Of a DNA stretch of 64,000 bases, positions 1 to 64,000 are shown piece by piece; position 1 is the stretch's first letter, and each line of letters begins with the position of its first letter. Made by a program: the position numbers and the translations under genes. The notes beneath the pieces were generated by a model. The model was not told the origin of the DNA and ran no database searches. It worked only from the letters and a program-made list of their open reading frames with translations. Source of the stretch: Christensenellaceae bacterium Phil10 (GTDB lineage: Bacteria; Bacillota; Clostridia; Christensenellales; CAG-917); the NCBI GenBank assembly GCA_001940895.1, contig MSGY01000016.1:1-64000 (forward strand), given 5' to 3'.

Positions 1-8
1 AGAGTATA

Positions 9-37
9 GAAAAAGGCTACGGCGTGTAGCCGTAGCC
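9..37 (-). terminator. Rho-independent terminator of dinD
   Basis: On the minus strand a 9-bp stem (arms at 29-37 and 15-23, loop 24-28) is followed by a T-run (plus-strand A-run at 10-14). It lies about 15 bases past the dinD stop codon. Confidence 0.8.
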
Positions 38-51
38 GAAACAAGATCCAT

Positions 52-894
52 TTATTTCTTATCTTTAGGTTTTAGCGATTTGCGATGTTCGGATTCGAGT
101 TCTTTGATGCTTTTATCGGGAGTTGGCAAGTTTTCGGGCATGGAGCCTCCGAGTCCTGCGATGGTTTCTCTTACAGCTTTTCCGACTTGGTAGTGCGTTG
201 CGTTTGCTTCTGATGGTGAGGATGTGCCTTCACGCCGCATTTTAGCTTCCGTTTGTGTAATGCGGAACAAGTTTGCGGCAAGTTCTTCGCTGCCCATAAA
301 ATCAAGGATTTCATCGCCGCTGCTTAACCCTTTTCGATCGGCAATGTCTTGTGCGGTAAGACCACCATATAATCCGCGATAGCCGGCATCTTGAAATATA
401 GCGTACTCATGAGCGGTAATAATTCCCGCATTGTGAGCGGCCTCGGCAAGAAGCATGTTTTTCTGTTTGATGTCTCCGCGAATAAATAAGCGTTTTTCAT
501 CTTCCGAAAGACGATCGAATAGTTCGGCAAGTTCTTGCTGTCGTGTTTTTACGGCAAAATAGGTTTGTCCCCAAGCAATAACGTTTTTACGGGGATCACC
601 GTTCATCACTATAAGATAACAAGCATATCTTGACAGTTTATAGTCGATTTGAGGACGTTGACCGCCTTTTCCGATAGTTATCATTTTCCTGACTTCGGGA
701 AAATGATCTGCAACGTTTTGTTGGCTGATTTTGCAAGCAATTTGCGCGGTTTTTATGACTTTATGGAAATTTTCCCATTTGGCATAATTCAATGCGGACT
801 GTAATTCTCTTGCAAACCAATATTCATTGCCGTTTTCATCGATATGGCGTAAATCGTCGAATAATTTTCTTTGCTGTATTTCAAGTTTTTCCAT
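52..894 (-). CDS. dinD: DNA damage-inducible protein D-like (DinD)
   Basis: A 280-residue protein that resembles the DinD family. Its N-terminal half looks like a BRO-N type fold, with WFARELQSAL and a K-W-E-N-F block near residues 26-45. The middle segment, ITAHEYAIFQDAGYRGLYGG, is typical of DinD. In E. coli DinD is SOS-induced and can inhibit RecA filaments; homologues are common on mobile elements of Bacillota. No Shine-Dalgarno sequence precedes the ATG, and the -10 box ends only 7 bases upstream, so the message is predicted to be leaderless. I saw no clear Gram-positive LexA box near the promoter. It sits at the edge of a conjugative-element remnant and is probably accessory. The family call is from motif recall; the function in this host is inference. 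Confidence 0.8.
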   Translation of the reverse strand: MEKLEIQQRKLFDDLRHIDENGNEYWFARELQSALNYAKWENFHKVIKTAQIACKISQQNVADHFPEVRKMITIGKGGQRPQIDYKLSRYACYLIVMNGDPRKNVIAWGQTYFAVKTRQQELAELFDRLSEDEKRLFIRGDIKQKNMLLAEAAHNAGIITAHEYAIFQDAGYRGLYGGLTAQDIADRKGLSSGDEILDFMGSEELAANLFRITQTEAKMRREGTSSPSEANATHYQVGKAVRETIAGLGGSMPENLPTPDKSIKELESEHRKSLKPKDKK

Positions 895-900
895 ATATAA

Positions 901-929
901 ATTATATCATAAACGGAAAGAAAAAACAA
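901..929 (-). promoter_or_regulatory. dinD promoter, predicted leaderless
   Basis: On the minus strand a TTGTTT -35 (924-929) and a perfect TATAAT -10 (901-906) are spaced 17 bp apart. The start codon is at 892-894, so transcription should begin at or next to the A of the ATG. Confidence 0.6.
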
Positions 930-986
930 GAGCAATCAATAGTAAAACGAATGTCAAAAACAAAAAATTTTTTTAGGAGGTAAAAA

Positions 987-1130
987 ATGAAGAAAAACAA
1001 TATACGAGATACCCCTGTTATCGTAATTCCGAAAGGTTATACGATAGACGACCTTATGGACTTCGATGACGAGGGCTACGCCAACGGCGAGCCGGTCAGG
1101 TGCGAGGAGGTGAAAGTTGTCTTTGAATAA
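987..1130 (+). CDS. Small hypothetical protein, 47 residues
   Basis: A short ORF with a strong ribosome-binding site (TTAGGAGG, ending 6 bases before the ATG). It encodes 47 residues: a basic N-terminus, a hydrophobic stretch PVIVIPKGYTI, then an acidic segment rich in D and E. Its last 14 bases overlap the TTG start of the ArdC-like gene, which suggests translational coupling. I do not recognise the family. The strong RBS and the overlap support a real gene; no function can be given. Confidence 0.6.
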   Translation: MKKNNIRDTPVIVIPKGYTIDDLMDFDDEGYANGEPVRCEEVKVVFE

Positions 1131-2784
1131 CGAAGAAAAGAACACGGCGTATGAAAAACTAACGCCGCAGAGAAAGCAACTCGTGGACAAGGTTATGGAA
1201 AACCTTGAAAAAGGCAATCTCTTTTGGACGCAAGGGTGGGTATCGTCGGGCGCGCCGGAGTCTGCAATTACAGGTAAAAAATATCGTGGAATCAACAACC
1301 TTTTTCTCTCGCTTATTGCAATGAGCGAGAACTACGGAGATAACCGTTGGGCAACGTTTAAGCAGATGGAAGAAAAGGGCTGGACGTTCAAAAAGGACGA
1401 AGAGGGCAAAAGCGCGGCGAAAGGCAAGGGTGCAACCGTCGAATACTATGAAATGCGCGACAAAGAAACAAAAAAGCGTTTCGATAGAAGTGTGTTGGAC
1501 GGCATGACGGCGAGCGAACAGCAGGAATACATGGATAAAAACGTGTATTGGTTGAGGAAGTTCTACCGCGTGTTCAACTGCTCGTTGATGGACGGCGTTC
1601 CGGCCAAGGAAAAACCGCTAATCGATATAAACGACCGAAACGAGCGAGCCGAAGCGATTCTTTCGTATTGGGATCAGAACGAATCGAAAATCGTATACGG
1701 CGGCAGTCAGGCGTATTACAAGGCGAGTAACGACGAAGTGCATTTGCCTAAGCGTGCGGACTTTAAGAGTATGCAGGAATTTTACTCGACGGCGCTGCAC
1801 GAAATCGGGCATAGCACGGGACACGAAACAAGACTGAACCGAGATTTGTCGGGCGGATTCGGGAGCGAGAAATACGCAATGGAAGAACTCCGCGCCGAAA
1901 TCGCGTCTATCTTTATGGAACAGGACGTTGGTATCGAAGCGAGCGAAGGCAGGCTTCAGAACAACGCGGCGTATATTCAATCGTGGAAAGAGGAAATCAA
2001 AGAAAACCCGAACGCGCTGTTTACGGCAATCACCGACGCGGATAAAATCGCAAAGTACATTTCAGGGAAAGAACAAGCATATAGGCAGGCCAAAGATATT
2101 CAGTTTTACGCAATCGTTGAAGAAACGAACGCTTATTCGGAACAGGTATACAAATGCTGTATCTGCGACGAAGAAGGCAGAGTGAAACCGCTTATCAATT
2201 ACGGGTTTGCCGACCGCGACGCGCTCGAAAAAGAGTTGGACAAACTTAAGGAACTCGACCTTTGGAAAGACAAGACATTTGAAGAAGTGAGTATCGAAGA
2301 ACTCAAAGAAAAAGGCGTGGCGGGCAAGGTGGAGCAAGAGAAGTCAACGGAATACATACGACCGTCTGAACTTGTAGCGACGGAAGTCGCGGCGCGAGCA
2401 TTGCCCGTCAGTATGGACGGCAGAGGCAAGGCGAGCCTTACGCGGATGAGCGACAGAGAAACGCTTGACAGAGCAGAAAAACATTTCGGAACGGACGCAA
2501 AGTTTTCCGATCTCTACAACGGGAAAACCGTGTTGGGGAGCGAAGAAAAAAGCGAATCGGGTTTAATGCTTCGACTTGCGATGTTCTGCGGAAACGACGA
2601 AGAGCAACTTCTTCGCTTATTCAAATCGTCAGGACAATTCCGCGATGAAAAACCGAACGCCTACTATATGAAAATAGCAAGCGAGAGTATGAAGTCGATA
2701 CAAAGGATGAGGGAATCGGTTACGGCTGCAACCGTATCTTCGGGCGCGACGAAAAGTAAAGTCGGCGTCAATTCAAAAAGATAA
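1117..2784 (+). CDS. ArdC-like ssDNA-binding / zinc metallopeptidase / helix-bundle fusion protein
   Basis: A 555-residue multidomain plasmid/ICE protein. Residues about 15-160 resemble the ArdC N-terminal ssDNA-binding domain (LFWTQGW, TGKKYRGINN, WATFKQ). Residues about 170-310 form a gluzincin-like domain with HEIGH at 228-232 and a downstream E-E-L-x-A-E motif. A C-terminal segment at about 425-535 (LTRMSDRETLDRAEKHFG, then LFKSSGQFRDEK) resembles the helix-bundle domain that follows PrimPol-type primases in phage and plasmid proteins. ArdC proteins are anti-restriction factors delivered or expressed during conjugation. The TTG start is chosen because GGAGG ends 6 bases upstream. No catalytic primase motif is visible. 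Domain assignments are from memory of the families. Confidence 0.75.
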   Translation: MSLNNEEKNTAYEKLTPQRKQLVDKVMENLEKGNLFWTQGWVSSGAPESAITGKKYRGINNLFLSLIAMSENYGDNRWATFKQMEEKGWTFKKDEEGKSAAKGKGATVEYYEMRDKETKKRFDRSVLDGMTASEQQEYMDKNVYWLRKFYRVFNCSLMDGVPAKEKPLIDINDRNERAEAILSYWDQNESKIVYGGSQAYYKASNDEVHLPKRADFKSMQEFYSTALHEIGHSTGHETRLNRDLSGGFGSEKYAMEELRAEIASIFMEQDVGIEASEGRLQNNAAYIQSWKEEIKENPNALFTAITDADKIAKYISGKEQAYRQAKDIQFYAIVEETNAYSEQVYKCCICDEEGRVKPLINYGFADRDALEKELDKLKELDLWKDKTFEEVSIEELKEKGVAGKVEQEKSTEYIRPSELVATEVAARALPVSMDGRGKASLTRMSDRETLDRAEKHFGTDAKFSDLYNGKTVLGSEEKSESGLMLRLAMFCGNDEEQLLRLFKSSGQFRDEKPNAYYMKIASESMKSIQRMRESVTAATVSSGATKSKVGVNSKR

Positions 2785-2820
2785 AAACAAAAAATAAAAC
2801 ATTTTAAGGAGAAAAAAACT

Positions 2821-3186
2821 ATGAATAACAAATTTTTCAAATTCAGCGAAAACTATGCAAATGTCATCAAACATCTCGATGACAAACAGGCAGGGCAGTA
2901 TGTGAAAGCAATTTCGGATTATGCTTTCGAGGGCAAGACTTACGGCGGCAAAGACGCCGCCGTAAAAACGGCTTTTACTTTCACGAAACAGCAGATAGAC
3001 GAGGACAAGTTTTATCGTGAAAAAGGCAAACTCGGCGGGCAGAAAATCGCCGAAAGGAAACGCGAAACGGAAGAAGAAAACCCCATATTAAAATCGGTTA
3101 TCGAAACCGTGATTGCTAACGAATTATTGAGCGGTATGCTCGGTAAGCAAGACGAAGAACCTGCCTTTGAGAAAAGTGACCACTGA
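2821..3186 (+). CDS. DUF6291-like mobile-element protein
   Basis: A 121-residue protein with the N-terminal pattern FFKFSENYANVIKHLDDKQ and the motif REKGKLGGQKIAERKRE, which I associate with DUF6291 proteins of phages and integrative elements (replication-associated, function unknown). A ribosome-binding site AAGGAG precedes the ATG. The ORF ends with a single TGA at 3184-3186. The same frame then stays open for 39 codons and runs straight into the chimeric reverse-transcriptase ORF, so this stop may be the natural end or a nonsense change in a longer gene. It lies downstream of the ArdC-like gene in a conjugative-element context. Confidence 0.6.
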   Translation: MNNKFFKFSENYANVIKHLDDKQAGQYVKAISDYAFEGKTYGGKDAAVKTAFTFTKQQIDEDKFYREKGKLGGQKIAERKRETEEENPILKSVIETVIANELLSGMLGKQDEEPAFEKSDH

Positions 3187-3303
3187 AAAAATGTTGTTGT
3201 ATTCTGCACCAAAAATGCAAAGCAGGATAAGGAAAATCCCACAACGGGCTTTTCGACAACGGAAGCAAGCGGGATACCCGCTTCTTCTTCGGGAGGTGGA
3301 AAA

Positions 3304-4395
3304 GTGAGAGGGGAAAGGGTAACGGATAGGCGAGCGCGGCGATATATAACGATAACCGACGACGCAATGTGGGAGTATATCGACAAAATTATGACTCATC
3401 CGGACTACGATAAAAGTTTCAATAAAAACAAAGACGAGGCGGAGAGAATTAAAACGGCTACAATACAATGGCTAAAAGAAAGATTGCGATTAGACGTTTC
3501 GCCCGAAAAGACAAGGGTAGTTAATGCAAGGCAAAGGTATTCGGAGTTTCTTGGGTTTAAGGTAAAACCTTTTCCGAAAGGGAACAGGTACTTAATTCGT
3601 TCGCATATCTGCGATAAACAGATTCAAAGACAAAGTGAAAAATTAAAAGACCAAATAAAGAATATGGCAAATCCCCGAAGCGGTCATAGCCAGACAGATG
3701 AGGCGCGGCTATATAACTCAATGGTTATGGGATTGCACGAATACTATTGCACGGCAAGCTGTGTAAGTGCGGATTTCAATACCATAAGGAACAAAATAGA
3801 GCCGACACTTGTGAACAGAATGCAGAAAAGTATTGATTACCAATTAGCCGATAAAGGTCGGGAATTGACGATATACGAAAAGGATAAATACGGCAAAAGC
3901 AAATTGCTTAAATACCTAAAAGGTTGCGGCGAGCCGTTATATCCGATTAGTTACGTCAAATATGAAAATCCTGTCGGAATACAAATGGGTTTCAGTTGCT
4001 ATATTCTGCACGACAGAGAAAAGATACACGCAAACTTGAAACTTAATACAAACCTGTTGCGGCAGATAATGTTGCAAAAGTTAAATAATGAAAGTGTAGA
4101 ATATGCGGATAACAGACTGTCGCTGTTTTGTGCTCAATGGGGTAAATGTGCCATTACGGGCAAAGAGTTTAACAGCGTTTCTGAAATTCATTGTCATCAT
4201 AAAATTCCCAGAAGTATGGGTGGTGGCGACGAATATGCTAACCTTGTGTTGGTAGATAGGAATGTTCATAGACTTATACACGCCACAAATATAAATACGG
4301 TCAAAGAATATGTAACTTTGTTAGGCTTGAACCATAGCCAAATAGAAAAACTTAATGCCTTGCGTGAAAAAGCTGGGCTAAATAAAATCTTTTAG
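3304..4395 (+). CDS. Chimeric ORF: mobile-element protein head fused to group II intron maturase/HNH tail
   Basis: A 363-residue ORF with two unrelated parts. Residues 1-40 (RRYITITDDAMWEYIDKIM and following) look like a conjugative-element protein. From about residue 41 the sequence is a group II intron protein of LtrA type: LKERLRLDVSPEKT and YSEFLGFKVKPF mark the end of the reverse-transcriptase and thumb region, then the maturase X domain, then an HNH endonuclease (CHHKIPRSMGGGDEYANLVLV, and HRLIHA, roughly residues 275-335). The reverse-transcriptase palm with the YADD catalytic motif is absent, so the protein cannot reverse transcribe. The junction falls near nt 3424. Either a deletion joined two genes or the assembly is wrong here. 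The HNH part appears intact. Confidence 0.75.
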   Translation: MRGERVTDRRARRYITITDDAMWEYIDKIMTHPDYDKSFNKNKDEAERIKTATIQWLKERLRLDVSPEKTRVVNARQRYSEFLGFKVKPFPKGNRYLIRSHICDKQIQRQSEKLKDQIKNMANPRSGHSQTDEARLYNSMVMGLHEYYCTASCVSADFNTIRNKIEPTLVNRMQKSIDYQLADKGRELTIYEKDKYGKSKLLKYLKGCGEPLYPISYVKYENPVGIQMGFSCYILHDREKIHANLKLNTNLLRQIMLQKLNNESVEYADNRLSLFCAQWGKCAITGKEFNSVSEIHCHHKIPRSMGGGDEYANLVLVDRNVHRLIHATNINTVKEYVTLLGLNHSQIEKLNALREKAGLNKIF

Positions 4396-4515
4396 GTCGA
4401 TTGAATAGAATTATAATCTTACATACGATGGAACGCGGAATGCGGTGAAAGTCGCACGTTCCGTGTGAAGGAGGGGAAAAGTCCGAGATGATTTCAGAGA
4501 CTTACCTATTCCTAT
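3424..4515 (+). mobile_element. Group II intron, 3' remnant (maturase C-terminus plus domains V and VI)
   Basis: The 5' ribozyme domains and the first half of the maturase gene are missing. The 3' end is well preserved: domain V at about 4431-4465 shows an ACGCGGAA arm pairing with TTCCGTGT, an inner TGCGGT/GTCGCA helix capped by GAAA, and a two-base CG bulge, with a CGC catalytic triad. Domain VI follows with an AAGTC/GACTT stem and a candidate branch-point A at about 4504. The exact 3' splice boundary (about 4510-4515) is uncertain. Confidence 0.75.
4431..4510 (+). ncRNA. Group II intron domains V and VI
   Basis: Paired arms visible by eye: an outer 8-bp helix (with one G-U pair), an inner 6-bp helix with a GAAA tetraloop, and a downstream 5-bp domain VI stem. 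This is the ribozyme catalytic core region. It cannot self-splice without the missing 5' domains. Confidence 0.7.
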
Positions 4516-4715
4516 TCGTAATGGCTTTGGCGGCTGTGGTCGTCATTTGGGGTGCATACGTCGGTATCAAAATCGCCATCGCACACAAGAACGAAGAGAA
4601 AATTAACGCCCGCGATATGGTTAAAAACCTTATCATCGGTATCGTGATTATTTTCGTAATCGCTATGGGCGCACCGCTTCTCATCAACGGACTTTCCGCT
4701 TGGGTAACTGCGTAA
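4488..4715 (+). CDS. VirB2/TrbC-like conjugative pilin, 5' end replaced by intron sequence
   Basis: A 75-residue protein with two hydrophobic helices (FVMALAAVVVIWGAYVGIKI and NLIIGIVIIFVIAMGAPLLI) separated by a charged loop. This is the usual shape of VirB2/TrbC-type small membrane proteins at the head of Gram-positive type IV secretion clusters. The first roughly 9 codons, including the ATG, lie inside group II intron domain VI, so this N-terminus is not the ancestral one and any leader peptide in the 5' exon is lost. A VirB6-type gene follows, which is the expected order. Translation as written may be accidental. Confidence 0.55.
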   Translation: MISETYLFLFVMALAAVVVIWGAYVGIKIAIAHKNEEKINARDMVKNLIIGIVIIFVIAMGAPLLINGLSAWVTA

Positions 4716-4792
4716 TCGCATAGGGTGGATATTTTGCGCGGGGCGGCAGAGTTATTTGCCGCCCTATATTTTTAACTTTAAGGAGGAGCAGA

Positions 4793-5674
4793 ATGCTTAT
4801 ATTTTTTCAACAGTTATGCTTGCTTCTTTTTCTGTGGCTTCTAAAACTTGTAGACGGACTGATGGAGATATTCTCGGCAATATCGGGAATTACGGACGTA
4901 ACGTATAAAGGCGAAAAGGTCAATATCATCGAATTTTTGGCGGGCGATAGCACGGTAAATACGATATTTTGGTGCATTTTCATTTTGGCGATAGGGCTTA
5001 CTTGTATTTTTACGATAGCCGCGCTTATCAAAAATATGATTAACTCGCAACGGAACGTATCGACTATCGTCGGCAAGTTCTTTTTGGCACTTCTCGGCAC
5101 AATGGCAATGCTTACCGTCCTGTTCCTGATTATAAGAATTGAAAGCGTGGCAAGTATTTTCTCACTTGCGTTCAACTTTATTATGGTTGGTATGGTAACG
5201 CTCGGCAAAGAAAAGTACGTTTACGCGCTTACGACGGTAAAACTCGTTTTGTGTTTGCTTGTCGATACGTTTATGGTTTCCACCTTGCCCGTGTCGTTAA
5301 ATCTTGGCGTAAACGGTATTGCGTTCTCGAATATCATCGTCAACGTTTTACTTGTCGCAACGGCGATTATCTTATTAAGAAAAGAAGGGATTGTACTCTT
5401 CCAAAAGGCAAAGCTTTCTTTCGGTTGGATGAAAGATTTTGCCAAAGTCGGCGGAATATCGGGTTTGGAATCGTTCGTTAGAAATATTGCCTATATGCTT
5501 ATGATTGTGCGTATGGTAAATATGGTAGGCGAGCAGGGAACGTATTGGGTGGCGAACAACTTTATTTGGGGTTGGTTATTCGGAAATAAATACGGTCCGC
5601 GCTGCGTGGTCCGAACTGCCGAACTCGGAAACAGAGCGGGAATTTTAGGCGCGGCGGCTCTTATTGAAAGATAG
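4793..5674 (+). CDS. Three-part chimeric ORF: T4SS membrane protein / MATE transporter / ROK kinase fragments
   Basis: A 293-residue ORF made of three unrelated pieces. Residues 1 to about 112 resemble the N-terminus of the VirB6-like ICE membrane protein (Mbov_0396/CD1107 type), preceded by a good AGGAGGAG ribosome-binding site. Residues about 114-262 match an internal part of a MATE efflux protein (FNFIMVGMVTLGKEKYVYAL, GGISGLESFVRNIAYMLMIV, YWVANNFIWGWL). Residues about 263-293 resemble the C-terminal end of a ROK-family sugar kinase (AELGNRAGILGAAAL). Junctions lie near nt 5130 and nt 5579. No single function can be assigned. The ROK tail next to the terminator may be the end of the original chromosomal neighbour of ctsR. 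Serial deletions or misassembly both fit. Confidence 0.6.
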   Translation: MLIFFQQLCLLLFLWLLKLVDGLMEIFSAISGITDVTYKGEKVNIIEFLAGDSTVNTIFWCIFILAIGLTCIFTIAALIKNMINSQRNVSTIVGKFFLALLGTMAMLTVLFLIIRIESVASIFSLAFNFIMVGMVTLGKEKYVYALTTVKLVLCLLVDTFMVSTLPVSLNLGVNGIAFSNIIVNVLLVATAIILLRKEGIVLFQKAKLSFGWMKDFAKVGGISGLESFVRNIAYMLMIVRMVNMVGEQGTYWVANNFIWGWLFGNKYGPRCVVRTAELGNRAGILGAAALIER

Positions 5675-5700
5675 CGCCCGCTTATTTGAAAAATATTTTT

Positions 5701-5729
5701 AACTTCCCATTAGGGAAGTTATTTTTTTA
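5701..5729 (+). terminator. Rho-independent terminator before ctsR
   Basis: An 8-bp perfect stem (5701-5708 with 5713-5720), ATTA loop, followed by A and seven T residues. It separates the mobile remnant from the ctsR promoter. Confidence 0.85.
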
Positions 5730-5759
5730 TATACGGACAATTTTTTATTTGTTAACCTA

Positions 5760-5788
5760 TTGACAAAAAGGCGTTTATAGTGTAAAAT
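5760..5788 (+). promoter_or_regulatory. ctsR operon promoter
   Basis: A consensus TTGACA (5760-5765) and TAAAAT (5783-5788), spacer 17 bp. The predicted start, near 5795, falls at the left edge of the CtsR operator. Confidence 0.85.
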
Positions 5789-5796
5789 ATAATTAA

Positions 5797-5813
5797 AGTC
5801 AAAGAAAGTCAAA
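5797..5813 (+). promoter_or_regulatory. CtsR operator (tandem heptad)
   Basis: Two direct AGTCAAA heptads (5797-5803 and 5807-5813) separated by GAA. This matches the CtsR consensus of RGTCAAA repeated with a 3-bp spacer. It overlaps the predicted transcription start, so bound CtsR would block initiation and autoregulate the operon. Confidence 0.88.
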
Positions 5814-5868
5814 TTTAATTGCGGAGAGCGCCGCTTGTCGTGAGGGACGACGGCGGCGCGTAAAACGG

Positions 5869-6318
5869 GTGAAAATCAGCGACGTTATCGAAAAATTTAT
5901 AATCGATATTATCGGAGACGCAGACAGTGCGGAAATAAGCCGCAACGAGCTTGCGTCGTATTTTCATTGCGCGCCGAGTCAGATTAACTACGTTCTCGCA
6001 ACGCGGTTCACCCTTGAAAGAGGTTACAGGGTTACGGGTCGTCGCGGCGGAGGCGGCTTTATCGGAATCGAGAGGTTTGACGCCAATTCAAAACCATATC
6101 TGAACAAAATTCTGGAAACGCTTGCCGAACCGGTAAGTTATACCAGGTCTAAACAGATAATCCAGCATCTTGTCGAGGATGCGGCGATTACCCGCGAGGA
6201 GGGCGATTTGCTTGACGCGGCAACGTGCGAAAAGGCATTGTCCGCGCCTGCAAACATTTCTGACAGTATAAGAAGTAATATATTGCGTGAAACGATAATC
6301 CGTTTATTGAAGAGGTAA
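5869..6318 (+). CDS. ctsR: Transcriptional repressor CtsR of class III heat-shock genes
   Basis: A 149-residue protein. The N-terminal winged helix-turn-helix includes ISRNELASYFHCAPSQINYV and the glycine-rich wing GRRGGGGFIGI (residues 57-67), whose arginine contacts operator DNA in known CtsR structures. The C-terminal half is the McsB/dimerisation region. Start is GTG; the length fits the family (about 150). It is first of four genes, 1 base ahead of mcsA. Its own operator lies 56 bases upstream. Known biology: CtsR senses heat through the glycine-rich loop, and McsB removes or inactivates it under stress. Confidence 0.95.
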   Translation: MKISDVIEKFIIDIIGDADSAEISRNELASYFHCAPSQINYVLATRFTLERGYRVTGRRGGGGFIGIERFDANSKPYLNKILETLAEPVSYTRSKQIIQHLVEDAAITREEGDLLDAATCEKALSAPANISDSIRSNILRETIIRLLKR

Positions 6319-6319
6319 T

Positions 6320-6787
6320 ATGAGAAATTATTCAGGAAAACTCTGCGACGATTGTCACGGTCGTCCCGCAACGTGCGTAACCACGATAGAAATCAACGGC
6401 GCAAGATACGAAGTCGCGCTTTGTGACGATTGCTACAAACGTCGGGCCGCCGCAAACTCTCCCGTATATCAGACTTTTATGAATCCCGAGCCCGAGTGTC
6501 CCGTATGTCACACGCGGTTAAGCGACGTCGCAGACGGCAGATATCTCGGTTGCAGCGAGTGTTATAACGTTTTCAGAAGTCAGGTACTGAACAATATATA
6601 CGAAATGCACGGCACGCGCAAACACGTCGGCAAAAAGCCGCGCTCGGACAGACGAAATAAGAACGTCGGTTTGTCCGACGACGAGAATCTGCGCGAACAA
6701 TATCATCTTGCAAGGGACGAGGGCAGACTTGACGACGCCGAAGAACTTCTGGATTTTCTGAGAGGTGAAAACGATGATAAACGATAA
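6320..6787 (+). CDS. mcsA: Protein-arginine kinase activator McsA
   Basis: A 155-residue protein with four zinc-binding CxxC pairs at C9/C12, C35/C38, C60/C63 and C78/C81, as in McsA. A C-terminal UVR-like helical segment (NLREQYHLARDEGRLDDAEE) follows. McsA binds and activates the arginine kinase McsB, and the pair marks proteins for ClpCP. It starts 1 base after ctsR and overlaps mcsB by 14 bases, which indicates coupling. All four zinc pairs are intact, so it should be functional. Confidence 0.93.
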   Translation: MRNYSGKLCDDCHGRPATCVTTIEINGARYEVALCDDCYKRRAAANSPVYQTFMNPEPECPVCHTRLSDVADGRYLGCSECYNVFRSQVLNNIYEMHGTRKHVGKKPRSDRRNKNVGLSDDENLREQYHLARDEGRLDDAEELLDFLRGENDDKR

Positions 6788-7775
6788 TTCCGATAATATA
6801 GTGGTATCGTCGCGGGTAAGACTGGCGAGAAACGTAAAAGGATTGCCTTTTCCTCAGAAACTCTCGGACGCCGGCGCCGTGTCGTATCTTGTTAACGCGG
6901 CGGTGCACGCCGCCGATTTCGAACACGAACTGTATTTTATGTCGGACCTTCACGAGGTCGAAAGACAGGCGCTTGTTGAAAGGCACCTTATAAGTCCCGA
7001 CCTTGCGGGAAAGGATTCGGGAGCGTTGCTTTTGTCCGACGACGAAAGTATTGCGGTTATGATAAACGAAGAGGACCATTTCCGCGCGCAGTGTATTAAA
7101 AGCGGATTCGCTTTGCAGGAATGTTATAATGCAATCGAGCGTTACGACGACAGTTTAAGTAAGGTTATTCCCGTCGCGTACGACAGCGAGTTCGGTTACC
7201 TTACCGCATGTCTGACAAACGTCGGCACGGGAATGAGAGCGTCGGTTATGGTGTTTCTTCCGGCAATGACTTTTACCGATATGATTGACAATTTCCTGCT
7301 TATCGCAAAAAACAACGGACTGACTTTTCGCGGAGTTTACGGCGAGGGCAGTAAGCCCATAGGGTGTCTTTATCAACTTTCAAACGCCCGCTCAATCGGC
7401 CTTAGCGAACAACAGATTATCGACAACGTATCTAAATCGGTTTCTGAAATGTGCGCGTCCGAACAAGGTCTGAGACGGCAGTTGTTAAGCCGCGAAAAGA
7501 ACGAACTGACCGACAAGGCTTATCGCGCTTACGGGGTGTTAAGTAACGCAAGGATACTGTCGAGCGGTGAATTTATGGAACTTGTGGCGTTTTTGAAACT
7601 CGGTATGGCAATGGACGTAATTGAATTTAAAGATATCAAAACGCTTGATAAACTTATTATTGACGCACAACCCGCAAATCTTGTAAAGATAGCGAAATCA
7701 TACAGTCTCGACGCGGGACAGCGCGACCTTGTTCGCGCGGCGCTTGTAAGGCAAGTGCTGAAAGAATTGAAATAA
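6774..7775 (+). CDS. mcsB: Protein-arginine kinase McsB
   Basis: An ATP:guanido phosphotransferase-fold kinase of 333 residues. The nucleotide-binding start motif SSRVRLARN, the NEEDH loop, the active-site cysteine motif YLTACLTNVGTGMRAS and the loop RGVYGEGS are all present. It phosphorylates arginine on CtsR and on misfolded proteins, tagging them for ClpC-ClpP. I chose the ATG at 6774 because AGAGGTG ends 6 bases upstream; a GTG at 6765 would add three residues. The N-terminus is a little short compared with Bacillus McsB. It overlaps mcsA and is followed 12 bases later by clpC. Confidence 0.94.
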   Translation: MINDNSDNIVVSSRVRLARNVKGLPFPQKLSDAGAVSYLVNAAVHAADFEHELYFMSDLHEVERQALVERHLISPDLAGKDSGALLLSDDESIAVMINEEDHFRAQCIKSGFALQECYNAIERYDDSLSKVIPVAYDSEFGYLTACLTNVGTGMRASVMVFLPAMTFTDMIDNFLLIAKNNGLTFRGVYGEGSKPIGCLYQLSNARSIGLSEQQIIDNVSKSVSEMCASEQGLRRQLLSREKNELTDKAYRAYGVLSNARILSSGEFMELVAFLKLGMAMDVIEFKDIKTLDKLIIDAQPANLVKIAKSYSLDAGQRDLVRAALVRQVLKELK

Positions 7776-7787
7776 CGGGAGGCAATT

Positions 7788-10310
7788 ATGTTGCAGGACA
7801 GTAAAAACGTTCAGCGTATCAAACAGGAAGCCTATAACGTGGCGACGCAGACCGGCGGTGAAATCGGCAGCGAGCATCTTCTTGCGGGAATCGTAGTAAT
7901 AGACGGGTCTATCGCAAATAATCTTTTGCGACTTCACGGCGTGACTTTACCCCGTATTCAGAATTGTTTTCACGCGGTAAGTCTGAAAACCGAACCGTAT
8001 TACTCGGCGCGCACGAAAAGAATACTCGAAAACGCCCAGGTTTTTGCGGCCGAAAGCGGTGAGAACGTAGTCGGCAGCGAACATCTTCTTGCCGCAATTA
8101 TCAACGAAAGAGATTGCATAGGTTATGCCATTCTGTCGAATACCGCGGACAATATTTCATTGCTGGAAAAAGAGCTTATAGATATTCTGAACGAGGAAAA
8201 ACGAAACAACTCGGGCTATTTCGAGGTGAGAAACAGCAGCGAGAATCTCGGCGTCGGAGCGGACGTAGGGCAGGCAATCGAAAACGTCAACAAAAGAATG
8301 AGAGGCTTCGGCATCGAGGACGATAACGCGATAAAACGCATAAGCAAAAACGAAACACAGAATCAGGCCGGCACGGTAAAAGAGCTGGAAGGTTTCGGGT
8401 CGGACCTCACGCAGAAAGCCAGAGAAAACAAACTCGATCCCGTTATCGGACGCGATAAGGAAATCGAAAGAATCATTCAGATTCTTTGCCGCCGTACGAA
8501 AAACAATCCCGTACTCATCGGCGAACCGGGCGTAGGAAAATCCGCAGTATCGGAGGGACTTGCGCTTGCTATCGTAAACGACCAGGTGCCCGACGCGTTG
8601 AAAGGAAAAAAAGTATTTTCTCTCGATATGGCAGGCATCGTTGCGGGTACGAAATACAGAGGAGAATTCGAGGAGCGTTTCAAAACGGCTCTCGAGGCCG
8701 TAAAACGAGCGGGAGACATTATACTATTTATCGACGAAATCCATACGATAGTCAATGCGGGAGGAGCGGAAGGCGCGGTTGACGCCGCCAACATTCTTAA
8801 ACCAATGCTTGCGCGCGGTGAGATACAGACTATCGGCGCAACTACTATCGACGAATATCGGAAATATATCGAAAAGGACGCCGCTCTCGAAAGAAGATTT
8901 CAACCCATTATTGTCGAGCAACCGTCGGTAGAAGATACCGTCCTTATTCTTAAAGGTCTGAGAGACAAATACGAGGCTCACCACAAGGTTACGATAACCG
9001 ACGAAGCTATCGAGGCCGCCGCAAATTTTTCGGACAGATACATTACCGACAGATTTTTGCCCGATAAAGCAATCGACCTTGTCGACGAGGCCGCAAGCAG
9101 AAAACGCATTTTTGCCTTTACGCTTCCCGACGATATTAAAAAAGCCGAAGAAAAACTCAACAGTCTGAATTACGATATAAAAGAGGCGTCGCATAACGAG
9201 CAGTTCGAAAAGGCGGAAAAACTGAAAGCCGAAAGGGATAAACTCAAAAAAATCGTGGACGAAGGGCGCGAAAGTTACGATAAGGAAAAAGCCAGCGCGA
9301 AATTGTCGATAGGAGAGGACGATATTGCGGAAATCGTTGCAGACTGGACGGGCATTCCCGTGTCAAAACTCACCGAGGCCGAAAGTAAACGGCTTATGCG
9401 GCTTGAAGAAACGTTGCACAAACGCGTTATCGGGCAGAACGAAGCCATATCCGCGGTCGCACGCGCTATAAAACGTGCCCGCGCGGGAATTGCCGACCCG
9501 AAACGTCCAATCGGCAGTTTCATATTCCTCGGACCTACGGGCGTAGGAAAAACCGAACTGTCCAAAGCTCTTGCCGAGGCAATGTTCGGCGACGAAAACC
9601 TGATGATTCGCGTGGATATGAGCGAATATATGGAAAAATCCAACGTCAGCAAACTTATAGGCAGCGCGCCCGGTTACGTGGGATTCGACGAGGGCGGACA
9701 ACTTACCGAGAAGGTCAGGAGAAAACCCTATTCGGTCGTTTTGTTCGACGAAATCGAAAAAGCGCACCCCGACGTGTTCAATATGCTTTTGCAGATTCTC
9801 GAAGACGGAAGGCTTACCGACAGCCACGGCAGGACGGTGAGTTTCAAAAACACGATAATCATTATGACAAGCAACGTCGGCGCAGGCGAGCTTAACAGAA
9901 CGCAGAGGCTCGGTTTCGGCAGCGAAGACGAGTACGACGACGTGCGCGACAGACAGATAAACGCGTTGAAAGAGGTTATGAAACCCGAATTTATCAACAG
10001 AATCGACGAAATTGTCGTATTCGCGCCGCTTGAAAAACAGGACGTTGAAAAAATTGCCGATATTATGCTTAAAAATCTTGAAAAAAGGCTGGAAAAACAC
10101 GGTATTACGCTTGAAATCGACAAAGAAGCAAAAGCATATCTCGTCGATAAGGGATACGATAAGGAATACGGCGCGCGTCCTATGAGAAGAACAATTCAGC
10201 GTCGCGTCGAAGACAAACTTTCGGAGGAAATACTTCTCGGGAACGTCAAAGAAAACAGCGTTGTAAAAATATCGTTGAAGGACGGCGAATTGTCTTTTGA
10301 AAACGAATGA
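7788..10310 (+). CDS. clpC: ATP-dependent Clp protease ATP-binding subunit ClpC
   Basis: An 840-residue Hsp100 unfoldase. It has a Clp-N repeat domain (1-150), a first AAA+ module with Walker A GEPGVGKS near 244 and Walker B LFIDEIH near 312, a middle UVR-type coiled coil (QFEKAEKLKAERDKLKK near 467-490) that binds McsB or adaptors, a second AAA+ module with GPTGVGKTE near 581 and LFDEIEKAHPD near 654, and the C-terminal small domain. It unfolds arginine-phosphorylated substrates and feeds them to ClpP, which is not in this window. RBS GGGAGG. It is the last gene of the CtsR operon and is followed by a strong terminator. Confidence 0.96.
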   Translation: MLQDSKNVQRIKQEAYNVATQTGGEIGSEHLLAGIVVIDGSIANNLLRLHGVTLPRIQNCFHAVSLKTEPYYSARTKRILENAQVFAAESGENVVGSEHLLAAIINERDCIGYAILSNTADNISLLEKELIDILNEEKRNNSGYFEVRNSSENLGVGADVGQAIENVNKRMRGFGIEDDNAIKRISKNETQNQAGTVKELEGFGSDLTQKARENKLDPVIGRDKEIERIIQILCRRTKNNPVLIGEPGVGKSAVSEGLALAIVNDQVPDALKGKKVFSLDMAGIVAGTKYRGEFEERFKTALEAVKRAGDIILFIDEIHTIVNAGGAEGAVDAANILKPMLARGEIQTIGATTIDEYRKYIEKDAALERRFQPIIVEQPSVEDTVLILKGLRDKYEAHHKVTITDEAIEAAANFSDRYITDRFLPDKAIDLVDEAASRKRIFAFTLPDDIKKAEEKLNSLNYDIKEASHNEQFEKAEKLKAERDKLKKIVDEGRESYDKEKASAKLSIGEDDIAEIVADWTGIPVSKLTEAESKRLMRLEETLHKRVIGQNEAISAVARAIKRARAGIADPKRPIGSFIFLGPTGVGKTELSKALAEAMFGDENLMIRVDMSEYMEKSNVSKLIGSAPGYVGFDEGGQLTEKVRRKPYSVVLFDEIEKAHPDVFNMLLQILEDGRLTDSHGRTVSFKNTIIIMTSNVGAGELNRTQRLGFGSEDEYDDVRDRQINALKEVMKPEFINRIDEIVVFAPLEKQDVEKIADIMLKNLEKRLEKHGITLEIDKEAKAYLVDKGYDKEYGARPMRRTIQRRVEDKLSEEILLGNVKENSVVKISLKDGELSFENE

Positions 10311-10357
10311 CGACAGCGTTTTTAAACCGAAATAAAATTTTTAATCCGATATAATAA

Positions 10358-10388
10358 AAAACACGCCCGGAAAACCGGGCGTGTTTTT
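10358..10388 (+). terminator. Terminator between clpC and hpf, bidirectional
   Basis: An 11-bp stem (AACACGCCCGG at 10360-10370 with CCGGGCGTGTT at 10375-10385), AAAA loop, T-run on the plus side and A-run on the other. It can serve both convergent genes. Confidence 0.88.
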
Positions 10389-10397
10389 AATATGAAA

Positions 10398-10973
10398 TCA
10401 ATAATTGCATTCTATAACGCCGACGTCTCCTTTATGGCGTTTATACACGACGTTGACCTTTCCCGTTTCGGGATTGAGATAGAGGAAAAAGTCATGGTCG
10501 AGTAAAGTCAGCTGGTCGATTGCGGCGTCGAGCGTCAAAGGTTTAAGTTCGAATTGTTTAGTACGTACGGGCTTGAGCTCGGGCAGTTCCTCGACGTCCG
10601 AAAAATCGTCGAAAGAGGGCGTTTCATCGTGATTTTTGTAGGTTTTTTCGATTTTTGTGCGGATTTTGCGCATTTGTCTTTCGAGCATGGGAATCACAAC
10701 GTCGATATTGTCGTAAATATTATCCGACGTTTCCTCCGCGCGAATCATCCTGTCGCCGAAATAGATAGTCGCTTCGAGGGTATAACGCTCGCGGTTTTTT
10801 TCCTGCGTGCAGACGAATTTGGCAACGGCGCCGTCCTTTTCGATGAAACTTGACAGTTTGGATTCGGAATCTTTGCGGTCGAAATACTTATTGAGTTTTT
10901 CGAATTTTTTCTCGATTACCGATTTCAGTCTGTCGGGAACGTTATAGTTTCGTCCTATAATTTCAATACGCAT
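10398..10973 (-). CDS. hpf: Ribosome hibernation promoting factor, long form
   Basis: A 191-residue protein of the long HPF class. The N-terminal S30AE/RaiA-like domain (MRIEIIGRNYNVPDRLKSVI) occupies about residues 1-100. A linker leads to a C-terminal dimerisation domain (residues about 130-185, including DHDFFLYLNPETGKVNVVYK). It binds the 30S decoding region and joins two 70S ribosomes into inactive 100S dimers in stationary phase or stress. RBS GGAGG lies 7 bases before the ATG. It is convergent with clpC, with its own TTGAAA/TATAAT promoter. The length and both domains fit functional long HPF. Confidence 0.93.
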   Translation of the reverse strand: MRIEIIGRNYNVPDRLKSVIEKKFEKLNKYFDRKDSESKLSSFIEKDGAVAKFVCTQEKNRERYTLEATIYFGDRMIRAEETSDNIYDNIDVVIPMLERQMRKIRTKIEKTYKNHDETPSFDDFSDVEELPELKPVRTKQFELKPLTLDAAIDQLTLLDHDFFLYLNPETGKVNVVYKRHKGDVGVIECNY

Positions 10974-11003
10974 ATAAATGCCTCCTTGTTCTGGACTGAT
11001 TAT

Positions 11004-11032
11004 ATTATATCATTATTGAGAAATGATTTCAA
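11004..11032 (-). promoter_or_regulatory. hpf promoter
   Basis: On the minus strand TTGAAA (11027-11032) and TATAAT (11004-11009), spacer 17 bp, 31 bases before the hpf start codon. Confidence 0.75.
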
Positions 11033-11103
11033 TACCCGATTAAAAAAAGACGGAACAAACGGATAATATTTTATCCGATATTCAAGATAGTGCCGTTTTA
11101 TTC

Positions 11104-11132
11104 TTGAATTTATTTTAATATTATAATATAAT
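11104..11132 (+). promoter_or_regulatory. Promoter of the 11140 isomerase gene, predicted leaderless
   Basis: TTGAAT (11104-11109) and TATAAT (11127-11132), spacer 17 bp. The ATG is at 11140, 8 bases after the -10 box, exactly where transcription should begin. A second TATAAT at 11122 overlaps. There is no Shine-Dalgarno sequence. Confidence 0.6.
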
Positions 11133-11139
11133 ACCAAAT

Positions 11140-11937
11140 ATGAAAATCGGAATCAGCACTGCGACCTATTTTGAAAAATTGCCCACGGAAGAAACCTTTC
11201 CGTATATCAAAGCGGCCGGTGCGGACGTAGCCGAAGTGTTTATGAACACTTTTTCGGAATATACGCCCGAGTTCGGTCGTATTCTGAAAAAAAACGCCGA
11301 TAATGCGGGAGTCACCGTTTATTCGGTGCATGCGAGCAATCTGAATTACGAACCCAATCTCAATAACCCGACCAGGCGCGCCCGGGACGATTCGGAAGTA
11401 TTTTTCCGCGAAGTTCTTTCAAACGGAAAATTGCTGAACGCGAAATCTTATACGTATCACGGAGGCACGCGGCTTAAACGTCGCGAATACGTTTTCGACT
11501 TTTTAAAACTCGGCGCGCGCGTCGAGGAACTGTGTTCAATAGCCGAAGAATACGGAATATCCCTTTCGTATGAAACGGTGCACTGGGCGTATTTCAGTTA
11601 TCCCGGATTTTTCACGTCGCTTAAAGAGTTTTCGAAAAGCGTCCGTTGCACGCTCGATATCAAACAGGTTATGCAGGCGGGGCTCAATTACCGGGATTTT
11701 CTGCCGGCAATGGAGGGGCGTATAAACAACGTACATCTTACCGACTACGACGAAAACGGAAAGATTCTGCGCCCCGGAAAAGGCGTCGTCGATTATTACG
11801 ATTTGTTTTCGCGACTTAACGATATCGGATACGACGGCCCGCTTATGATTGAACTTTATTCGGCAAACTACGACAAATTCGACGAAATAAAAGAATGCGT
11901 TGAATATCTTAACGATATCTTGCAGAAAGTCAGATAA
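11140..11937 (+). CDS. Sugar phosphate isomerase/epimerase (xylose isomerase-like TIM barrel)
   Basis: A 265-residue TIM-barrel protein of the AP-endonuclease-2/xylose-isomerase-like family. Supporting patterns: MKIGISTATYF at the first strand, GADVAEVFMNTFSEY, SVHASNLNY, LSYETVHW, TLDIKQVMQAG, and NNVHLTDYDENGK followed by GKGVVDYYDLFSRL, which carry the metal-binding E, D, H and E positions usual in the family. The substrate cannot be told; members act on sugars such as inosose, tagatose or hydroxypyruvate. The gene precedes pgi by 23 bases and may be co-transcribed with it. There is no ribosome-binding site and the promoter position implies a leaderless message. Confidence 0.85.
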   Translation: MKIGISTATYFEKLPTEETFPYIKAAGADVAEVFMNTFSEYTPEFGRILKKNADNAGVTVYSVHASNLNYEPNLNNPTRRARDDSEVFFREVLSNGKLLNAKSYTYHGGTRLKRREYVFDFLKLGARVEELCSIAEEYGISLSYETVHWAYFSYPGFFTSLKEFSKSVRCTLDIKQVMQAGLNYRDFLPAMEGRINNVHLTDYDENGKILRPGKGVVDYYDLFSRLNDIGYDGPLMIELYSANYDKFDEIKECVEYLNDILQKVR

Positions 11938-11960
11938 ATTCAGAAAAACAGAGGTGTATC

Positions 11961-13376
11961 ATGAAATACAACAAAACCGAAAACAAATTGAAATTCGACT
12001 ACAATAATATGACGGCCGCCTTCATCGGCGAAAGAGGATTTACCGACAAGGAATTACATAGTATGAATCAGGCGGCTAAAGCCGCGTTCGATAAGGTAAG
12101 CGAAGGCAGAGGTAAAGGCTGGATGGGCTGGACCGAACTTCCTTACAATCAGAGCGAAATCGTCGAAGATATTCTTGCAACGGCAAAAGATATCCGTAAA
12201 AACTTCGATAACTTTGTTGTTCTGGGAATAGGGGGCAGCGCGCTCGGTCCCATCGCCGTATATCAGGCGCTTTGTCATCTGCATCACAACGAGCTTCCCA
12301 AAAAAGTCAGAAAAGCCCCGAAGTTTTACGTCGAGGATAATATCGACCCCGAACGTATGAACGCGCTTTTCGATATAATCGACCCCGCTAAAACGATGTT
12401 CAACGTTATTACGAAATCGGGCGCGACTTCCGAAACGATGAGTCAATATCTTATCGTAACGGATATTCTTAAAGAAAAACTCGGCGATAATTACAAGAAC
12501 AACGTTATTGCGACAACGTCGGCAAAATCGGGAAATCTCATTAAAATCGCAAAAGCCGAAGGCTTTAAAACATTTTATATTCCCGACGGCGTCGGCGGCA
12601 GATTTTCCGAACTCTGTCCTGTGGGACTTCTTCCCGCGGCGGTTTTGGGAATTGACATAAAAGGTATGTTAAAAGGTGCGGAATTTATGGATAAAACGTG
12701 CAATAAGTCCGTTCCCGCTAAAAATCCCGCGCTTATGGCGGCTGTATTGCAATATCTTGCAATGAAGAAAGGCTGCAACGTGACGGTTATGATGCCGTAC
12801 GCCGACAGCCTGAAATATATGGCCGACTGGTACTGCCAACTCTGGGGCGAAAGCCTCGGAAAGGCCGTCGACCTTGACGGTAACAGGGTTAACGCGGGAC
12901 AGACCCCCGTCAAATCTCTGGGAGTTACCGACCAGCACAGTCAGGTTCAGCTTTATACCGAAGGTCCTTACGATAAAGTGGTTACGTTTATCGCCGTCGA
13001 GTCGTTCAGAAGCGAATTGCTTATTCCCGACGGCGCGGAGGAATATCCCGACGTGAACTTCCTTTGCGGCGCGACTATGGGTAAACTTCTTAACACCGAA
13101 AGAGAGGCAACCGAGTATGCGCTTATGAAAGCGGGTAGATTAAACAATACCATAATTCTTCCCGAAGTAAACGCTTTCACAATCGGGCAACTTCTGTATT
13201 TTTACGAATTGCAGACCGCTTACGAAGGCGCGCTTCTGAATATCGACACTTACAATCAACCCGGCGTAGAAGAGGGCAAGAACGCCACTTACGCTATGTT
13301 CGACCGTAAAGGTTACGAAAACAAGAAGGCGGAACTCGAAGCCCGTCCCGTGAAATCGGCAAAGTATATTATCTGA
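11961..13376 (+). CDS. pgi: Glucose-6-phosphate isomerase
   Basis: A 471-residue phosphoglucose isomerase interconverting glucose 6-phosphate and fructose 6-phosphate in glycolysis. It has two SIS subdomains. The sugar-phosphate motifs VVLGIGGSALGPIAV and VITKSGATSETM are clear. WGESLGKAVDLDGNRVNAGQ near the catalytic region and QLLYFYELQTAYEGALLNI near the C-terminus are typical of the Bacillus/Clostridium type, whose usual length is about 450. RBS AGAGGTG. It is followed 1 base later by yfbR, so the two are probably translated together. Confidence 0.95.
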   Translation: MKYNKTENKLKFDYNNMTAAFIGERGFTDKELHSMNQAAKAAFDKVSEGRGKGWMGWTELPYNQSEIVEDILATAKDIRKNFDNFVVLGIGGSALGPIAVYQALCHLHHNELPKKVRKAPKFYVEDNIDPERMNALFDIIDPAKTMFNVITKSGATSETMSQYLIVTDILKEKLGDNYKNNVIATTSAKSGNLIKIAKAEGFKTFYIPDGVGGRFSELCPVGLLPAAVLGIDIKGMLKGAEFMDKTCNKSVPAKNPALMAAVLQYLAMKKGCNVTVMMPYADSLKYMADWYCQLWGESLGKAVDLDGNRVNAGQTPVKSLGVTDQHSQVQLYTEGPYDKVVTFIAVESFRSELLIPDGAEEYPDVNFLCGATMGKLLNTEREATEYALMKAGRLNNTIILPEVNAFTIGQLLYFYELQTAYEGALLNIDTYNQPGVEEGKNATYAMFDRKGYENKKAELEARPVKSAKYII

Positions 13377-13377
13377 T

Positions 13378-13950
13378 ATGAGTAATTTTTACGCACTTAT
13401 TAACCGAATGAAGTATATTAGACGCTGGTGTCTTATGCGCTCGAATAACGACGAAAACCTGTTTGAGCATTCCTTTCAGGTTGCGGTTATCGCACACGCG
13501 CTCGCGCTTATTAAAAACAAAAAGTTTTCGGGCGACGTCGACGCGGAATTCGTTGCGACCGCGTCGCTGTTTCACGACAGCTCCGAGGTGATTACGGGCG
13601 ATATGCCCACTCCCGTAAAGTACAACAATCCTTCGCTTAAAAACGCATACAAGGACTTTGAAAAGATGGCCGACGAAAAACTGCTTTCGATGCTTCCCGA
13701 TTTTTTAAGAGAAGATTACGAAAAACTGTTCAATCTGCCGTCCGACAGCGCCGAGTACAAAATTATTAAGGCTGCCGATAAAATTTCGGCGTATATTAAG
13801 TGCGCGGAGGAAACTTCTGCGGGCAACAGCGAGTTTTCCATTGCCGAAAAAACCACCCTCGAGGCAATAAAAGCGATGAATTTACCCGAGGCCGAATATT
13901 TTATGGATAATTGCGTCGAAGGATTTTTCAAACCTCTTGACGTTTTATGA
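13378..13950 (+). CDS. yfbR: HD-domain 5'-deoxynucleotidase, YfbR-like
   Basis: A 190-residue HD-domain phosphohydrolase. The metal ligands are visible as an H in ENLFEHSFQVAVIAHAL, the HD pair in ASLFHDSSEVITGDMPTPVK, and a later D in AADKISAYIKCAEE. The pattern MKYIRRWCLMRSNNDENL matches YfbR, which removes phosphate from deoxynucleoside 5'-monophosphates in nucleotide salvage. The start codon lies 1 base after the pgi stop. No RBS of its own stands out, in keeping with coupling to pgi. Confidence 0.88.
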   Translation: MSNFYALINRMKYIRRWCLMRSNNDENLFEHSFQVAVIAHALALIKNKKFSGDVDAEFVATASLFHDSSEVITGDMPTPVKYNNPSLKNAYKDFEKMADEKLLSMLPDFLREDYEKLFNLPSDSAEYKIIKAADKISAYIKCAEETSAGNSEFSIAEKTTLEAIKAMNLPEAEYFMDNCVEGFFKPLDVL

Positions 13951-13986
13951 GCAGGAAACAGACCGTTTTTCGGATATAATCAGGCC

Positions 13987-14160
13987 TATGGAACATTAAC
14001 CGAATACTATACGAACCGTAAGTGAAAATCCGGCTATTACGTAGGTTGCGTCGCTTGTCCTTACGGAAAATTAAAATTGCAACACCGAATTGCGACACAG
14101 TATTAAAATATAAAAATAAGCACGCCTTACTTCGTCTGAACGAAAGCGTGCTTTAATTTT
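13987..14160 (+). ncRNA. Candidate structured RNA in the 273-base gap after yfbR
   Basis: No coding ORF fits this gap. A TATAAT box at 13975-13980 lies at its start (no good -35). Nested inverted repeats follow: AATACT (14003-14008) with AGTATT (14099-14104), enclosing CCGTAAG (14016-14022) with CTTACGG (14060-14066). GTTGC (14045-14049) can pair with GCAAC (14079-14083), and GTCGC (14050-14054) with GCGAC (14092-14096). A terminator closes the unit. I do not recognise a known RNA family. A terminated transcript of about 175 bases would fit a small RNA. Confidence 0.3.
14112..14160. terminator. Bidirectional terminator
   Basis: An 8-bp outer stem (AAGCACGC at 14118-14125 with GCGTGCTT at 14146-14153) with an inner TTCG/CGAA helix. 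An A-rich stretch lies on the left and ATTTTT on the right, so it can act in both directions. Confidence 0.75.
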
Positions 14161-14223
14161 TCATAAACGTCTGAAATAATCACTCCGGGAAGAGCGGATT
14201 CTTCGACTTTTCAAATATTGATT

Positions 14224-14853
14224 TCAGCCTATAATACCTACAATCATAAGAGCCGCAACGACGATAATCGCCACGCCGCCCACAAGACAAATCGAGCCGA
14301 TTATTTTGCCTGCTTTTCCCGAAGGACGAACGGGAACGACGATATCTTCTTCCTCGACTTCTTCCTTACGGTTCTTTTTGGACTTTTTGTTTTTGGTTTT
14401 TTGAGTCTCTGCCGCTGCGTCGGAAACGGGAGTTTCTTCGACGGGAGCCGACACGGGCGTTTCTGCCGCAACTTCGGGGGCAACTTCCGGTTCGGATACG
14501 AAAGCGGGAGGAGTAAATTCCTTTTCAACCACGACTTCCGCACCGTTGTCGAGCGAGGCGTTGGCAACGACGACGTCGGGATTGTCGTTATAAGACGCCG
14601 CGGTGGCGCTGGGAATAGCTGCGATTTCAGCGGGAGTAAGTTTGCCGGCTTCCTCGTCGACAATTACTTTTGCTTTCATCAGCCAGTCGTCGACTTCGTT
14701 GAAAGCCACGCTTCTGGAATAGCCTTTTTCGCGGATTTGAAGATATTTGCTGTTTGCCTTCGACTTGATACGATTAATCATCGTTACCATTTTGTCGGTT
14801 TTCGGCACTTCCTGAAATATTTCGTCAATATGAGCTTCTAATTTAGAGTCCAT
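14224..14853 (-). CDS. Tail-anchored membrane protein, unknown function
   Basis: A 209-residue protein from the ATG at 14853, chosen because GGGAGG lies just upstream (a start 14 codons earlier has no RBS). The N-terminal 60 residues (LEAHIDEIFQEVPKTDKMVTM, SVAFNEVDDWL) look like a small helical domain reminiscent of the prefix domain found ahead of permeases. Residues about 90-175 are a low-complexity linker rich in E, V, A and P, then a K-rich patch. One hydrophobic segment (IIGSICLVGGVAIIVVAALM) forms a C-terminal anchor. This predicts a cytoplasmic domain tethered to the membrane. The family is not recognised. Confidence 0.7.
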   Translation of the reverse strand: MDSKLEAHIDEIFQEVPKTDKMVTMINRIKSKANSKYLQIREKGYSRSVAFNEVDDWLMKAKVIVDEEAGKLTPAEIAAIPSATAASYNDNPDVVVANASLDNGAEVVVEKEFTPPAFVSEPEVAPEVAAETPVSAPVEETPVSDAAAETQKTKNKKSKKNRKEEVEEEDIVVPVRPSGKAGKIIGSICLVGGVAIIVVAALMIVGIIG

Positions 14854-14944
14854 AGAAAATCCTCCCTTTTGTTCACTATTAGTATAATAGTTCATTTTTT
14901 AAAAATATTCAAGCGTTTTAAACTTTAAATTTCAGTTTTAAGTC

Positions 14945-14966
14945 TAAAAACGCGACGATATCGCGA
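14945..14966 (-). terminator. Weak terminator after the 14992 gene
   Basis: CGCGA/TCGCG inverted repeat (14951-14955 and 14961-14965), followed on the minus strand by five T residues. The stem is short, so efficiency is uncertain. Confidence 0.4.
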
Positions 14967-14991
14967 TTTTTTTCTTTAAAAAAACCGCCGC

Positions 14992-15459
14992 TCAGTCCTT
15001 GTTATCGTCGGAAAGATTGAGTTTTCTGAAATTATCGCATCTTTTTTCGAATTCCTTGACGATATCGTCGTTATATATCGGATTGACGTTGACGGTGATT
15101 ATACCGAATTCTTTTTTCTTGTCGCCGGCGGTCTGAAGATAAAGTTTCTTCGTCAGTTTTTCTTCCGCCGAGGCGAGAACGGAGTCATACGGTATTTTGA
15201 TTGAAACGATGCCGTACGAAATTTTAAAACACTTTTCGCAGAACTGATAGTACGTATTTGCGATAAGAAGTATCGCAATAACGAAAAGTATAATTCCGCA
15301 AACCAGTGAAGTCACGGTTACGGCCACGTTTTTTCCGCCTGAAAAAACGCCGCTATCGGTAAGAATCAGCACGTTTATTACCGTCGAAGCAACGGTTATG
15401 GCAAGTACGAAAGCGGTAAGAGCGTAAACCGCCGCAGACAATTTCATTTTGAATTTCAT
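14992..15459 (-). CDS. Membrane protein with possible PH-like C-terminal domain
   Basis: A 155-residue protein with two N-terminal membrane helices (residues about 10-33 and 43-67), then a soluble part. The segment FCEKCFKISYGIVSIKIPYDSV resembles the start of YyaB-type bacterial PH domains, and ITVNVNPIYNDDIVKEFEKR is typical of their end. The role of the family is unknown. It runs toward the 14224 gene on the same strand with a 138-base gap, so the two may share regulation. A role in membrane-stress sensing would be a guess. Confidence 0.65.
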   Translation of the reverse strand: MKFKMKLSAAVYALTAFVLAITVASTVINVLILTDSGVFSGGKNVAVTVTSLVCGIILFVIAILLIANTYYQFCEKCFKISYGIVSIKIPYDSVLASAEEKLTKKLYLQTAGDKKKEFGIITVNVNPIYNDDIVKEFEKRCDNFRKLNLSDDNKD

Positions 15460-15539
15460 ATTTCACCTTGTCGGTATTTTATCACAAGGCGAATAAAAAT
15501 ACAAATAAAAATTACATAGTTCAATATATTTAAATCGTT

Positions 15540-15567
15540 TTGAAAAACGCGGTTTGTGTTGTATAAT
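15540..15567 (+). promoter_or_regulatory. Promoter of the aconitase-like hydratase gene
   Basis: TTGAAA (15540-15545) and TATAAT (15562-15567), spacer 16 bp, 32 bases before the start codon. A strong AAAGGAGGTC ribosome-binding site follows. Confidence 0.75.
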
Positions 15568-15598
15568 CAAATAAAAATGCGTAATAAAGGAGGTCTCG

Positions 15599-17857
15599 AT
15601 GATTGACGTCAGAAAAAGCGGAGCGTATCTGCACGAAGGAAAATTCAAAAGCATCGGCGAAATAAGACAGACTTTTTCGGATAAGGAAATTTCCGAGGCC
15701 TTCAAAGGCACGATGACTTATTCGGTATTGTCCGCTCACAGCGTTTCGGGCGCTTATAAGGGCGAGCCAATTCATATTCGTTTCGACGCCATCGCTTCGC
15801 ACGACATCACTTACGTGGGAATTATTCAAAGCGCGAAAGCAAGCGGTCTTAAACGTTTTCCGTTGCCTTACGTGCTGACGAACTGTCATAACTCGCTGTG
15901 CGCCGTGGGAGGCACGATAAACGAAGACGACCACGTATTCGGCTTGTCCGCCGCAAGAAAGTACGGCGGTATTTACGTTCCCGCAAACGTGGCAGTCATA
16001 CATACTTATATGCGTGAAAAGTTTGCGGGCGCAGGAAAAATGATTCTCGGCAGCGACAGTCACACCCGTTACGGCGCTTTCGGCACTCTGGCAATAGGAG
16101 AGGGCGGTCCCGAACTCGTAAAACAACTTCTCGGCCGCACTTACGACGTCAGATATCCCGAGGTCGTTGCGGTCAGACTTACGGGAAACGTCCGTCACGG
16201 CGTCGGGCCGCAGGACGTTGCGCTTGCGATAATAGGCGCGGTATTCGGAAGCGGCGCGGTAAAAAACAAAGTGCTCGAGTTTATCGGCGACGGCGTAAGT
16301 AACCTCGATATGGAATTCAGAAACGGCATTGACGTTATGACAACCGAAACGGCGTGTCTGTCCAGTCTGTGGATTACCGACGACAAAACGAGAGATTATC
16401 TCGAAATGTTGGGAAGACCCGACGATTATAAAGAAATGCGTCCCGAAAAACTGGCCTTTTACGACGGCGCCGTTACCGTTGATTTGTCGGAAATCGAGCC
16501 TATGATTGCCTTGCCGTTTCATCCGAGCAACGTGTACAGACTTAAAGACGTCATCGAAAATCCCGGCGATATTTTTTCAAAAGTCGAAAAAGATTACGTT
16601 GCCGTAACCGGGGCAGACAGACCCGCGTTGCGACTTACGGACAAAATACGCGACGGAAAAGTTTTCGTATCGCAGGGTATTATTGCGGGATGTTCGGGCG
16701 GCACGTATGCAAATATCGCCGCGGCGGCAAATGTTCTGAAAGGCGCGGATACGGGAAACGGTGCGTTCTCTCTGAGCGTCTATCCCGGAAGTATGCCCGT
16801 TTATCTCGATTTGATAAAGAAAGGATATTTAAGCGCGCTTACGGAGGCCGGCGCCGTAATAAAACCGTGTTTCTGCGGACCGTGTTTCGGCGCGGGCGAC
16901 ACACCTTGCAACAACGGGCTCAGCATCCGTCATACCACTCGTAATTTCGAAAACAGGGAAGGAAGCAAACCGTCGGGAAGACAGATTGCGGCGGTTGCTC
17001 TTATGGACGCGCGAAGCATTGCCGCGACCGCAAAAAACGGCGGCGTTCTTACTTCTGCCGCGGACGTCGATTACGACGAGAAAACCGAAGCGTTCCGCTT
17101 TGACGAAGGAATATACGAAAAACGCGTATACAACGGATGGAGAAATCCGCGACCCGAGGAAAACCTCGTTTACGGACCTAATATCAGAGACTGGCCGGAA
17201 ATCGACCCGATGCCCGATAACCTGATACTCAAAGTCGCGGCGGCAATAAGCGACCCCGTAACTACCACGGACGAACTCATTCCGTCGGGCGAAACGTCGA
17301 GTCTAAGAAGCAATCCTTTGCGCCTTGCGGAGTTTACTCTGTCGCGAAAGTGTCCCGATTACGTTTCGAGAGCAAAAAAAATCAAAGAGGAAGCGGACGC
17401 CGTGAAAAACGGAGTCATACCCGAAGACGTCAGATTCGTTCTTGAAAAAACGGGTCTGAAACTTTTCGGCACGACCGCTCTCGGAAGCGTTGTCTGCGCC
17501 GTAAAACCCGGCGACGGAAGCGCAAGAGAACAGGCCGCGTCCTGTCAGAGAGTTTTAGGAGCGGCCGCGAACATAGCAAAGGAATACGCAACGAAACGTT
17601 ACAGAAGCAATCTCATAAACTGGGGAATGTTGCCCCTTATATCCGACGAGAAATTCGAGCTTGACGACCTTATCGTTATGCCCGACGCGAAAGCGAGACT
17701 GATTGCGCAGAGTTCTTTTTCCTGCTATCTTCTGCGAAAGGGCAAGATTAAAAAAATTACGCTCGACGCGGGCGTACTGACAAATGCGGAACGCGATATT
17801 ATTCTTGCGGGTTCGCTGATAAACTACTATGCCGAAAACGCAAAAAAGGAGGATTAA
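15599..17857 (+). CDS. Aconitase-superfamily hydratase (YbhJ-like)
   Basis: A 752-residue protein. The substrate-binding block GSDSHTRYGAFGTLAIGEGG and the cluster cysteines (IIAGCSGGTYAN, then KPCFCGPCFGAG) show an aconitase-type [4Fe-4S] enzyme. The C-terminal swivel domain is recognised from ALGSVVCAVKPGDGSAREQ to NLINWGMLPLI. It resembles the uncharacterised YbhJ group (about 750 residues) more than citrate aconitase or LeuC/LeuD. The reaction is probably dehydration/rehydration of a hydroxyacid, but the substrate is unknown. No TCA or leucine genes lie nearby. It is joined end to end with the next gene (stop then ATG with no gap). Confidence 0.82.
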   Translation: MIDVRKSGAYLHEGKFKSIGEIRQTFSDKEISEAFKGTMTYSVLSAHSVSGAYKGEPIHIRFDAIASHDITYVGIIQSAKASGLKRFPLPYVLTNCHNSLCAVGGTINEDDHVFGLSAARKYGGIYVPANVAVIHTYMREKFAGAGKMILGSDSHTRYGAFGTLAIGEGGPELVKQLLGRTYDVRYPEVVAVRLTGNVRHGVGPQDVALAIIGAVFGSGAVKNKVLEFIGDGVSNLDMEFRNGIDVMTTETACLSSLWITDDKTRDYLEMLGRPDDYKEMRPEKLAFYDGAVTVDLSEIEPMIALPFHPSNVYRLKDVIENPGDIFSKVEKDYVAVTGADRPALRLTDKIRDGKVFVSQGIIAGCSGGTYANIAAAANVLKGADTGNGAFSLSVYPGSMPVYLDLIKKGYLSALTEAGAVIKPCFCGPCFGAGDTPCNNGLSIRHTTRNFENREGSKPSGRQIAAVALMDARSIAATAKNGGVLTSAADVDYDEKTEAFRFDEGIYEKRVYNGWRNPRPEENLVYGPNIRDWPEIDPMPDNLILKVAAAISDPVTTTDELIPSGETSSLRSNPLRLAEFTLSRKCPDYVSRAKKIKEEADAVKNGVIPEDVRFVLEKTGLKLFGTTALGSVVCAVKPGDGSAREQAASCQRVLGAAANIAKEYATKRYRSNLINWGMLPLISDEKFELDDLIVMPDAKARLIAQSSFSCYLLRKGKIKKITLDAGVLTNAERDIILAGSLINYYAENAKKED

Positions 17858-18649
17858 ATGTTGGATTTCGACAATGAAAACAATTGTAATGACTTAAACG
17901 GTATTGCCGAAGAACGGGAAACGGATACCGCCCGCGAGGCTGACGACATTTCCGCGGCCGAAACTTCGTACGACGAAAACGACGTTTACGAGAAGTACGG
18001 TTTTAAAAACAACGATTCGTTCAACCATTCGCAGTATCATACGGATAAAAGCTATGCGAATGTTTCTCACAGTGAGGAACAGAAAAAACGTCCCGCTCCC
18101 GAAGTGCGCGGCTGGACGGCCTTTTTCAGGTCGCTTCCATATCCGATGATTACCGTCGTGATTTATCTTATCGTCGGTTTCGTATGCAACGCATGGCATC
18201 CCGCCTGGATAATTTTCCTTACGATTCCCGCCTATTATTCGATAGTCGAGCATTACATTCAGACGGGAAAAATCAGATTTCCGTTGTTCACGATTGTGCT
18301 TATCGCATACCTGCTGATGGGTACGCTCGGCGATTTGTGGCATCCCGGCTGGATAGTGTTTTTCGCTTTGCCGCTTTATTTCGTATTCGATAACCTTATG
18401 AAGATAAAACACACGAGACTTATAATATATACGCTTGTGTGCATAGCGATTTACGTTCTTATAGGCGTAACGCTTAAATTATGGCATCCGACGTGGATAA
18501 TTTTCCTTACGATACCCATTTTCGAAAGCCTTTATAATTCCACCGCAAAACTCATAAAGGAAAAGCGCGCCGAACGCGCCGAAAAAGAGGGCGAAAAACC
18601 CGCAAAGAAAGAACGCACGTTTAAAAAACATAATGACGGACAGAAATAA
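17858..18649 (+). CDS. Membrane protein with three exact-period 48-residue repeats
   Basis: A 263-residue protein. An acidic cytoplasmic head (1-85) leads to about six membrane helices organised as three repeats, each ending in a WHPxWI motif: W113, W161 and W209, exactly 48 residues apart. Each repeat has two helices, and the motif is followed by an FLTIP or FALP turn. The tail is K- and E-rich. I do not recognise a named family. The start codon directly follows the hydratase stop, and the end overlaps nth by 17 bases. A small repeat-built membrane protein with conserved Trp-His-Pro at the membrane edge could bind a ligand or metal, but that is speculation. Confidence 0.75.
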   Translation: MLDFDNENNCNDLNGIAEERETDTAREADDISAAETSYDENDVYEKYGFKNNDSFNHSQYHTDKSYANVSHSEEQKKRPAPEVRGWTAFFRSLPYPMITVVIYLIVGFVCNAWHPAWIIFLTIPAYYSIVEHYIQTGKIRFPLFTIVLIAYLLMGTLGDLWHPGWIVFFALPLYFVFDNLMKIKHTRLIIYTLVCIAIYVLIGVTLKLWHPTWIIFLTIPIFESLYNSTAKLIKEKRAERAEKEGEKPAKKERTFKKHNDGQK

Positions 18650-19268
18650 GAACATTCTCGACATACTTGAAAAAGACTATCCCGAGGCTCGTTGTGAACT
18701 TGAGTTTTCAACGCCTTTCGAGTTGCTTGTCGCAGTAGTGCTTTCGGCGCAATGCACGGACAGGCGCGTGAATATCGTCACCCGCGAAATGTTTAAAAAA
18801 GTCAATACGCCGCAGGGTTTTGCGGAAATGTCGACAGAGCAAATCGAGGAATTCGTGCGACCGTGCGGTTTTTACCGCAATAAGGCAAAATCCATAAAGG
18901 AGCTGTCCGAAGATATCGTAAATAACTACGGAGGAGAAGTCCCCCGATGTCTTGACGAACTCGTGAAACTTAAAGGCGTGGGAAATAAAACCGCCGCCGT
19001 CGTATACTCGGTTGCTTTTCACGGCGAAGCATTGCCGGTCGACACGCACGTTTTCCGCGTGTCTCACAGACTTTCGCTTTCGGAAGGAAAAACGGCGGAC
19101 GCCGTTATGGAAGACCTTAAAAGACAGTTTCCTTCCGACAAATGGTATACTTTGCATCATACGATGATATTTCACGGAAGATATACCTGTAAGAGCCGCA
19201 AGCCGCTTTGCGTAAATTGTAATTTAAACGACTATTGCACATATTATAAGGACCTGAAAAATGAATAA
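18633..19268 (+). CDS. nth: Endonuclease III
   Basis: A 211-residue HhH-GPD DNA glycosylase/AP lyase that removes oxidised pyrimidines. The helix-hairpin-helix LVKLKGVGNKTAAVVYSVAF contains the catalytic lysine, and PVDTHVFRVSHRL holds the catalytic aspartate. The C-terminal [4Fe-4S] loop has cysteines spaced C-x6-C-x2-C-x5-C (CKSRKPLCVNCNLNDYC). The length is typical (about 210). It overlaps the preceding membrane-protein gene by 17 bases and the next gene by 8 bases, so it is embedded in an operon. Confidence 0.95.
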   Translation: MTDRNKNILDILEKDYPEARCELEFSTPFELLVAVVLSAQCTDRRVNIVTREMFKKVNTPQGFAEMSTEQIEEFVRPCGFYRNKAKSIKELSEDIVNNYGGEVPRCLDELVKLKGVGNKTAAVVYSVAFHGEALPVDTHVFRVSHRLSLSEGKTADAVMEDLKRQFPSDKWYTLHHTMIFHGRYTCKSRKPLCVNCNLNDYCTYYKDLKNE

Positions 19269-20091
19269 GATTTTAAGTCGTAAAAAGTTTTCGGAAAACG
19301 TTAACGAATACGTTATTTCCGCACCCGACGTCGCAAGACGCGCCGACGCCGGGCAGTTCGTTATTCTGCGCGTAGACGAAGAGGGCGAACGTATACCCTT
19401 TACAATATGCGATTTCGACCGCGAAGCCGGTACGGTAACCATTCTCGTGCAGACGGTCGGATACAGCACGATGAAGCTCGCGACGTTGAAAGAGGGCGAC
19501 TGTATTGCCGATTTTGCGGGGCCTCTCGGAAAAGCAACCGACCTTGACGAATACGAAAATATTCTGCTTGTGGGCGGCGGTATCGGAAGCGCCGTAATTT
19601 ATCCTCAGATTAAAAAACTTTTTTCGAAAGGAAAAAAAGCAGACGTCGTAACGGGCGCAAGAAACGAAAGCCTTCTTATTTATCGCAACGAGTTTAAAAC
19701 GTACGCCCGCAATCTTTATGAAATGACGGACGACGGAAGCGCGGGCGAAAAAGGTTTCGTAACAGATAAAATCAGAAATTTACTGGACGGAGGCGAGAGA
19801 TACGACTGCATTTTTGCGGTGGGACCTCTGCCGATGATGAAGGCGGTTGCCAATCTTACGCGCGGTTACGGCATAAAAACCATAGTCAGCATGAACACTG
19901 TTATGGTTGACGGCACGGGTATGTGCGGCAGTTGCAGACTTACCGTCGGCAACGAAATCAGATACGCATGCGTCGACGGTCCCGAATTCGACGGTCATCT
20001 TGTTGATTTTGACGAAGCGATTGCGAGAAACGGATTTTATCGCGACGAGGAACGCTCGCACGTTTGCAGACTTACGGGAGGTGTGAGATAA
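19261..20091 (+). CDS. nfnA: NfnA: FAD/[2Fe-2S] subunit of NADH-dependent ferredoxin:NADP+ oxidoreductase
   Basis: A 276-residue protein of the PyrK/ferredoxin-NADP reductase type. The N-terminal FAD barrel contains EGERIPFTICDFDREAGTVT. NAD-binding motifs are LLVGGGIGSAVIYPQIKKL and CIFAVGPLPMMKAV. The C-terminal [2Fe-2S] cysteines lie in GTGMCGSCRLTVGNEIRYAC, followed by the signature DGPEFDGHLVDFDE. With NfnB (next gene, 1-base TAATG overlap) it forms the electron-bifurcating transhydrogenase linking NADH, reduced ferredoxin and NADPH. No pyrimidine genes are near, so PyrK is less likely. Confidence 0.9.
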   Translation: MNKILSRKKFSENVNEYVISAPDVARRADAGQFVILRVDEEGERIPFTICDFDREAGTVTILVQTVGYSTMKLATLKEGDCIADFAGPLGKATDLDEYENILLVGGGIGSAVIYPQIKKLFSKGKKADVVTGARNESLLIYRNEFKTYARNLYEMTDDGSAGEKGFVTDKIRNLLDGGERYDCIFAVGPLPMMKAVANLTRGYGIKTIVSMNTVMVDGTGMCGSCRLTVGNEIRYACVDGPEFDGHLVDFDEAIARNGFYRDEERSHVCRLTGGVR

Positions 20092-21470
20092 TGGCCGATT
20101 TTTTAAGGCACGAAATGAAAAACCAATCTCCCGAACAAAGAGTAAAAAACTTTGACGAAGTCGCTTTGGGTTTCGATAAAGCGACGGCGAAGGCGGAAGC
20201 CGAAAGATGTCTTAACTGTAAAAACGCACCGTGCCGAAAAGGTTGTCCCGTCGGCGTGAATATTCCCGCGTTTATATCGTATGTGAAAAACGACGATATG
20301 GACGGCGCGGTCGCAAGTCTTAACGGAGATAACAGTCTGCCCGCCGTTTGCGGCAGGGTCTGTCCGCAGGAAAGACAATGCGAACGGTTTTGCGTCCGCA
20401 GAGAAAAAGCGGGTGGAAGCGTATCGATAGGAGCGCTTGAAAGATACGTTGCGGATTATGCCTTGAAAAAGGGAAAACAACAGGAAAGAAAGGTTAAAAC
20501 CACCGGCAAAACCGCGGCCGTTATCGGAAGCGGTCCGGCAAGTCTTACGTGCGCCGCGGATTTACAGTCTCACGGATTCGACGTTACCGTTTTCGAGGCT
20601 TTTCATAAAGCGGGAGGAGTGCTTGTGTACGGCATCCCCGAATTCAGATTGCCGAAAGACATCGTTAAAAAAGAAATCGATAATTTGTCCGAAATGGGCG
20701 TGAAGTTCCGATTCGATACGATAATAGGAAAAACCTTTACCTTGGACGAACTTCGCAAAAATTTCGACGCGGTATTTATAGGAACGGGCGCGGGACTTCC
20801 TTTGTTTTTAAAAATCAAAGGCGAAAATCTTCCGGGCGTTTACAGCGCAAACGAATACCTGACAAGGGTTAATCTTATGAAAGCGTACGATAAAAACTCG
20901 ATTACGCCCGTTCAACGAGGAAAACACGTTGTAGTTGTCGGCGCGGGAAACGTCGCTATGGACGCCGCGCGCACCGCAGTCAGAATGGGCGCCGACGACG
21001 TAACGCTCGTATACAGGCGCGGCCGTGAGGAGATGCCTGCTCGCCGGGAAGAAATTATTCACGCCGAGGAAGAAGGCGTAAAATTCGAGCTTCTTACCAA
21101 TCCCGCGGAAATCCTCGGAACAGACGGAAAAGTCTCGGGAATCAGGTGCGTCAGAATGGAACTCGGCGAACCGGATTCTTCGGGAAGGCGCAGTCCGCAC
21201 GCGATTGAAGGAAGCGAATTCGATATTATCTGCGACCAGGTCATAGTTGCGCTCGGCACGTCGCCGAATCCTCTTCTGAGAGACGGCGCAACGGGACTTG
21301 AAATCACGTCCAAAGGCACGATTGTCGTAAACCCCGAAACGGGTGAAACGTCTCTTGAAAACGTTTACGCGGGCGGCGACGCCGTAACTGGCGCGGCTAC
21401 CGTAATTCTTGCAATGGGCGCGGGCCGTCTTGCCGCAAAAAGTATTATCGAAAAACTCGGCGATAAATAA
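20091..21470 (+). CDS. nfnB: NfnB: glutamate synthase small-subunit-like NADPH-binding subunit
   Basis: A 459-residue protein often annotated gltA. The N-terminal region binds two [4Fe-4S] clusters (CLNCKNAPCRKGCPV, then CGRVCPQERQCERFC). Two Rossmann folds follow: FAD-binding AAVIGSGPASLTCAADL and NADPH-binding VVVVGAGNVAMDAARTA. The C-terminal GGDAVTGAATVILAMGAGR closes the FAD site. The ATG at 20091 is chosen because GGGAGGTG lies just upstream; it shares one base with the nfnA stop. Lack of a large glutamate synthase gene and the pairing with nfnA favour the Nfn complex. Confidence 0.9.
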   Translation: MADFLRHEMKNQSPEQRVKNFDEVALGFDKATAKAEAERCLNCKNAPCRKGCPVGVNIPAFISYVKNDDMDGAVASLNGDNSLPAVCGRVCPQERQCERFCVRREKAGGSVSIGALERYVADYALKKGKQQERKVKTTGKTAAVIGSGPASLTCAADLQSHGFDVTVFEAFHKAGGVLVYGIPEFRLPKDIVKKEIDNLSEMGVKFRFDTIIGKTFTLDELRKNFDAVFIGTGAGLPLFLKIKGENLPGVYSANEYLTRVNLMKAYDKNSITPVQRGKHVVVVGAGNVAMDAARTAVRMGADDVTLVYRRGREEMPARREEIIHAEEEGVKFELLTNPAEILGTDGKVSGIRCVRMELGEPDSSGRRSPHAIEGSEFDIICDQVIVALGTSPNPLLRDGATGLEITSKGTIVVNPETGETSLENVYAGGDAVTGAATVILAMGAGRLAAKSIIEKLGDK

Positions 21471-21641
21471 TAATCGGGTGTACCGCTCTGCGGCGTTTTC
21501 AGTAAAATCGGGCGAGAGGGAAGCGAAAACAAATCAATTATCAAAAGAGTTTGAGCGACGAACGCCACGGGGGAAACGATTAAAAGGACGACAACAAAAA
21601 AAACGGTAGAAAGAGGCGATACAAAGTCGCCGGTGTAATAA

Positions 21642-22931
<1,290 letters not shown>

Positions 22932-22946
22932 ACGAGGTATACGAAG

Positions 22947-23237
22947 ATGATTTCGACTAAAGACAGAGCAAAACTTAAGGGACTTGCACAAAAAATCGAA
23001 CCTGTTTTTCAGATAGGGAAAAACGGCGTTACCGATAACGTTATCGAACAGATATCCGTTGCTTTGGACGCGCGCGAACTTATTAAGATAAACGTACTTA
23101 AAAATTCCGACGAAAACGCTAAAACCGTCGTGAATACTCTTGCAGAGAAACTTAATGCCGAAGCCGTTGCGGCAATCGGGAACAAAATCGTTCTTTATCG
23201 TTACAGCGACAAAAAAGGCGTCGTTCACGTACTTTAA
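22947..23237 (+). CDS. yhbY: RNA-binding protein YhbY (CRM domain)
   Basis: A 96-residue single CRM-domain protein. The pattern LKGLAQKIEPVFQIGKNGVT contains the GxxG loop that contacts RNA. LDARELIKINVLKN and IGNKIVLYRYSDKK are typical of YhbY, which associates with pre-50S ribosomes. It lies 15 bases after obgE, another 50S assembly factor, so the pair likely form a ribosome-assembly operon. A terminator follows. Confidence 0.92.
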   Translation: MISTKDRAKLKGLAQKIEPVFQIGKNGVTDNVIEQISVALDARELIKINVLKNSDENAKTVVNTLAEKLNAEAVAAIGNKIVLYRYSDKKGVVHVL

Positions 23238-23256
23238 TCGTTTATCGGCGCAAATT

Positions 23257-23290
23257 ATAAGCGGGATTTGTTGAAATTATCCCGCTTTTA
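23257..23290 (+). terminator. Terminator after yhbY
   Basis: A 9-bp stem (AAGCGGGAT at 23259-23267 with ATCCCGCTT at 23279-23287), followed by TTTAT. It separates the ribosome-assembly genes from the paaK-ior operon. Confidence 0.75.
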
Positions 23291-23331
23291 TGTTATTATT
23301 CAAAAGAATTATACTTTTAAGGTGTGGCAAA

Positions 23332-24642
23332 ATGCTGATTTACGACGAAAAACACGAATGCGCTTCGCAGGAGGATATGCGGAGTCTGCAACTGTCCAAA
23401 TTGAAAAAAATCGTTGAATACGCTTATGAAAACGTTCCTTTTTATAAGAAAAAATACGACGCAGCCGGCGTAAAACCCGGGGATATAAAGACGCTTAAAG
23501 ATATCGAGCGTCTGCCTTTCGTGGAAAAAAGCGACCTCAGAGACAATTATCCTTACGGACTTGCCGCCGTGGATATCGAGGACACCGTGCGGATACACGC
23601 TTCGAGCGGCACGAGCGGTAAACCTACCGTAGTTTTTTATACGCGCGACGACCTCGAAACGTGGACGGAATGTATGGCGCGTATCGTAACTATGGGCGGC
23701 GTTACGAAAAAAGACGTCGTGCAGGTGTCTTTCGGATACGGGTTGTTTACGGGCGCTTTAGGACTGCATCAGGGATTGGAAAGAGTGGGCGCGACAGTCG
23801 TACCCGCGTCGAGCGGCAATACCGAACGTCAGGTTATGCTTATGCACGACCTCGGCGTAACGGGTATGGTATGCACGCCGTCCTATGCGTTGCATATAAG
23901 CGAAGTAATGGCGGCGTCAGGCTATAAGAAAGAGGATTTTAAGCTTAAATGGGCTCTTCTCGGAAGCGAGGCGTCGACCCTCGAAATGCATAAAGAAATC
24001 AGTCGCCGTCTCGGCGTATTTCCTACCGATAACTACGGTTTGTCGGAAATTATAGGTCCCGGCGTATCGGGCGAATGTCTCGAAAAAAACGGTATGCACG
24101 TCAACGAAGACCATTTTTATCCCGAAATCGTCGACAGCGAAACGCTTGAAGCCGTAAAGGACGGCGAATGGGGCGAACTCGTGCTTACCGCTCTCGACAA
24201 ATTCGGTATGCCGATGATAAGATACAGAACGAAAGACATAACGAGACTGAATCGCGAGCCGTGTAAATGCGGAAGAACTCTCGTTCGTATGGACAGAATC
24301 AAGGGCAGAAGCGACGATATGCTGAAAATCCGCGGCGTCAACGTTTTCCCGTCGCAGATTGAAAGCGTGCTTATGGAAATGCCCGAAATAGGCGGACAAT
24401 ACCATATTACGGTTAAACGCGAAAACTTTTCGGACGTTCTCGAAGTGGCGGTTGAAGTAGCCGACGCAAATCTTCTCTCCGATTACGGCAATCTTCAGAA
24501 ACTCGTTCAGAAGGTAAAACACAATCTGCGCGTGGTGTTGCAGATTGACGCCGTGGTAAAACTTGTCGAGCCGTTATCGCTAAAACGTTTCGAGGGCAAG
24601 GCACAGAGGGTAACGGATTTAAGAAATAAAAAGGAATTTTAA
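23332..24642 (+). CDS. paaK: Phenylacetate-CoA ligase (first copy)
   Basis: A 436-residue adenylate-forming enzyme. The phosphate-binding loop HASSGTSGKPTVVFYT, the aromatic-acid pocket FGYGLFTGALGLHQG, the YGLSEIIGPG motif and the KGRSDDMLKIRGVNVFPSQI hinge define the PaaK family. The ATG at 23332 has AAGGTG upstream; a start 14 codons earlier lacks one. It heads the operon with iorA, iorB and a second paaK. In anaerobes this arrangement is thought to run from aryl-acetyl-CoA toward arylacetate and ATP, or to activate arylacetates; direction is inference. Confidence 0.92.
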   Translation: MLIYDEKHECASQEDMRSLQLSKLKKIVEYAYENVPFYKKKYDAAGVKPGDIKTLKDIERLPFVEKSDLRDNYPYGLAAVDIEDTVRIHASSGTSGKPTVVFYTRDDLETWTECMARIVTMGGVTKKDVVQVSFGYGLFTGALGLHQGLERVGATVVPASSGNTERQVMLMHDLGVTGMVCTPSYALHISEVMAASGYKKEDFKLKWALLGSEASTLEMHKEISRRLGVFPTDNYGLSEIIGPGVSGECLEKNGMHVNEDHFYPEIVDSETLEAVKDGEWGELVLTALDKFGMPMIRYRTKDITRLNREPCKCGRTLVRMDRIKGRSDDMLKIRGVNVFPSQIESVLMEMPEIGGQYHITVKRENFSDVLEVAVEVADANLLSDYGNLQKLVQKVKHNLRVVLQIDAVVKLVEPLSLKRFEGKAQRVTDLRNKKEF

Positions 24643-24658
24643 ATATTTTGGTAAAACT

Positions 24659-26380
24659 ATGAAAAAATTGATGTTGGGAAACGAAGCGGTTGCGCGCGGC
24701 GCGTACGAAGCCGGGGTAACCGTGGCAACAGCCTATCCGGGTACGCCGAGTACCGAAATTACCGAGAATATCGCGCGATACGACGAAATATACGCCGAAT
24801 GGTCTCCGAACGAAAAAGTTGCCATGGAAGTGGCGTACGGCGCGGCGGTAGCCGGCGCGAGAAGCATCGTGTCGATGAAACACGTCGGTCTTAACGTTGC
24901 GGCAGATCCTCTGTTTTCGGCGGCATATGCCGGGGTGAACGGAGGCATGGTGATTGTCGTTGCGGACGACCCCGCGATGCACAGCAGTCAGAACGAACAG
25001 GACAGCAGATATTATGCCGTCAGCGCGCACGTGCCTATGTTGGAACCGTCCGACAGCGAAGAGGCGAAGGAATTCGTAAAAGAAGCGTTTGTATTGTCCG
25101 AAAAGTACGACACGCCGGTTTTTCTCAGAACCACTACGAGACTTGCGCACAGTCAGAGTTTTGTCGAACTTTGCGACAGAGCGGACGTAAGCGTAAAAAA
25201 ATACGAAAAAGATATCACGAAATATACTTTAATGCCGTCCACCGCAAAGATAAGACATATCGCCGTAGAAAAACGCGAAAACGAACTGAAACTCGATATC
25301 GAGAATTCCCCTTTGAATTTTATTCGCGAAGGAGATAAAAAAATCGGTGTGGTGACATCGGGCGTCGTTTATCAGTACGTCAGGGAAGCGTTGCCCGACG
25401 CGTCCGTATTTAAACTGGGTTGCGTATATCCTTTACCCGTTGAAAAAATCCGTAAATTTGCCGAAAGCATCGGAAAACTTATCGTTGTCGAAGAGCTGGA
25501 ACCCGTTATCGAAAACGCGCTGAAGGCAAACGGAATACCTTGCGAGGGGAAGAAGTATTTCGGCGTGCAGGGCGAGTTGTCCGTCGGCAGAATAAAAACC
25601 GCGCTGTCGGGCGAGAGTTTTTCCGATAAAAATAACGTTGTAAACGTTCCGGTAAGGCCGCCGGTAATGTGCGCGGGCTGTCCTCACCGCGGCGTATTTT
25701 ACGTGCTGAAAAAACTCGGTTGCAGGGTTATTTCGGACATAGGATGTTATACTCTCGGCGCTCAATCGCCGCTGTCTGCCGTGGATACGGTACTTTGTAT
25801 GGGCGCAAGCCTCGGAATGGCGCAGGGATTCGAACACGCGCTCGGACGCGAAAATACCAAAAACGTCGTTGCGGTTATCGGCGATAGCACGTTTATACAT
25901 AGCGGTATTACCGGACTTATCGACGCCGTTTACAATAAAACCGCGCTGACTCTCGTAATACTCGACAACAGCACTACGGGTATGACGGGGCATCAGGAGC
26001 ACCCTGCGACGGGCAAAACCATAAAAGGCGAAGATACGTATGCGCTTAATCTCGAAGACGCCGTAAAAGCGTCGGGCGTGAATTTTGTCGAAACGGTGGA
26101 CGCCTACGATATGAAAGCCGTAGAAAAGGCGATTAAAGAGGCTTGCTCGTACGACGGCGTGTCGGTGGTAATTGCAAAACGTCCGTGCGCGCTTAAAATC
26201 AGACTCGCCGAAAAACCTTATGAAATAAGAGATTGCAAGAAGTGCGGAAAATGTCTGAAAATCGGCTGTCCCGCGATACAGAAAAATCCCGACGGCAGCG
26301 CATGTATCCGTCACGAATTGTGCGTGGGTTGCGGCGTCTGTCGCGATATGTGCGCGTTCGGCGCGATTGTAAAGGAGTGA
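24659..26380 (+). CDS. iorA: Indolepyruvate:ferredoxin oxidoreductase, alpha subunit
   Basis: A 573-residue subunit. The N-terminal pyrimidine-binding domain has MLGNEAVARGAYEAG and AYPGTPSTEI. The thiamine-diphosphate domain has IGCYTLGAQSPL, MGASLGMAQGFEHA and the metal motif VIGDSTFIHSGITGLIDAVY with LDNSTTGMTG. Two C-terminal [4Fe-4S] clusters lie in CKKCGKCLKIGCPA and CVGCGVCRDMCAFG. It oxidises indolepyruvate, phenylpyruvate and similar acids to aryl-acetyl-CoA and reduces ferredoxin. iorB follows 4 bases later. All cofactor motifs are intact. Confidence 0.95.
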   Translation: MKKLMLGNEAVARGAYEAGVTVATAYPGTPSTEITENIARYDEIYAEWSPNEKVAMEVAYGAAVAGARSIVSMKHVGLNVAADPLFSAAYAGVNGGMVIVVADDPAMHSSQNEQDSRYYAVSAHVPMLEPSDSEEAKEFVKEAFVLSEKYDTPVFLRTTTRLAHSQSFVELCDRADVSVKKYEKDITKYTLMPSTAKIRHIAVEKRENELKLDIENSPLNFIREGDKKIGVVTSGVVYQYVREALPDASVFKLGCVYPLPVEKIRKFAESIGKLIVVEELEPVIENALKANGIPCEGKKYFGVQGELSVGRIKTALSGESFSDKNNVVNVPVRPPVMCAGCPHRGVFYVLKKLGCRVISDIGCYTLGAQSPLSAVDTVLCMGASLGMAQGFEHALGRENTKNVVAVIGDSTFIHSGITGLIDAVYNKTALTLVILDNSTTGMTGHQEHPATGKTIKGEDTYALNLEDAVKASGVNFVETVDAYDMKAVEKAIKEACSYDGVSVVIAKRPCALKIRLAEKPYEIRDCKKCGKCLKIGCPAIQKNPDGSACIRHELCVGCGVCRDMCAFGAIVKE

Positions 26381-26384
26381 GATT

Positions 26385-26957
26385 ATGAATATTAACGTGC
26401 TTATAGTAGGCGTCGGGGGACAGGGGACGTTGCTTGCCAGCCGCATTCTCGGAAAAATTGCCGAAAACGACGGAAGCGATTGCAAGCTTTCGGAAGTTCA
26501 CGGCATGGCGCAAAGAGGCGGAAGCGTCGTGACGCACGTAAAAGCGGCCGAAAAGGTTTTAAGCCCGATAATCTCGGAAGGCGACGCCGACGTGGTGCTT
26601 GCTTTCGAACAGTTGGAAGCGCTCCGGTACATAAACTATCTTAAACGCGACGGAACGGTAATAGTAAATTCGCAAAAGATATTGCCTATGCCCGTAATTA
26701 CGGGCGCGGAGTTTTATCCCGAAAACGTTACGGACGTTCTGAAAAAAGAATGCCGCTTCGTCATAGAGGTTCCCGCGCTCGAAATAGCCGAAAGCGCGGG
26801 AAATGCAAAAACCGTTAACACGGTGATGTTGGGCGTACTCGCAAAAACGGTGGGGTTACCGTATGAAGAAGTTAAAAAAGCCGTTATCGAAACCGTTCCC
26901 GAAAAAGTCAGAAACGTAAATCTCGAGGCATTTGAGAAAGGATATAATTTTAAATGA
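26385..26957 (+). CDS. iorB: Indolepyruvate:ferredoxin oxidoreductase, beta subunit
   Basis: A 190-residue pyruvate-ferredoxin-oxidoreductase gamma-type domain. It opens with VLIVGVGGQGTLLASRILG and carries SEVHGMAQRGGSVVTHVK, both hallmarks of IorB. It pairs with IorA to complete the CoA-dependent 2-oxoacid oxidoreductase. RBS AAGGAG. It overlaps the second paaK by 4 bases (ATGA), indicating coupled translation. Confidence 0.94.
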   Translation: MNINVLIVGVGGQGTLLASRILGKIAENDGSDCKLSEVHGMAQRGGSVVTHVKAAEKVLSPIISEGDADVVLAFEQLEALRYINYLKRDGTVIVNSQKILPMPVITGAEFYPENVTDVLKKECRFVIEVPALEIAESAGNAKTVNTVMLGVLAKTVGLPYEEVKKAVIETVPEKVRNVNLEAFEKGYNFK

Positions 26958-28255
26958 AATACTATAATAGAGAAATCGAAACGATGAGCCGCGACGGCTT
27001 GTTCGTGTTGCAATCGGAAAGACTCGTAAACGCCGTAAAACGCGTTTACGAAAACGTGCCGTATTATCGCGCGAAGATGGACGCGATAAAACTTAAACCT
27101 TCGGATATTAAAACCATAGCCGATTTACATAAATTGCCTTTTACCGTAAAAACGGATATCCGCGCGAATTATCCTTTCGGCTTGTTCGGAGTCGACAAAA
27201 AACAGGTTGTAAGACTGCACGCTTCGTCGGGTACGACGGGAAAACTGACGGTTACCGGCTATACCAAGCGCGACCTCGAGGACTGGTCGGAGTGTTGCGC
27301 ACGCGCGCTTGTTTCCGCGGGTATAGACGAAAACGACACCGTCCACGTCGCATACGGTTACGGATTGTTTACGGGAGGTCTCGGCCTTCATTACGGCGTT
27401 GAAAGGCTAGGTGCGACCGCCGTACCCGTTTCCAGCGGAAACACTATGCGGCAGATTACGTTGCTTAAAGATTTCGGCGCGACCGCGCTTGCCTGCACGC
27501 CTTCTTACGCGATATATCTTGCGGAAAGCATGAAAGAAGCGGGAGTCGACGTCGACGACCTTATGCTTAAAACGGGTATATTCGGCGCCGAACCCTGGAC
27601 CGAGGAAATGCGCGCTGAAATAGAGAAAAAACTGCATATTAAAGCGTATGATATTTACGGACTTTCGGAAGTCAGCGGTCCGGGCGTCGCGATGGAATGC
27701 TCCGCAAGACGCGGGAAACACGTATACGAAGATTTGTTCTATCCCGAAATCGTCAATCCCGACACGCTCGAGCCGCTTCCTTACGGAGAAAAGGGAGAAC
27801 TCGTTTTTACTACTTTAAACAAAGAATGTCTGCCTCTTATCCGTTACCGGACGCGCGATATCTGCACGCTTTACCTCGAAGAATGCGAATGCGGTCGCAC
27901 GCTCGTCAAAATGGGCAGAATAGAGGGGCGCAGCGACGATATGCTTATAATCCGCGGCGTAAATATTTTCCCGTCGCAGATTGAGACCGTCCTGCTTAAC
28001 ATAGGCGGAATGATAGGCCCGCATTATCAGATTATCGTCGACAGACAGGGAAGTCTCGATACGCTTGAAATTCAGGTTGAACTTTCCGATTACGCCTTTT
28101 CGGACGAAGTGCGGGAAATCGAAAAAGTTAAAGCGCGCGTCGCTCACGATATGCAGTCCATGCTGGGCGTCAGTGCGAAAATAACCATCGTTTCGCCTCA
28201 TTCGCTGCCGAGAAGCGACGGAAAAGCGAAAAGAATAATCGATAAACGCAAATAA
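26954..28255 (+). CDS. paaK: Phenylacetate-CoA ligase (second copy)
   Basis: A 433-residue PaaK family enzyme, clearly related to the first copy but not a recent duplicate. Equivalent motifs are HASSGTTGKLTVTGYT, YGYGLFTGGLGLHYG, YDIYGLSEVSGPG and GRIEGRSDDMLIIRG. Starts with a 4-base overlap on iorB. Two ligases flanking one IOR may serve different aryl acids (for example indole-, phenyl- or hydroxyphenylacetate); this is inference. It ends 13 bases before an ACT-domain gene, a common partner in this gene order. Confidence 0.92.
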   Translation: MKYYNREIETMSRDGLFVLQSERLVNAVKRVYENVPYYRAKMDAIKLKPSDIKTIADLHKLPFTVKTDIRANYPFGLFGVDKKQVVRLHASSGTTGKLTVTGYTKRDLEDWSECCARALVSAGIDENDTVHVAYGYGLFTGGLGLHYGVERLGATAVPVSSGNTMRQITLLKDFGATALACTPSYAIYLAESMKEAGVDVDDLMLKTGIFGAEPWTEEMRAEIEKKLHIKAYDIYGLSEVSGPGVAMECSARRGKHVYEDLFYPEIVNPDTLEPLPYGEKGELVFTTLNKECLPLIRYRTRDICTLYLEECECGRTLVKMGRIEGRSDDMLIIRGVNIFPSQIETVLLNIGGMIGPHYQIIVDRQGSLDTLEIQVELSDYAFSDEVREIEKVKARVAHDMQSMLGVSAKITIVSPHSLPRSDGKAKRIIDKRK

Positions 28256-28268
28256 AGGAGGAAAAACT

Positions 28269-28691
28269 ATGCTGGTTAATCAACTTGCCGTATTTCTCGA
28301 AAACAGAAAAGGCCGTCTGAAAGAATTGGCGGGTGTTCTCGCAAAAGAGAAAATCGACCTGCTTACGCTGTCCATTGCCGACACCGAGGACTTCGGCATC
28401 GTCAGATTTATCACCACGGATAACGACCGCGCGCTCTCGGCGTTGAGAAACGCGGGTTTCACCGTTACCGAAAGCGACCTGATAGGTATTGAAATCGGCG
28501 ACGTTCCCGGCGCTTTGTCAAACGTGCTTAAAGTGCTTGCGGACGGCGATATCGGAATAGAATACCTTTACAGTTACGCCCGCACCGAAGAACAAAAAGC
28601 GATTATTCTCTTTAAGGTAAAAGAGGTCGGTAAAGCGCTTGACGTTCTGTCGCGCGCCGACGTAAGGGTGCTGGACCGCACTCTCGAATGA
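28269..28691 (+). CDS. ACT-domain protein (amino-acid binding)
   Basis: A 140-residue protein built of two ACT domains. The first is at 1-67 (LVNQLAVFLENRKGRLKELA), the second from about 70 (IEIGDVPGALSNVLKVLADG, IEYLYSYA). ACT domains bind amino acids and usually regulate enzymes. Its place just after iorAB and two paaK genes suggests it senses an aromatic amino acid or product for this operon. RBS AAAGGAGG. No enzyme domain is attached. Confidence 0.88.
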   Translation: MLVNQLAVFLENRKGRLKELAGVLAKEKIDLLTLSIADTEDFGIVRFITTDNDRALSALRNAGFTVTESDLIGIEIGDVPGALSNVLKVLADGDIGIEYLYSYARTEEQKAIILFKVKEVGKALDVLSRADVRVLDRTLE

Positions 28692-28692
28692 T

Positions 28693-29244
28693 ATGGATAA
28701 AAAATCGGCAAGAAATCTTGCGAAAGAACGGGTTAAAAGTCTTTCCGACGCCGAAAAACTTATAAAGAGCGCAAAAATTGCGTCTGATTTTACCGATTAT
28801 TTCGTCAGCCGCGGTTTTAAATCGATTTTTATTTATAAATCGGTAAAAAACGAAGTTTCGACGGAAAGCGTTATCGAGGCGCTTTTAAAACGAGGGATAA
28901 AGGTTTTCGTGCCGAAAACTTCGGGAGACGATATGTTCGTTGCCGAAATAAACGATAATACCGAGTATCTGCCGAACGCTTTCGGCATCCCCGAGCCCGT
29001 ATCCGCCGCAACGGAGTTTTACGGCGCGGACGTCAACGTCGTACCCCTCGTCGCTTTTGACGAAAAACTAAACCGACTCGGTCACGGAAAAGGCTATTAC
29101 GACAGATATCTTGCCCGCGCAACGGGAAAAATCTGCGCGTTCGCATTCGGATGTCAGAATACGGCCGCGCTCGAAACCGAAACGCACGACGTTAAAATGC
29201 ATCTGATATTTACCGAAAACGGCGTGCTCGGAGAGGAACGATGA
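28693..29244 (+). CDS. 5-formyltetrahydrofolate cyclo-ligase
   Basis: A 183-residue 5-FTHF cyclo-ligase (YgfA/MTHFS family), which converts 5-formyl-THF with ATP to 5,10-methenyl-THF. Family signs are a basic N-terminus (KKSARNLAKERVKSL), the folate-site region LPNAFGIPEP and the nucleotide motif RLGHGKGYYDRYLAR. It starts 1 base after the ACT gene stop and overlaps rsmD by 4 bases, so it belongs to a long transcript. Confidence 0.92.
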   Translation: MDKKSARNLAKERVKSLSDAEKLIKSAKIASDFTDYFVSRGFKSIFIYKSVKNEVSTESVIEALLKRGIKVFVPKTSGDDMFVAEINDNTEYLPNAFGIPEPVSAATEFYGADVNVVPLVAFDEKLNRLGHGKGYYDRYLARATGKICAFAFGCQNTAALETETHDVKMHLIFTENGVLGEER

Positions 29245-29792
29245 GAATTATTTCGGGAAAATACAGAGGTCGCGCTCTGAAATCGCTGCAAGGCGAAATT
29301 ACGCGTCCGACCACCGACAGAGTAAAGGAATCGCTTTTCGACATAATACAGTTCTGCGTTAAGGACAGCGTCGTGCTCGATTTGTTTGCGGGAAGCGGCG
29401 CGCTCGGCATTGAGTGCCTGTCGCGCGGAGCAAAAAGGGCGGTTTTCTGCGACGTCGATAAAGGCGCGGTCGAAATCGTAAAACAAAATCTTAAAAATAT
29501 CGACGGCAATTATAAAATTTTCAATTGCGATTTCACCCGCGTATTGAAAGCGGGCGATAAATATGATATTATATTTATAGACGCGCCCTACAGAAGCGGT
29601 CTCGCGTATAAAGCGCTTGAATTGATTGTTTCGGAAGGCGTACTCGAAGAGGACGGAATAATATGTTGCGAAAGACTTTTCGAACTTCCAGTCGAAATTC
29701 CGTCGGGACTCGAAAGGCGCGATTCGCGGAAATACGGCATTACGGCGCTGGATTTTATCGGATATGCAAAAAACGGCAGTAATAACGGGTAG
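29241..29792 (+). CDS. rsmD: 16S rRNA (guanine(966)-N2)-methyltransferase RsmD
   Basis: A 183-residue class I methyltransferase. Motif I is VLDLFAGSGALGIECLSRGA; the catalytic motif IV reads IIFIDAPYRSGL, so DAPY replaces the usual DPPY. The N-terminal RIISGKYRGRALKSLQGEITRPTTDRVKE block, shortened here in mention, is a strong family signature. It methylates G966 of 16S rRNA. It overlaps the upstream gene by 4 bases and coaD by 29 bases; rsmD-coaD is a classic Bacillota pair. Confidence 0.93.
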   Translation: MRIISGKYRGRALKSLQGEITRPTTDRVKESLFDIIQFCVKDSVVLDLFAGSGALGIECLSRGAKRAVFCDVDKGAVEIVKQNLKNIDGNYKIFNCDFTRVLKAGDKYDIIFIDAPYRSGLAYKALELIVSEGVLEEDGIICCERLFELPVEIPSGLERRDSRKYGITALDFIGYAKNGSNNG

Positions 29793-30177
29793 TTTCAACC
29801 CCGTAACGAGCGGTCATCTTTTTCTGCTTGAAAAAGGGCTTGAGCTTTTCGACCGCATATATATGGTTATACTCGTCAATCCAGACAAGACGTACCTGAC
29901 GACCGTCGGGGAAAGGTTGGATATGCTTAAAAAAGCCGTCGGAAAATACGATAACGTCGTTGTCGACGCATACGACGGCTACGCCTGCGATTACTGTATA
30001 AAGGTCGGCGCGAAAGTTATGTTGCGCGGCGTGAGAAATCCCGTCGATTTGAATTACGAGCTGGACCTCAGACGACAAAACCTCGAATTTAAAGGTATAG
30101 ACACTATATTACTCGTTTCCGACGATTCGCACCGAAACGTAAGCTCGACTTTCGTAAGGGAACACGGACACGAGTAG
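29764..30177 (+). CDS. coaD: Phosphopantetheine adenylyltransferase, short C-terminus
   Basis: A 137-residue nucleotidyltransferase for the penultimate step of CoA synthesis. Motif GSFNPVTSGH at 9-18 contains the HxGH-type site, and MLRGVRNPVDLNYELDLRRQN is the classic substrate-binding block. The SSTFVRE motif near the end corresponds to the usual ISSS region. The family is normally about 160 residues, so the last helix (some 20 residues) is absent here. There is no sign of a frameshift. The start overlaps rsmD by 29 bases. Enzyme core is intact. Confidence 0.9.
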   Translation: MQKTAVITGSFNPVTSGHLFLLEKGLELFDRIYMVILVNPDKTYLTTVGERLDMLKKAVGKYDNVVVDAYDGYACDYCIKVGAKVMLRGVRNPVDLNYELDLRRQNLEFKGIDTILLVSDDSHRNVSSTFVREHGHE

Positions 30178-30188
30178 GAGGAGTTTTT

Positions 30189-30704
30189 ATGGATAATTTT
30201 ATGCAACTTCTTAACGAACTCGAACAGGTCGTTTCGGGCGCGAAAAAATCGGTATTTTCTTCAAATGACGCCATCGTAAACAGAGCGCAGATGCTTGAAA
30301 TAATCGACCGCATGCGCGAGGCGTATCCCGACGTCATGCGTCAGGCGCAGTTTATTGTCGAAGATTGCGACAACCAGAAACAGCGCGCGCTTGAATACGG
30401 CAACAGAATTATTCAGGAGGCGGAGGCAAGGCGAAATAAACTGCTTGACGAAAGCGATATTTTAAAGCAGGCTACCGCCGAGGCGGAAAGCGTCAGAAAA
30501 GAGGCGTACGAAATGCGCGCACGCGTCGAGTACGACGCAAAATGCAAAATCGACGAGGTGTTGAGCGACAGCGAGGTAACTTTGCGCGACGCGCTTACGC
30601 TTATCCGCAACAACAGGGAAGAATTAAGACAAACGGGGGCAAACGCACCTCAGCAGACGTCCGAGAGCCTGCAATATCAGAATAACGGCAGCGATATAAT
30701 ATAA
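30189..30704 (+). CDS. Coiled-coil protein between coaD and ylbJ, unknown function
   Basis: A 171-residue, highly charged protein with no membrane segment. Residues about 40-150 form a long helical coiled coil (VRKEAYEMRARVEYDAKCKI). It resembles short DivIVA-like or ATPase-subunit-like proteins that often follow coaD in Clostridia. RBS AGGAGGAG. The last residues are Q- and N-rich. Its 3' end overlaps the 3' end of convergent ylbJ by 28 bases, with no terminator between. A structural or scaffold role is possible, but no function is established. Confidence 0.75.
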   Translation: MDNFMQLLNELEQVVSGAKKSVFSSNDAIVNRAQMLEIIDRMREAYPDVMRQAQFIVEDCDNQKQRALEYGNRIIQEAEARRNKLLDESDILKQATAEAESVRKEAYEMRARVEYDAKCKIDEVLSDSEVTLRDALTLIRNNREELRQTGANAPQQTSESLQYQNNGSDII

Positions 30705-31609
30705 GCTATGCCCGCTCCCGCTGCGGCCTGAAAAGTCTTTACGGCAAGATAATAGCGCGCTTTTATTTTCGCTTCCGCAAGAAAGGTCATAGCCTGCAGA
30801 AAAATGCATATTCCGCCAAAAGATACGAGTGCCGTCAACGCGGCAATCATCGTATGTACTTCGGGCGGATTTTTTATTATTTCTTTCGCACCTCTCGTCA
30901 TCTCGAATATTCCCGCCGCAAACGGAGCGGCGTTTCCGAACAGCGTAAAAAAGCCGAGGTCGGAAAGAACGTCGATTAGAAGTCCGAAAATGGCAATCAG
31001 ACCGCCTACCGATAAAATCGAAATAACCGAATCGTTTACGCTTTCGCCGATAAGATTTTCGGGGACGGGTCTCGCGTCGGTTGTTTTAACGTTTTTTGCG
31101 CTTAACGGTTTTACGTTGCAGAAAAGAAGTCCCGTTACGATTGCCGACAAATAATGCGCAATCAGAATAACGACGCTCTGCAATATGTTTTCAAGCATAA
31201 ACGTTCCGATAGTTCCGATTACAAAAAGAGGTGCCGAAGTGCTGCAAAACGAGATTATTTTTTTACTTTCTTCCTCGTTTATAATATTATTTTTGTAAAA
31301 TTCCGAAACGAGTTTCGCGCCTATCGGATAGCCCGAAAGGACGCTCATAAAAAAAACGTAAGCCGAAATTTTCGGGGTTTTAAATAAAAATTTCACCGGT
31401 TTTTCAAAAGTTTTTCCGACGGAATCGGGGAAGCCCAGACCGCTTAAAAGACGTGTAAAAAAGAAAAACGGAAACAGGGCGGGTAATACCGTTGACCAGA
31501 AAAGAATTATGCCGTTTTTAACCGACAAAAGATATCGCGACGGGTTAACAAGAACCGCCGTCATCAGCGACAATACCAAAAATGACGCAAGAAGTTTACG
31601 ATATTTCAC
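30677..31609 (-). CDS. ylbJ: YlbJ-like sporulation integral membrane protein
   Basis: About 310 residues from the GTG at 31609; a longer ATG at 31705 would overlap tmcAL by 65 bases. Neither start has a clear RBS. Multiple membrane helices and the nucleoside-recognition (Gate) pattern are seen: LFWSTVLPALFPFFFFTRLL, MSVLSGYPIGAKLVSEFY and SIISVGG-type segments. YlbJ is needed for spore formation in Bacillus, so its presence hints at sporulation ability or ancestry. It is slightly short for the family (about 400). It lies downstream of tmcAL, a usual neighbour with coaD. Confidence 0.85.
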   Translation of the reverse strand: MKYRKLLASFLVLSLMTAVLVNPSRYLLSVKNGIILFWSTVLPALFPFFFFTRLLSGLGFPDSVGKTFEKPVKFLFKTPKISAYVFFMSVLSGYPIGAKLVSEFYKNNIINEEESKKIISFCSTSAPLFVIGTIGTFMLENILQSVVILIAHYLSAIVTGLLFCNVKPLSAKNVKTTDARPVPENLIGESVNDSVISILSVGGLIAIFGLLIDVLSDLGFFTLFGNAAPFAAGIFEMTRGAKEIIKNPPEVHTMIAALTALVSFGGICIFLQAMTFLAEAKIKARYYLAVKTFQAAAGAGIAYIISLPLF

Positions 31610-31640
31610 GCTAATTTTTATGCGTAAGACGGTGTTTTGA

Positions 31641-32783
31641 TTACTTAATAAACGTTGCGTTGAACGGTTCTCTTGATTTCGATAAGACGGAATAGACGCC
31701 GTCAACGGTATTTTCGAAATACAAAGCGTCTTTTACGGTTTCGGGCAGACTGCCGACGTCTTTGAAATTAACGACGAGGCAACCGTTTTCCGCAAGTAAT
31801 TTCAAAGCGTCTTTTTTGTCGTCCCTTACGGCAAGTACGCGCGCATACGGCGGCGCCGAATAAAAATAATTCATTTTATCCGCGGTGAGTCCGGTAAGGG
31901 CGTAGAGCAATATGCGTTTGATACGCGCCATCGTATATCTTTTCGATTTTACGTTGCGTATAAGCGAATCGTAGTCGTCGCTGATTTCAAGCGCTGATTT
32001 TATGCGGTTTTCGAGGCCTTCCGTCACTTCGGGCAGTCGTTTGATTTCTTCGGTTTTCATTGTGTGCAGTCTGTACTTTATCAAATCGGACATATCGTTA
32101 TTAAAAACGCAATTATTCAAAGATTTTTTCACAAAATCGGGCAAAAAACGGTCGATTTTTTCAAAATTATCTTCAAAAATGCAATTTCTAATTGCCTGAG
32201 CGGACGCAAATTTATTCTCAGTCGAAAGGTCGTTGAAACCCGACTCGCGTTTAATTGTGAAGGAGTCGAAACCGTATTTTTTCGCGCTTTCGATATATTC
32301 GATTGCAAGCGTGTTGTTGGGCGTGAACAAACCTTTTTCGTCAAGAGCCCCGGCGCGCGCTCTTATAAGGGAATTGCCTTCTTTCAGATATGCGCGTATT
32401 TTCTTCTTATCCTCTTCGCTTTCGGAATGCACGGTGGAGGAAAGCCTTTCGAGTTCGTTCAGATTGCCGCTTTCGCTCCCGAACGCAACGGTCAGGCGCT
32501 GTCCGAAACAGGACAATACCTTCATTGCGCCTTCGGCAAATTTTTCGGCGCAGTTTACCGCATAAAAAAACGGAAGTTCGACGACGATATCGGCACCCGC
32601 CTTTATCGCCCACCCGGCGCGGACGTGTTTGTTTTTAACCGTTACGTCTCCGCGCTCGGAGAAGTTACCGCTTAAAATCACGGCGAAAATATCGGGGTTA
32701 ATCGTATTTTTAACCTCGTTTATCAGACGGACGTGCCCGCTGTGCATGGGATTGAATTCCGCAATCGTCGCCGCTATTTTCAT
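31641..32783 (-). CDS. tmcAL: tRNA(Met) cytidine acetate ligase TmcAL
   Basis: A 380-residue nucleotidyltransferase (formerly YlbM). The N-terminal motif ATIAEFNPMHSGHVRLINEV carries the HxGH site. AVILSGNFSERGDVTVKNKH and SESGNLNEL follow the family pattern. It uses acetate and ATP to form N4-acetylcytidine at the wobble base of elongator tRNA-Met. Length fits (about 400). It is divergent from pta, whose product pathway also handles acetate; that link is only suggestive. Confidence 0.92.
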   Translation of the reverse strand: MKIAATIAEFNPMHSGHVRLINEVKNTINPDIFAVILSGNFSERGDVTVKNKHVRAGWAIKAGADIVVELPFFYAVNCAEKFAEGAMKVLSCFGQRLTVAFGSESGNLNELERLSSTVHSESEEDKKKIRAYLKEGNSLIRARAGALDEKGLFTPNNTLAIEYIESAKKYGFDSFTIKRESGFNDLSTENKFASAQAIRNCIFEDNFEKIDRFLPDFVKKSLNNCVFNNDMSDLIKYRLHTMKTEEIKRLPEVTEGLENRIKSALEISDDYDSLIRNVKSKRYTMARIKRILLYALTGLTADKMNYFYSAPPYARVLAVRDDKKDALKLLAENGCLVVNFKDVGSLPETVKDALYFENTVDGVYSVLSKSREPFNATFIK

Positions 32784-32809
32784 TTTTCGTTATTTTTACA
32801 TTAAAGAAG

Positions 32810-32837
32810 TTGATTTTTCCGCATAATATTATATAAT
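32810..32837 (+). promoter_or_regulatory. pta-ackA promoter
   Basis: TTGATT (32810-32815) and TATAAT (32832-32837), spacer 16 bp, 70 bases before the pta start. The 124-base divergent region with tmcAL is AT-rich. Confidence 0.6.
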
Positions 32838-32907
32838 ATTATTGCTGTTTAATTATACACTACGCTGTGAAAATTTCAAAGCAAAATAATTCATTAAAGA
32901 GGCACTT

Positions 32908-33903
32908 ATGAACAAATTTTTGGACGAATTGTATGAAAGAGCGTCAAAGAAAAACAAAACCATCGCACTTGCCGAAGGTTTCGACAAGAGAGCGGTAAAA
33001 GCCGCCGAGCTTCTGACAAAACGCGGAATATGCAAAGTCGTGCTGATAGGCAATCCCGACGAAATCGCGAAAAAGAATCCCGAAATCGACCTTGCCGGCG
33101 TTACCGTCGTCAACCCCGCGACGTGCGATAAAACCGAAGAATACGCAAATCTCCTTTACGAACTGAGAAAAGCCAAAGGTATGACGCCCGAACAGGCGAA
33201 AGAACTCACCTTGAATAATGAAATGTTTTTCGGTACGCTTATGCTTAAATCGGGCGATATCGACGGTCTTGTGGGCGGCGCGGTATTTTCGAGCGCCGAC
33301 GTCCTGAGAAGCGCGTTTCAGGTTATCAAACCCGCGCCCGGAATCAAATCGGTTTCGAGCTGTTTCGTTATCGTGCCTCCCGAGGGCAACACCGTTACCG
33401 ACGCGCCCGCAATGATTTTTGCCGACTGCGCCGTCATTCCCGAGCCCGACGAAAACCAACTTGCCGATATAGCGATTGCGGCCGCCGAAAGCGCGAGAAA
33501 CATTATAGGTATCGAGCCTAAGGTCGCCATGCTTTCCTTCTCGACGAAAGGAAGTGCGAAGCACGAACGCGTCGACAAGGTTAAAAACGCACTGGCTATA
33601 GTAAAAGAGCAGGCTCCCGACCTTGACGTCGACGGAGAAATGCAGCTTGACGCCGCGGTCGTTCCCGCGGTTGCCGCGCAGAAAGCGCCCGAAAGCAAAG
33701 TTGCCGGTCAGGCAAACGTACTCGTATTCCCCAACCTCGAAGCCGGAAATATCGGATATAAAATCGCACAGCGTTTCGGCGGTTGTATGGCAATCGGTCC
33801 CGTTATGCAGGGCATTGCGAAACCCGTAAACGACCTGTCGAGAGGTTGTGTCGCCGAAGATATAGTGGCCGCCGCCGCCATCACAGCCTTGCAGGCAAAA
33901 TAA
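32908..33903 (+). CDS. pta: Phosphate acetyltransferase
   Basis: A 331-residue Pta of the short class, converting acetyl-CoA and phosphate to acetyl phosphate. Signatures are [19 protein letters not shown] at the N-terminus, [38 protein letters not shown] and [20 protein letters not shown]. No regulatory N-terminal domain is present. ackA follows 13 bases later, so the two form the acetate-producing, ATP-yielding branch of fermentation. The RBS is AAAGAGG. Confidence 0.95.
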
Positions 33904-33916
33904 GAGAGGGCGCGAT

Positions 33917-35116
33917 ATGAAAATTCTTGTTGTAAACGCCGGTAGCAGTTCTCTTAAATACCAGCTTATCGATATGAATAACGAGGAAGTAATCGCAAAA
34001 GGTCTTTGCGAACGCATTACGATGGACGGCTCCCTCCTTACTCAAACCGCAAAAGGAAAACAAAAAATCGTTATCGAAAGTCCTATGCCCACTCATAAAG
34101 AGGCAATGGAACTCGTGCTTAAAGCGCTGCTCGACAAAGATAACGGCGCTATTAAAAGCGTAAAAGAAATCAGCGCGGTAGGACATCGCGTTCTTCACAG
34201 CGGCGAAGATTTCAAATGCAGCGTGGTCGTGGACGACAACGTTATTGCGAAGTGCAAGAAAAACATCGACCTCGGTCCTCTGCATATGCCCGGCAATATT
34301 TCCTGCGTCGAGGCCTGTCGCGAGGTTATGGACGTGCCCATGGTGCTGGTATTCGATACAACTTTCCACGCAACTATGCCTCAGAAAGCATATATGTACG
34401 GCATTCCTTACGAACTTTACGAACAGTACAAAGTCAGAAAATACGGTTTTCACGGCACTTCGCATAAATACATTACGGGCGAGGCCGCAAAGTGGCTCGG
34501 AGGCAATAAGCGTCTTATAATCTGCCATCTCGGAAACGGAAGTTCTCTTTCGGCGGTAAAGGACGGAAAATGCGTTGATACCACGATGGGATTTACTCCT
34601 CTCGAAGGCGTAATGATGGGTACGCGAAGCGGCGATATCGACCCTGCCGCCATCGAATATATCGGCGCAAAACTCAACAAAAATCTGCCCGAAATGGTGC
34701 AATTTTTAAATAAAAAATGCGGTATGCTCGGCGTAAGCGGTATCAGCAGCGATTGTCGCGACGTTACGACCGCCGCGGAAGAAGGCAACGAAAGGGCGAT
34801 ACTCACCCTCGATATGGTCGGATACCGCATCAAAAAATACGTCGGCGCATTTGCGGCCGTTCTGGGCGGAGTAGACGCAATAATCTTTACGGGCGGAATT
34901 GGCGAACACAGTCCCGAAATCCGTGAAAGAGTTATGGAGGGAACGGAGTATCTCGGCGTCGATTTCGATTTCGAGCTTAACAAACATCCCGATAAATCCG
35001 ACGTTTCCGTTTTGTCTAAACCGTCGTCGAAAGTCAAAGTCGCGATTATCCCCACCAACGAGGAACTCGTCATTGCGAGAGAAACCAAAGAACTTACCGC
35101 AAATCTCGTCAAATAA
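33917..35116 (+). CDS. ackA: Acetate kinase
   Basis: A 399-residue ASKHA-fold kinase making ATP from acetyl phosphate. N-terminal VVNAGSSSLKYQLIDM, middle DTTFHATMPQKAYMYGIPYE and TTMGFTPLEGVMMGTRSGDI, and C-terminal IIFTGGIGEHSPEIRERV are family signatures and include the catalytic arginine and glutamate regions. It is second in the pta-ackA operon and full length for the family. Confidence 0.96.
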   Translation: MKILVVNAGSSSLKYQLIDMNNEEVIAKGLCERITMDGSLLTQTAKGKQKIVIESPMPTHKEAMELVLKALLDKDNGAIKSVKEISAVGHRVLHSGEDFKCSVVVDDNVIAKCKKNIDLGPLHMPGNISCVEACREVMDVPMVLVFDTTFHATMPQKAYMYGIPYELYEQYKVRKYGFHGTSHKYITGEAAKWLGGNKRLIICHLGNGSSLSAVKDGKCVDTTMGFTPLEGVMMGTRSGDIDPAAIEYIGAKLNKNLPEMVQFLNKKCGMLGVSGISSDCRDVTTAAEEGNERAILTLDMVGYRIKKYVGAFAAVLGGVDAIIFTGGIGEHSPEIRERVMEGTEYLGVDFDFELNKHPDKSDVSVLSKPSSKVKVAIIPTNEELVIARETKELTANLVK

Positions 35117-35149
35117 GTGGATTTCGGGCGGTTTATTGGCCTTTTTCGA

Positions 35150-35178
35150 TTGACAAACATTGTTAATATATATATAAT
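35150..35178 (+). promoter_or_regulatory. Promoter of yceD-rpmF
   Basis: Consensus TTGACA (35150-35155) and TATAAT (35173-35178), spacer 17 bp, 25 bases before the gene. Confidence 0.85.
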
Positions 35179-35202
35179 TTTAATGTTTTACGGGTATAAG
35201 AA

Positions 35203-35736
35203 ATGATTATCGATTTCAAAGACGCCGTCGAAGGCGAGTTTTATACAATCGACGAAACAATCCCTTTGGACGACGCTCTTACGGGAAGTCGCGGAGGCAG
35301 GTTCAAAGCCCCCGCAACTTTAAAAGGTTGGTATACTTTTTCCGAGGACACCCTTGCGGTAAACTGTGTGCTCGAAGCCGAGGTTCTTTTCGATTGCGAC
35401 CGTTGCGGGGCGCCTACAACCGTGAAATACAAAGTACCCGTCGAGGAAACTTTCTTTAAAGACCCTCCCGACGAATACTCTCTTTCCTACGACGACGAGG
35501 AAGTCGATCTGACGCCCGTCGTTCACGACAGAGTCGTACTTGCGTCGCCTTCGCAGGTGCTGTGCAGGAAGGATTGCAAAGGTCTTTGCCCGAGATGCGG
35601 TCAAAACCTTAACGAAGGCGAGTGTGAATGCAATATTAACGACGGGAAGGACGACGATAAATTCAATCCCTTCTCCGTTCTCAAAAATATGAATAACAAT
35701 CCGGGAGGTGCAACCAATGGCAGTACCAAAGTGTAA
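35203..35736 (+). CDS. yceD: YceD/DUF177 family protein
   Basis: A 177-residue protein of the YceD (DUF177) family, linked to 23S rRNA or large-subunit accumulation. It contains a first CDRC pair near residue 66 and a typical tail CRKDCKGLCPRCGQNLNEG with further cysteines, probably zinc-binding. The usual operon with rpmF is kept; rpmF starts inside its 3' end with a 20-base overlap. The last 25 residues are N-, P- and G-rich. Confidence 0.9.
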   Translation: MIIDFKDAVEGEFYTIDETIPLDDALTGSRGGRFKAPATLKGWYTFSEDTLAVNCVLEAEVLFDCDRCGAPTTVKYKVPVEETFFKDPPDEYSLSYDDEEVDLTPVVHDRVVLASPSQVLCRKDCKGLCPRCGQNLNEGECECNINDGKDDDKFNPFSVLKNMNNNPGGATNGSTKV

Positions 35737-35911
35737 AGTATCCAAAGCAAGACGTAACAGTCGTGCGGCTAACTGGAAACTCGAAACCCCTAATCTGGTC
35801 GAGTGCCCTCAGTGCCACGAACTCAAACTCAGCCATCAGGCCTGCAAAAAATGCGGTTACTACGACGGCGAGCAAGTTGTTGCTATTAAAGACAAGAGCG
35901 ATAAAGAGTAA
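35717..35911 (+). CDS. rpmF: 50S ribosomal protein L32
   Basis: A 64-residue L32. N-terminal MAVPKCKVSKARRNSRAANW is diagnostic, followed by a zinc ribbon with CPQC and CKKC pairs. The ATG at 35717 follows GGGAGGTG; a GTG 9 bases earlier is less likely. It overlaps yceD by 20 bases and is followed 14 bases later by a strong terminator. Confidence 0.97.
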   Translation: MAVPKCKVSKARRNSRAANWKLETPNLVECPQCHELKLSHQACKKCGYYDGEQVVAIKDKSDKE

Positions 35912-35925
35912 CAGCGTGTCATTAC

Positions 35926-35967
35926 AAGGTAAGGCGGTTTCAATAACGGTCCTTACCTTTTTGTTTT
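35926..35967 (+). terminator. Terminator after rpmF
   Basis: A 9-bp perfect stem (AAGGTAAGG at 35926-35934 with CCTTACCTT at 35951-35959), 16-base loop, then TTTTTGTTTTT. The next gene's ATG sits 1 base after the T-run. Confidence 0.85.
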
Positions 35968-35968
35968 T

Positions 35969-36715
35969 ATGATAACTTCCGTCGCAAACGAAAAAGTAAA
36001 ATTCGTCAAAAGACTTTCGGAAAAAAAATTCCGCGACGAGGAAGGTTTGTTCGTTGCGGAGGGCGCAAACATTCTGTCCGACCTGAAAGAAGGGTTCTCG
36101 GTCAGATACCTTTTCGCTACCGAAGACAATCTTGTCCTTGCAGAGAAATTGTCGGAAAAGTTCGGCGTACAGCCCGAAACTGTCGATTCGAAGGTTATGA
36201 AGGCGATGTCCGATACGGTAACTCCCTGCGGGATTCTTGCCGTAATCGAAAAACCCCGTTGCGTCCCTTCGGGCACTAACGCAATCGTTCTTGACGGCGT
36301 AAGCGACAGCGGCAATCTCGGTACGATTATTCGTACGGCGGCTGGAGCGGGTTTTTCCGACGTCTATCTTATGGGATGTGCCGACCCGTTTTCGCCAAAG
36401 ACCGTAAGGGCGAGTATGGGAGCGGTCCTTCGCGTCAACATTATCGTTACCGATAAAGAAAATCTTCAGGGTTATCTCGACGGTTACGTCAGAGTTGCGA
36501 TGGATATGTCGGGCGACGACGTTTTCGGCTTTAAACCCCGGCGGAAAGTCGCTTTGTTTTTCGGAAACGAAGCGCACGGTTTATCGGATTTCTCATTTGA
36601 AAATTCCGACGTTATTTTATCAATTCCTATGCAAAACGGTCAGGAAAGCCTGAACGTTGCGGTTGCCGCAGGCATAGCGATGTACGTAATCAATCACAAT
36701 TTTATAAATAAGTAG
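35969..36715 (+). CDS. TrmH-family RNA 2'-O-methyltransferase (SpoU)
   Basis: A 248-residue SPOUT methyltransferase. An N-terminal substrate-binding domain (ITSVANEKVKFVKRLSEKKF, EEGLFVAEGANIL) leads into the knot domain with VLDGVSDSGNLGTIIRTAAG, the motif II region ALFFGNEAHGLSDF and the C-terminal SIPMQNGQESLNVAVAAGIA. It methylates a ribose in rRNA or tRNA; the exact site is not clear. The ATG lies directly after the T-run of the rpmF terminator and has no Shine-Dalgarno sequence, yet the N-terminus matches the family start. Confidence 0.92.
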   Translation: MITSVANEKVKFVKRLSEKKFRDEEGLFVAEGANILSDLKEGFSVRYLFATEDNLVLAEKLSEKFGVQPETVDSKVMKAMSDTVTPCGILAVIEKPRCVPSGTNAIVLDGVSDSGNLGTIIRTAAGAGFSDVYLMGCADPFSPKTVRASMGAVLRVNIIVTDKENLQGYLDGYVRVAMDMSGDDVFGFKPRRKVALFFGNEAHGLSDFSFENSDVILSIPMQNGQESLNVAVAAGIAMYVINHNFINK

Positions 36716-36724
36716 GAGTGTTTT

Positions 36725-37462
36725 ATGAGCGGACACAGCAAATGGCACAACATACAGGCCAAAAAGGGCAAAAGCGACGCGGCGCGCGGAAACGTGTTTA
36801 CAAAAATAGGTCGCGAAATCGCCATAGCGGTTAAACAAGGCGGAGCCGACCCCAACAGCAATTCCAAACTTCGCGACGCCATCGCAAAGGCAAAAGCCAA
36901 CAATATGCCCAACGACAATATTCAGCGCAGCATCAAAAAAGCCGCGGGCGAACTCGACAGCGTCAATTACGAGGAATTTACCTATGAAGGTTACGGCGCG
37001 GGCGGCGTCGCAATGATTGTCGAAACGCTTACCGACAATAAAAACCGTACGGCAGGCGACGTGAGACATCTTTTCGATAAATTCGGCGGCAGTCTCGGCA
37101 GCACGGGATGCGTTTCGTATATGTTCAAAAAGCGCGGCGTAATCGACGTGCCCGTTACGGCTATGGCCGAGGACGATATTATGATGCTCGCTATCGACGC
37201 GGGCGCCGACGATATAGTTACGCTTGACGACGTCTATGAGATTTATACGATGCCCGGAGATTTGTCGAAAGTCCGCGAGGCTCTTGAAAAAGCCGGCGTA
37301 GAAATACTTTCCTCGGAAATCGATATGATTCCCGATAACGAGGTCGAAGTTGACGAAAAACATCAGGCGTCTGTCATCAAACTTATCGATAAACTTGAAG
37401 AACTCGACGACGTTCAGAACGTTTTCCACAACGCTAAAGACCTTGTCGACGACGAAGAATGA
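36725..37462 (+). CDS. yebC: YebC/PmpR family translational or transcriptional regulator
   Basis: A 245-residue YebC family protein. The invariant start [20 protein letters not shown] and the segment [20 protein letters not shown] are diagnostic. Members were described as DNA-binding regulators, and more recent work links the family to relief of ribosome stalling at prolines. It overlaps proA by 4 bases, so proline biosynthesis may be coupled to it here; that link is inference. RBS AGGAGTG. Confidence 0.93.
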
Positions 37463-38697
37463 ACGTTACCGAACAGGCAAAACGGGCTAAATCGGCCGCT
37501 TTAAAACTGCAGGGATATTCAACCGACGACAAAAATAAAATGCTTTTGACTATTGCCGAAAGCATTTCCTCGTGCCGGAAATATATCCTTGAAGAAAACG
37601 AGAAAGACCTTGCCGCTTATCCCGATAAAACGTCGGCTCTTTTCGACAGACTTACGCTTAACGATAAAAGAATCGACGCAATGGTAGAAGGCGTGAAAGA
37701 AGTTGCGGCGCTTCCCGACCCTGTCGGCGAAGTAACCGACGAATGGGTTCGTCCGAGCGGTATAAGCATAAAAAAGGTGCGCTCGCCCATAGGCGTTATC
37801 GCGATAATTTACGAAGCCCGTCCGAACGTAACCGTCGACACGGCGGCATTATGCGTTAAAAGCGGCAACGCCGTTATTTTGCGCGGAAGTCGTCAGGCGT
37901 TAAACTGCAACAGGGCAATCTATAAGGTAATGTACGAGTCGTTAAAAAAAGCCGGATTTGACGCAGACGTCCTGCAATTTATCGACGACCCGTCGCACGA
38001 CGGAGCAAAAGAACTTCTTTCGCTTGACGAATACGTCGACGTCGTAATTCCGCGAGGCGGCGAAGGTTTAAAGCATTTCGTACTTGAAAACAGCAGTATT
38101 CCCGTTCTTGCGTCCGCGGGCGGAAACTGCCATATTTTCGTTGCGGAGTCGGCTGATTTCAATATGGCGCTGAACGTTATCGAAAACGCTAAATGCAGTA
38201 AGCCTAGCGTTTGTAACGCAGTCGAACACATACTTGTGGATAATAAAATCGCAAAGTCGTTTATACCTAAATTATACGCGCGTATGCGCGCGTGCGGCGT
38301 TACCGTCCTCGGCGACGAAATTTCCCGCTCCGTCGAAAAGGAAATTCTTCCCGCTTCCGACAATGATTACGATACCGAGTTTCTTTCGCTGACTCTCACC
38401 GTGAAAGCGGTTGACGGGGTATACGAGGCAATCGATGAGATAAATACGCACGGTACGCGTCACAGCGAAGCGATAATTACTTCCGATAAATCCGAAGCGG
38501 ACGTTTTCACGACTCTCGTCGACGCGGCGGCAACGTACGTTAACGCGTCAACGCGCTTTACCGACGGATTCGAATTCGGCTTCGGGGCGGAGATGGGAAT
38601 ATCGACGGGAAAACTTCACGCAAGGGGACCGATAGGTCTTGAACAGCTGACTTCCGAAAGATACGTTGTTACAGGCGACGGCGCGATTAGAAAATGA
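37459..38697 (+). CDS. proA: Glutamate-5-semialdehyde dehydrogenase (gamma-glutamyl phosphate reductase)
   Basis: A 412-residue aldehyde-dehydrogenase-fold enzyme reducing gamma-glutamyl phosphate in proline synthesis. Signatures are [20 protein letters not shown], the catalytic cysteine in [17 protein letters not shown], and [20 protein letters not shown] near the end. The partner proB (glutamate 5-kinase) is not adjacent, which is less usual. Starts with ATGA overlap on yebC and ends at a strong terminator. Confidence 0.95.
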
Positions 38698-38715
38698 CTT
38701 CTGTTTTTACGATAT

Positions 38716-38742
38716 AAGGCACGCAAAAGCGTGCTTTTTTTA
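38716..38742 (+). terminator. Terminator after proA
   Basis: A GCACGC (38719-38724) and GCGTGC (38729-38734) stem with AAAA loop, extended by two weaker pairs, then seven T residues. Confidence 0.85.
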
Positions 38743-38812
38743 TTATTTTAATTATTCATGTGTAAAATTTTCGTATAATTCCTATTAAATCAGTAAACTT
38801 TAATATTATGGC

Positions 38813-38841
38813 TTGACATTAGACCCGAGTTTACATATAAT
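38813..38841 (+). promoter_or_regulatory. Promoter of the Rrf2-NifS operon
   Basis: Perfect consensus TTGACA (38813-38818) and TATAAT (38836-38841), spacer 17 bp. RBS AAGGTAGG follows. Confidence 0.88.
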
Positions 38842-38846
38842 AAACT
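38828..38846 (+). promoter_or_regulatory. Candidate Rrf2 operator
   Basis: A 6-bp palindrome, AGTTTA (38828-38833) and TAAACT (38841-38846), with a 7-base centre, covers the -10 box. Its position fits autorepression by the Rrf2 domain encoded just downstream, like IscR. It is a pattern call without known consensus for this group. Confidence 0.45.
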
Positions 38847-38868
38847 TGACTAAAAAGGTAGGTTATAT

Positions 38869-40449
38869 ATGAAATTATCATCAAAAGCACGCTACGGGCT
38901 TAAAGCCTGTCTGGCATTGGCAGAAAATCATAACGTAAACAAACCGCTGGCCCTTCCGGTGTTCAGCGAGAAAGCCGGCGTTACCGAAGCTTATATGGAG
39001 CAGATAATAATCCTTCTGAAAAAAGCCGATATCGTGGAAAGCGTACGCGGCGCGGGAGGCGGGTATTACCTTAAAAAATCGCCCGACGAAATTAAAGTCG
39101 GCGAAATCATCAGGGCGCTTGAAGACGGACTTGAAATAGTCGATTGCATAAATACGCCTTGCGAGGCGGCCGACGAGTGCAAGGCAAGGAAAGTCTGGAA
39201 CAGGATTTACAAGAATATGAATCTCGTCCTTGACGGTATCACTCTTGCGGACCTGCTTCGCGACCAAAAGAGATACGTCTATCTGGACCATTCCGCAACC
39301 ACCGCCGTCGACGACGAGGTTCTTGCCGGAATGTTGCCGTATTTTTCCGAAAAACCCGGAAACGCAAGCAGTCAGCATGGTATGGGCAGAGAGGCGGAAG
39401 CCGCTGTCGATATCGCACGAAAACAGGTAGCAGACGCAATAGGCGCGAAAACCAACGAGATTTATTTTACTTCGGGTGGCAGCGAGTCGGATAACTGGGC
39501 AATAAAAGGAATCGCTCACTCTTATAAGTCGAAAGGAAAACACCTTATCACAAGCGAGTTCGAACATCCCGCGGTTCTCAATACAATGAAGTATCTCGAG
39601 GGAGAAGGATACGAGGTTACCTATCTTAAAACCGATAAGGAAGGCTATATACGTCCCGAGGAACTTGAAAAAGCAATACGCGACGATACCGTTCTTGTCA
39701 GCGTTATGTACGCCAACAACGAAATCGGTACCATTCAGCCTATACCCGAGCTTGCGAAAATCGCGCACGAACACGGTGCGTTTTTCCACACCGACGCCGT
39801 GCAGGCGGTTGGCAACGTCCCCATTGACGTTAAAGAGCAAGGTATCGATATGCTGTCAATGTCGGCGCATAAATTTTACGGCCCGAAAGGAATAGGATGC
39901 CTGTATATCAAAAGCGGAATTCGTCCCGAGCGACTTATCGCGGGCGGCGAACAGGAAAGAAATCAGCGCGCAGGCACAACCAACACGCCGGGCATAGTAG
40001 GTATGGGACTCGCAATCGAAAAAGCGACTGAAAACATAGACGCAAACAACGCTTATATTTCGTCGTTGCGCGACGAATTCGTGAAAGAGGTGAAGGAAAG
40101 AATACCCGATATCCGCTACAACGGCGGAGAAAAGCGTCTTGCGGGCAACGCTCACTTTACCTTTAAGTATATCGAAGGCGAAAGCATATTGTTCACGCTG
40201 GACCTTGCCGGAATTTGCGCGTCGAGCGGAAGCGCGTGCAGTTCGGGAAGTCTCGAAGCGTCGAAAACCGTGCTTGCGATAGGCGTGCCGCCCGAAGAAG
40301 CGCACGGAAGTATCCGCTTTACGTTCGGTCGCGAAAACACCATGGACGACGTTAAGTATACGGTTGACAAACTCGAAGAAACGGTAAAAAGACTTCGCTC
40401 GATGAGTCCGCTTTTTGCCGCAGCAAAAGCAAAAATCACGATGATTTAA
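38869..40449 (+). CDS. Rrf2-family regulator fused to cysteine desulfurase (NifS)
   Basis: One 526-residue ORF with two complete domains. Residues 1-130 form an Rrf2/IscR-type winged helix: SSKARYGLKACLALAEN, VESVRGAGGGYYLKKS and putative [Fe-S] ligands C93, C98 and C104. Residues 136-526 form a group-I cysteine desulfurase: YLDHSATTAVDDEVL, the PLP lysine K335 in SMSAHKFYGPKGIG, and the persulfide cysteine C457 in ASSGSACSSG. Only six residues join them, with no stop and no start codon near the junction, so it is not two genes. Separate adjacent rrf2 and nifS genes are the norm in Clostridia. The enzyme that makes sulfur for clusters is thus bound to the likely cluster-sensing repressor. NifU follows. 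Confidence 0.93.
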   Translation: MKLSSKARYGLKACLALAENHNVNKPLALPVFSEKAGVTEAYMEQIIILLKKADIVESVRGAGGGYYLKKSPDEIKVGEIIRALEDGLEIVDCINTPCEAADECKARKVWNRIYKNMNLVLDGITLADLLRDQKRYVYLDHSATTAVDDEVLAGMLPYFSEKPGNASSQHGMGREAEAAVDIARKQVADAIGAKTNEIYFTSGGSESDNWAIKGIAHSYKSKGKHLITSEFEHPAVLNTMKYLEGEGYEVTYLKTDKEGYIRPEELEKAIRDDTVLVSVMYANNEIGTIQPIPELAKIAHEHGAFFHTDAVQAVGNVPIDVKEQGIDMLSMSAHKFYGPKGIGCLYIKSGIRPERLIAGGEQERNQRAGTTNTPGIVGMGLAIEKATENIDANNAYISSLRDEFVKEVKERIPDIRYNGGEKRLAGNAHFTFKYIEGESILFTLDLAGICASSGSACSSGSLEASKTVLAIGVPPEEAHGSIRFTFGRENTMDDVKYTVDKLEETVKRLRSMSPLFAAAKAKITMI

Positions 40450-40502
40450 CCGTTTTTATTCAAAAATAATAAATAATCCGCAATTATATCTGGAGGAATT
40501 GT

Positions 40503-40931
40503 ATGTATAACGAAAAAGTAATGGAAATATTCAAAAATCCCCAAAACGTCGGCGAGGTCGAAAATTACAACGCTATCGGTACCGTTGGTAACGCCACGTG
40601 CGGCGATATAATGCAAATCACGTTGAGAATCGAAAACGACGTCATAAAAGACGCTAAATTCAAAACGTTCGGCTGCGCCGCCGCTATTACTTCGTCGAGC
40701 GTCGCAACGAGTATGATAATAGGAAAAACCGTCGACGAGGCGCTGAAAGTCACGAATAAAGACGTAATTACCGAGCTCGAAGGACTGCCGCCGCAAAAAA
40801 TACACTGTTCGGTGCTTGCGGAAGAAGCCATAAGGGCGGCTATCGAGAATTACCGCGCGACGAGCGGGGAATCGGCGGAAGCTACCGTCTCGCGCGAGTG
40901 CGAATGCGCCTGCAAAAAGCAGGATAAATAA
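40503..40931 (+). CDS. nifU: Fe-S cluster scaffold protein, NifU/IscU type
   Basis: A 142-residue scaffold. Ligands C33 and D35 (GNATCGDIM), C58 (FGCAAA) and C102 (IHCSVLAEEAI) match the IscU-type cluster site. The start YNEKVMEIFKNPQNVGEVEN is the NifU N-terminal pattern. A C-terminal ECECACKK adds three cysteines not needed for the scaffold fold. It receives sulfur from the upstream NifS domain and assembles clusters. RBS TGGAGGAA. Confidence 0.94.
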   Translation: MYNEKVMEIFKNPQNVGEVENYNAIGTVGNATCGDIMQITLRIENDVIKDAKFKTFGCAAAITSSSVATSMIIGKTVDEALKVTNKDVITELEGLPPQKIHCSVLAEEAIRAAIENYRATSGESAEATVSRECECACKKQDK

Positions 40932-40993
40932 ATTCCAGTATTTTACTTTTTAAAATCATTTTGTCAAAACATACTAATATCGGGAGGTGTGCT

Positions 40994-41137
40994 ATGACGA
41001 AAGGAAAAGGATTTTTGACAGGAATGGCTGTCGGCGCTATCGCCGTCGGCGTTTACGAAATGGGCGTCAAAGCGAAAAACTCGCTTAGCGAGGGCAAAGA
41101 TAAAATCAAAAGAAAATTCGACAAAATTTTCAACTGA
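40994..41137 (+). CDS. Small YtxH-like membrane protein, 47 residues
   Basis: A short ORF with a strong GGGAGGTG ribosome-binding site. It encodes 47 residues: a basic start, a glycine- and alanine-rich hydrophobic helix (LTGMAVGAIAVGVYEMGV), then a lysine-rich charged tail. This shape resembles YtxH-like proteins. It lies 63 bases after nifU and before a terminator, so it is probably in the same transcript. No function is known. Confidence 0.7.
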   Translation: MTKGKGFLTGMAVGAIAVGVYEMGVKAKNSLSEGKDKIKRKFDKIFN

Positions 41138-41156
41138 CAATTTTTATTCATAATGC

Positions 41157-41189
41157 AAAAAAAACCGCAGAATTTTGCGGTTTTTTTGT
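41157..41189. terminator. Bidirectional terminator
   Basis: A 9-bp stem (AAAACCGCA at 41161-41169 with TGCGGTTTT at 41176-41184) with flanking A- and T-runs. It serves both the nifU transcript and the convergent GDPD gene. Confidence 0.88.
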
Positions 41190-41208
41190 TATAAAACATA
41201 TAAAATTG

Positions 41209-41973
41209 TTATTTAAAAGGAAGTTCTTTTTCGATAATGTCCGGCGATATTTTTTCAAAGATAACGTTATCCGCATATTTCTTCGCGACTGCAAGGTTTT
41301 CCTCGGTACGGACCGTCCAACTTAAAACGGGCATTTTCTCGTGCGTTGCGTCGATGTATTTGTTAGGACTGCTGACGACGTCATAAGAGGTAAACATAGG
41401 TTTGCTTATGGCGTTTACGTGAAGTTTTCCCATAAAATCGTTTAAAACTTTCGGCGTTTTGCCTTTTTCGCCTTCTGCCGACGCAAGCTGTCCGAAGGGA
41501 TATTCGGTCTGATGGCGTCTGCACCATCTGACGGTGAACGGGTCGAACGACTGCAGTGCGATAACGTCTTTATATGGATAATTTTTCAAATCGCGCAGGA
41601 CTGCTTTCGCAAGGTCGTTGTTGCGCCATCCGCAAATTGTTTTCAGTTCGATAAGTATAGGCACGCGTCCGTCTACGAGCGCAAGCATTTCGGGCAGAGT
41701 GGGAATAATCGCGCCGCCGAGCGTCATCGGATAATCTTTAAGTTGCGACGACGTAAGGCTTTCGATGCGCACGTCCTTTCCGCAGATTCGCTTCAGACTG
41801 TTGTCGTGATGTACGGCGACAACGCCGTCCCGTAAAAGATGAACGTCCGTTTCGATTGCGAAACCCCGTTCGATTGCGGCTTTAAAAGCCGATATGCTGT
41901 TTTCTTCGCGGATTTCGTCGTGAAGTCCGCGATGAGCGATAGGCGTGCCGATAAATTTTTCGAAACTTTGCAT
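41209..41973 (-). CDS. Glycerophosphodiester phosphodiesterase
   Basis: A 254-residue GDPD TIM-barrel enzyme that splits glycerophosphodiesters into glycerol 3-phosphate and an alcohol. Motifs are PIAHRGLHDEIREENSISAF with catalytic H and E, FAIETDVHLLRDGVVAVHHD, and ILIELKT. The C-terminal LSWTVRTEENLAVAKKYADN is typical. It lies 19 bases after the LUD gene on the same strand. No signal peptide, so it is cytoplasmic. Confidence 0.93.
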   Translation of the reverse strand: MQSFEKFIGTPIAHRGLHDEIREENSISAFKAAIERGFAIETDVHLLRDGVVAVHHDNSLKRICGKDVRIESLTSSQLKDYPMTLGGAIIPTLPEMLALVDGRVPILIELKTICGWRNNDLAKAVLRDLKNYPYKDVIALQSFDPFTVRWCRRHQTEYPFGQLASAEGEKGKTPKVLNDFMGKLHVNAISKPMFTSYDVVSSPNKYIDATHEKMPVLSWTVRTEENLAVAKKYADNVIFEKISPDIIEKELPFK

Positions 41974-41992
41974 AATTCCCTCGTAAATATAA

Positions 41993-42601
41993 TTAATATC
42001 CTAATTCCTTGTCGACGATGATAACGTAAACGTTTTTGCTGCGCGGCGGCAACGATATAATGCTTGTCGCGTGGCAGATATTCGTTTCGCGCGGGCAATC
42101 TCTGCAATCTCCGCCCGTAACGCACGGATTCGACGTATAACCGAACCGCAGGCAGTTTTTCTTTGCCGCGACGGTGCGGATGCGTTCGAGCGCGGCGGGA
42201 ACGTCTTTTACTATTTTATTAACGCCCAGAACGAATACGGTGTTTTTGCCGCCGTAGAGTTGAGACGCAATGCGGTTGCAGTTGCCGTCGGTATTGACGA
42301 ATTCGCCGTTTTCGGTAAGAGCGTTGGTCGACGTGAGAAACCAGTCGGCAAAAACCGCGTTTTTCATAACTTCGTCGGGATTGACGTCCGGCATGAGTTT
42401 TCGTATATAAACTTTATTTCCTCTTTCTTTCAGGAATTTACCGACGCCTGTTTCGTCAAGCGTGGCGCTTCCTCCGGCGCCGACGGTATCGTCTTTTCCT
42501 ATCAGTCCGGCAAGGAGACGGCATGCTTCGTCCGTCGTTTCGGTGAAATACGTTTTAAAGCCTTTGTTTTCAAGAATATTTAACAGATTTTTGATTTCCA
42601 T
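41993..42601 (-). CDS. LUD-domain protein (LutC/YkgG-like)
   Basis: A 202-residue DUF162/LUD family protein. GKDDTVGAGGSATLDETGVG and FLTSTNALTENGEFVNTDGN are characteristic. A C-terminal cysteine cluster (CVTGGDCRDCPRETNICHA) is typical of the stand-alone form in Clostridia. LutC-type proteins take part in lactate oxidation, but this group lacks lutA and lutB partners here, so the role is unknown. The ATG at 42601 follows GAGGTGATT; a start ten codons earlier is less likely. Confidence 0.88.
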   Translation of the reverse strand: MEIKNLLNILENKGFKTYFTETTDEACRLLAGLIGKDDTVGAGGSATLDETGVGKFLKERGNKVYIRKLMPDVNPDEVMKNAVFADWFLTSTNALTENGEFVNTDGNCNRIASQLYGGKNTVFVLGVNKIVKDVPAALERIRTVAAKKNCLRFGYTSNPCVTGGDCRDCPRETNICHATSIISLPPRSKNVYVIIVDKELGY

Positions 42602-42622
42602 ATAATCACCTCGATGAAATAA

Positions 42623-42651
42623 ATTATACAATATGCCGCTTTAAAAGTAAA
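42623..42651 (-). promoter_or_regulatory. Promoter of the LUD-GDPD pair
   Basis: Minus strand TTTACT (42646-42651) and TATAAT (42623-42628), spacer 17 bp. Confidence 0.65.
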
Positions 42652-42689
42652 TTTATTAAGTAATTTTATTTATAAAGTCGGGTAAATAT

Positions 42690-42718
42690 TTGCCAATAAG
42701 TCGCTAATTTTATATAAT
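42690..42718 (+). promoter_or_regulatory. lepA promoter
   Basis: TTGCCA (42690-42695) and TATAAT (42713-42718), spacer 17 bp, 25 bases before the lepA ATG. Confidence 0.75.
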
Positions 42719-42743
42719 TGAATAAATCTGTCGAGAGGAAAAT

Positions 42744-44543
42744 ATGTTCGATAATTCCAAAATCAGAAACTTTTGCATAATAGCGCACATAGACCACGGG
42801 AAAAGCACTCTTGCCGACCGTCTTATTGAAAGTACGGACACCGTATCCAAAAGAGATATGGAGGAGCAGCTTCTCGATAATATGGATATCGAAAGAGAGC
42901 GCGGGATTACCATCAAACTGCAGACTTGCCGTATGTTTTACGAATACCGCGGCGAAGAATATATGTTAAATCTCATCGATACCCCGGGTCACGTCGATTT
43001 TACTTACGAAGTATCGCGTTCGCTTGCCGCCTGCGAGGGCGCGTTGCTTGTCGTCGACGCGACGCAGGGCATCGAGGCTCAGACTCTTACAAACGTTTAT
43101 CTTGCGCTTGATCACGACCTCGAAATACTGCCCGTAATAAATAAAATCGACCTTCAGAGCGCCAATCCCGAAGGTTGCAAACAGGAAATAGAAGACGTTA
43201 TCGGACTGCCTGCCGACGACGCGCCTCTCATTTCGGCAAAAGAGGGAATAGGTATTTCCGAACTTCTCGAAAGAATTATTACCGATTTGCCTGCTCCGAA
43301 AGGAAACGCCGACGAACCGTTGCGCGCTCTTATTTTCGACAGTTTTTACGATAATTACAAGGGTGCGATTTCTATGGTGCGCGTCGGGGACGGCCGCGTA
43401 AAAGTCGGAGATAAAATTAAAATGGTTTCAACGGGAAAGGTCTTCGACGTTACCGAGGTCGGCGTATTTACGCCTTCGGCAACGCCCGTGGACGAGCTTT
43501 ACGCCGGAATGGTAGGCTATATCTCGGCAAGTATCAAAAACGTCAGGGATACGGCTGTAGGCGATACGATAACGCTTGCCGACAATCCGACGAAAAACCC
43601 GTACGACGGATACAAAAAAATCACGCCTATGGTTTTTGCGGGAATTTATCCCGCTGACGGCAGCAAATACAACGACCTCAAGGACGCTTTGGAAAAATTG
43701 CAGCTGAACGACGCCAGTCTCATGTTCGAACCCGAGGTTTCGACTGCGCTCGGATTCGGTTACAGATGCGGTTTTTTAGGGCTTCTGCACATGGAAATAA
43801 TCGAGGAAAGACTTGAAAGAGAGTTCGATCTCGACCTGGTTACTACCGCGCCCAGCGTCAATTATAAGGTAAAACTCACGTCGGGCGAGGAAATTACCGT
43901 AAGCAATCCCACGCATCTGCCGGCGCCCGACCGTATCGAATATATGGAAGAGCCCGTCGTGAAAGCCGAAATTTATACGCCGCCCGAATACGTAGGCGCA
44001 ATTATGGAGCTTTGTCAGGAAAAACGCGGCGTTTATAAGGATTTGTCATACCTTGACAGCAGCAGAAGCAAACTTTTATACGAAATTCCGCTTAACGAAA
44101 TTATTTACGACTTTTTCGACGCGCTTAAATCGCGCACGCGCGGTTATGCAAGCCTCGACTATGAAATAATCGGATACAAAAAATCCGACCTCGTAAAACT
44201 CGATATGCTGCTCAACGGTGAAATGTGCGACGCGCTTTCAACGATAGTGCATCGCGACAAAGCGTATGCGCGCGGTCGTGCGATAGCCGAAAAACTTAAA
44301 GACGCAATTCCTCGTCAGCAATTCGAAATTCCCGTGCAGGCATGCATAGGCGGCAAGGTTATCGCAAGAGAAACGGTAAAAGCAGTAAGAAAAGACGTGC
44401 TTGCAAAGTGCTACGGCGGCGATATTACGAGAAAGAAAAAACTGCTTGAAAAACAAAAAGAGGGCAAAAAACGTATGCGCCAGGTAGGAAGCGTGTCAGT
44501 CCCGAGCGAAGCCTTTATGAGTATTCTGAAAATCGACAGCTGA
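42744..44543 (+). CDS. lepA: Elongation factor 4 (LepA)
   Basis: A 599-residue translational GTPase. Switch and G motifs include [27 protein letters not shown] and NKIDL. The EF4-specific C-terminal domain is seen in [10 protein letters not shown] and [22 protein letters not shown]4 back-translocates or assists ribosome function and 30S biogenesis. RBS GAGAGGAAA. It is followed 8 bases later by hemW, a frequent neighbour. Confidence 0.97.
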
Positions 44544-44551
44544 CGTTTAAA

Positions 44552-45667
44552 ATGGACATTTCTTTATACGTTCATATACCTTTTTGCAAAAAAAAATGCA
44601 GATATTGCGATTTTGTATCGTTAAATTCGTCGGACGAGTTTATCGAAAGATATCTGCGCGCTCTCGAAGCCGAAACGGTTGCGAGAAGCAAAGAGTATAA
44701 AAACGCTAAGATTAAAACGCTGTATTTCGGCGGAGGCACGCCATCGTTGCTGACGGCACGACAATTCTTAAGAATTTCGGACGCGATAAAAAACAATTTC
44801 GATATCGACCTTGTCGAAACAACGGTAGAGTGCAATCCCGAAAGCGTTTCCGAAGAAAAACTGATTGCGTATAAAAACGCGGGAGTCGACAGAATTTCCG
44901 TCGGCGTTCAGTCGCTCGACAACGGGATACTTCGTTTTCTCGGCAGAATACACGACAGGGAGGCCGCGATAAACGCCGTAAAACTTGCCGTAAAATATTT
45001 CGATAACGTCTCGTGCGACCTGATAATCGGCGTACCGGGCGAAAGCGTGTTTTCGGTTCTGAACTCGGTGGACGTTTTATGCGGCGAGGGAATAACGCAT
45101 ATTTCCGCTTACGGACTGAAAATCGAGGAAGGGACTGTTCTGTACGATATGCAGACGGCCGGTATGTTCGAAACGGACGATGATTTTGCGGCGGACGTTT
45201 ACGACGCAGTGTGCGCCCGTCTTCGGGACAAAGGTTTTCACCGATACGAAATCAGCAACTTCGCAAAAGCGGGATTTGAAAGCGCGCACAATAAATGTTA
45301 CTGGAAAAGAACGCCTTATCTCGGATTAGGCGCGGCCGCTTATTCTTTCGACGGTTTTTCGCGATTCAACAATACCGAAAACGTGACTTTATACGCGGAA
45401 AAACTCGAAAGTGGAATTCTTGCCGAGGTAAACCGCGCGACTCTATCAAAAGAAGACGCCATGACCGAAACCGTTATGCTGTCGCTGAGAACGGAAGGGG
45501 GTCTCGACGTAAAAAGTTTCAACGAAAAATTCGGTTGTGATTTTATGCGTGATAAGGCGGAAGCTCTTGAAAAAAATCGCAGATTTCTGCAAATAGAGAA
45601 TAATAATATAAAACTTAATAAAGAATATTACTATATTTCAAACTCTATAATATCCGATTTGATTTAA
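44552..45667 (+). CDS. hemW: Radical SAM heme chaperone HemW
   Basis: A 371-residue radical SAM protein. The cluster motif CKKKCRYC places ligands at C12, C16 and C19. FGGGTPSLL, VECNPES and VDRISVGVQSLDNGILRFLGR match HemW rather than HemN, and the extra N-terminal residues of HemN are missing. It inserts heme into target proteins in the species studied. It lies in the conserved lepA-hemW-hrcA order. Confidence 0.93.
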   Translation: MDISLYVHIPFCKKKCRYCDFVSLNSSDEFIERYLRALEAETVARSKEYKNAKIKTLYFGGGTPSLLTARQFLRISDAIKNNFDIDLVETTVECNPESVSEEKLIAYKNAGVDRISVGVQSLDNGILRFLGRIHDREAAINAVKLAVKYFDNVSCDLIIGVPGESVFSVLNSVDVLCGEGITHISAYGLKIEEGTVLYDMQTAGMFETDDDFAADVYDAVCARLRDKGFHRYEISNFAKAGFESAHNKCYWKRTPYLGLGAAAYSFDGFSRFNNTENVTLYAEKLESGILAEVNRATLSKEDAMTETVMLSLRTEGGLDVKSFNEKFGCDFMRDKAEALEKNRRFLQIENNNIKLNKEYYYISNSIISDLI

Positions 45668-45701
45668 TTTTAAAAATTTTTAAAAAAATGCACAAACCCC
45701 C

Positions 45702-45729
45702 TTGACAATACATATAATCGGTGTATAAT
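45702..45729 (+). promoter_or_regulatory. hrcA operon promoter
   Basis: TTGACA (45702-45707) and TATAAT (45724-45729), spacer 16 bp, just ahead of the CIRCE element. Confidence 0.85.
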
Positions 45730-45734
45730 AAGTT

Positions 45735-45761
45735 TTAGCAATCAAGTGATATGACTGCTAA
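45735..45761 (+). promoter_or_regulatory. CIRCE element (HrcA operator)
   Basis: Arms TTAGCAATC (45735-45743) and GACTGCTAA (45753-45761) with a 9-base spacer, the exact 9-9-9 layout of CIRCE. Eight of nine arm positions pair. It departs slightly from the consensus arm TTAGCACTC. It lies at the predicted transcription start. Confidence 0.88.
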
Positions 45762-45789
45762 CAAATAAAACGCTTAATTGCCAAGGATT

Positions 45790-46839
45790 ATGGAAAAAGA
45801 ATTATCCGAACGTAAACAAAAAATATTGCAGGCCGTCGTTGACGAATATATCACCACGGCGGAGCCTGTTTCGAGCGGCGACATAAAGGAAAAGTATCTT
45901 GCCGATATTTCAAGCGCAACGATTCGAAACGAACTTGCCTCGCTCGAAGATATGGGTTATCTCGTGCAGCCTCACGTATCTGCCGGACGCGTACCCCTTC
46001 CCGCGGCATACAAACTGTACGTCGATAAAGTAATGAAAGGGAAAAACCTTTCGAAAAACGAAATTGCCTTTATTAAGAATAAGTTCAACGAAAGAATGGA
46101 TAAGGTCGAGGACATAATCCAAAAAACCGCAAAGGTTATCTCCGACGTAACGAATTATACTTCGGTCGTCGTCGTGAAAAACTTCAAAGAGGTTAAAGTT
46201 AACGAAATCAAACTTGTTCCTATCGGCGACGAAACGGCTCTGGTAATTATTATTACCGACCGCGGCGTGTTAAGGGACAAGACGATCGAAATCGAAAAAA
46301 CCGAAGACGATATCGGCGCTTATATGCAATCGGCAACGATGCTGTTAAACCGTATGTTTTCGGGAAAAACCGTCAAAGAAATCCTTAAACCGAAGGATAT
46401 AATCAAGGAAGAAATCGAGGATTTCAGGACGATTTTCGACGAGGTTATCGAAATTCTTACCAAGTACGATATGGAAGAAACGGGAAAGGTTTACACCGAA
46501 GGCGCGCTTAAAATGCTCGACTATCCCGAATGCGGCGACGTTGACGACGCGAAAAAGTTTTTGTCGGTCGTAAATTCTCCGCAGCGAGTAGCGCAACTTG
46601 TTGAAAACGGCGACGATATGGAATTTACCGTTAAAATCGGAAAGGACGAAGCGGCCGGTATCGAAAATTGCGCGGTTGTCAGCGCGAAGTACAAAATCAA
46701 CGGCGAAGAAATAGGCCACGCGGGAGTTATCGGTCCCGACCGTATGGATTACAAAAAAGTCATCTCGGTATTGAAATACGTCGGGCACGCGTTAAGCGAA
46801 ATAATGGAAAACAAGAAGGACAGAAACGATAATGAGTAA
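45790..46839 (+). CDS. hrcA: Heat-inducible transcription repressor HrcA
   Basis: A 349-residue repressor from the ATG at 45790 (MEKELSERKQKILQAVVDEY, the family start); a TTG 12 bases earlier lacks an RBS. The winged helix includes SSATIRNELASLEDMGYLVQ and PHVSAGRVPLPAAYKLYVD. The C-terminal GAF-like domain has IGHAGVIGPDRMDYKKVISV. It binds the CIRCE 29 bases upstream and so controls its own operon. The AAGGA upstream is only 2 bases from the ATG, a short spacing. It overlaps grpE by 8 bases. Confidence 0.95.
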   Translation: MEKELSERKQKILQAVVDEYITTAEPVSSGDIKEKYLADISSATIRNELASLEDMGYLVQPHVSAGRVPLPAAYKLYVDKVMKGKNLSKNEIAFIKNKFNERMDKVEDIIQKTAKVISDVTNYTSVVVVKNFKEVKVNEIKLVPIGDETALVIIITDRGVLRDKTIEIEKTEDDIGAYMQSATMLLNRMFSGKTVKEILKPKDIIKEEIEDFRTIFDEVIEILTKYDMEETGKVYTEGALKMLDYPECGDVDDAKKFLSVVNSPQRVAQLVENGDDMEFTVKIGKDEAAGIENCAVVSAKYKINGEEIGHAGVIGPDRMDYKKVISVLKYVGHALSEIMENKKDRNDNE

Positions 46840-47389
46840 AGAAAGCAAAAAACAAGCCGACGAAAAGGTGAAAGAAGAGGAAAAAAACGAGGTCAATACC
46901 GAAAATTCCGATTCTCAGCCCGAACAAGTCGAAGAAACTCCCGAAATTTCCGAACTCGAAAAGGCGCGGAAAGAAGCTGCCGAATATAAAGACCTTGCTT
47001 TAAGACGCATGGCTGAACTCGAAAATTTCAGACGCAACAATCAGAACGTAGCGAAGGACGTCCGCGACAGAACGCTTTCGGAAGTAATCCGCGAATTTCT
47101 TCCCGCAATCGATTCTTTCTCCCGCGCGGAGCAGATGGTGCAGGACGATAAAACGAAAAGCGGCATTGCAATCGTAAAGGACCAACTTCTTAACGTCCTT
47201 AAAAAATACGGAGTTACTCCCATCGACGCGGCGGATAACGATTTCGACCCCGCTTATCACGAATGCATCATGCAGGTGGACAGTCCCGACAAAATCGGAA
47301 AAGTGATTTACGAAATCGAAAAAGGATATATGATGGGCGACAAGGTTTTAAGATACGCCAAAGTCGCAGTCGGCAAACAACCCGAATAA
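46832..47389 (+). CDS. grpE: Nucleotide exchange factor GrpE
   Basis: A 185-residue GrpE: an acidic coiled N-terminus, a long helix (KDLALRRMAELENFRRNNQN) and the C-terminal beta domain with YGVTPIDAADNDFDPAYHEC and EKGYMMGDKVLRYAKVAVGK. It releases ADP from DnaK. It overlaps hrcA by 8 bases. Two small hairpins (ATAACC/GGTTAT at 47392-47407 and GCCC/GGGC at 47430-47441) lie between it and dnaK. Confidence 0.96.
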   Translation: MSKESKKQADEKVKEEEKNEVNTENSDSQPEQVEETPEISELEKARKEAAEYKDLALRRMAELENFRRNNQNVAKDVRDRTLSEVIREFLPAIDSFSRAEQMVQDDKTKSGIAIVKDQLLNVLKKYGVTPIDAADNDFDPAYHECIMQVDSPDKIGKVIYEIEKGYMMGDKVLRYAKVAVGKQPE

Positions 47390-47422
47390 CAATAACCGCA
47401 AGGTTATCGAAATAAAAAATAA

Positions 47423-49273
<1,851 letters not shown>

Positions 49274-49307
49274 TGGATAGGCGTGTATCAACAAAATAAT
49301 CTTTATT

Positions 49308-49335
49308 CACACTCACCTCAGACGAGGTGAGTGTG
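49308..49335 (+). promoter_or_regulatory. 12-bp hairpin covering the dnaJ ribosome-binding region
   Basis: A perfect 12-bp stem: 49308-49319 pairs with 49324-49335, loop AGAC. The right arm contains GAGGTGA and the GTG at 49331. No T-run follows, so it is not a normal terminator. It could set the dnaK:dnaJ ratio, protect the dnaK message 3' end, or hide the ribosome-binding site. Confidence 0.7.
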
Positions 49336-49351
49336 CGCTAAATTAAAACTT

Positions 49352-50503
49352 ATGGCTGAAACGGATTTATATAAAGTATTAGGCGTCGAAAAGACGGCTA
49401 CCGCCGACGAAATCAAGTCGGCATACAGAAAACTTGCGAAAAAATATCATCCCGATATGTATACCACCGCAAGCGCCGCCGAAAAGAAAAACGCCGAAGA
49501 AAAATTCAAAGAGATTAACCACGCTTACGAGGTCCTAAGCGACGCCGAAAAGCGCAAGGTTTACGATACTTACGGAACGGAAGACCCGTCGCAGGGATTC
49601 GGCGGAGCAGGCGGTTTCTGGGGCGGCAACGCTTCGGGAGGAATGGACTTTGACATAGGCGATATTTTTTCGAGTTTCTTCGGAGGAAATCCTTTCGGAG
49701 AAAGTACGAGAGGGCGCGCAAAATCCAACAGAGCGGTTCAGGGCGAGGATATCCGAATAAATCTTACGCTGACGTTTGAAGAAGCGGCTTTCGGATGCGA
49801 AAAAGAAGCGCGCTACAAACGCAGCGAAAATTGTCCCGACTGCAAAGGCACGGGCGCTAAAGGCGGAGTCACCAAATCGTGTCCCAAATGCGGCGGCAGC
49901 GGCGTAATCAACAGCGTAAAACGTACGCCTCTCGGACAGTTCTCTACCCAGACCGTTTGTCCCGATTGCGGCGGCACGGGCAGAATAAGCGAAGAAAAAT
50001 GCCCCAAATGCGGCGGAAAAGGTCGCGTTACAAAAGAGCGCGCTCTGAAAATCATTGTTCCCGCAGGTATCGACGACGGACAGCGTATGACTTACTATAA
50101 CGAGGGCGAAGCCGGTTATAACGGCGGTCCTTCGGGCAACGCGGTTGTTTTTATAACGGTAAAACCGCATAAGTATTTTGTAAGAAAGGGTTCGGATTTA
50201 TATCTCGATTATCCCATTACAATGATACAGGCGGCGTTGGGTTGTCGCGTTCAGATTCCCACTCTTAAGGAGCCTGCCGACCTCGAAATTCCCGCAGGAA
50301 CTCAAAGCGGCACTGTTTTCAGACTGAAGAATAAGGGAATCAAACATCTTAAACTTAAAGATTACGGTGATTTATACGTCAACGTAATTGTGGAAATTCC
50401 CAAAACGGTTACTTCGGAACAGCGCGATTTGCTTTACAAACTCGACGCGTCTTCAACGATGAAACAGTATCCGAAAAAAGCCGCGTTCAAAGATAAAATG
50501 TGA
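49352..50503 (+). CDS. dnaJ: Chaperone protein DnaJ (Hsp40)
   Basis: A 383-residue class I J-protein. The J domain has KYHPDMY (HPD); a glycine/phenylalanine linker follows. Four CxxCxGxG repeats bind zinc ([36 protein letters not shown]). The ATG at 49352 gives the usual start [12 protein letters not shown]; a GTG at 49331 would add seven residues and is nearer to GAGGTGA. Neither start has ideal RBS spacing because the region is locked in a hairpin. It overlaps the prmA RBS region. Confidence 0.94.
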
Positions 50504-50514
50504 GGACGTTACAA

Positions 50515-51447
50515 ATGAAATGGTATGAAGTAACGTTGATTTCAACCCACGAGGGCGCCGACCTTTTTGCCGACGCCTTGTTTTCCGTCGGGTGCTCGGG
50601 CGTTTCGATTTACGACAAAGCCGACGTAGTTTCGCTGTACGACAGCGACGTCGTATGGGATTATATCGACGAAAACCTTGTTAATAATCTTGACGAAAGA
50701 GTTTACGTAAAAGGTATAATCGGCGAAGAAGAAAAGAATGCGGTTTTACAAAAATTGCAGGAAAATATCGATATTCTTAAGAAAAATTCGCCGTTTGACC
50801 TCGGCAGCGGCGAAATTATTGTAAACCGTATTGACGACGAAGACTGGAAAAACGAGTGGAAAAAATATTATAAACCCATTGTTACGAAATCGGTTACCGT
50901 CGTTCCGGTATGGCTTAAATACAACAAGGCTCCGTCCGAAAAAATACTGTGGATTAATCCCGGCATGGCTTTCGGCACGGGTGAACACGAAACGACTAAA
51001 ATGTGCCTCGACCTTCTGGGTAGCGTCGACGTAAATAATAAAAGCGTTATCGACGTAGGCACCGGAAGCGGAATTCTCGGAATAGCGTCGGTGCTTTCGG
51101 GCGCAGATAACGCGTATATGTGCGATATAGACAGTACCGCCGTCGATACCGCAAAAGAAAACGCAAAACTGAACGGCGTTTCGGGCAAGTGCGTCATAGA
51201 GCGCGCGGACCTCCTTGAAAAAAGCGGTAAAAAGGGCGATATCGTTTTTGCGAACATCACCGCGGATATTCTTATAAGACTTTCGTCGGACATAGGCAGG
51301 TTTTTAAACGACGACGGTATTATAATTCTGTCGGGCATCATACACTCGAGGCTCGACGAGGTTAAATCAGCCTATGAAAATAAAGGTTTTACTTTCGTTA
51401 AGCACGTACGCGACGGCGAATGGAACGCATTGATGTTTTCTGTTTGA
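50515..51447 (+). CDS. prmA: Ribosomal protein L11 methyltransferase
   Basis: A 310-residue PrmA. The N-terminal substrate domain begins MKWYEVTLIS. The methyltransferase core has INPGMAFGTGEHETTKMCLD, SVIDVGTGSGILGIASVLSG and the NITADIL catalytic motif. It trimethylates L11. The ATG at 50515 has GAGGA upstream. It follows dnaJ by 11 bases; the dnaJ-prmA-rsmE-mtaB order is common in Bacillota. Confidence 0.95.
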   Translation: MKWYEVTLISTHEGADLFADALFSVGCSGVSIYDKADVVSLYDSDVVWDYIDENLVNNLDERVYVKGIIGEEEKNAVLQKLQENIDILKKNSPFDLGSGEIIVNRIDDEDWKNEWKKYYKPIVTKSVTVVPVWLKYNKAPSEKILWINPGMAFGTGEHETTKMCLDLLGSVDVNNKSVIDVGTGSGILGIASVLSGADNAYMCDIDSTAVDTAKENAKLNGVSGKCVIERADLLEKSGKKGDIVFANITADILIRLSSDIGRFLNDDGIIILSGIIHSRLDEVKSAYENKGFTFVKHVRDGEWNALMFSV

Positions 51448-51448
51448 T

Positions 51449-52150
51449 ATGGAAATACGACGTTTTCTGACAAGCTCCGATAAAATTAAGAACGACGTTG
51501 CCGAAATCAGCGGCGACGAATTTACTTATGCGGTTAAAGTTTTAAGACAAAAAACGGGTTTTACGGTTATCGTAAACACTGGCGACGGCTACGACAGAAT
51601 AGGCGAGATATCCGAAATAACAAAAGATAAACTAACGGTAAAAATAAGAGAAACCGTTAAAAACGAAGCTACTCCCGATAAAAAAATAACGTTGTATCAG
51701 GGCAGCTGCAAGCAGGGAAAAAACGATTTTATCGTGCAGAAAGCCGTCGAACTTGGCATAAGCCGCATTGTGTTTTTCAAAAGCGATTTCGTCACCGAAA
51801 AGGAAGTTAACGTCGAACGATTGAGAAAAATCGCAACGGAAGCGTTGAAACAGTGCGGTCGCGCTGATTCGGTTGAGGTGGAGTTTACGGATTATTTTAG
51901 TGCCGTCGACAATTGCGAGAACGCGGTTATATTTTACGAAGGAGAATGTGAAAATACGTTATCGGATATCGGAAACGACGTTTCCGCTTTGTTCGTGGGC
52001 AGCGAAGGCGGTTTTTCGAAAAGAGAAGTCGGATATGCCCGCGAAAAAGGTTTAAAGACGATAACGCTCGGGAAACGTATTCTTCGTGCCGAGACGGCTT
52101 CGGTAGTAGCGACGTCCATGATACAGTATCTTACGGGAGGTCTCGTATGA
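51449..52150 (+). CDS. rsmE: 16S rRNA (uracil(1498)-N3)-methyltransferase RsmE
   Basis: A 233-residue SPOUT enzyme. N-terminal PUA-like part has DEFTYAVKVLRQKTGFTVIV. The knot has QGSCKQGKNDFIVQKAVELG, LFVGSEGGFSKREVGYAREK and the C-terminal LGKRILRAETASVVATSMIQ. It methylates U1498 of 16S rRNA. It starts 1 base after prmA and overlaps mtaB by 4 bases. Confidence 0.95.
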   Translation: MEIRRFLTSSDKIKNDVAEISGDEFTYAVKVLRQKTGFTVIVNTGDGYDRIGEISEITKDKLTVKIRETVKNEATPDKKITLYQGSCKQGKNDFIVQKAVELGISRIVFFKSDFVTEKEVNVERLRKIATEALKQCGRADSVEVEFTDYFSAVDNCENAVIFYEGECENTLSDIGNDVSALFVGSEGGFSKREVGYAREKGLKTITLGKRILRAETASVVATSMIQYLTGGLV

Positions 52151-53373
52151 AAGTTTCGGTTTTTACGCTCGGTTGCAAAGTAAACAGATACGAAAGCGAC
52201 GTAATCATCCGCGAACTTCGCGAGAAAGGTTATGAAGTTACCGAAGAACTCGAACCCGCTGATTACTATATTATCAATACCTGCGCCGTAACGGCTGAAG
52301 CCGAAAAAAAATCTAGGCAGTGCGTCGCACGCGTAAAAAAACACAACCCAGATGCAAAAATACTCGTGTGCGGATGCGCGTCCGAAAATAACGCAAAGCA
52401 GTTTGAAAAGGACGGGGTCGTGTACGTTACCGGCACCGCAGGAAAAGACGTCGTTTCATTGCTGCCCGAAACGGGTATCAATATTTCGGACATTCCCGAC
52501 AAATACGAAGAAAACGGATTTGCAGAACGTACCAGAACCCGCGCATACGTAAAAATTCAGGACGGTTGCAATAATTTTTGCAGTTATTGTCTTATACCGT
52601 ACGTCAGGGGGCGCAGCAGAAGCCGCGCTATCGGGAGCGTCGTTGCCGAAGTGAAAAACAGAAGCGCGGACGTAAAAGAAATCGTACTTACGGGCATAGA
52701 TATTTCTTCATACGGCAAAGATATCGGTTGCAGTCTTAAAACTCTTGCGGAAAGCCTTTCGGACGAAGACGTCAGAATCAGATTCGGAAGTTTCGAGGTG
52801 GGTGTAATCGACGAAGAACTGTTGAACGTTCTGACGAATATGAAAAAATTCTGCCCACATTTTCACCTTTCTTTACAATCGGGAAGCGACGTCGTTCTTA
52901 AAAGTATGAACCGCCGTTATACTACCGACGAATACTTTGAAAAAGTCGGATTGATAAGAAAATATTTTCCACTTGCAGGCATCACAACGGACGTTATTGT
53001 CGGCTTTCCTACCGAAAGCGACGCTGAATTTGCTTTATCGTGCGATTTTATAAGACGGGTAGGCTTTTCGGACGTACATTGTTTTCCGTATTCGCCGCGA
53101 AAAGGTACGGTTGCGTTCAATAAATACAAACCGCTCGACGCCCGGATTATCGACGAACGGATGAGGGCGATGCTCGATATCAAAAAAAATCTGAAACGCG
53201 ACTTTCTCGAGAAAAACGTAGGAGTTTCCCACGAAGTTCTTTTTGAGGAAAAAGACGGAGAGTATCAGTGCGGATATACCGAAAATTATCTTAAATTTTA
53301 CGCTGCGGACGCAGTTAACGACGAAATAAGAAAAATTGCGGCAAAACAGTTGTTTCGCGACGGTTTGAAGTAG
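52147..53373 (+). CDS. mtaB: tRNA t6A37 methylthiotransferase MtaB
   Basis: A 408-residue radical SAM methylthiotransferase. The N-terminal UPF0004 cluster cysteines lie in TLGCKVNRYESDVI, INTCAVTAEAE and LVCGCASEN; the radical SAM cluster in GCNNFCSYCLIPYVRGRSRS. Later patterns FHLSLQSGSDVVLKSMNRRY and GFPTESDAEF fit MtaB. It converts t6A to ms2t6A in tRNA. Coupled to rsmE through ATGA. The C-terminal TRAM domain looks short. Confidence 0.94.
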   Translation: MKVSVFTLGCKVNRYESDVIIRELREKGYEVTEELEPADYYIINTCAVTAEAEKKSRQCVARVKKHNPDAKILVCGCASENNAKQFEKDGVVYVTGTAGKDVVSLLPETGINISDIPDKYEENGFAERTRTRAYVKIQDGCNNFCSYCLIPYVRGRSRSRAIGSVVAEVKNRSADVKEIVLTGIDISSYGKDIGCSLKTLAESLSDEDVRIRFGSFEVGVIDEELLNVLTNMKKFCPHFHLSLQSGSDVVLKSMNRRYTTDEYFEKVGLIRKYFPLAGITTDVIVGFPTESDAEFALSCDFIRRVGFSDVHCFPYSPRKGTVAFNKYKPLDARIIDERMRAMLDIKKNLKRDFLEKNVGVSHEVLFEEKDGEYQCGYTENYLKFYAADAVNDEIRKIAAKQLFRDGLK

Positions 53374-53408
53374 TATTATTATAAAAAAGGACTTAAAGGA
53401 GAATACAT

Positions 53409-53744
53409 ATGTGCGTATTTTGTAAAATAATTGCCAGTGAAATTCCGTCGGAACGCCTTTACGAAGACGACGATATGATTATTATCAAAGATATCAATCC
53501 GCAGGCGAAAATTCACCTTCTGATGATTCCGAAAGAGCATTTTCCCGATATTACCGCAATGAACGACAAACAGGCGGCAACGCTTGCGCGCATGCTTAAA
53601 ACGCTTGGCGGGTTAACGGATAAACTGGGACTCGAAAACGGTTTCAGACTTGTTTCCAACAAAGGGGACGACGGATGTCAGTCCGTACCTCATCTGCACA
53701 TTCATATTCTCGGCGGCGAAAAACTTTCGGAGAATATGGCCTGA
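53409..53744 (+). CDS. HIT-family nucleotide hydrolase (HinT-like)
   Basis: A 111-residue HIT protein. The histidine triad HLHIHILGG is at the C-terminal third; the start CVFCKIIASEIPSERLYEDD and MIPKEHFPDI are classic. C2 and C5 may bind zinc with the histidines. It hydrolyses nucleotide phosphoramidates. RBS AAAGGAG. It follows mtaB by 35 bases. Confidence 0.94.
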   Translation: MCVFCKIIASEIPSERLYEDDDMIIIKDINPQAKIHLLMIPKEHFPDITAMNDKQAATLARMLKTLGGLTDKLGLENGFRLVSNKGDDGCQSVPHLHIHILGGEKLSENMA

Positions 53745-53757
53745 ACCGCAAAATCGC

Positions 53758-53785
53758 TTGACAAAACTTATTCTTTTCATATAAT
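53758..53785 (+). promoter_or_regulatory. rpsU promoter
   Basis: TTGACA (53758-53763) and TATAAT (53780-53785), spacer 16 bp. Confidence 0.83.
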
Positions 53786-53833
53786 AAATTATATTGCAGT
53801 GCAATAAATAAATTAAAAAGGCGGTGAAAACAG

Positions 53834-54013
53834 ATGTCTACGGTTAAAGTCGGTGAAAACGAATCAATCGATAATGCTCTCCGCCGTTTTAAAAGAAAAT
53901 GTGCGCGCGACGGCATCATCGGTGACCTCAGAAAACGCGAGGCTTACGAAAAACCCAGCGTGAAACGCAAGAAAAAGGCCGAAGCTGCGCGCAAGCGTAT
54001 GTACAAAAATTAA
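53834..54013 (+). CDS. rpsU: 30S ribosomal protein S21
   Basis: A 59-residue basic protein. [20 protein letters not shown] and [20 protein letters not shown] are diagnostic of S21. RBS GGCGGTG. It has its own promoter and a terminator 10 bases after the stop. Length fits (58-70). Confidence 0.96.
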
Positions 54014-54022
54014 TTATGAATT

Positions 54023-54055
54023 TGCGGCAATCTGAAAAGGTTGTCGCATTTTTTT
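54023..54055 (+). terminator. Terminator after rpsU
   Basis: A 10-bp stem with two G-U pairs (54023-54032 with 54039-54048), loop TGAAAA, then seven T residues. Confidence 0.83.
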
Positions 54056-54067
54056 ATTCTGCAAATC

Positions 54068-54096
54068 TTGCAACTTTTCCTTTTGCATTGTATAAT
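54068..54096 (+). promoter_or_regulatory. Promoter of the 54125 membrane protein gene
   Basis: TTGCAA (54068-54073) and TATAAT (54091-54096), spacer 17 bp. Confidence 0.7.
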
Positions 54097-54124
54097 TTAT
54101 TTATAAAATGATAGGAGGAAAATT

Positions 54125-54970
54125 ATGTTACTGTCTGTTGCTTTGTCGCGGCCGTATACCACGACCCCCGAAATGCTCGAAGAGGCTCTTCAGAATCCGC
54201 AAGGATTGAAATGGTATATCATACCGCTTTTCGTAATCTGGCTTTACCTTATCGTAAACGAAATCAAACATAAACGTTACAGCGTCGTTTTCGGCGCGGC
54301 GGCGTTCTGGCTCTGGGACGTTTTCAACGAAACATGGAATTCGATGGTCTATGCGACTACCGGCCAGCCCGTATGGGGAACTACGGCGGCCGGAGGAAGC
54401 GCTCTGCAGATTCTGATAGGTTATAATATCGAAATTTCGTTTATGTTTTTCATACTGGGTATGATGACCTGCCGGATGCTCAAAACCACCGAAGGATACG
54501 AGGGTGAAGTTTTCTGGGACGCAAACAAAAACTGGCTTGACGACCCGAATAATATCTATTACAGGGCAAACGTTTTAAGTAAGAACCTTTCTCCCGACGA
54601 AAGAAAAACGAAACGCAAAGCGGTTTTATCCCGTATGGCGCTGATAGTAGGCGGGAGTATCGCCGCCGTTATCATCGAAATACTCCTCAATAAGTGCAAC
54701 GTACTTACATGGGAAAAACCCTGGTGGCAACCTGAGTTTCCGTTGATTCTTTTCCTTATCGGATACGTGCCGTTTTTTGTCGCGGCCGTTCTGATTCACG
54801 ACCTGCCGAGAAAATGGCAGCTTATAGGACTCGGTTGCATTTTAGCGGTAGTCGTAATTCTTCTTATAATTTCCGGCTCACTCGGGATGCTCGGACCGCA
54901 AACCGACGGCAACGGAAACTGGATAGGAAAATTTTGCGACGGGGACAATATTATAAGGCTTTTACAATAA
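54125..54970 (+). CDS. Multi-pass membrane protein, unknown function
   Basis: A 281-residue protein with about six membrane helices: around 33-45, 52-64, 95-113, 168-187, 203-225 and 233-255. Loops are rich in W and charged residues (AAFWLWDVFNETWNSMVYAT; NKNWLDDPNNIYYRANVLS). RBS TAGGAGG. It has its own promoter and terminator, so it forms a single-gene unit. I do not recognise a family; the loops with W, D and N could bind a substrate. Confidence 0.75.
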   Translation: MLLSVALSRPYTTTPEMLEEALQNPQGLKWYIIPLFVIWLYLIVNEIKHKRYSVVFGAAAFWLWDVFNETWNSMVYATTGQPVWGTTAAGGSALQILIGYNIEISFMFFILGMMTCRMLKTTEGYEGEVFWDANKNWLDDPNNIYYRANVLSKNLSPDERKTKRKAVLSRMALIVGGSIAAVIIEILLNKCNVLTWEKPWWQPEFPLILFLIGYVPFFVAAVLIHDLPRKWQLIGLGCILAVVVILLIISGSLGMLGPQTDGNGNWIGKFCDGDNIIRLLQ

Positions 54971-54985
54971 AAAAATATCCATTTT

Positions 54986-55012
54986 AGGACGGACTTTACG
55001 TCCGTCTTTTTC
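54986..55012 (+). terminator. Terminator after the 54125 gene
   Basis: A 7-bp stem (GACGGAC at 54988-54994 with GTCCGTC at 55000-55006), loop TTTAC, then TTTTTC. Confidence 0.8.
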
Positions 55013-55013
55013 T

Positions 55014-55042
55014 TTGACAAAAAACCGCGCGGGATTTATATT
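55014..55042 (+). promoter_or_regulatory. Promoter of the alpha/beta hydrolase gene
   Basis: TTGACA (55014-55019) and TATATT (55037-55042), spacer 17 bp; it begins right after the preceding terminator. Confidence 0.75.
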
Positions 55043-55067
55043 GTATAAAGATAACATAAGGTGATTT

Positions 55068-55817
55068 ATGAATGGCGATAAAAAGAAAAACACGGTTAAA
55101 GTAAACGTAAAAGGCATTAAAAAAACACGTACATTTAAACCCGAAGAACGCGACGTTATGCTGAACGGCGTAAAAATTCATTATACAGTAGCGGGCAAAG
55201 GAAAGCCCCTTCTTCTTATTCACGGCAACGGTGGCAGTCATAAAGAAATGATGGGACTGATGCGACTTTTTTCGTGCGAATACACCGTGTACGCGCTCGA
55301 CAGCCGTTGTCAGGGCAAAAGTCAGAAAACAGACGAACTTTCTTACGAAGCTATGACGGGGGACGTGAAGGCTTTTATCGATACGCTTAATCTTTATAAA
55401 CCGTACGTCATCGGCCACAGCGACGGCGGTATAGTTGCCGTTATGGCCTCCGCATTGTATCCCGAAACGTTGGGCGCGGCAGTTGCTTTTGGCGCAAATT
55501 CATCGCCCGAAGGATTGCAGAATTTTTTTATTAAGTTTCTGAATTTGATAAACCGTTCGAAAAAGAACAGACTTCTTGCGTTAATGCAGGACGAACCGCA
55601 TTTAACGAGAGAAACTCTTTCAGGTATCCGGACGCCTGTTTTCGTCGTTGCGGGCGAGTACGACCTGATTAAATACAGCGATACGGCTTTTCTGTACGAA
55701 AACATACCGGGAAGCAGAATTGCCGTTATAAAAGGCGCGGGACACGGCACGGCGATTGTGCGCCCGAAAATCGGATACCGAATCGCAAAGGATTTTTTCG
55801 ATTCGCTTGTCCACTGA
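55068..55817 (+). CDS. Alpha/beta-hydrolase
   Basis: A 249-residue alpha/beta-hydrolase. The oxyanion-hole region is PLLLIHGNGGSHKEM, the nucleophile elbow VIGHSDGGIVAV (Ser), the acid in VVAGEYDLIKYSD and the histidine in GAGHGTAIV. The substrate is not known; esterase or amidase activity on a small compound is likely. A basic N-terminal extension of about 30 residues (KKKNTVKVNVKGIKKTRT) has no hydrophobic core. RBS AAGGTG. Confidence 0.9.
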   Translation: MNGDKKKNTVKVNVKGIKKTRTFKPEERDVMLNGVKIHYTVAGKGKPLLLIHGNGGSHKEMMGLMRLFSCEYTVYALDSRCQGKSQKTDELSYEAMTGDVKAFIDTLNLYKPYVIGHSDGGIVAVMASALYPETLGAAVAFGANSSPEGLQNFFIKFLNLINRSKKNRLLALMQDEPHLTRETLSGIRTPVFVVAGEYDLIKYSDTAFLYENIPGSRIAVIKGAGHGTAIVRPKIGYRIAKDFFDSLVH

Positions 55818-55883
55818 AAAAGCCGCTTTGAATATTTTTACCGTTAGTACGCATACTACATCCAGATTTATAAGGAGGTGCGT

Positions 55884-56126
55884 ATGGACGGCGATAAAAG
55901 TTTATTGAAAAAAGTTGCGGAAACCAGCAACGGCACTATGATGATTGTTGCGCTTATTCTCACCGTAATTGCATTGTCCGTAGGACTTGCGTTTTTCTTC
56001 CTCGTAGCCGGCAGAGTAGGTTACGGCGTCGGTATCGCAATGTTTATCGTGGCGGCGCTGACGTTCGTTATCGGCGAATGGGCTTACGTTACGAGAATGA
56101 AAAAAATACGTGATAATCAACAATAA
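55884..56126 (+). CDS. Small two-helix membrane protein
   Basis: An 80-residue protein from the ATG at 55884 with a strong AAGGAGGTG site. Two membrane helices (about 21-42 and 46-67) with a GRVGYG turn, a short charged head and a basic tail (YVTRMKKIRDNQQ). No family recognised. It stands alone between the hydrolase and a strong terminator. Confidence 0.7.
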   Translation: MDGDKSLLKKVAETSNGTMMIVALILTVIALSVGLAFFFLVAGRVGYGVGIAMFIVAALTFVIGEWAYVTRMKKIRDNQQ

Positions 56127-56140
56127 TCCATTTTGTTTTT

Positions 56141-56173
56141 GAAAACGCGCACCGTTCGGTGCGCGTTTTCATT
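56141..56173 (+). terminator. Terminator after the 55884 gene
   Basis: A perfect 14-bp inverted repeat (56141-56154 and 56157-56170) ending in TTTTC. The A-rich left arm may allow use in both directions. Confidence 0.8.
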
Positions 56174-56246
56174 ATCTGAAATTTTAATGCCGAAAGTTTA
56201 ATTAATATACGATTAAAATCGTATCATACCGTTATACTTTTTCCGC

Positions 56247-56277
56247 ATAAAAAAACACCGCGAAAACGCGATGTTTT
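56247..56277 (-). terminator. Terminator of tRNA-Val
   Basis: On the minus strand an 11-bp stem with one G-U pair (67-77 with 52-62 of 56200), TTTT loop, then a T-run, immediately after the CCA end. Confidence 0.75.
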
Positions 56278-56352
56278 GGTGGAGACAACAGGACTCGAAC
56301 CTGTGACCCCTCGCATGTGAAGCGAATGCTCTACCAGCTGAGCCATGCCTCC
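56277..56352 (-). tRNA. tRNA-Val (anticodon CAC)
   Basis: A 76-base cloverleaf with encoded CCA. The acceptor stem GGAGGCA pairs with TGTCTCC (one G-U). The D arm (GGCTCAGCTGGTAGAGC) and T loop (GGTTCGAGTCC) are standard. The anticodon loop is TTCACAT, anticodon CAC (plus-strand 56317-56319), which reads GUG. Confidence 0.93.
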
Positions 56353-56363
56353 GAACGAAAAAT

Positions 56364-56392
56364 ATTCTAACACAACGCGCAAAATTTGTAAA
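56364..56392 (-). promoter_or_regulatory. tRNA-Val promoter
   Basis: Minus strand TTTACA (56387-56392) and TAGAAT (56364-56369), spacer 17 bp. Confidence 0.65.
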
Positions 56393-56411
56393 ATGTTTTT
56401 GTCTTATACGC

Positions 56412-56440
56412 TTGCTATTTTTTTAAACTTTTATTATAAT
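56412..56440 (+). promoter_or_regulatory. tRNA-Ala promoter
   Basis: TTGCTA (56412-56417) and TATAAT (56435-56440), spacer 17 bp, 31 bases before the tRNA. Confidence 0.7.
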
Positions 56441-56471
56441 GTTGCTTGTCGGATTTGAAATTCGGCAAAAC

Positions 56472-56547
56472 GGGGGTATGGCTCAGTTGGTAGAGCGATG
56501 CGTTCGCAACGCATAGGTCACGAGTTCGAGTCTCGTTATCTCCACCA
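56472..56547 (+). tRNA. tRNA-Ala (anticodon CGC)
   Basis: A 76-base tRNA with encoded CCA. The third acceptor pair is G-U, the alanine identity element. The anticodon stem ATGCG/CGCAT closes the loop TTCGCAA, anticodon CGC, which reads GCG. D and T arms are standard. Confidence 0.93.
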
Positions 56548-56553
56548 CAGATG

Positions 56554-56597
56554 AAAAATACGAACTCTGGAATAAAAACAGAGTTCGTATTTTTCTT
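56554..56597 (+). terminator. Terminator after tRNA-Ala
   Basis: A perfect 16-bp stem (56554-56569 with 56579-56594) with a 9-base A-rich loop; the right arm ends in TTTTT. Confidence 0.85.
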
Positions 56598-56697
56598 TTC
56601 CCGAGACTTTTTTGGTGTGAAGTTTAGGTTTTGAAAACATTTTGTAGTCCTGAATATTAAAAGAAGACAATATTGAGTATGCAAGTAATAGCAGACA

Positions 56698-57978
56698 TTG
56701 TGCAATATGCTTGAATATCAATGGGGAATGAGTTCGGGCGGATTTATCGCGTATATGCTTATCATGTATCTGTTCTGGAATACTTGTTCCACGTTATCGC
56801 AGGTTCCTTACTGCTCGATGTCAAGCGATATATCGCCGTCCTTCAGGGAAAGAAACAATGCAAACACTGTAAAACTTGTATTTACGGCGCTCGCGTCCGG
56901 TCTTGCGTACGTTCTGCCTCTTTTATTTATTGAGGCTCTCATAAGTCCCGACGGCTGGCTGTTTATGCCGCATATCAACGCAACGGAATTCTGGCTGTCT
57001 ATTGCGATAATTTTCGGCACGTTATTCGGCGGAGGTCTTATTATTTGCTCTTTTGCGGTAAAAGAACGTATAAAACCGACCGTTCCTAAAGAGAAATTCA
57101 ATATAAAAGAGTTTTTCAGAAGTTATGCAAAGCCTTATAAAAACCGCTCGTACCGCTGGCATATTGCGATGTACGTTTCGGCGTTTGCTTGCATGGATAT
57201 GATAAGCGCGCTTGCCGTTTACTATGCAACCGACGTATGGCACGGCTATAAACTTTTCGGAATGGATATGTCGTCAATGTTCATTATCGCGCCTTTGATG
57301 GTAGCCGCCGTAATTATGTTTCCACTTGCGCGCGTTATGATGGATAAAAAGAGCAAACAGTTTGCTTTCAGAATGGGATTGCCGTTTTACATTGCGGGCG
57401 GAATAATGCTTGCCGTTATGGACCCGTCCTGGACGCCTCCCGTTCTCGTGCCCGTCGTCGCATTCGTAATGGGACTGGGGTTCGGCGGCGCACAGATGAT
57501 GCCGTGGATTATTTTCCCCGATACCGTAGACGTTGCGGAACTTGCCACGGGAGAAAGACCCACCGGAACGTACAGCGGAATGATGACCCTTGCGAGAAAG
57601 GTCGGCGGAGCGCTTGCGGTAGGTATGGTAGGTTGGATTATCGGTTGGTGCGGATATAAAGCGAATACTTCGGGAGACGTAGCGGTTTATATAACTCAGC
57701 CCGATTCGGCGCTTCTTGCAATTAAACTCGTGCTTGGCATATCTGTAGTAATTCTTATCGCGTTTGCTTTCTTTGCTTCGTTCAGATACAAAATCGACAG
57801 CAAAAAACTTACGAGAATACGCTATTTCATCGATAAGAATAAAGAGGGCGCGACGCTTACCGACGATGAAAATGCCGAGCGCGACGCTCTCATATCCGAA
57901 TTATACGGTAAAGTCAGCCCGAAAGTATCAGCCGTGCAAGGCAATATAGACGACGATTCTGACAAAACGGGGGAATAA
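56698..57978 (+). CDS. GPH-family sugar transporter, N-terminally truncated
   Basis: A 426-residue ORF matching the glycoside-pentoside-hexuronide:cation symporter family from about its fourth membrane helix on (FIAYMLIMYLFWNTCSTLSQ, RERNNANTVK, GAQMMPWIIFPDTVDVAELATGERPTGTY, broken here for length as GAQMMPWIIFPDTVD). The first roughly 90-100 residues, with TM1-3 and the cation-site D motifs, are missing. The TTG start has no RBS. Directly upstream lie tRNA-Ala and its terminator, so a deletion or insertion removed the 5' part. It is probably a pseudogene. The C-terminal extension (rich in D, E and S) looks normal. Confidence 0.75.
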   Translation: MCNMLEYQWGMSSGGFIAYMLIMYLFWNTCSTLSQVPYCSMSSDISPSFRERNNANTVKLVFTALASGLAYVLPLLFIEALISPDGWLFMPHINATEFWLSIAIIFGTLFGGGLIICSFAVKERIKPTVPKEKFNIKEFFRSYAKPYKNRSYRWHIAMYVSAFACMDMISALAVYYATDVWHGYKLFGMDMSSMFIIAPLMVAAVIMFPLARVMMDKKSKQFAFRMGLPFYIAGGIMLAVMDPSWTPPVLVPVVAFVMGLGFGGAQMMPWIIFPDTVDVAELATGERPTGTYSGMMTLARKVGGALAVGMVGWIIGWCGYKANTSGDVAVYITQPDSALLAIKLVLGISVVILIAFAFFASFRYKIDSKKLTRIRYFIDKNKEGATLTDDENAERDALISELYGKVSPKVSAVQGNIDDDSDKTGE

Positions 57979-57979
57979 T

Positions 57980-58993
57980 ATGTACGAAACCGTCAAAAAA
58001 AACGCAGAATATACCGTTTTCACAAAAAAAAGCTGCACACCTTTCAGAATATTACAGCTTACCGACGTTCATATAGGCGCGGGGCTTTTTACGAGAAAAA
58101 AAGACAAGCTTGCGTTGTCCGCGGTTGAAAAAATCGTAAAAGCGGCAGACGCCGATTTTATAATCGTTACGGGCGACCTCGTTTATCCGATGTGGTTCAG
58201 CGGCGGCAGTCACAATAATCGGAAATCCGCAAAAAAATTTGCCGACCTTATGGAAAGTCTCGGCGTGCAATGGACTTTCGTATTCGGCAATCACGACAGC
58301 GAGGTCTGGGCAAAACTTTCCAAAAGCGAACTTGCCGATTTTTATCGCTCGTATCCGACCTGCCGTTTTGAAAAGGGCGACGAAAATATTACGGGCGTAG
58401 GCAACTATCCCGTAATAATAGAAAACGAAGACGGGACGCTGAATACCGTACTGATGTTGATTGACAGCAACGCTTATCTTTCGTGGAATTTCTTCAGCGG
58501 CTTCGACGTAATTCACGACGACCAGATAGGGTGGTATAAGAAAACGATATCGGATATCGGCGCGACTTATGAAGAAAAAGGTTTTATTTCGGACGGAAAA
58601 ATACCGCGCTCGCTCGCGTTTTTCCATATCCCGCCAAAAGAATTCAAAGACGCATGGGAAAAACTGTACCGCGGCGATAAATCGGTAACGTACCGCCACG
58701 GCTTCGTTCAGGAAAAAGATAACTATTTCGGTTATCCGAAAACCAAAAAGAGCAATTTTTTTGCGGAAATGGTGCGTTTTGACAGCTGCAAAGGTATGTT
58801 TATGGGGCACGATCACCTCAATACGCTTTCGCTCGATTACGAGGGAATCAGACTTACTTACGGCATGAGCATAGATTATCTTGCTTACAGAGGCATTAAA
58901 AATAAGATAAGTCAGCGAGGAGGCACCGTTATCGACATTTTCGACGACGGCAGTTTCGACGTAAAAATGCTTCCTCTTTCGGATATAAAATAA
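57980..58993 (+). CDS. Calcineurin-like metallophosphoesterase
   Basis: A 337-residue phosphoesterase. The five motifs are present: LTDVHIG, VTGDLVYP, FGNHDSE, FFHIPPKEF and GHDHLN. It resembles purple-acid-phosphatase-like/Icc-type proteins of unknown substrate (similar to yeast SIA1 type). It starts 1 base after the transporter stop, so the two were one operon. No signal peptide. With the promoter lost with the transporter 5' end, its expression is uncertain. Confidence 0.88.
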   Translation: MYETVKKNAEYTVFTKKSCTPFRILQLTDVHIGAGLFTRKKDKLALSAVEKIVKAADADFIIVTGDLVYPMWFSGGSHNNRKSAKKFADLMESLGVQWTFVFGNHDSEVWAKLSKSELADFYRSYPTCRFEKGDENITGVGNYPVIIENEDGTLNTVLMLIDSNAYLSWNFFSGFDVIHDDQIGWYKKTISDIGATYEEKGFISDGKIPRSLAFFHIPPKEFKDAWEKLYRGDKSVTYRHGFVQEKDNYFGYPKTKKSNFFAEMVRFDSCKGMFMGHDHLNTLSLDYEGIRLTYGMSIDYLAYRGIKNKISQRGGTVIDIFDDGSFDVKMLPLSDIK

Positions 58994-59008
58994 CGATTTC
59001 GTTCTCAG

Positions 59009-59034
59009 GCGGCCTTCGGGTCGCTTTTGTTTAT
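59009..59034 (+). terminator. Terminator after the metallophosphoesterase gene
   Basis: GCGGCC/GGTCGC 6-bp stem with a TTCG tetraloop (59009-59024), then TTTTGTTTATT. Confidence 0.7.
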
Positions 59035-59051
59035 TAATTTATTTTCTACGC

Positions 59052-59080
59052 TTGAATATATGCGTTTCGTATGCTACAAT
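59052..59080 (+). promoter_or_regulatory. Promoter of the M20 peptidase gene
   Basis: TTGAAT (59052-59057) and TACAAT (59075-59080), spacer 17 bp. Confidence 0.65.
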
Positions 59081-59134
59081 GATAACATACAATTCATCGG
59101 TTTAGTTTGTTAAGTAATCCGAAAAGGAGATTTT

Positions 59135-60466
59135 ATGGCTGACGCAAAAAAAGATTATTATGCACGGCAATTTGCGCGAATGCTTCGCGTTCCCACTGTT
59201 ACCGGCGCCGATAAGTCCGTTTTCGACGAGTTGCACGACGTTATGTGGGATATCGCGCCCGATTTTGCAAAACTTCCGCGTTTTTATCCCAGAAACAATT
59301 CGATGATAATTAAGTGGGAAGGAAAAAATCACGACCGTCCGCTTGTTCTCATGGCGCATCAGGACGTCGTGCCCGAAGAAGACGAAAAAGGCTGGAAATA
59401 TCCCCCGTACGGCGGAGTAATCGCCGAGGACAAAATATGGGGACGCGGCGCGGTCGACTGCAAATGTATGGTTTTCGGCAGTATGGTTGCCGCCGACGAA
59501 CTTATTAAGGAAGGTTTTGTTCCCGAGCAGGATATTTACTTCTGCTACGGCGACGACGAAGAAAACTCGGGCGGAAGCGCGATAGCGGAAGCGAAATATT
59601 TAAGCGAAACGCTTAACGTAAAACCCGTTCTCGTTCTCGACGAGGGCGGCGGTATGACGTCGAAAAAACCTTTTGAAAAATATCTCGTATCAAACGTAGG
59701 CGTAATAGGCGTGCAGGAAAAGGGCTTTGCAGACGTCAGATTCATTGCGCGCAGCAAAGGCGGACACAGCAGCGCGCCGCCCAAAAATACGCCGTTTATC
59801 CGTCTTGCGAAGTTTATGCTTTATATGGAAAAGCACAACGTTTTCGACGTGCAGGTATTGCCGATTTTAAAGGAAATGTTCATTGACGTTTCGAAAGCCG
59901 TAAAACCTTCGTTGCGCCCCATAGTCAGAAACGCATACAGAATTATGCCGCTTGCTTCGAAAATACTTCCCGCACAGCTTACCGCACAACTTAAGGCGTT
60001 TTTGTCCACGACGATGGTATTTACCATGGCGGAGGGCAGCCACGCGAGCAACAATATTCCCGACGCAGCCTGGGTACTTGCAAATATTCGCTATTCGCCG
60101 CAGGAAGGAAAAGAGAAAACTCTTAAAAAACTTGAGAAAATCGCCTCGAAATACAAAATAGAAATCGAAGTTCTCAACTCCCGCGACGCAAGTCCCGTCG
60201 CCGATACGAAATCGGAAGGTTATAAGTACACCGTCGACACGATAAACAAAACTTACGGCGATACCGTGCTTGCGCCTTATCTGATTGCCGGCGGCACGGA
60301 TTGCAGATATATGCAGGCCATTTGCAAAACCGCTTTGAGATTCACTCCTTTTCTCGTAACTCTCGAGGAGATGGGAGCGTGCCACGGTTATAACGAAAGA
60401 ATCGGCGTCGACGCGCTGGCCGAAGGCGTCGTGTTTTATAAAAACTTCATAAGCGATTTCAGATAA
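59135..60466 (+). CDS. M20-family metallopeptidase (carboxypeptidase/dipeptidase)
   Basis: A 443-residue zinc peptidase. Zinc ligands are seen in LMAHQDVVP (H), GRGAVDCKCM (D), DDEENSGG (EE) and the C-terminal H in GACHGYNERI. A dimerisation lid domain lies in the middle (SKGGHSSAPPKNTPFIRLAK). It resembles the PM20D1/carboxypeptidase-S type that acts on N-acyl amino acids or small peptides. RBS AAAAGGAG. It is monocistronic with a terminator. Confidence 0.92.
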   Translation: MADAKKDYYARQFARMLRVPTVTGADKSVFDELHDVMWDIAPDFAKLPRFYPRNNSMIIKWEGKNHDRPLVLMAHQDVVPEEDEKGWKYPPYGGVIAEDKIWGRGAVDCKCMVFGSMVAADELIKEGFVPEQDIYFCYGDDEENSGGSAIAEAKYLSETLNVKPVLVLDEGGGMTSKKPFEKYLVSNVGVIGVQEKGFADVRFIARSKGGHSSAPPKNTPFIRLAKFMLYMEKHNVFDVQVLPILKEMFIDVSKAVKPSLRPIVRNAYRIMPLASKILPAQLTAQLKAFLSTTMVFTMAEGSHASNNIPDAAWVLANIRYSPQEGKEKTLKKLEKIASKYKIEIEVLNSRDASPVADTKSEGYKYTVDTINKTYGDTVLAPYLIAGGTDCRYMQAICKTALRFTPFLVTLEEMGACHGYNERIGVDALAEGVVFYKNFISDFR

Positions 60467-60487
60467 GCTATAAGCAAAAAATAAAAT

Positions 60488-60517
60488 AAAATCCCGCATT
60501 TTTGCGGGATTTTTTTC
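60488..60517. terminator. Bidirectional terminator
   Basis: A 9-bp stem (AATCCCGCA at 60490-60498 with TGCGGGATT at 60503-60511), TTTT loop, T-run on the right and A-run on the left; it lies between convergent genes. Confidence 0.88.
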
Positions 60518-60532
60518 GTATATCGCAATATA

Positions 60533-61831
60533 TTAAAGATTTAGTGAAATTCCGTCAAGCTCGCGCTCGATATTTCCGTTACGTTTGGGGCGCGGGTTTT
60601 CGATAATTTTGCCGCGCACGACAATCATATCGAGGTCACGCAAAGCCGTAAGGTCGTCAAGCGGGTTTCTGCTCATAACAATCATATCGGCGCATTTGCC
60701 TTTTTCAATCGTGCCCGTAACGTCGTCTACTCCGACCACTTTCGCGTTGTTAAGAGTCGCGACCGACAGGGCGTACGCGTTTGAAACGCCGACGCGCTTT
60801 TGGAAGAAATATACCTCGCGCCACATATTGTACTGGGTTGCGAAAGGGCAGGAACTGTCTGTACCCATGCCTAAGAGAATGTCGTTTTCGATACAGTCTT
60901 TGGCTCCCTGCGTCATATTGTCGACAACGATTCCCGTGTTGTAAACGCAAATCGGGTCGAGTTTTGTAATCGACGGGTCGAGTTTCTGTAAAGGCAGTGC
61001 GGGAGAATACGTTACGACCATCGCAGAAGATGTTTTTTTCATTTCTTCCGCCATCTCGGGGGTAAGGGGCGCGCCGTGCTCGACGGTGTCGACGCCCGTT
61101 TTTGCCGTAATTTCGACGCCTTTGAAACTTTCGGTATGAGACGCGACGCGAAGTCCGAGTTTATGCGCCTCGTCCACAACGGCGGCGGTCTGCGCCTCGT
61201 TCATTTTGACTTCGCCGGGTTCGCCCCTGACTTTTGCGTCGATAACGCCGCCCGTTACGCATATTTTAATAAAATCCACGCCCGCTTCTTTGTTTTTTCT
61301 TACGAGTGCGCGTAAGCCGTCTTCGGTATCGGACGTCATTGAAAACGTTCCGTCGCCGTGGCCTCCGGGAACGGTTATCGCGGGCCCCGAAACTTTAAGA
61401 CGGGGGCCGATGACTTTGCCCGAATTGATTTTATCGCGAAGTTTTACGTCCGAATATTTGAAATCGCCAACCGCGCGTACCGTCGTTACGCCGCTTAACA
61501 GCTGCTGACGTGCGGCGCTTTTTACGAGAATACCGAGAATGGCGTCGCCGAGTTTTGTGTTAACTATTTTCATTACGGCCTTCTGCGAATTGCCTCCGCT
61601 TATAACCTTGCTGGGCATACCCGTGCCGAACAGATGTACGTGCGGATTTACAAGACCCGGCACGACGAACTTTCCGTTAAGGTCGATAACGTCGTATCCC
61701 CGGGTGTCGGGATTTTCATCGTATAATATTCCGACGATTTTTTCGTCCTCGACGAATATCGCGCATTTTTTTATATCGCTGTCCTTATATCCGTCGAACG
61801 TCTTTGCGTTTAAAAACACTTTTTTACTCAT
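60533..61831 (-). CDS. Amidohydrolase (imidazolonepropionase-like)
   Basis: A 432-residue amidohydrolase-superfamily enzyme. The metal motif VNPHVHLFGTG lies near residue 62. TVRAVGDF, HTESFKGVEI, VEHGAPLTPEM and GMGTDSSCPFATQYNM give the other metal and catalytic positions. This type hydrolyses cyclic amides or dipeptide-like compounds; the actual substrate is unknown. It is the last gene of a three-gene minus-strand operon with two membrane proteins, which suggests that they import its substrate. Confidence 0.88.
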   Translation of the reverse strand: MSKKVFLNAKTFDGYKDSDIKKCAIFVEDEKIVGILYDENPDTRGYDVIDLNGKFVVPGLVNPHVHLFGTGMPSKVISGGNSQKAVMKIVNTKLGDAILGILVKSAARQQLLSGVTTVRAVGDFKYSDVKLRDKINSGKVIGPRLKVSGPAITVPGGHGDGTFSMTSDTEDGLRALVRKNKEAGVDFIKICVTGGVIDAKVRGEPGEVKMNEAQTAAVVDEAHKLGLRVASHTESFKGVEITAKTGVDTVEHGAPLTPEMAEEMKKTSSAMVVTYSPALPLQKLDPSITKLDPICVYNTGIVVDNMTQGAKDCIENDILLGMGTDSSCPFATQYNMWREVYFFQKRVGVSNAYALSVATLNNAKVVGVDDVTGTIEKGKCADMIVMSRNPLDDLTALRDLDMIVVRGKIIENPRPKRNGNIERELDGISLNL

Positions 61832-61842
61832 ATATTCACCTT

Positions 61843-62634
61843 TTAATCGATATCGTTTTCTTTGTTTTCGTCGTCGGACGTCGCTTCCGTAATTGCGGAC
61901 GCGTTTTCTCCTTCGTCTATGGCGACGGGCGCGGCCTTCTGCTTTTTATCGTCCAGCCAGCCTTTTTTATACATAATGCGCGCGACGCCAACCGTAAATA
62001 TCGCGACGAAAGGCACGAGAATACTAATGACGCCTTCAATTTTGGGAATCGCTATACACAATACTACCATAAGAATTACGGGAGGGAAAGCGATTTTCGG
62101 GTTTCGTGAGATATATACTACCGCAAGAGCTCCGAAAAGCGCGGGAAGCAGATAGTCGGCGGCTTTCTGTGCGGCCGGTTTTGCAAGTAATTCCGCAAGA
62201 GGAGTAGCGGCAATCAGTATAACGCCGAATATGATAACGAGTATTGTTACGATTGAAGACACCGCGGTTGACACGGTTGCGATAATATCGCCTTCGTCGG
62301 TGCTTGCCTTAACGTTTTCGGCGTCCAGACAACTTAATGCGCACGGTACTTTCAGATTCGACAGGTTTCCCGTAACGAAGCCGAGGTAAACCGAAGTCGC
62401 GCCGAGAAGGGGCGTATAACTGATAAATTCGACGGCGCCGGCTGCCCAGTAAATCAGTATTCCCGTAATGCCGATGCCGATAGCCTGCGCCGTAGGCCAT
62501 GCGTCGAAAATCGCGCCGGCGGCAATGGGAAATACCATCATCATTACAACCGAAACGACGCTCCATATTCTGCCGTAAAAGTGAGTGTTTTCCGAATAAG
62601 TGTGATTTTTGCGATTAAAGTCGATTTTTTTCAT
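61843..62634 (-). CDS. Membrane protein, putative transporter subunit paired with the DUF5058-like protein
   Basis: A 263-residue protein with about seven membrane helices, starting after a charged 20-residue head (MKKIDFNRKNHTYSENTHFY). Segments LGATSVYLGFVTGNLSNLKV, PCALSCLDAENVKAS and [20 protein letters not shown] are distinctive. The C-terminal tail is acidic. In Clostridia such proteins are next to a DUF5058 protein and an amidohydrolase, as here. Likely a transporter half; function unproven. Confidence 0.75.
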   Translation of the reverse strand: MKKIDFNRKNHTYSENTHFYGRIWSVVSVVMMMVFPIAAGAIFDAWPTAQAIGIGITGILIYWAAGAVEFISYTPLLGATSVYLGFVTGNLSNLKVPCALSCLDAENVKASTDEGDIIATVSTAVSSIVTILVIIFGVILIAATPLAELLAKPAAQKAADYLLPALFGALAVVYISRNPKIAFPPVILMVVLCIAIPKIEGVISILVPFVAIFTVGVARIMYKKGWLDDKKQKAAPVAIDEGENASAITEATSDDENKENDID

Positions 62635-62646
62635 AATAACGCCTCC

Positions 62647-63396
62647 TTATACGATTGCGTTGTAGATAGGGACGGAGCATACCATACCTACAATCATTGA
62701 CACGGGAAGGGCGTAGTCGTTAATCCAACGCCATTTAGTAGCTTTCTGGATTACGCCGAAAATTATCATAACCGTTGCCGAAATAAGAATTATAAACACG
62801 GGTATCCACCCCGCGAGTCCGGTTGTTACTTTTGTGAAGTTTGTTGCGAAAAAACAGCTTACAACGCCCATAAACATTGCGTTTGAAAGAATTTCGCCCC
62901 ATTTTTTGTCCTTCTTTTCCATTTTAAGCATACCCGACGAGTACTTTTTCGTAAAGAAGCCCACCATTACGAGCGGAAGAAGACAACCGATGCTCATTAT
63001 CATCGCTATGGTTACGAATTGTTCGGCGGTAATTGTAGTAGCCGTGAAACTTTCCCACGGTACGTTCATCGACTTTGCGCCGATTTCCGCCGCGGAAGTT
63101 TCGTACACCAGACTGCCGATAACGGAAAGGCGCAACCAGGGCAACGGTATTCCGAGTTTAGGAGCAAGAGCGGCAACGCCTATAAAAATGCTTATTGCGG
63201 GTGCAATCGAGAAAATGGCCGCACGCCGTGCGGTGCGTTTGATAACGGCCTTGTCCATGCCTATTTTTTTGGACTGCTTTAACGCGCGTATCAGAAAGAA
63301 TACCGATTGCGCGAGAACGTACAGTATTACCAAAGCGGCAATTACGTATAAAGCCGATGCGTTTGCGTTAAAATCAACCGAAAGTGAATTTTTCAC
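62647..63396 (-). CDS. DUF5058-like membrane protein
   Basis: A 249-residue membrane protein with about six helices. The segments SIAPAISIFIGVAALAPKLG, IPLPWLRLSVIGSLVYETSA and YALPVSMIVGMVCSVPIYNA fit the DUF5058 family as I recall it. It is first of the minus-strand operon with the partner membrane protein (12-base gap) and the amidohydrolase. RBS lies in a purine-poor region. A two-subunit permease for the amidohydrolase substrate is the best inference. Confidence 0.75.
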   Translation of the reverse strand: MKNSLSVDFNANASALYVIAALVILYVLAQSVFFLIRALKQSKKIGMDKAVIKRTARRAAIFSIAPAISIFIGVAALAPKLGIPLPWLRLSVIGSLVYETSAAEIGAKSMNVPWESFTATTITAEQFVTIAMIMSIGCLLPLVMVGFFTKKYSSGMLKMEKKDKKWGEILSNAMFMGVVSCFFATNFTKVTTGLAGWIPVFIILISATVMIIFGVIQKATKWRWINDYALPVSMIVGMVCSVPIYNAIV

Positions 63397-63432
63397 AGTT
63401 TTATCCGCCTGTTTAAGTGTTTAGTGAAATAA

Positions 63433-63462
63433 AGTATAATACAACTATTTGACAAAAGTCAA
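63433..63462 (-). promoter_or_regulatory. Promoter of the DUF5058-amidohydrolase operon
   Basis: Minus strand TTGACT (63457-63462) and TATACT (63433-63438), spacer 18 bp. The -35 lies in a TTGAC/GTCAA palindrome (63449-63462) that could bind a regulator. Confidence 0.55.
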
Positions 63463-63480
63463 TAATTTTGTCGTTAATAT

Positions 63481-63509
63481 TTGCGTTTATATACGATAAA
63501 TGTTAGAAT
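63481..63509 (+). promoter_or_regulatory. Malic enzyme promoter
   Basis: TTGCGT (63481-63486) and TAGAAT (63504-63509), spacer 17 bp. Confidence 0.55.
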
Positions 63510-63547
63510 ATGCCGTGTCAGAATATTTAAGGACGGACTTTATTTAT

Positions 63548-64000
63548 GGACTATAACGAAAAATCGCTCGAATTGCACAAACGCTTAAAAGGCAAAATAG
63601 AAGTGATATCGAAGGTTAAGGTCGATACGGCCGACGCTCTTGCAACGGCATACACCCCGGGCGTCGCCGCGCCTTGTATCGAAATCCACAATAATCCCGA
63701 AACTTCGTACGACTATACTTCGCGTGGTAATCTCGTTGCCGTTATCAGCGACGGAAGCGCCGTTCTGGGACTCGGCAACATCGGCGGTCTTGCCGGTATG
63801 CCCGTAATGGAAGGAAAATGCGTGCTTTTTAAGGAGTTCGGCGGCGTCGACGCTTTTCCCGTATGTCTTTCGACGCAGGATTCGGACGAAATCGTAAAAA
63901 CCGTAAAATATCTCGAGCCGAGTTTCGGAGGAATTAACCTTGAAGATATCGCAAGCCCCCGTTGTTTCGAGATTGAGCGTCGTCTGAACGAGTGTATGGA
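63548..64000 (+). CDS. NAD(P)-dependent malic enzyme (partial, runs off the window)
   Basis: The first 151 codons of a malic enzyme. KLKG-type start, then VDTADALATAYTPGVAAPC, GNLVAVISDGSAVLGLGNIG and GGVDAFPVCLSTQDSDEIV are diagnostic; GLAGMPVMEGKCVLFKEFGG follows. It oxidatively decarboxylates malate to pyruvate. The catalytic tyrosine and lysine region is here; the NAD domain lies beyond the window. RBS AAGGA is about 12 bases from the ATG, a long spacing. Confidence 0.94.

Follow-up and report, generated by a model that had tools for sequence, protein, structure and literature searches.

Can a repressor that senses cluster supply and the enzyme that donates the sulfur for these clusters be one and the same polypeptide? 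This question is raised by a single gene on the forward strand (38869..40449) of a 64-kb stretch of DNA, referred to as the window, from one draft genome of an uncultured Clostridia bacterium, which is 54.7% complete and the only member of its genus among the genomes compared. Cysteine desulfurases supply persulfide sulfur and clusters are assembled on the IscU/NifU scaffold; the reading of cluster supply by IscR-like repressors is usually explained by competition among all apo-proteins for clusters. Our analyses favour, with good but not full confidence, a clostridial iscR-iscS-iscU operon in which the first two genes were joined, resulting in a cluster-sensing autorepressor and a desulfurase within one polypeptide. 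The observed part of this explanation comprises the single frame, the intact motifs, the operon context and the conserved operator elements at the promoter.

The fused gene and its join

The fused iscR-iscS-type gene is a single open frame running from an ATG at 38869 to a TAA at 40449 and encoding 526 amino acids plus stop. Its N-terminal half is an Rrf2/IscR winged-helix domain (residues 3-131, 38875..39261) matching Pfam PF02082 with 3.7e-33 over model positions 1-131 of 132, and a phmmer match to the structure 4cic, entitled as a BADM/Rrf2 regulator, extends over residues 1-134 with 5.6e-26. The C-terminal half is a NifS/IscS cysteine desulfurase domain (residues 137-515, 39277..40413), which covers the NCBIfam model TIGR03402 completely (positions 1-379 of 379) with 542.2 bits at a cut-off of 530.75 and the Pfam family Aminotran_5 with residues 137-496 (1.6e-84). 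These matches near full model length bear out the original prediction that a complete Rrf2/IscR regulator and a complete cysteine desulfurase share one reading frame, and the residues it named, i.e. C93, C98, C104, K335 and C457, are all correct. The three cluster cysteines C93, C98 and C104 are invariant in 138/138 homologues, and the regulator half retains the DNA-contact residues E44, Q45, R60, G64, G65 and Y66. The desulfurase half retains H233, D309, Q312, K335, C457 and R483; the catalytic residues K335, the PLP lysine, and C457, the persulfide cysteine within the SSGSACxSG loop, are invariant in 206/206 homologues. Judged by family match and active-site residues, this half is a group I cysteine desulfurase of the NifS/IscS type.

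The assignment of the regulator half is less specific. The fused protein exceeds the cut-off of the NCBIfam model rrf2_super but reaches neither the IscR equivalog TIGR02010 (104.7 bits vs a cut-off of 207.55) nor the CymR equivalog NF047409 (102.9 bits vs 195), which is why we regard it as IscR-like and not as a strict IscR or CymR. The fourth cluster ligand of E. coli IscR, His107, aligns with Arg107 in the fused protein; among the clostridial homologues an Arg or Lys is found at this position in 91/138 and a His in 13/138. With 58.8% identity in the Rrf2 half and 62.0% in the NifS half to the nearest relative carrying both genes in tandem (L023), neither half of the fusion is decaying. An AlphaFold2 model, calculated from a 37-row alignment that includes read-through rows of relatives with both genes in one frame, has a mean pLDDT of 89.6 and forms the expected elements of both folds, and Foldseek returns Nfs1 and IscS as top matches of the desulfurase fold. 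In the available part of the genome (54.7% complete) the fused protein is the only Rrf2 protein found.

The join itself is formed by the five residues D132-Q-K-R-Y136 (39262..39276), at the place where the Rrf2 gene stops and the NifS gene starts in relatives. The junction had been described as about six residues long without a start codon nearby; it is indeed very short, the exact number being five, and no in-frame ATG, GTG or TTG is present between M117 and the NifS body. A Shine-Dalgarno-like motif was likewise not found at the join, whereas such a motif precedes NifS in 131 of the 135 two-gene relatives in which the start of NifS could be called. This bears on a reading according to which two proteins are still made, either by internal initiation at a rare start codon or M117 or by proteolysis at the join. 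The basic QKR stretch in the join and M117, which precedes the NifS body by approximately 20 codons, speak for it; however, the lack of a ribosome-binding motif and of nearby ATG, GTG or TTG codons at the join argues against initiation there, and a protein starting at M117 would retain part of the Rrf2 dimer helix. We consider the production of two proteins very unlikely.

A fusion might also be created on paper, by an assembly or sequencing error merging two neighbouring genes. The source being a draft metagenome-type bin and the fusion being absent from all sampled relatives in its family are compatible with such an error. We went through all possible one-base changes around the join, be they substitutions, insertions or deletions. 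None of these yields an Rrf2 stop together with a nearby ATG, and eight insertions yield a stop plus a start, this being a TTG located 36-51 nt upstream. As no one-base change restores both stop and ATG, it is unlikely that a slip in sequencing or another single-base error is the origin of the window's fusion. An erroneous join would require two or more separate changes, and we judge an assembly or sequencing error to be very improbable. How close two separate genes can be to a joined gene is illustrated by relative L034, in which stop and ATG abut in one frame and two base changes would create a join like that of the window. In the two-gene relatives with a called ATG the genes overlap or lie at most 3 nt apart in 66/131 cases, and 27 of these 66 closely packed pairs share a 4-nt ATGA overlap. 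This tight iscR-iscS packing provides an easy starting point for a fusion, and the case illustrates how overlapping operon genes can become fusions. The fusion is well supported by the sequence present in the window.

Operon context and control region

Around the fused gene, the order is proA, a terminator-like hairpin, the fused gene and nifU. The hairpin (38716..38737, forward strand), a match to the terminator consensus with a 9-bp stem and a T-run, lies after proA and before the isc promoter. The nifU/iscU scaffold gene (40503..40931, forward strand) encodes 142 amino acids with C33, C58 and C102, matches PF01592 with 2.7e-47 and scores 186.9 bits against TIGR03419, 1 bit below the cut-off. 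Beyond its NifU_N domain the protein bears a cysteine-rich tail, CECACKK, containing C133, C135 and C137. At the start of the window, positions 1117-2784 encode an ArdC-type anti-restriction protein with a zincin domain, which suggests that a conjugative or otherwise mobile element is located there. An Rfam group II intron match (4431-4515) follows an open reading frame (3304-4395) with an HNH domain and no Pfam match to a reverse transcriptase, so the intron protein looks 5'-shortened.

The fused gene is preceded by a sigma-70-type promoter, TTGACA-N17-TATAAT (38813..38841, forward strand), agreeing with the consensus at 12/12 positions. The original prediction placed an operator covering this promoter at 38828..38846. 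The inverted repeat AGTTTA-N7-TAAACT is present there, but when the region is shuffled, one or more repeats of this kind are to be expected in 55% of cases, i.e. it does not rise above chance level, and orthologues conserve a different element, corresponding to 38843..38865. To locate operators we used a matrix, AATCCTAGTAAATTAGTAGGAAT, built from 134 other loci and present in 130 of these; in the members of the order checked the operator usually follows the -10 box and precedes the start codon. Two candidate copies of this IscR-type operator were identified in the window. One is located on the reverse strand upstream of the -35 box (38778..38800) and, with 10.5 bits, is the top match to the matrix in the whole 64 kb on both strands; the nearest tandem relative (G023/L023) has an operator copy at the corresponding place. 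The other, on the forward strand after the -10 box and before the start codon (38843..38865), occupies the same position as the conserved operator of the orthologues and its core, TTGACTAAAAAGGTAGG, is identical in L023, but it is degenerate, scoring 6.5 bits compared to a median of 24 bits in relatives. The GGTAGG of this copy sits where a Shine-Dalgarno motif would be. A similar arrangement was seen upstream of Rrf2 genes in this order, e.g. L120, L034 and L126, in which the right half of the operator (GTAGG/ATAGGG) ends 3-8 nt before the Rrf2 start codon; as it occupies the position expected for a Shine-Dalgarno motif, a single element may serve both as operator and as ribosome site.

The fused gene thus opens an isc operon having conserved operator elements at its own promoter, of which the downstream copy is weak. 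Autorepression could therefore be weakened, and the degenerate copy of 6.5 bits is what suggests that the fusion might be real but that its regulator half has become a passenger, with loss or weakening of its DNA binding or of operon control. This is distinctly unlikely in our view: all DNA-contact and cluster residues are kept, the upstream copy is the top operator match in the window, and the joined gene L120, found in another family, retains a full operator (25.3 bits). Probably, the fused protein still acts both as an autorepressor and as a desulfurase.

Distribution and origin of joined genes

Surveys at the level of family, order, class and phylum agree with the view that regulator and desulfurase are normally two genes in Clostridia. 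Among 43 genomes of the family, including the window's own, no other joined gene was present. Most same-family genomes, e.g. L005-L018, have a NifS gene without a neighbouring Rrf2 gene, suggesting that Rrf2 was lost or moved there. Within the order (396 genomes) we found one further full joined gene, L120 (genome G334), which encodes a joined Rrf2-NifS protein of 525 amino acids and is overlapped by nifU; in L146 (genome G413), from the same family as L120, an Rrf2 tail is in frame with NifS and is cut by the contig end. Joined genes were absent from families f5 and f32 and from the 80 best GTDB contig loci, in-frame Rrf2/NifS neighbours were always separated by a stop in the searches of class, phylum and two further families, and a survey of Rrf2 genes in 299 genomes of the phylum gave no long joined frame among the matches listed. 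The searches for fusions used score limits, so that distant fusions could escape. Two long open frames, L199 and L193, were considered as further fusions and rejected, stops closing off the NifS frame from the Rrf2 gene. From these surveys, the joining of both genes appears to be rare. The literature searched contains no described Rrf2-NifS or IscR-IscS fusion, in agreement with the original prediction that no protein of this kind has been described; the operon is well known, but this domain fusion within it has apparently not been described so far.

L120 and L146 resemble the window's gene in domain order and in a short join devoid of a start codon, L120 also in having nifU next; in contrast, they belong to another family of the same order, the join sequences differ among all three, and they do not form one clade. 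In the NifS tree the window groups with its own family (support 87/89), L120 is placed beside a two-gene relative (100/92) and L146 stands apart. One shared ancestral fusion of the window, L120 and L146 was rejected (AU test, p = 0.004), and a single event for L120 and L146 was weakly rejected (p 0.027). The search for NifS homologues with N-terminal Rrf2 domains and their placement on a phylogeny, as had been proposed, therefore yields two more cases and three separate positions in the tree. Applying the same one-base test, one added G restores an ATG in each of L120 and L146, so each may be explained by one lost base, and this one-base deletion could be natural or artefactual in either case. 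Both consequently offer a softer independent support for this type of fusion, and the case for the window's fusion is independent of them. Close relatives all having two separate genes had been named as evidence against the fusion; the sampled members of the family do show two genes or a NifS gene without an adjacent Rrf2 gene, but no one-base change at the window's join yields the two-gene arrangement and joined genes occur in another family. The joining seen in the window has the appearance of a recent, sporadic and lineage-specific event; comparable joined genes were seen in a single further family of the order.

A model for the fused protein and comparison with known systems

We infer that the fusion is expressed as one protein, dimerises, binds a cluster and acts in repression. 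According to this model of a joined autorepressor and desulfurase, the desulfurase half of the dimer would hand persulfide sulfur from C457 to the separate scaffold NifU, from which clusters would go to their targets and to the Rrf2 half; the latter would gain or lose its cluster in step with supply and, when loaded, would repress the operon's own promoter. The original idea of a cluster being passed from the enzyme to its own sensor is wrong in this detail, because a desulfurase donates sulfur and the scaffold NifU is encoded by a separate gene. As one chain carries both, sensor and sulfur donor would always be made one to one.

A more far-reaching alternative is a new feedback device, in which the desulfurase half would act on its own sensor without an intermediate, loading or modifying it by a persulfide on C93, C98 or C104 or by a cluster assembled on site together with NifU, or in which its PLP/cysteine state would gate DNA binding. 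A precedent in trans is given by CysK-CymR (PMC2940859, PMC9338935), the homologous rrf2-iscS-iscU-trmU genes of C. perfringens respond to cysteine limitation (PMC2940859), and the five-residue join holds both halves close. Against this, we found no residue or motif by which the fused proteins stand out, the join sequences vary among the three cases, and the unfused tandem relatives retain the same sensor cysteines and operators, for which reason the ordinary mechanism suffices. We regard such a device as rather unlikely. The same low expectation applies to a covalent sensor-enzyme arising in several lineages separately, in which the state of the desulfurase or in-place sulfur gates its own transcription, as no sequence feature peculiar to the fusions points to such coupling; that PLP-cysteine or persulfidated C457 would set the cluster or thiol state of the repressor half seems equally doubtful to us. 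If it were true, the sulfur donor would directly gate its own transcription. Already as a natural one-to-one covalent pair of sensor and donor, the fusion allows one to ask whether local loading of a sensor is possible, and also whether a control by PLP enzymes in the style of CymR-CysK extends to desulfurases.

Compared to known systems, the locus is closest in layout to the clostridial iscR-iscS-iscU(-trmU) operon, exemplified by C. perfringens cpe1786-cpe1783 and by the IscR CAC1675 of C. acetobutylicum, sharing the gene order, the kinds of regulator, desulfurase and scaffold, and an operator before the first gene. In contrast to these operons, in which regulator and desulfurase are two genes, the window has one protein and no trmU beside nifU. 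The E. coli isc operon provides the model for autorepression by cluster-loaded IscR (PMC8300815); the three cluster cysteines, the winged-helix residues and the desulfurase active site are common to E. coli IscR/IscS and the fusion, while IscR and IscS are separate proteins in E. coli and fused in the window. In B. subtilis, the Rrf2 repressor CymR forms a complex with CysK, a PLP enzyme from cysteine metabolism, and this complex formation controls the binding of CymR to DNA (PMC2940859, PMC9338935). In both systems an Rrf2 repressor is paired with a PLP enzyme from cysteine metabolism, but CymR, which binds no cluster, forms a reversible complex in trans with CysK, whereas in the fusion, known from its sequence, the linkage is covalent and the enzyme is a desulfurase.
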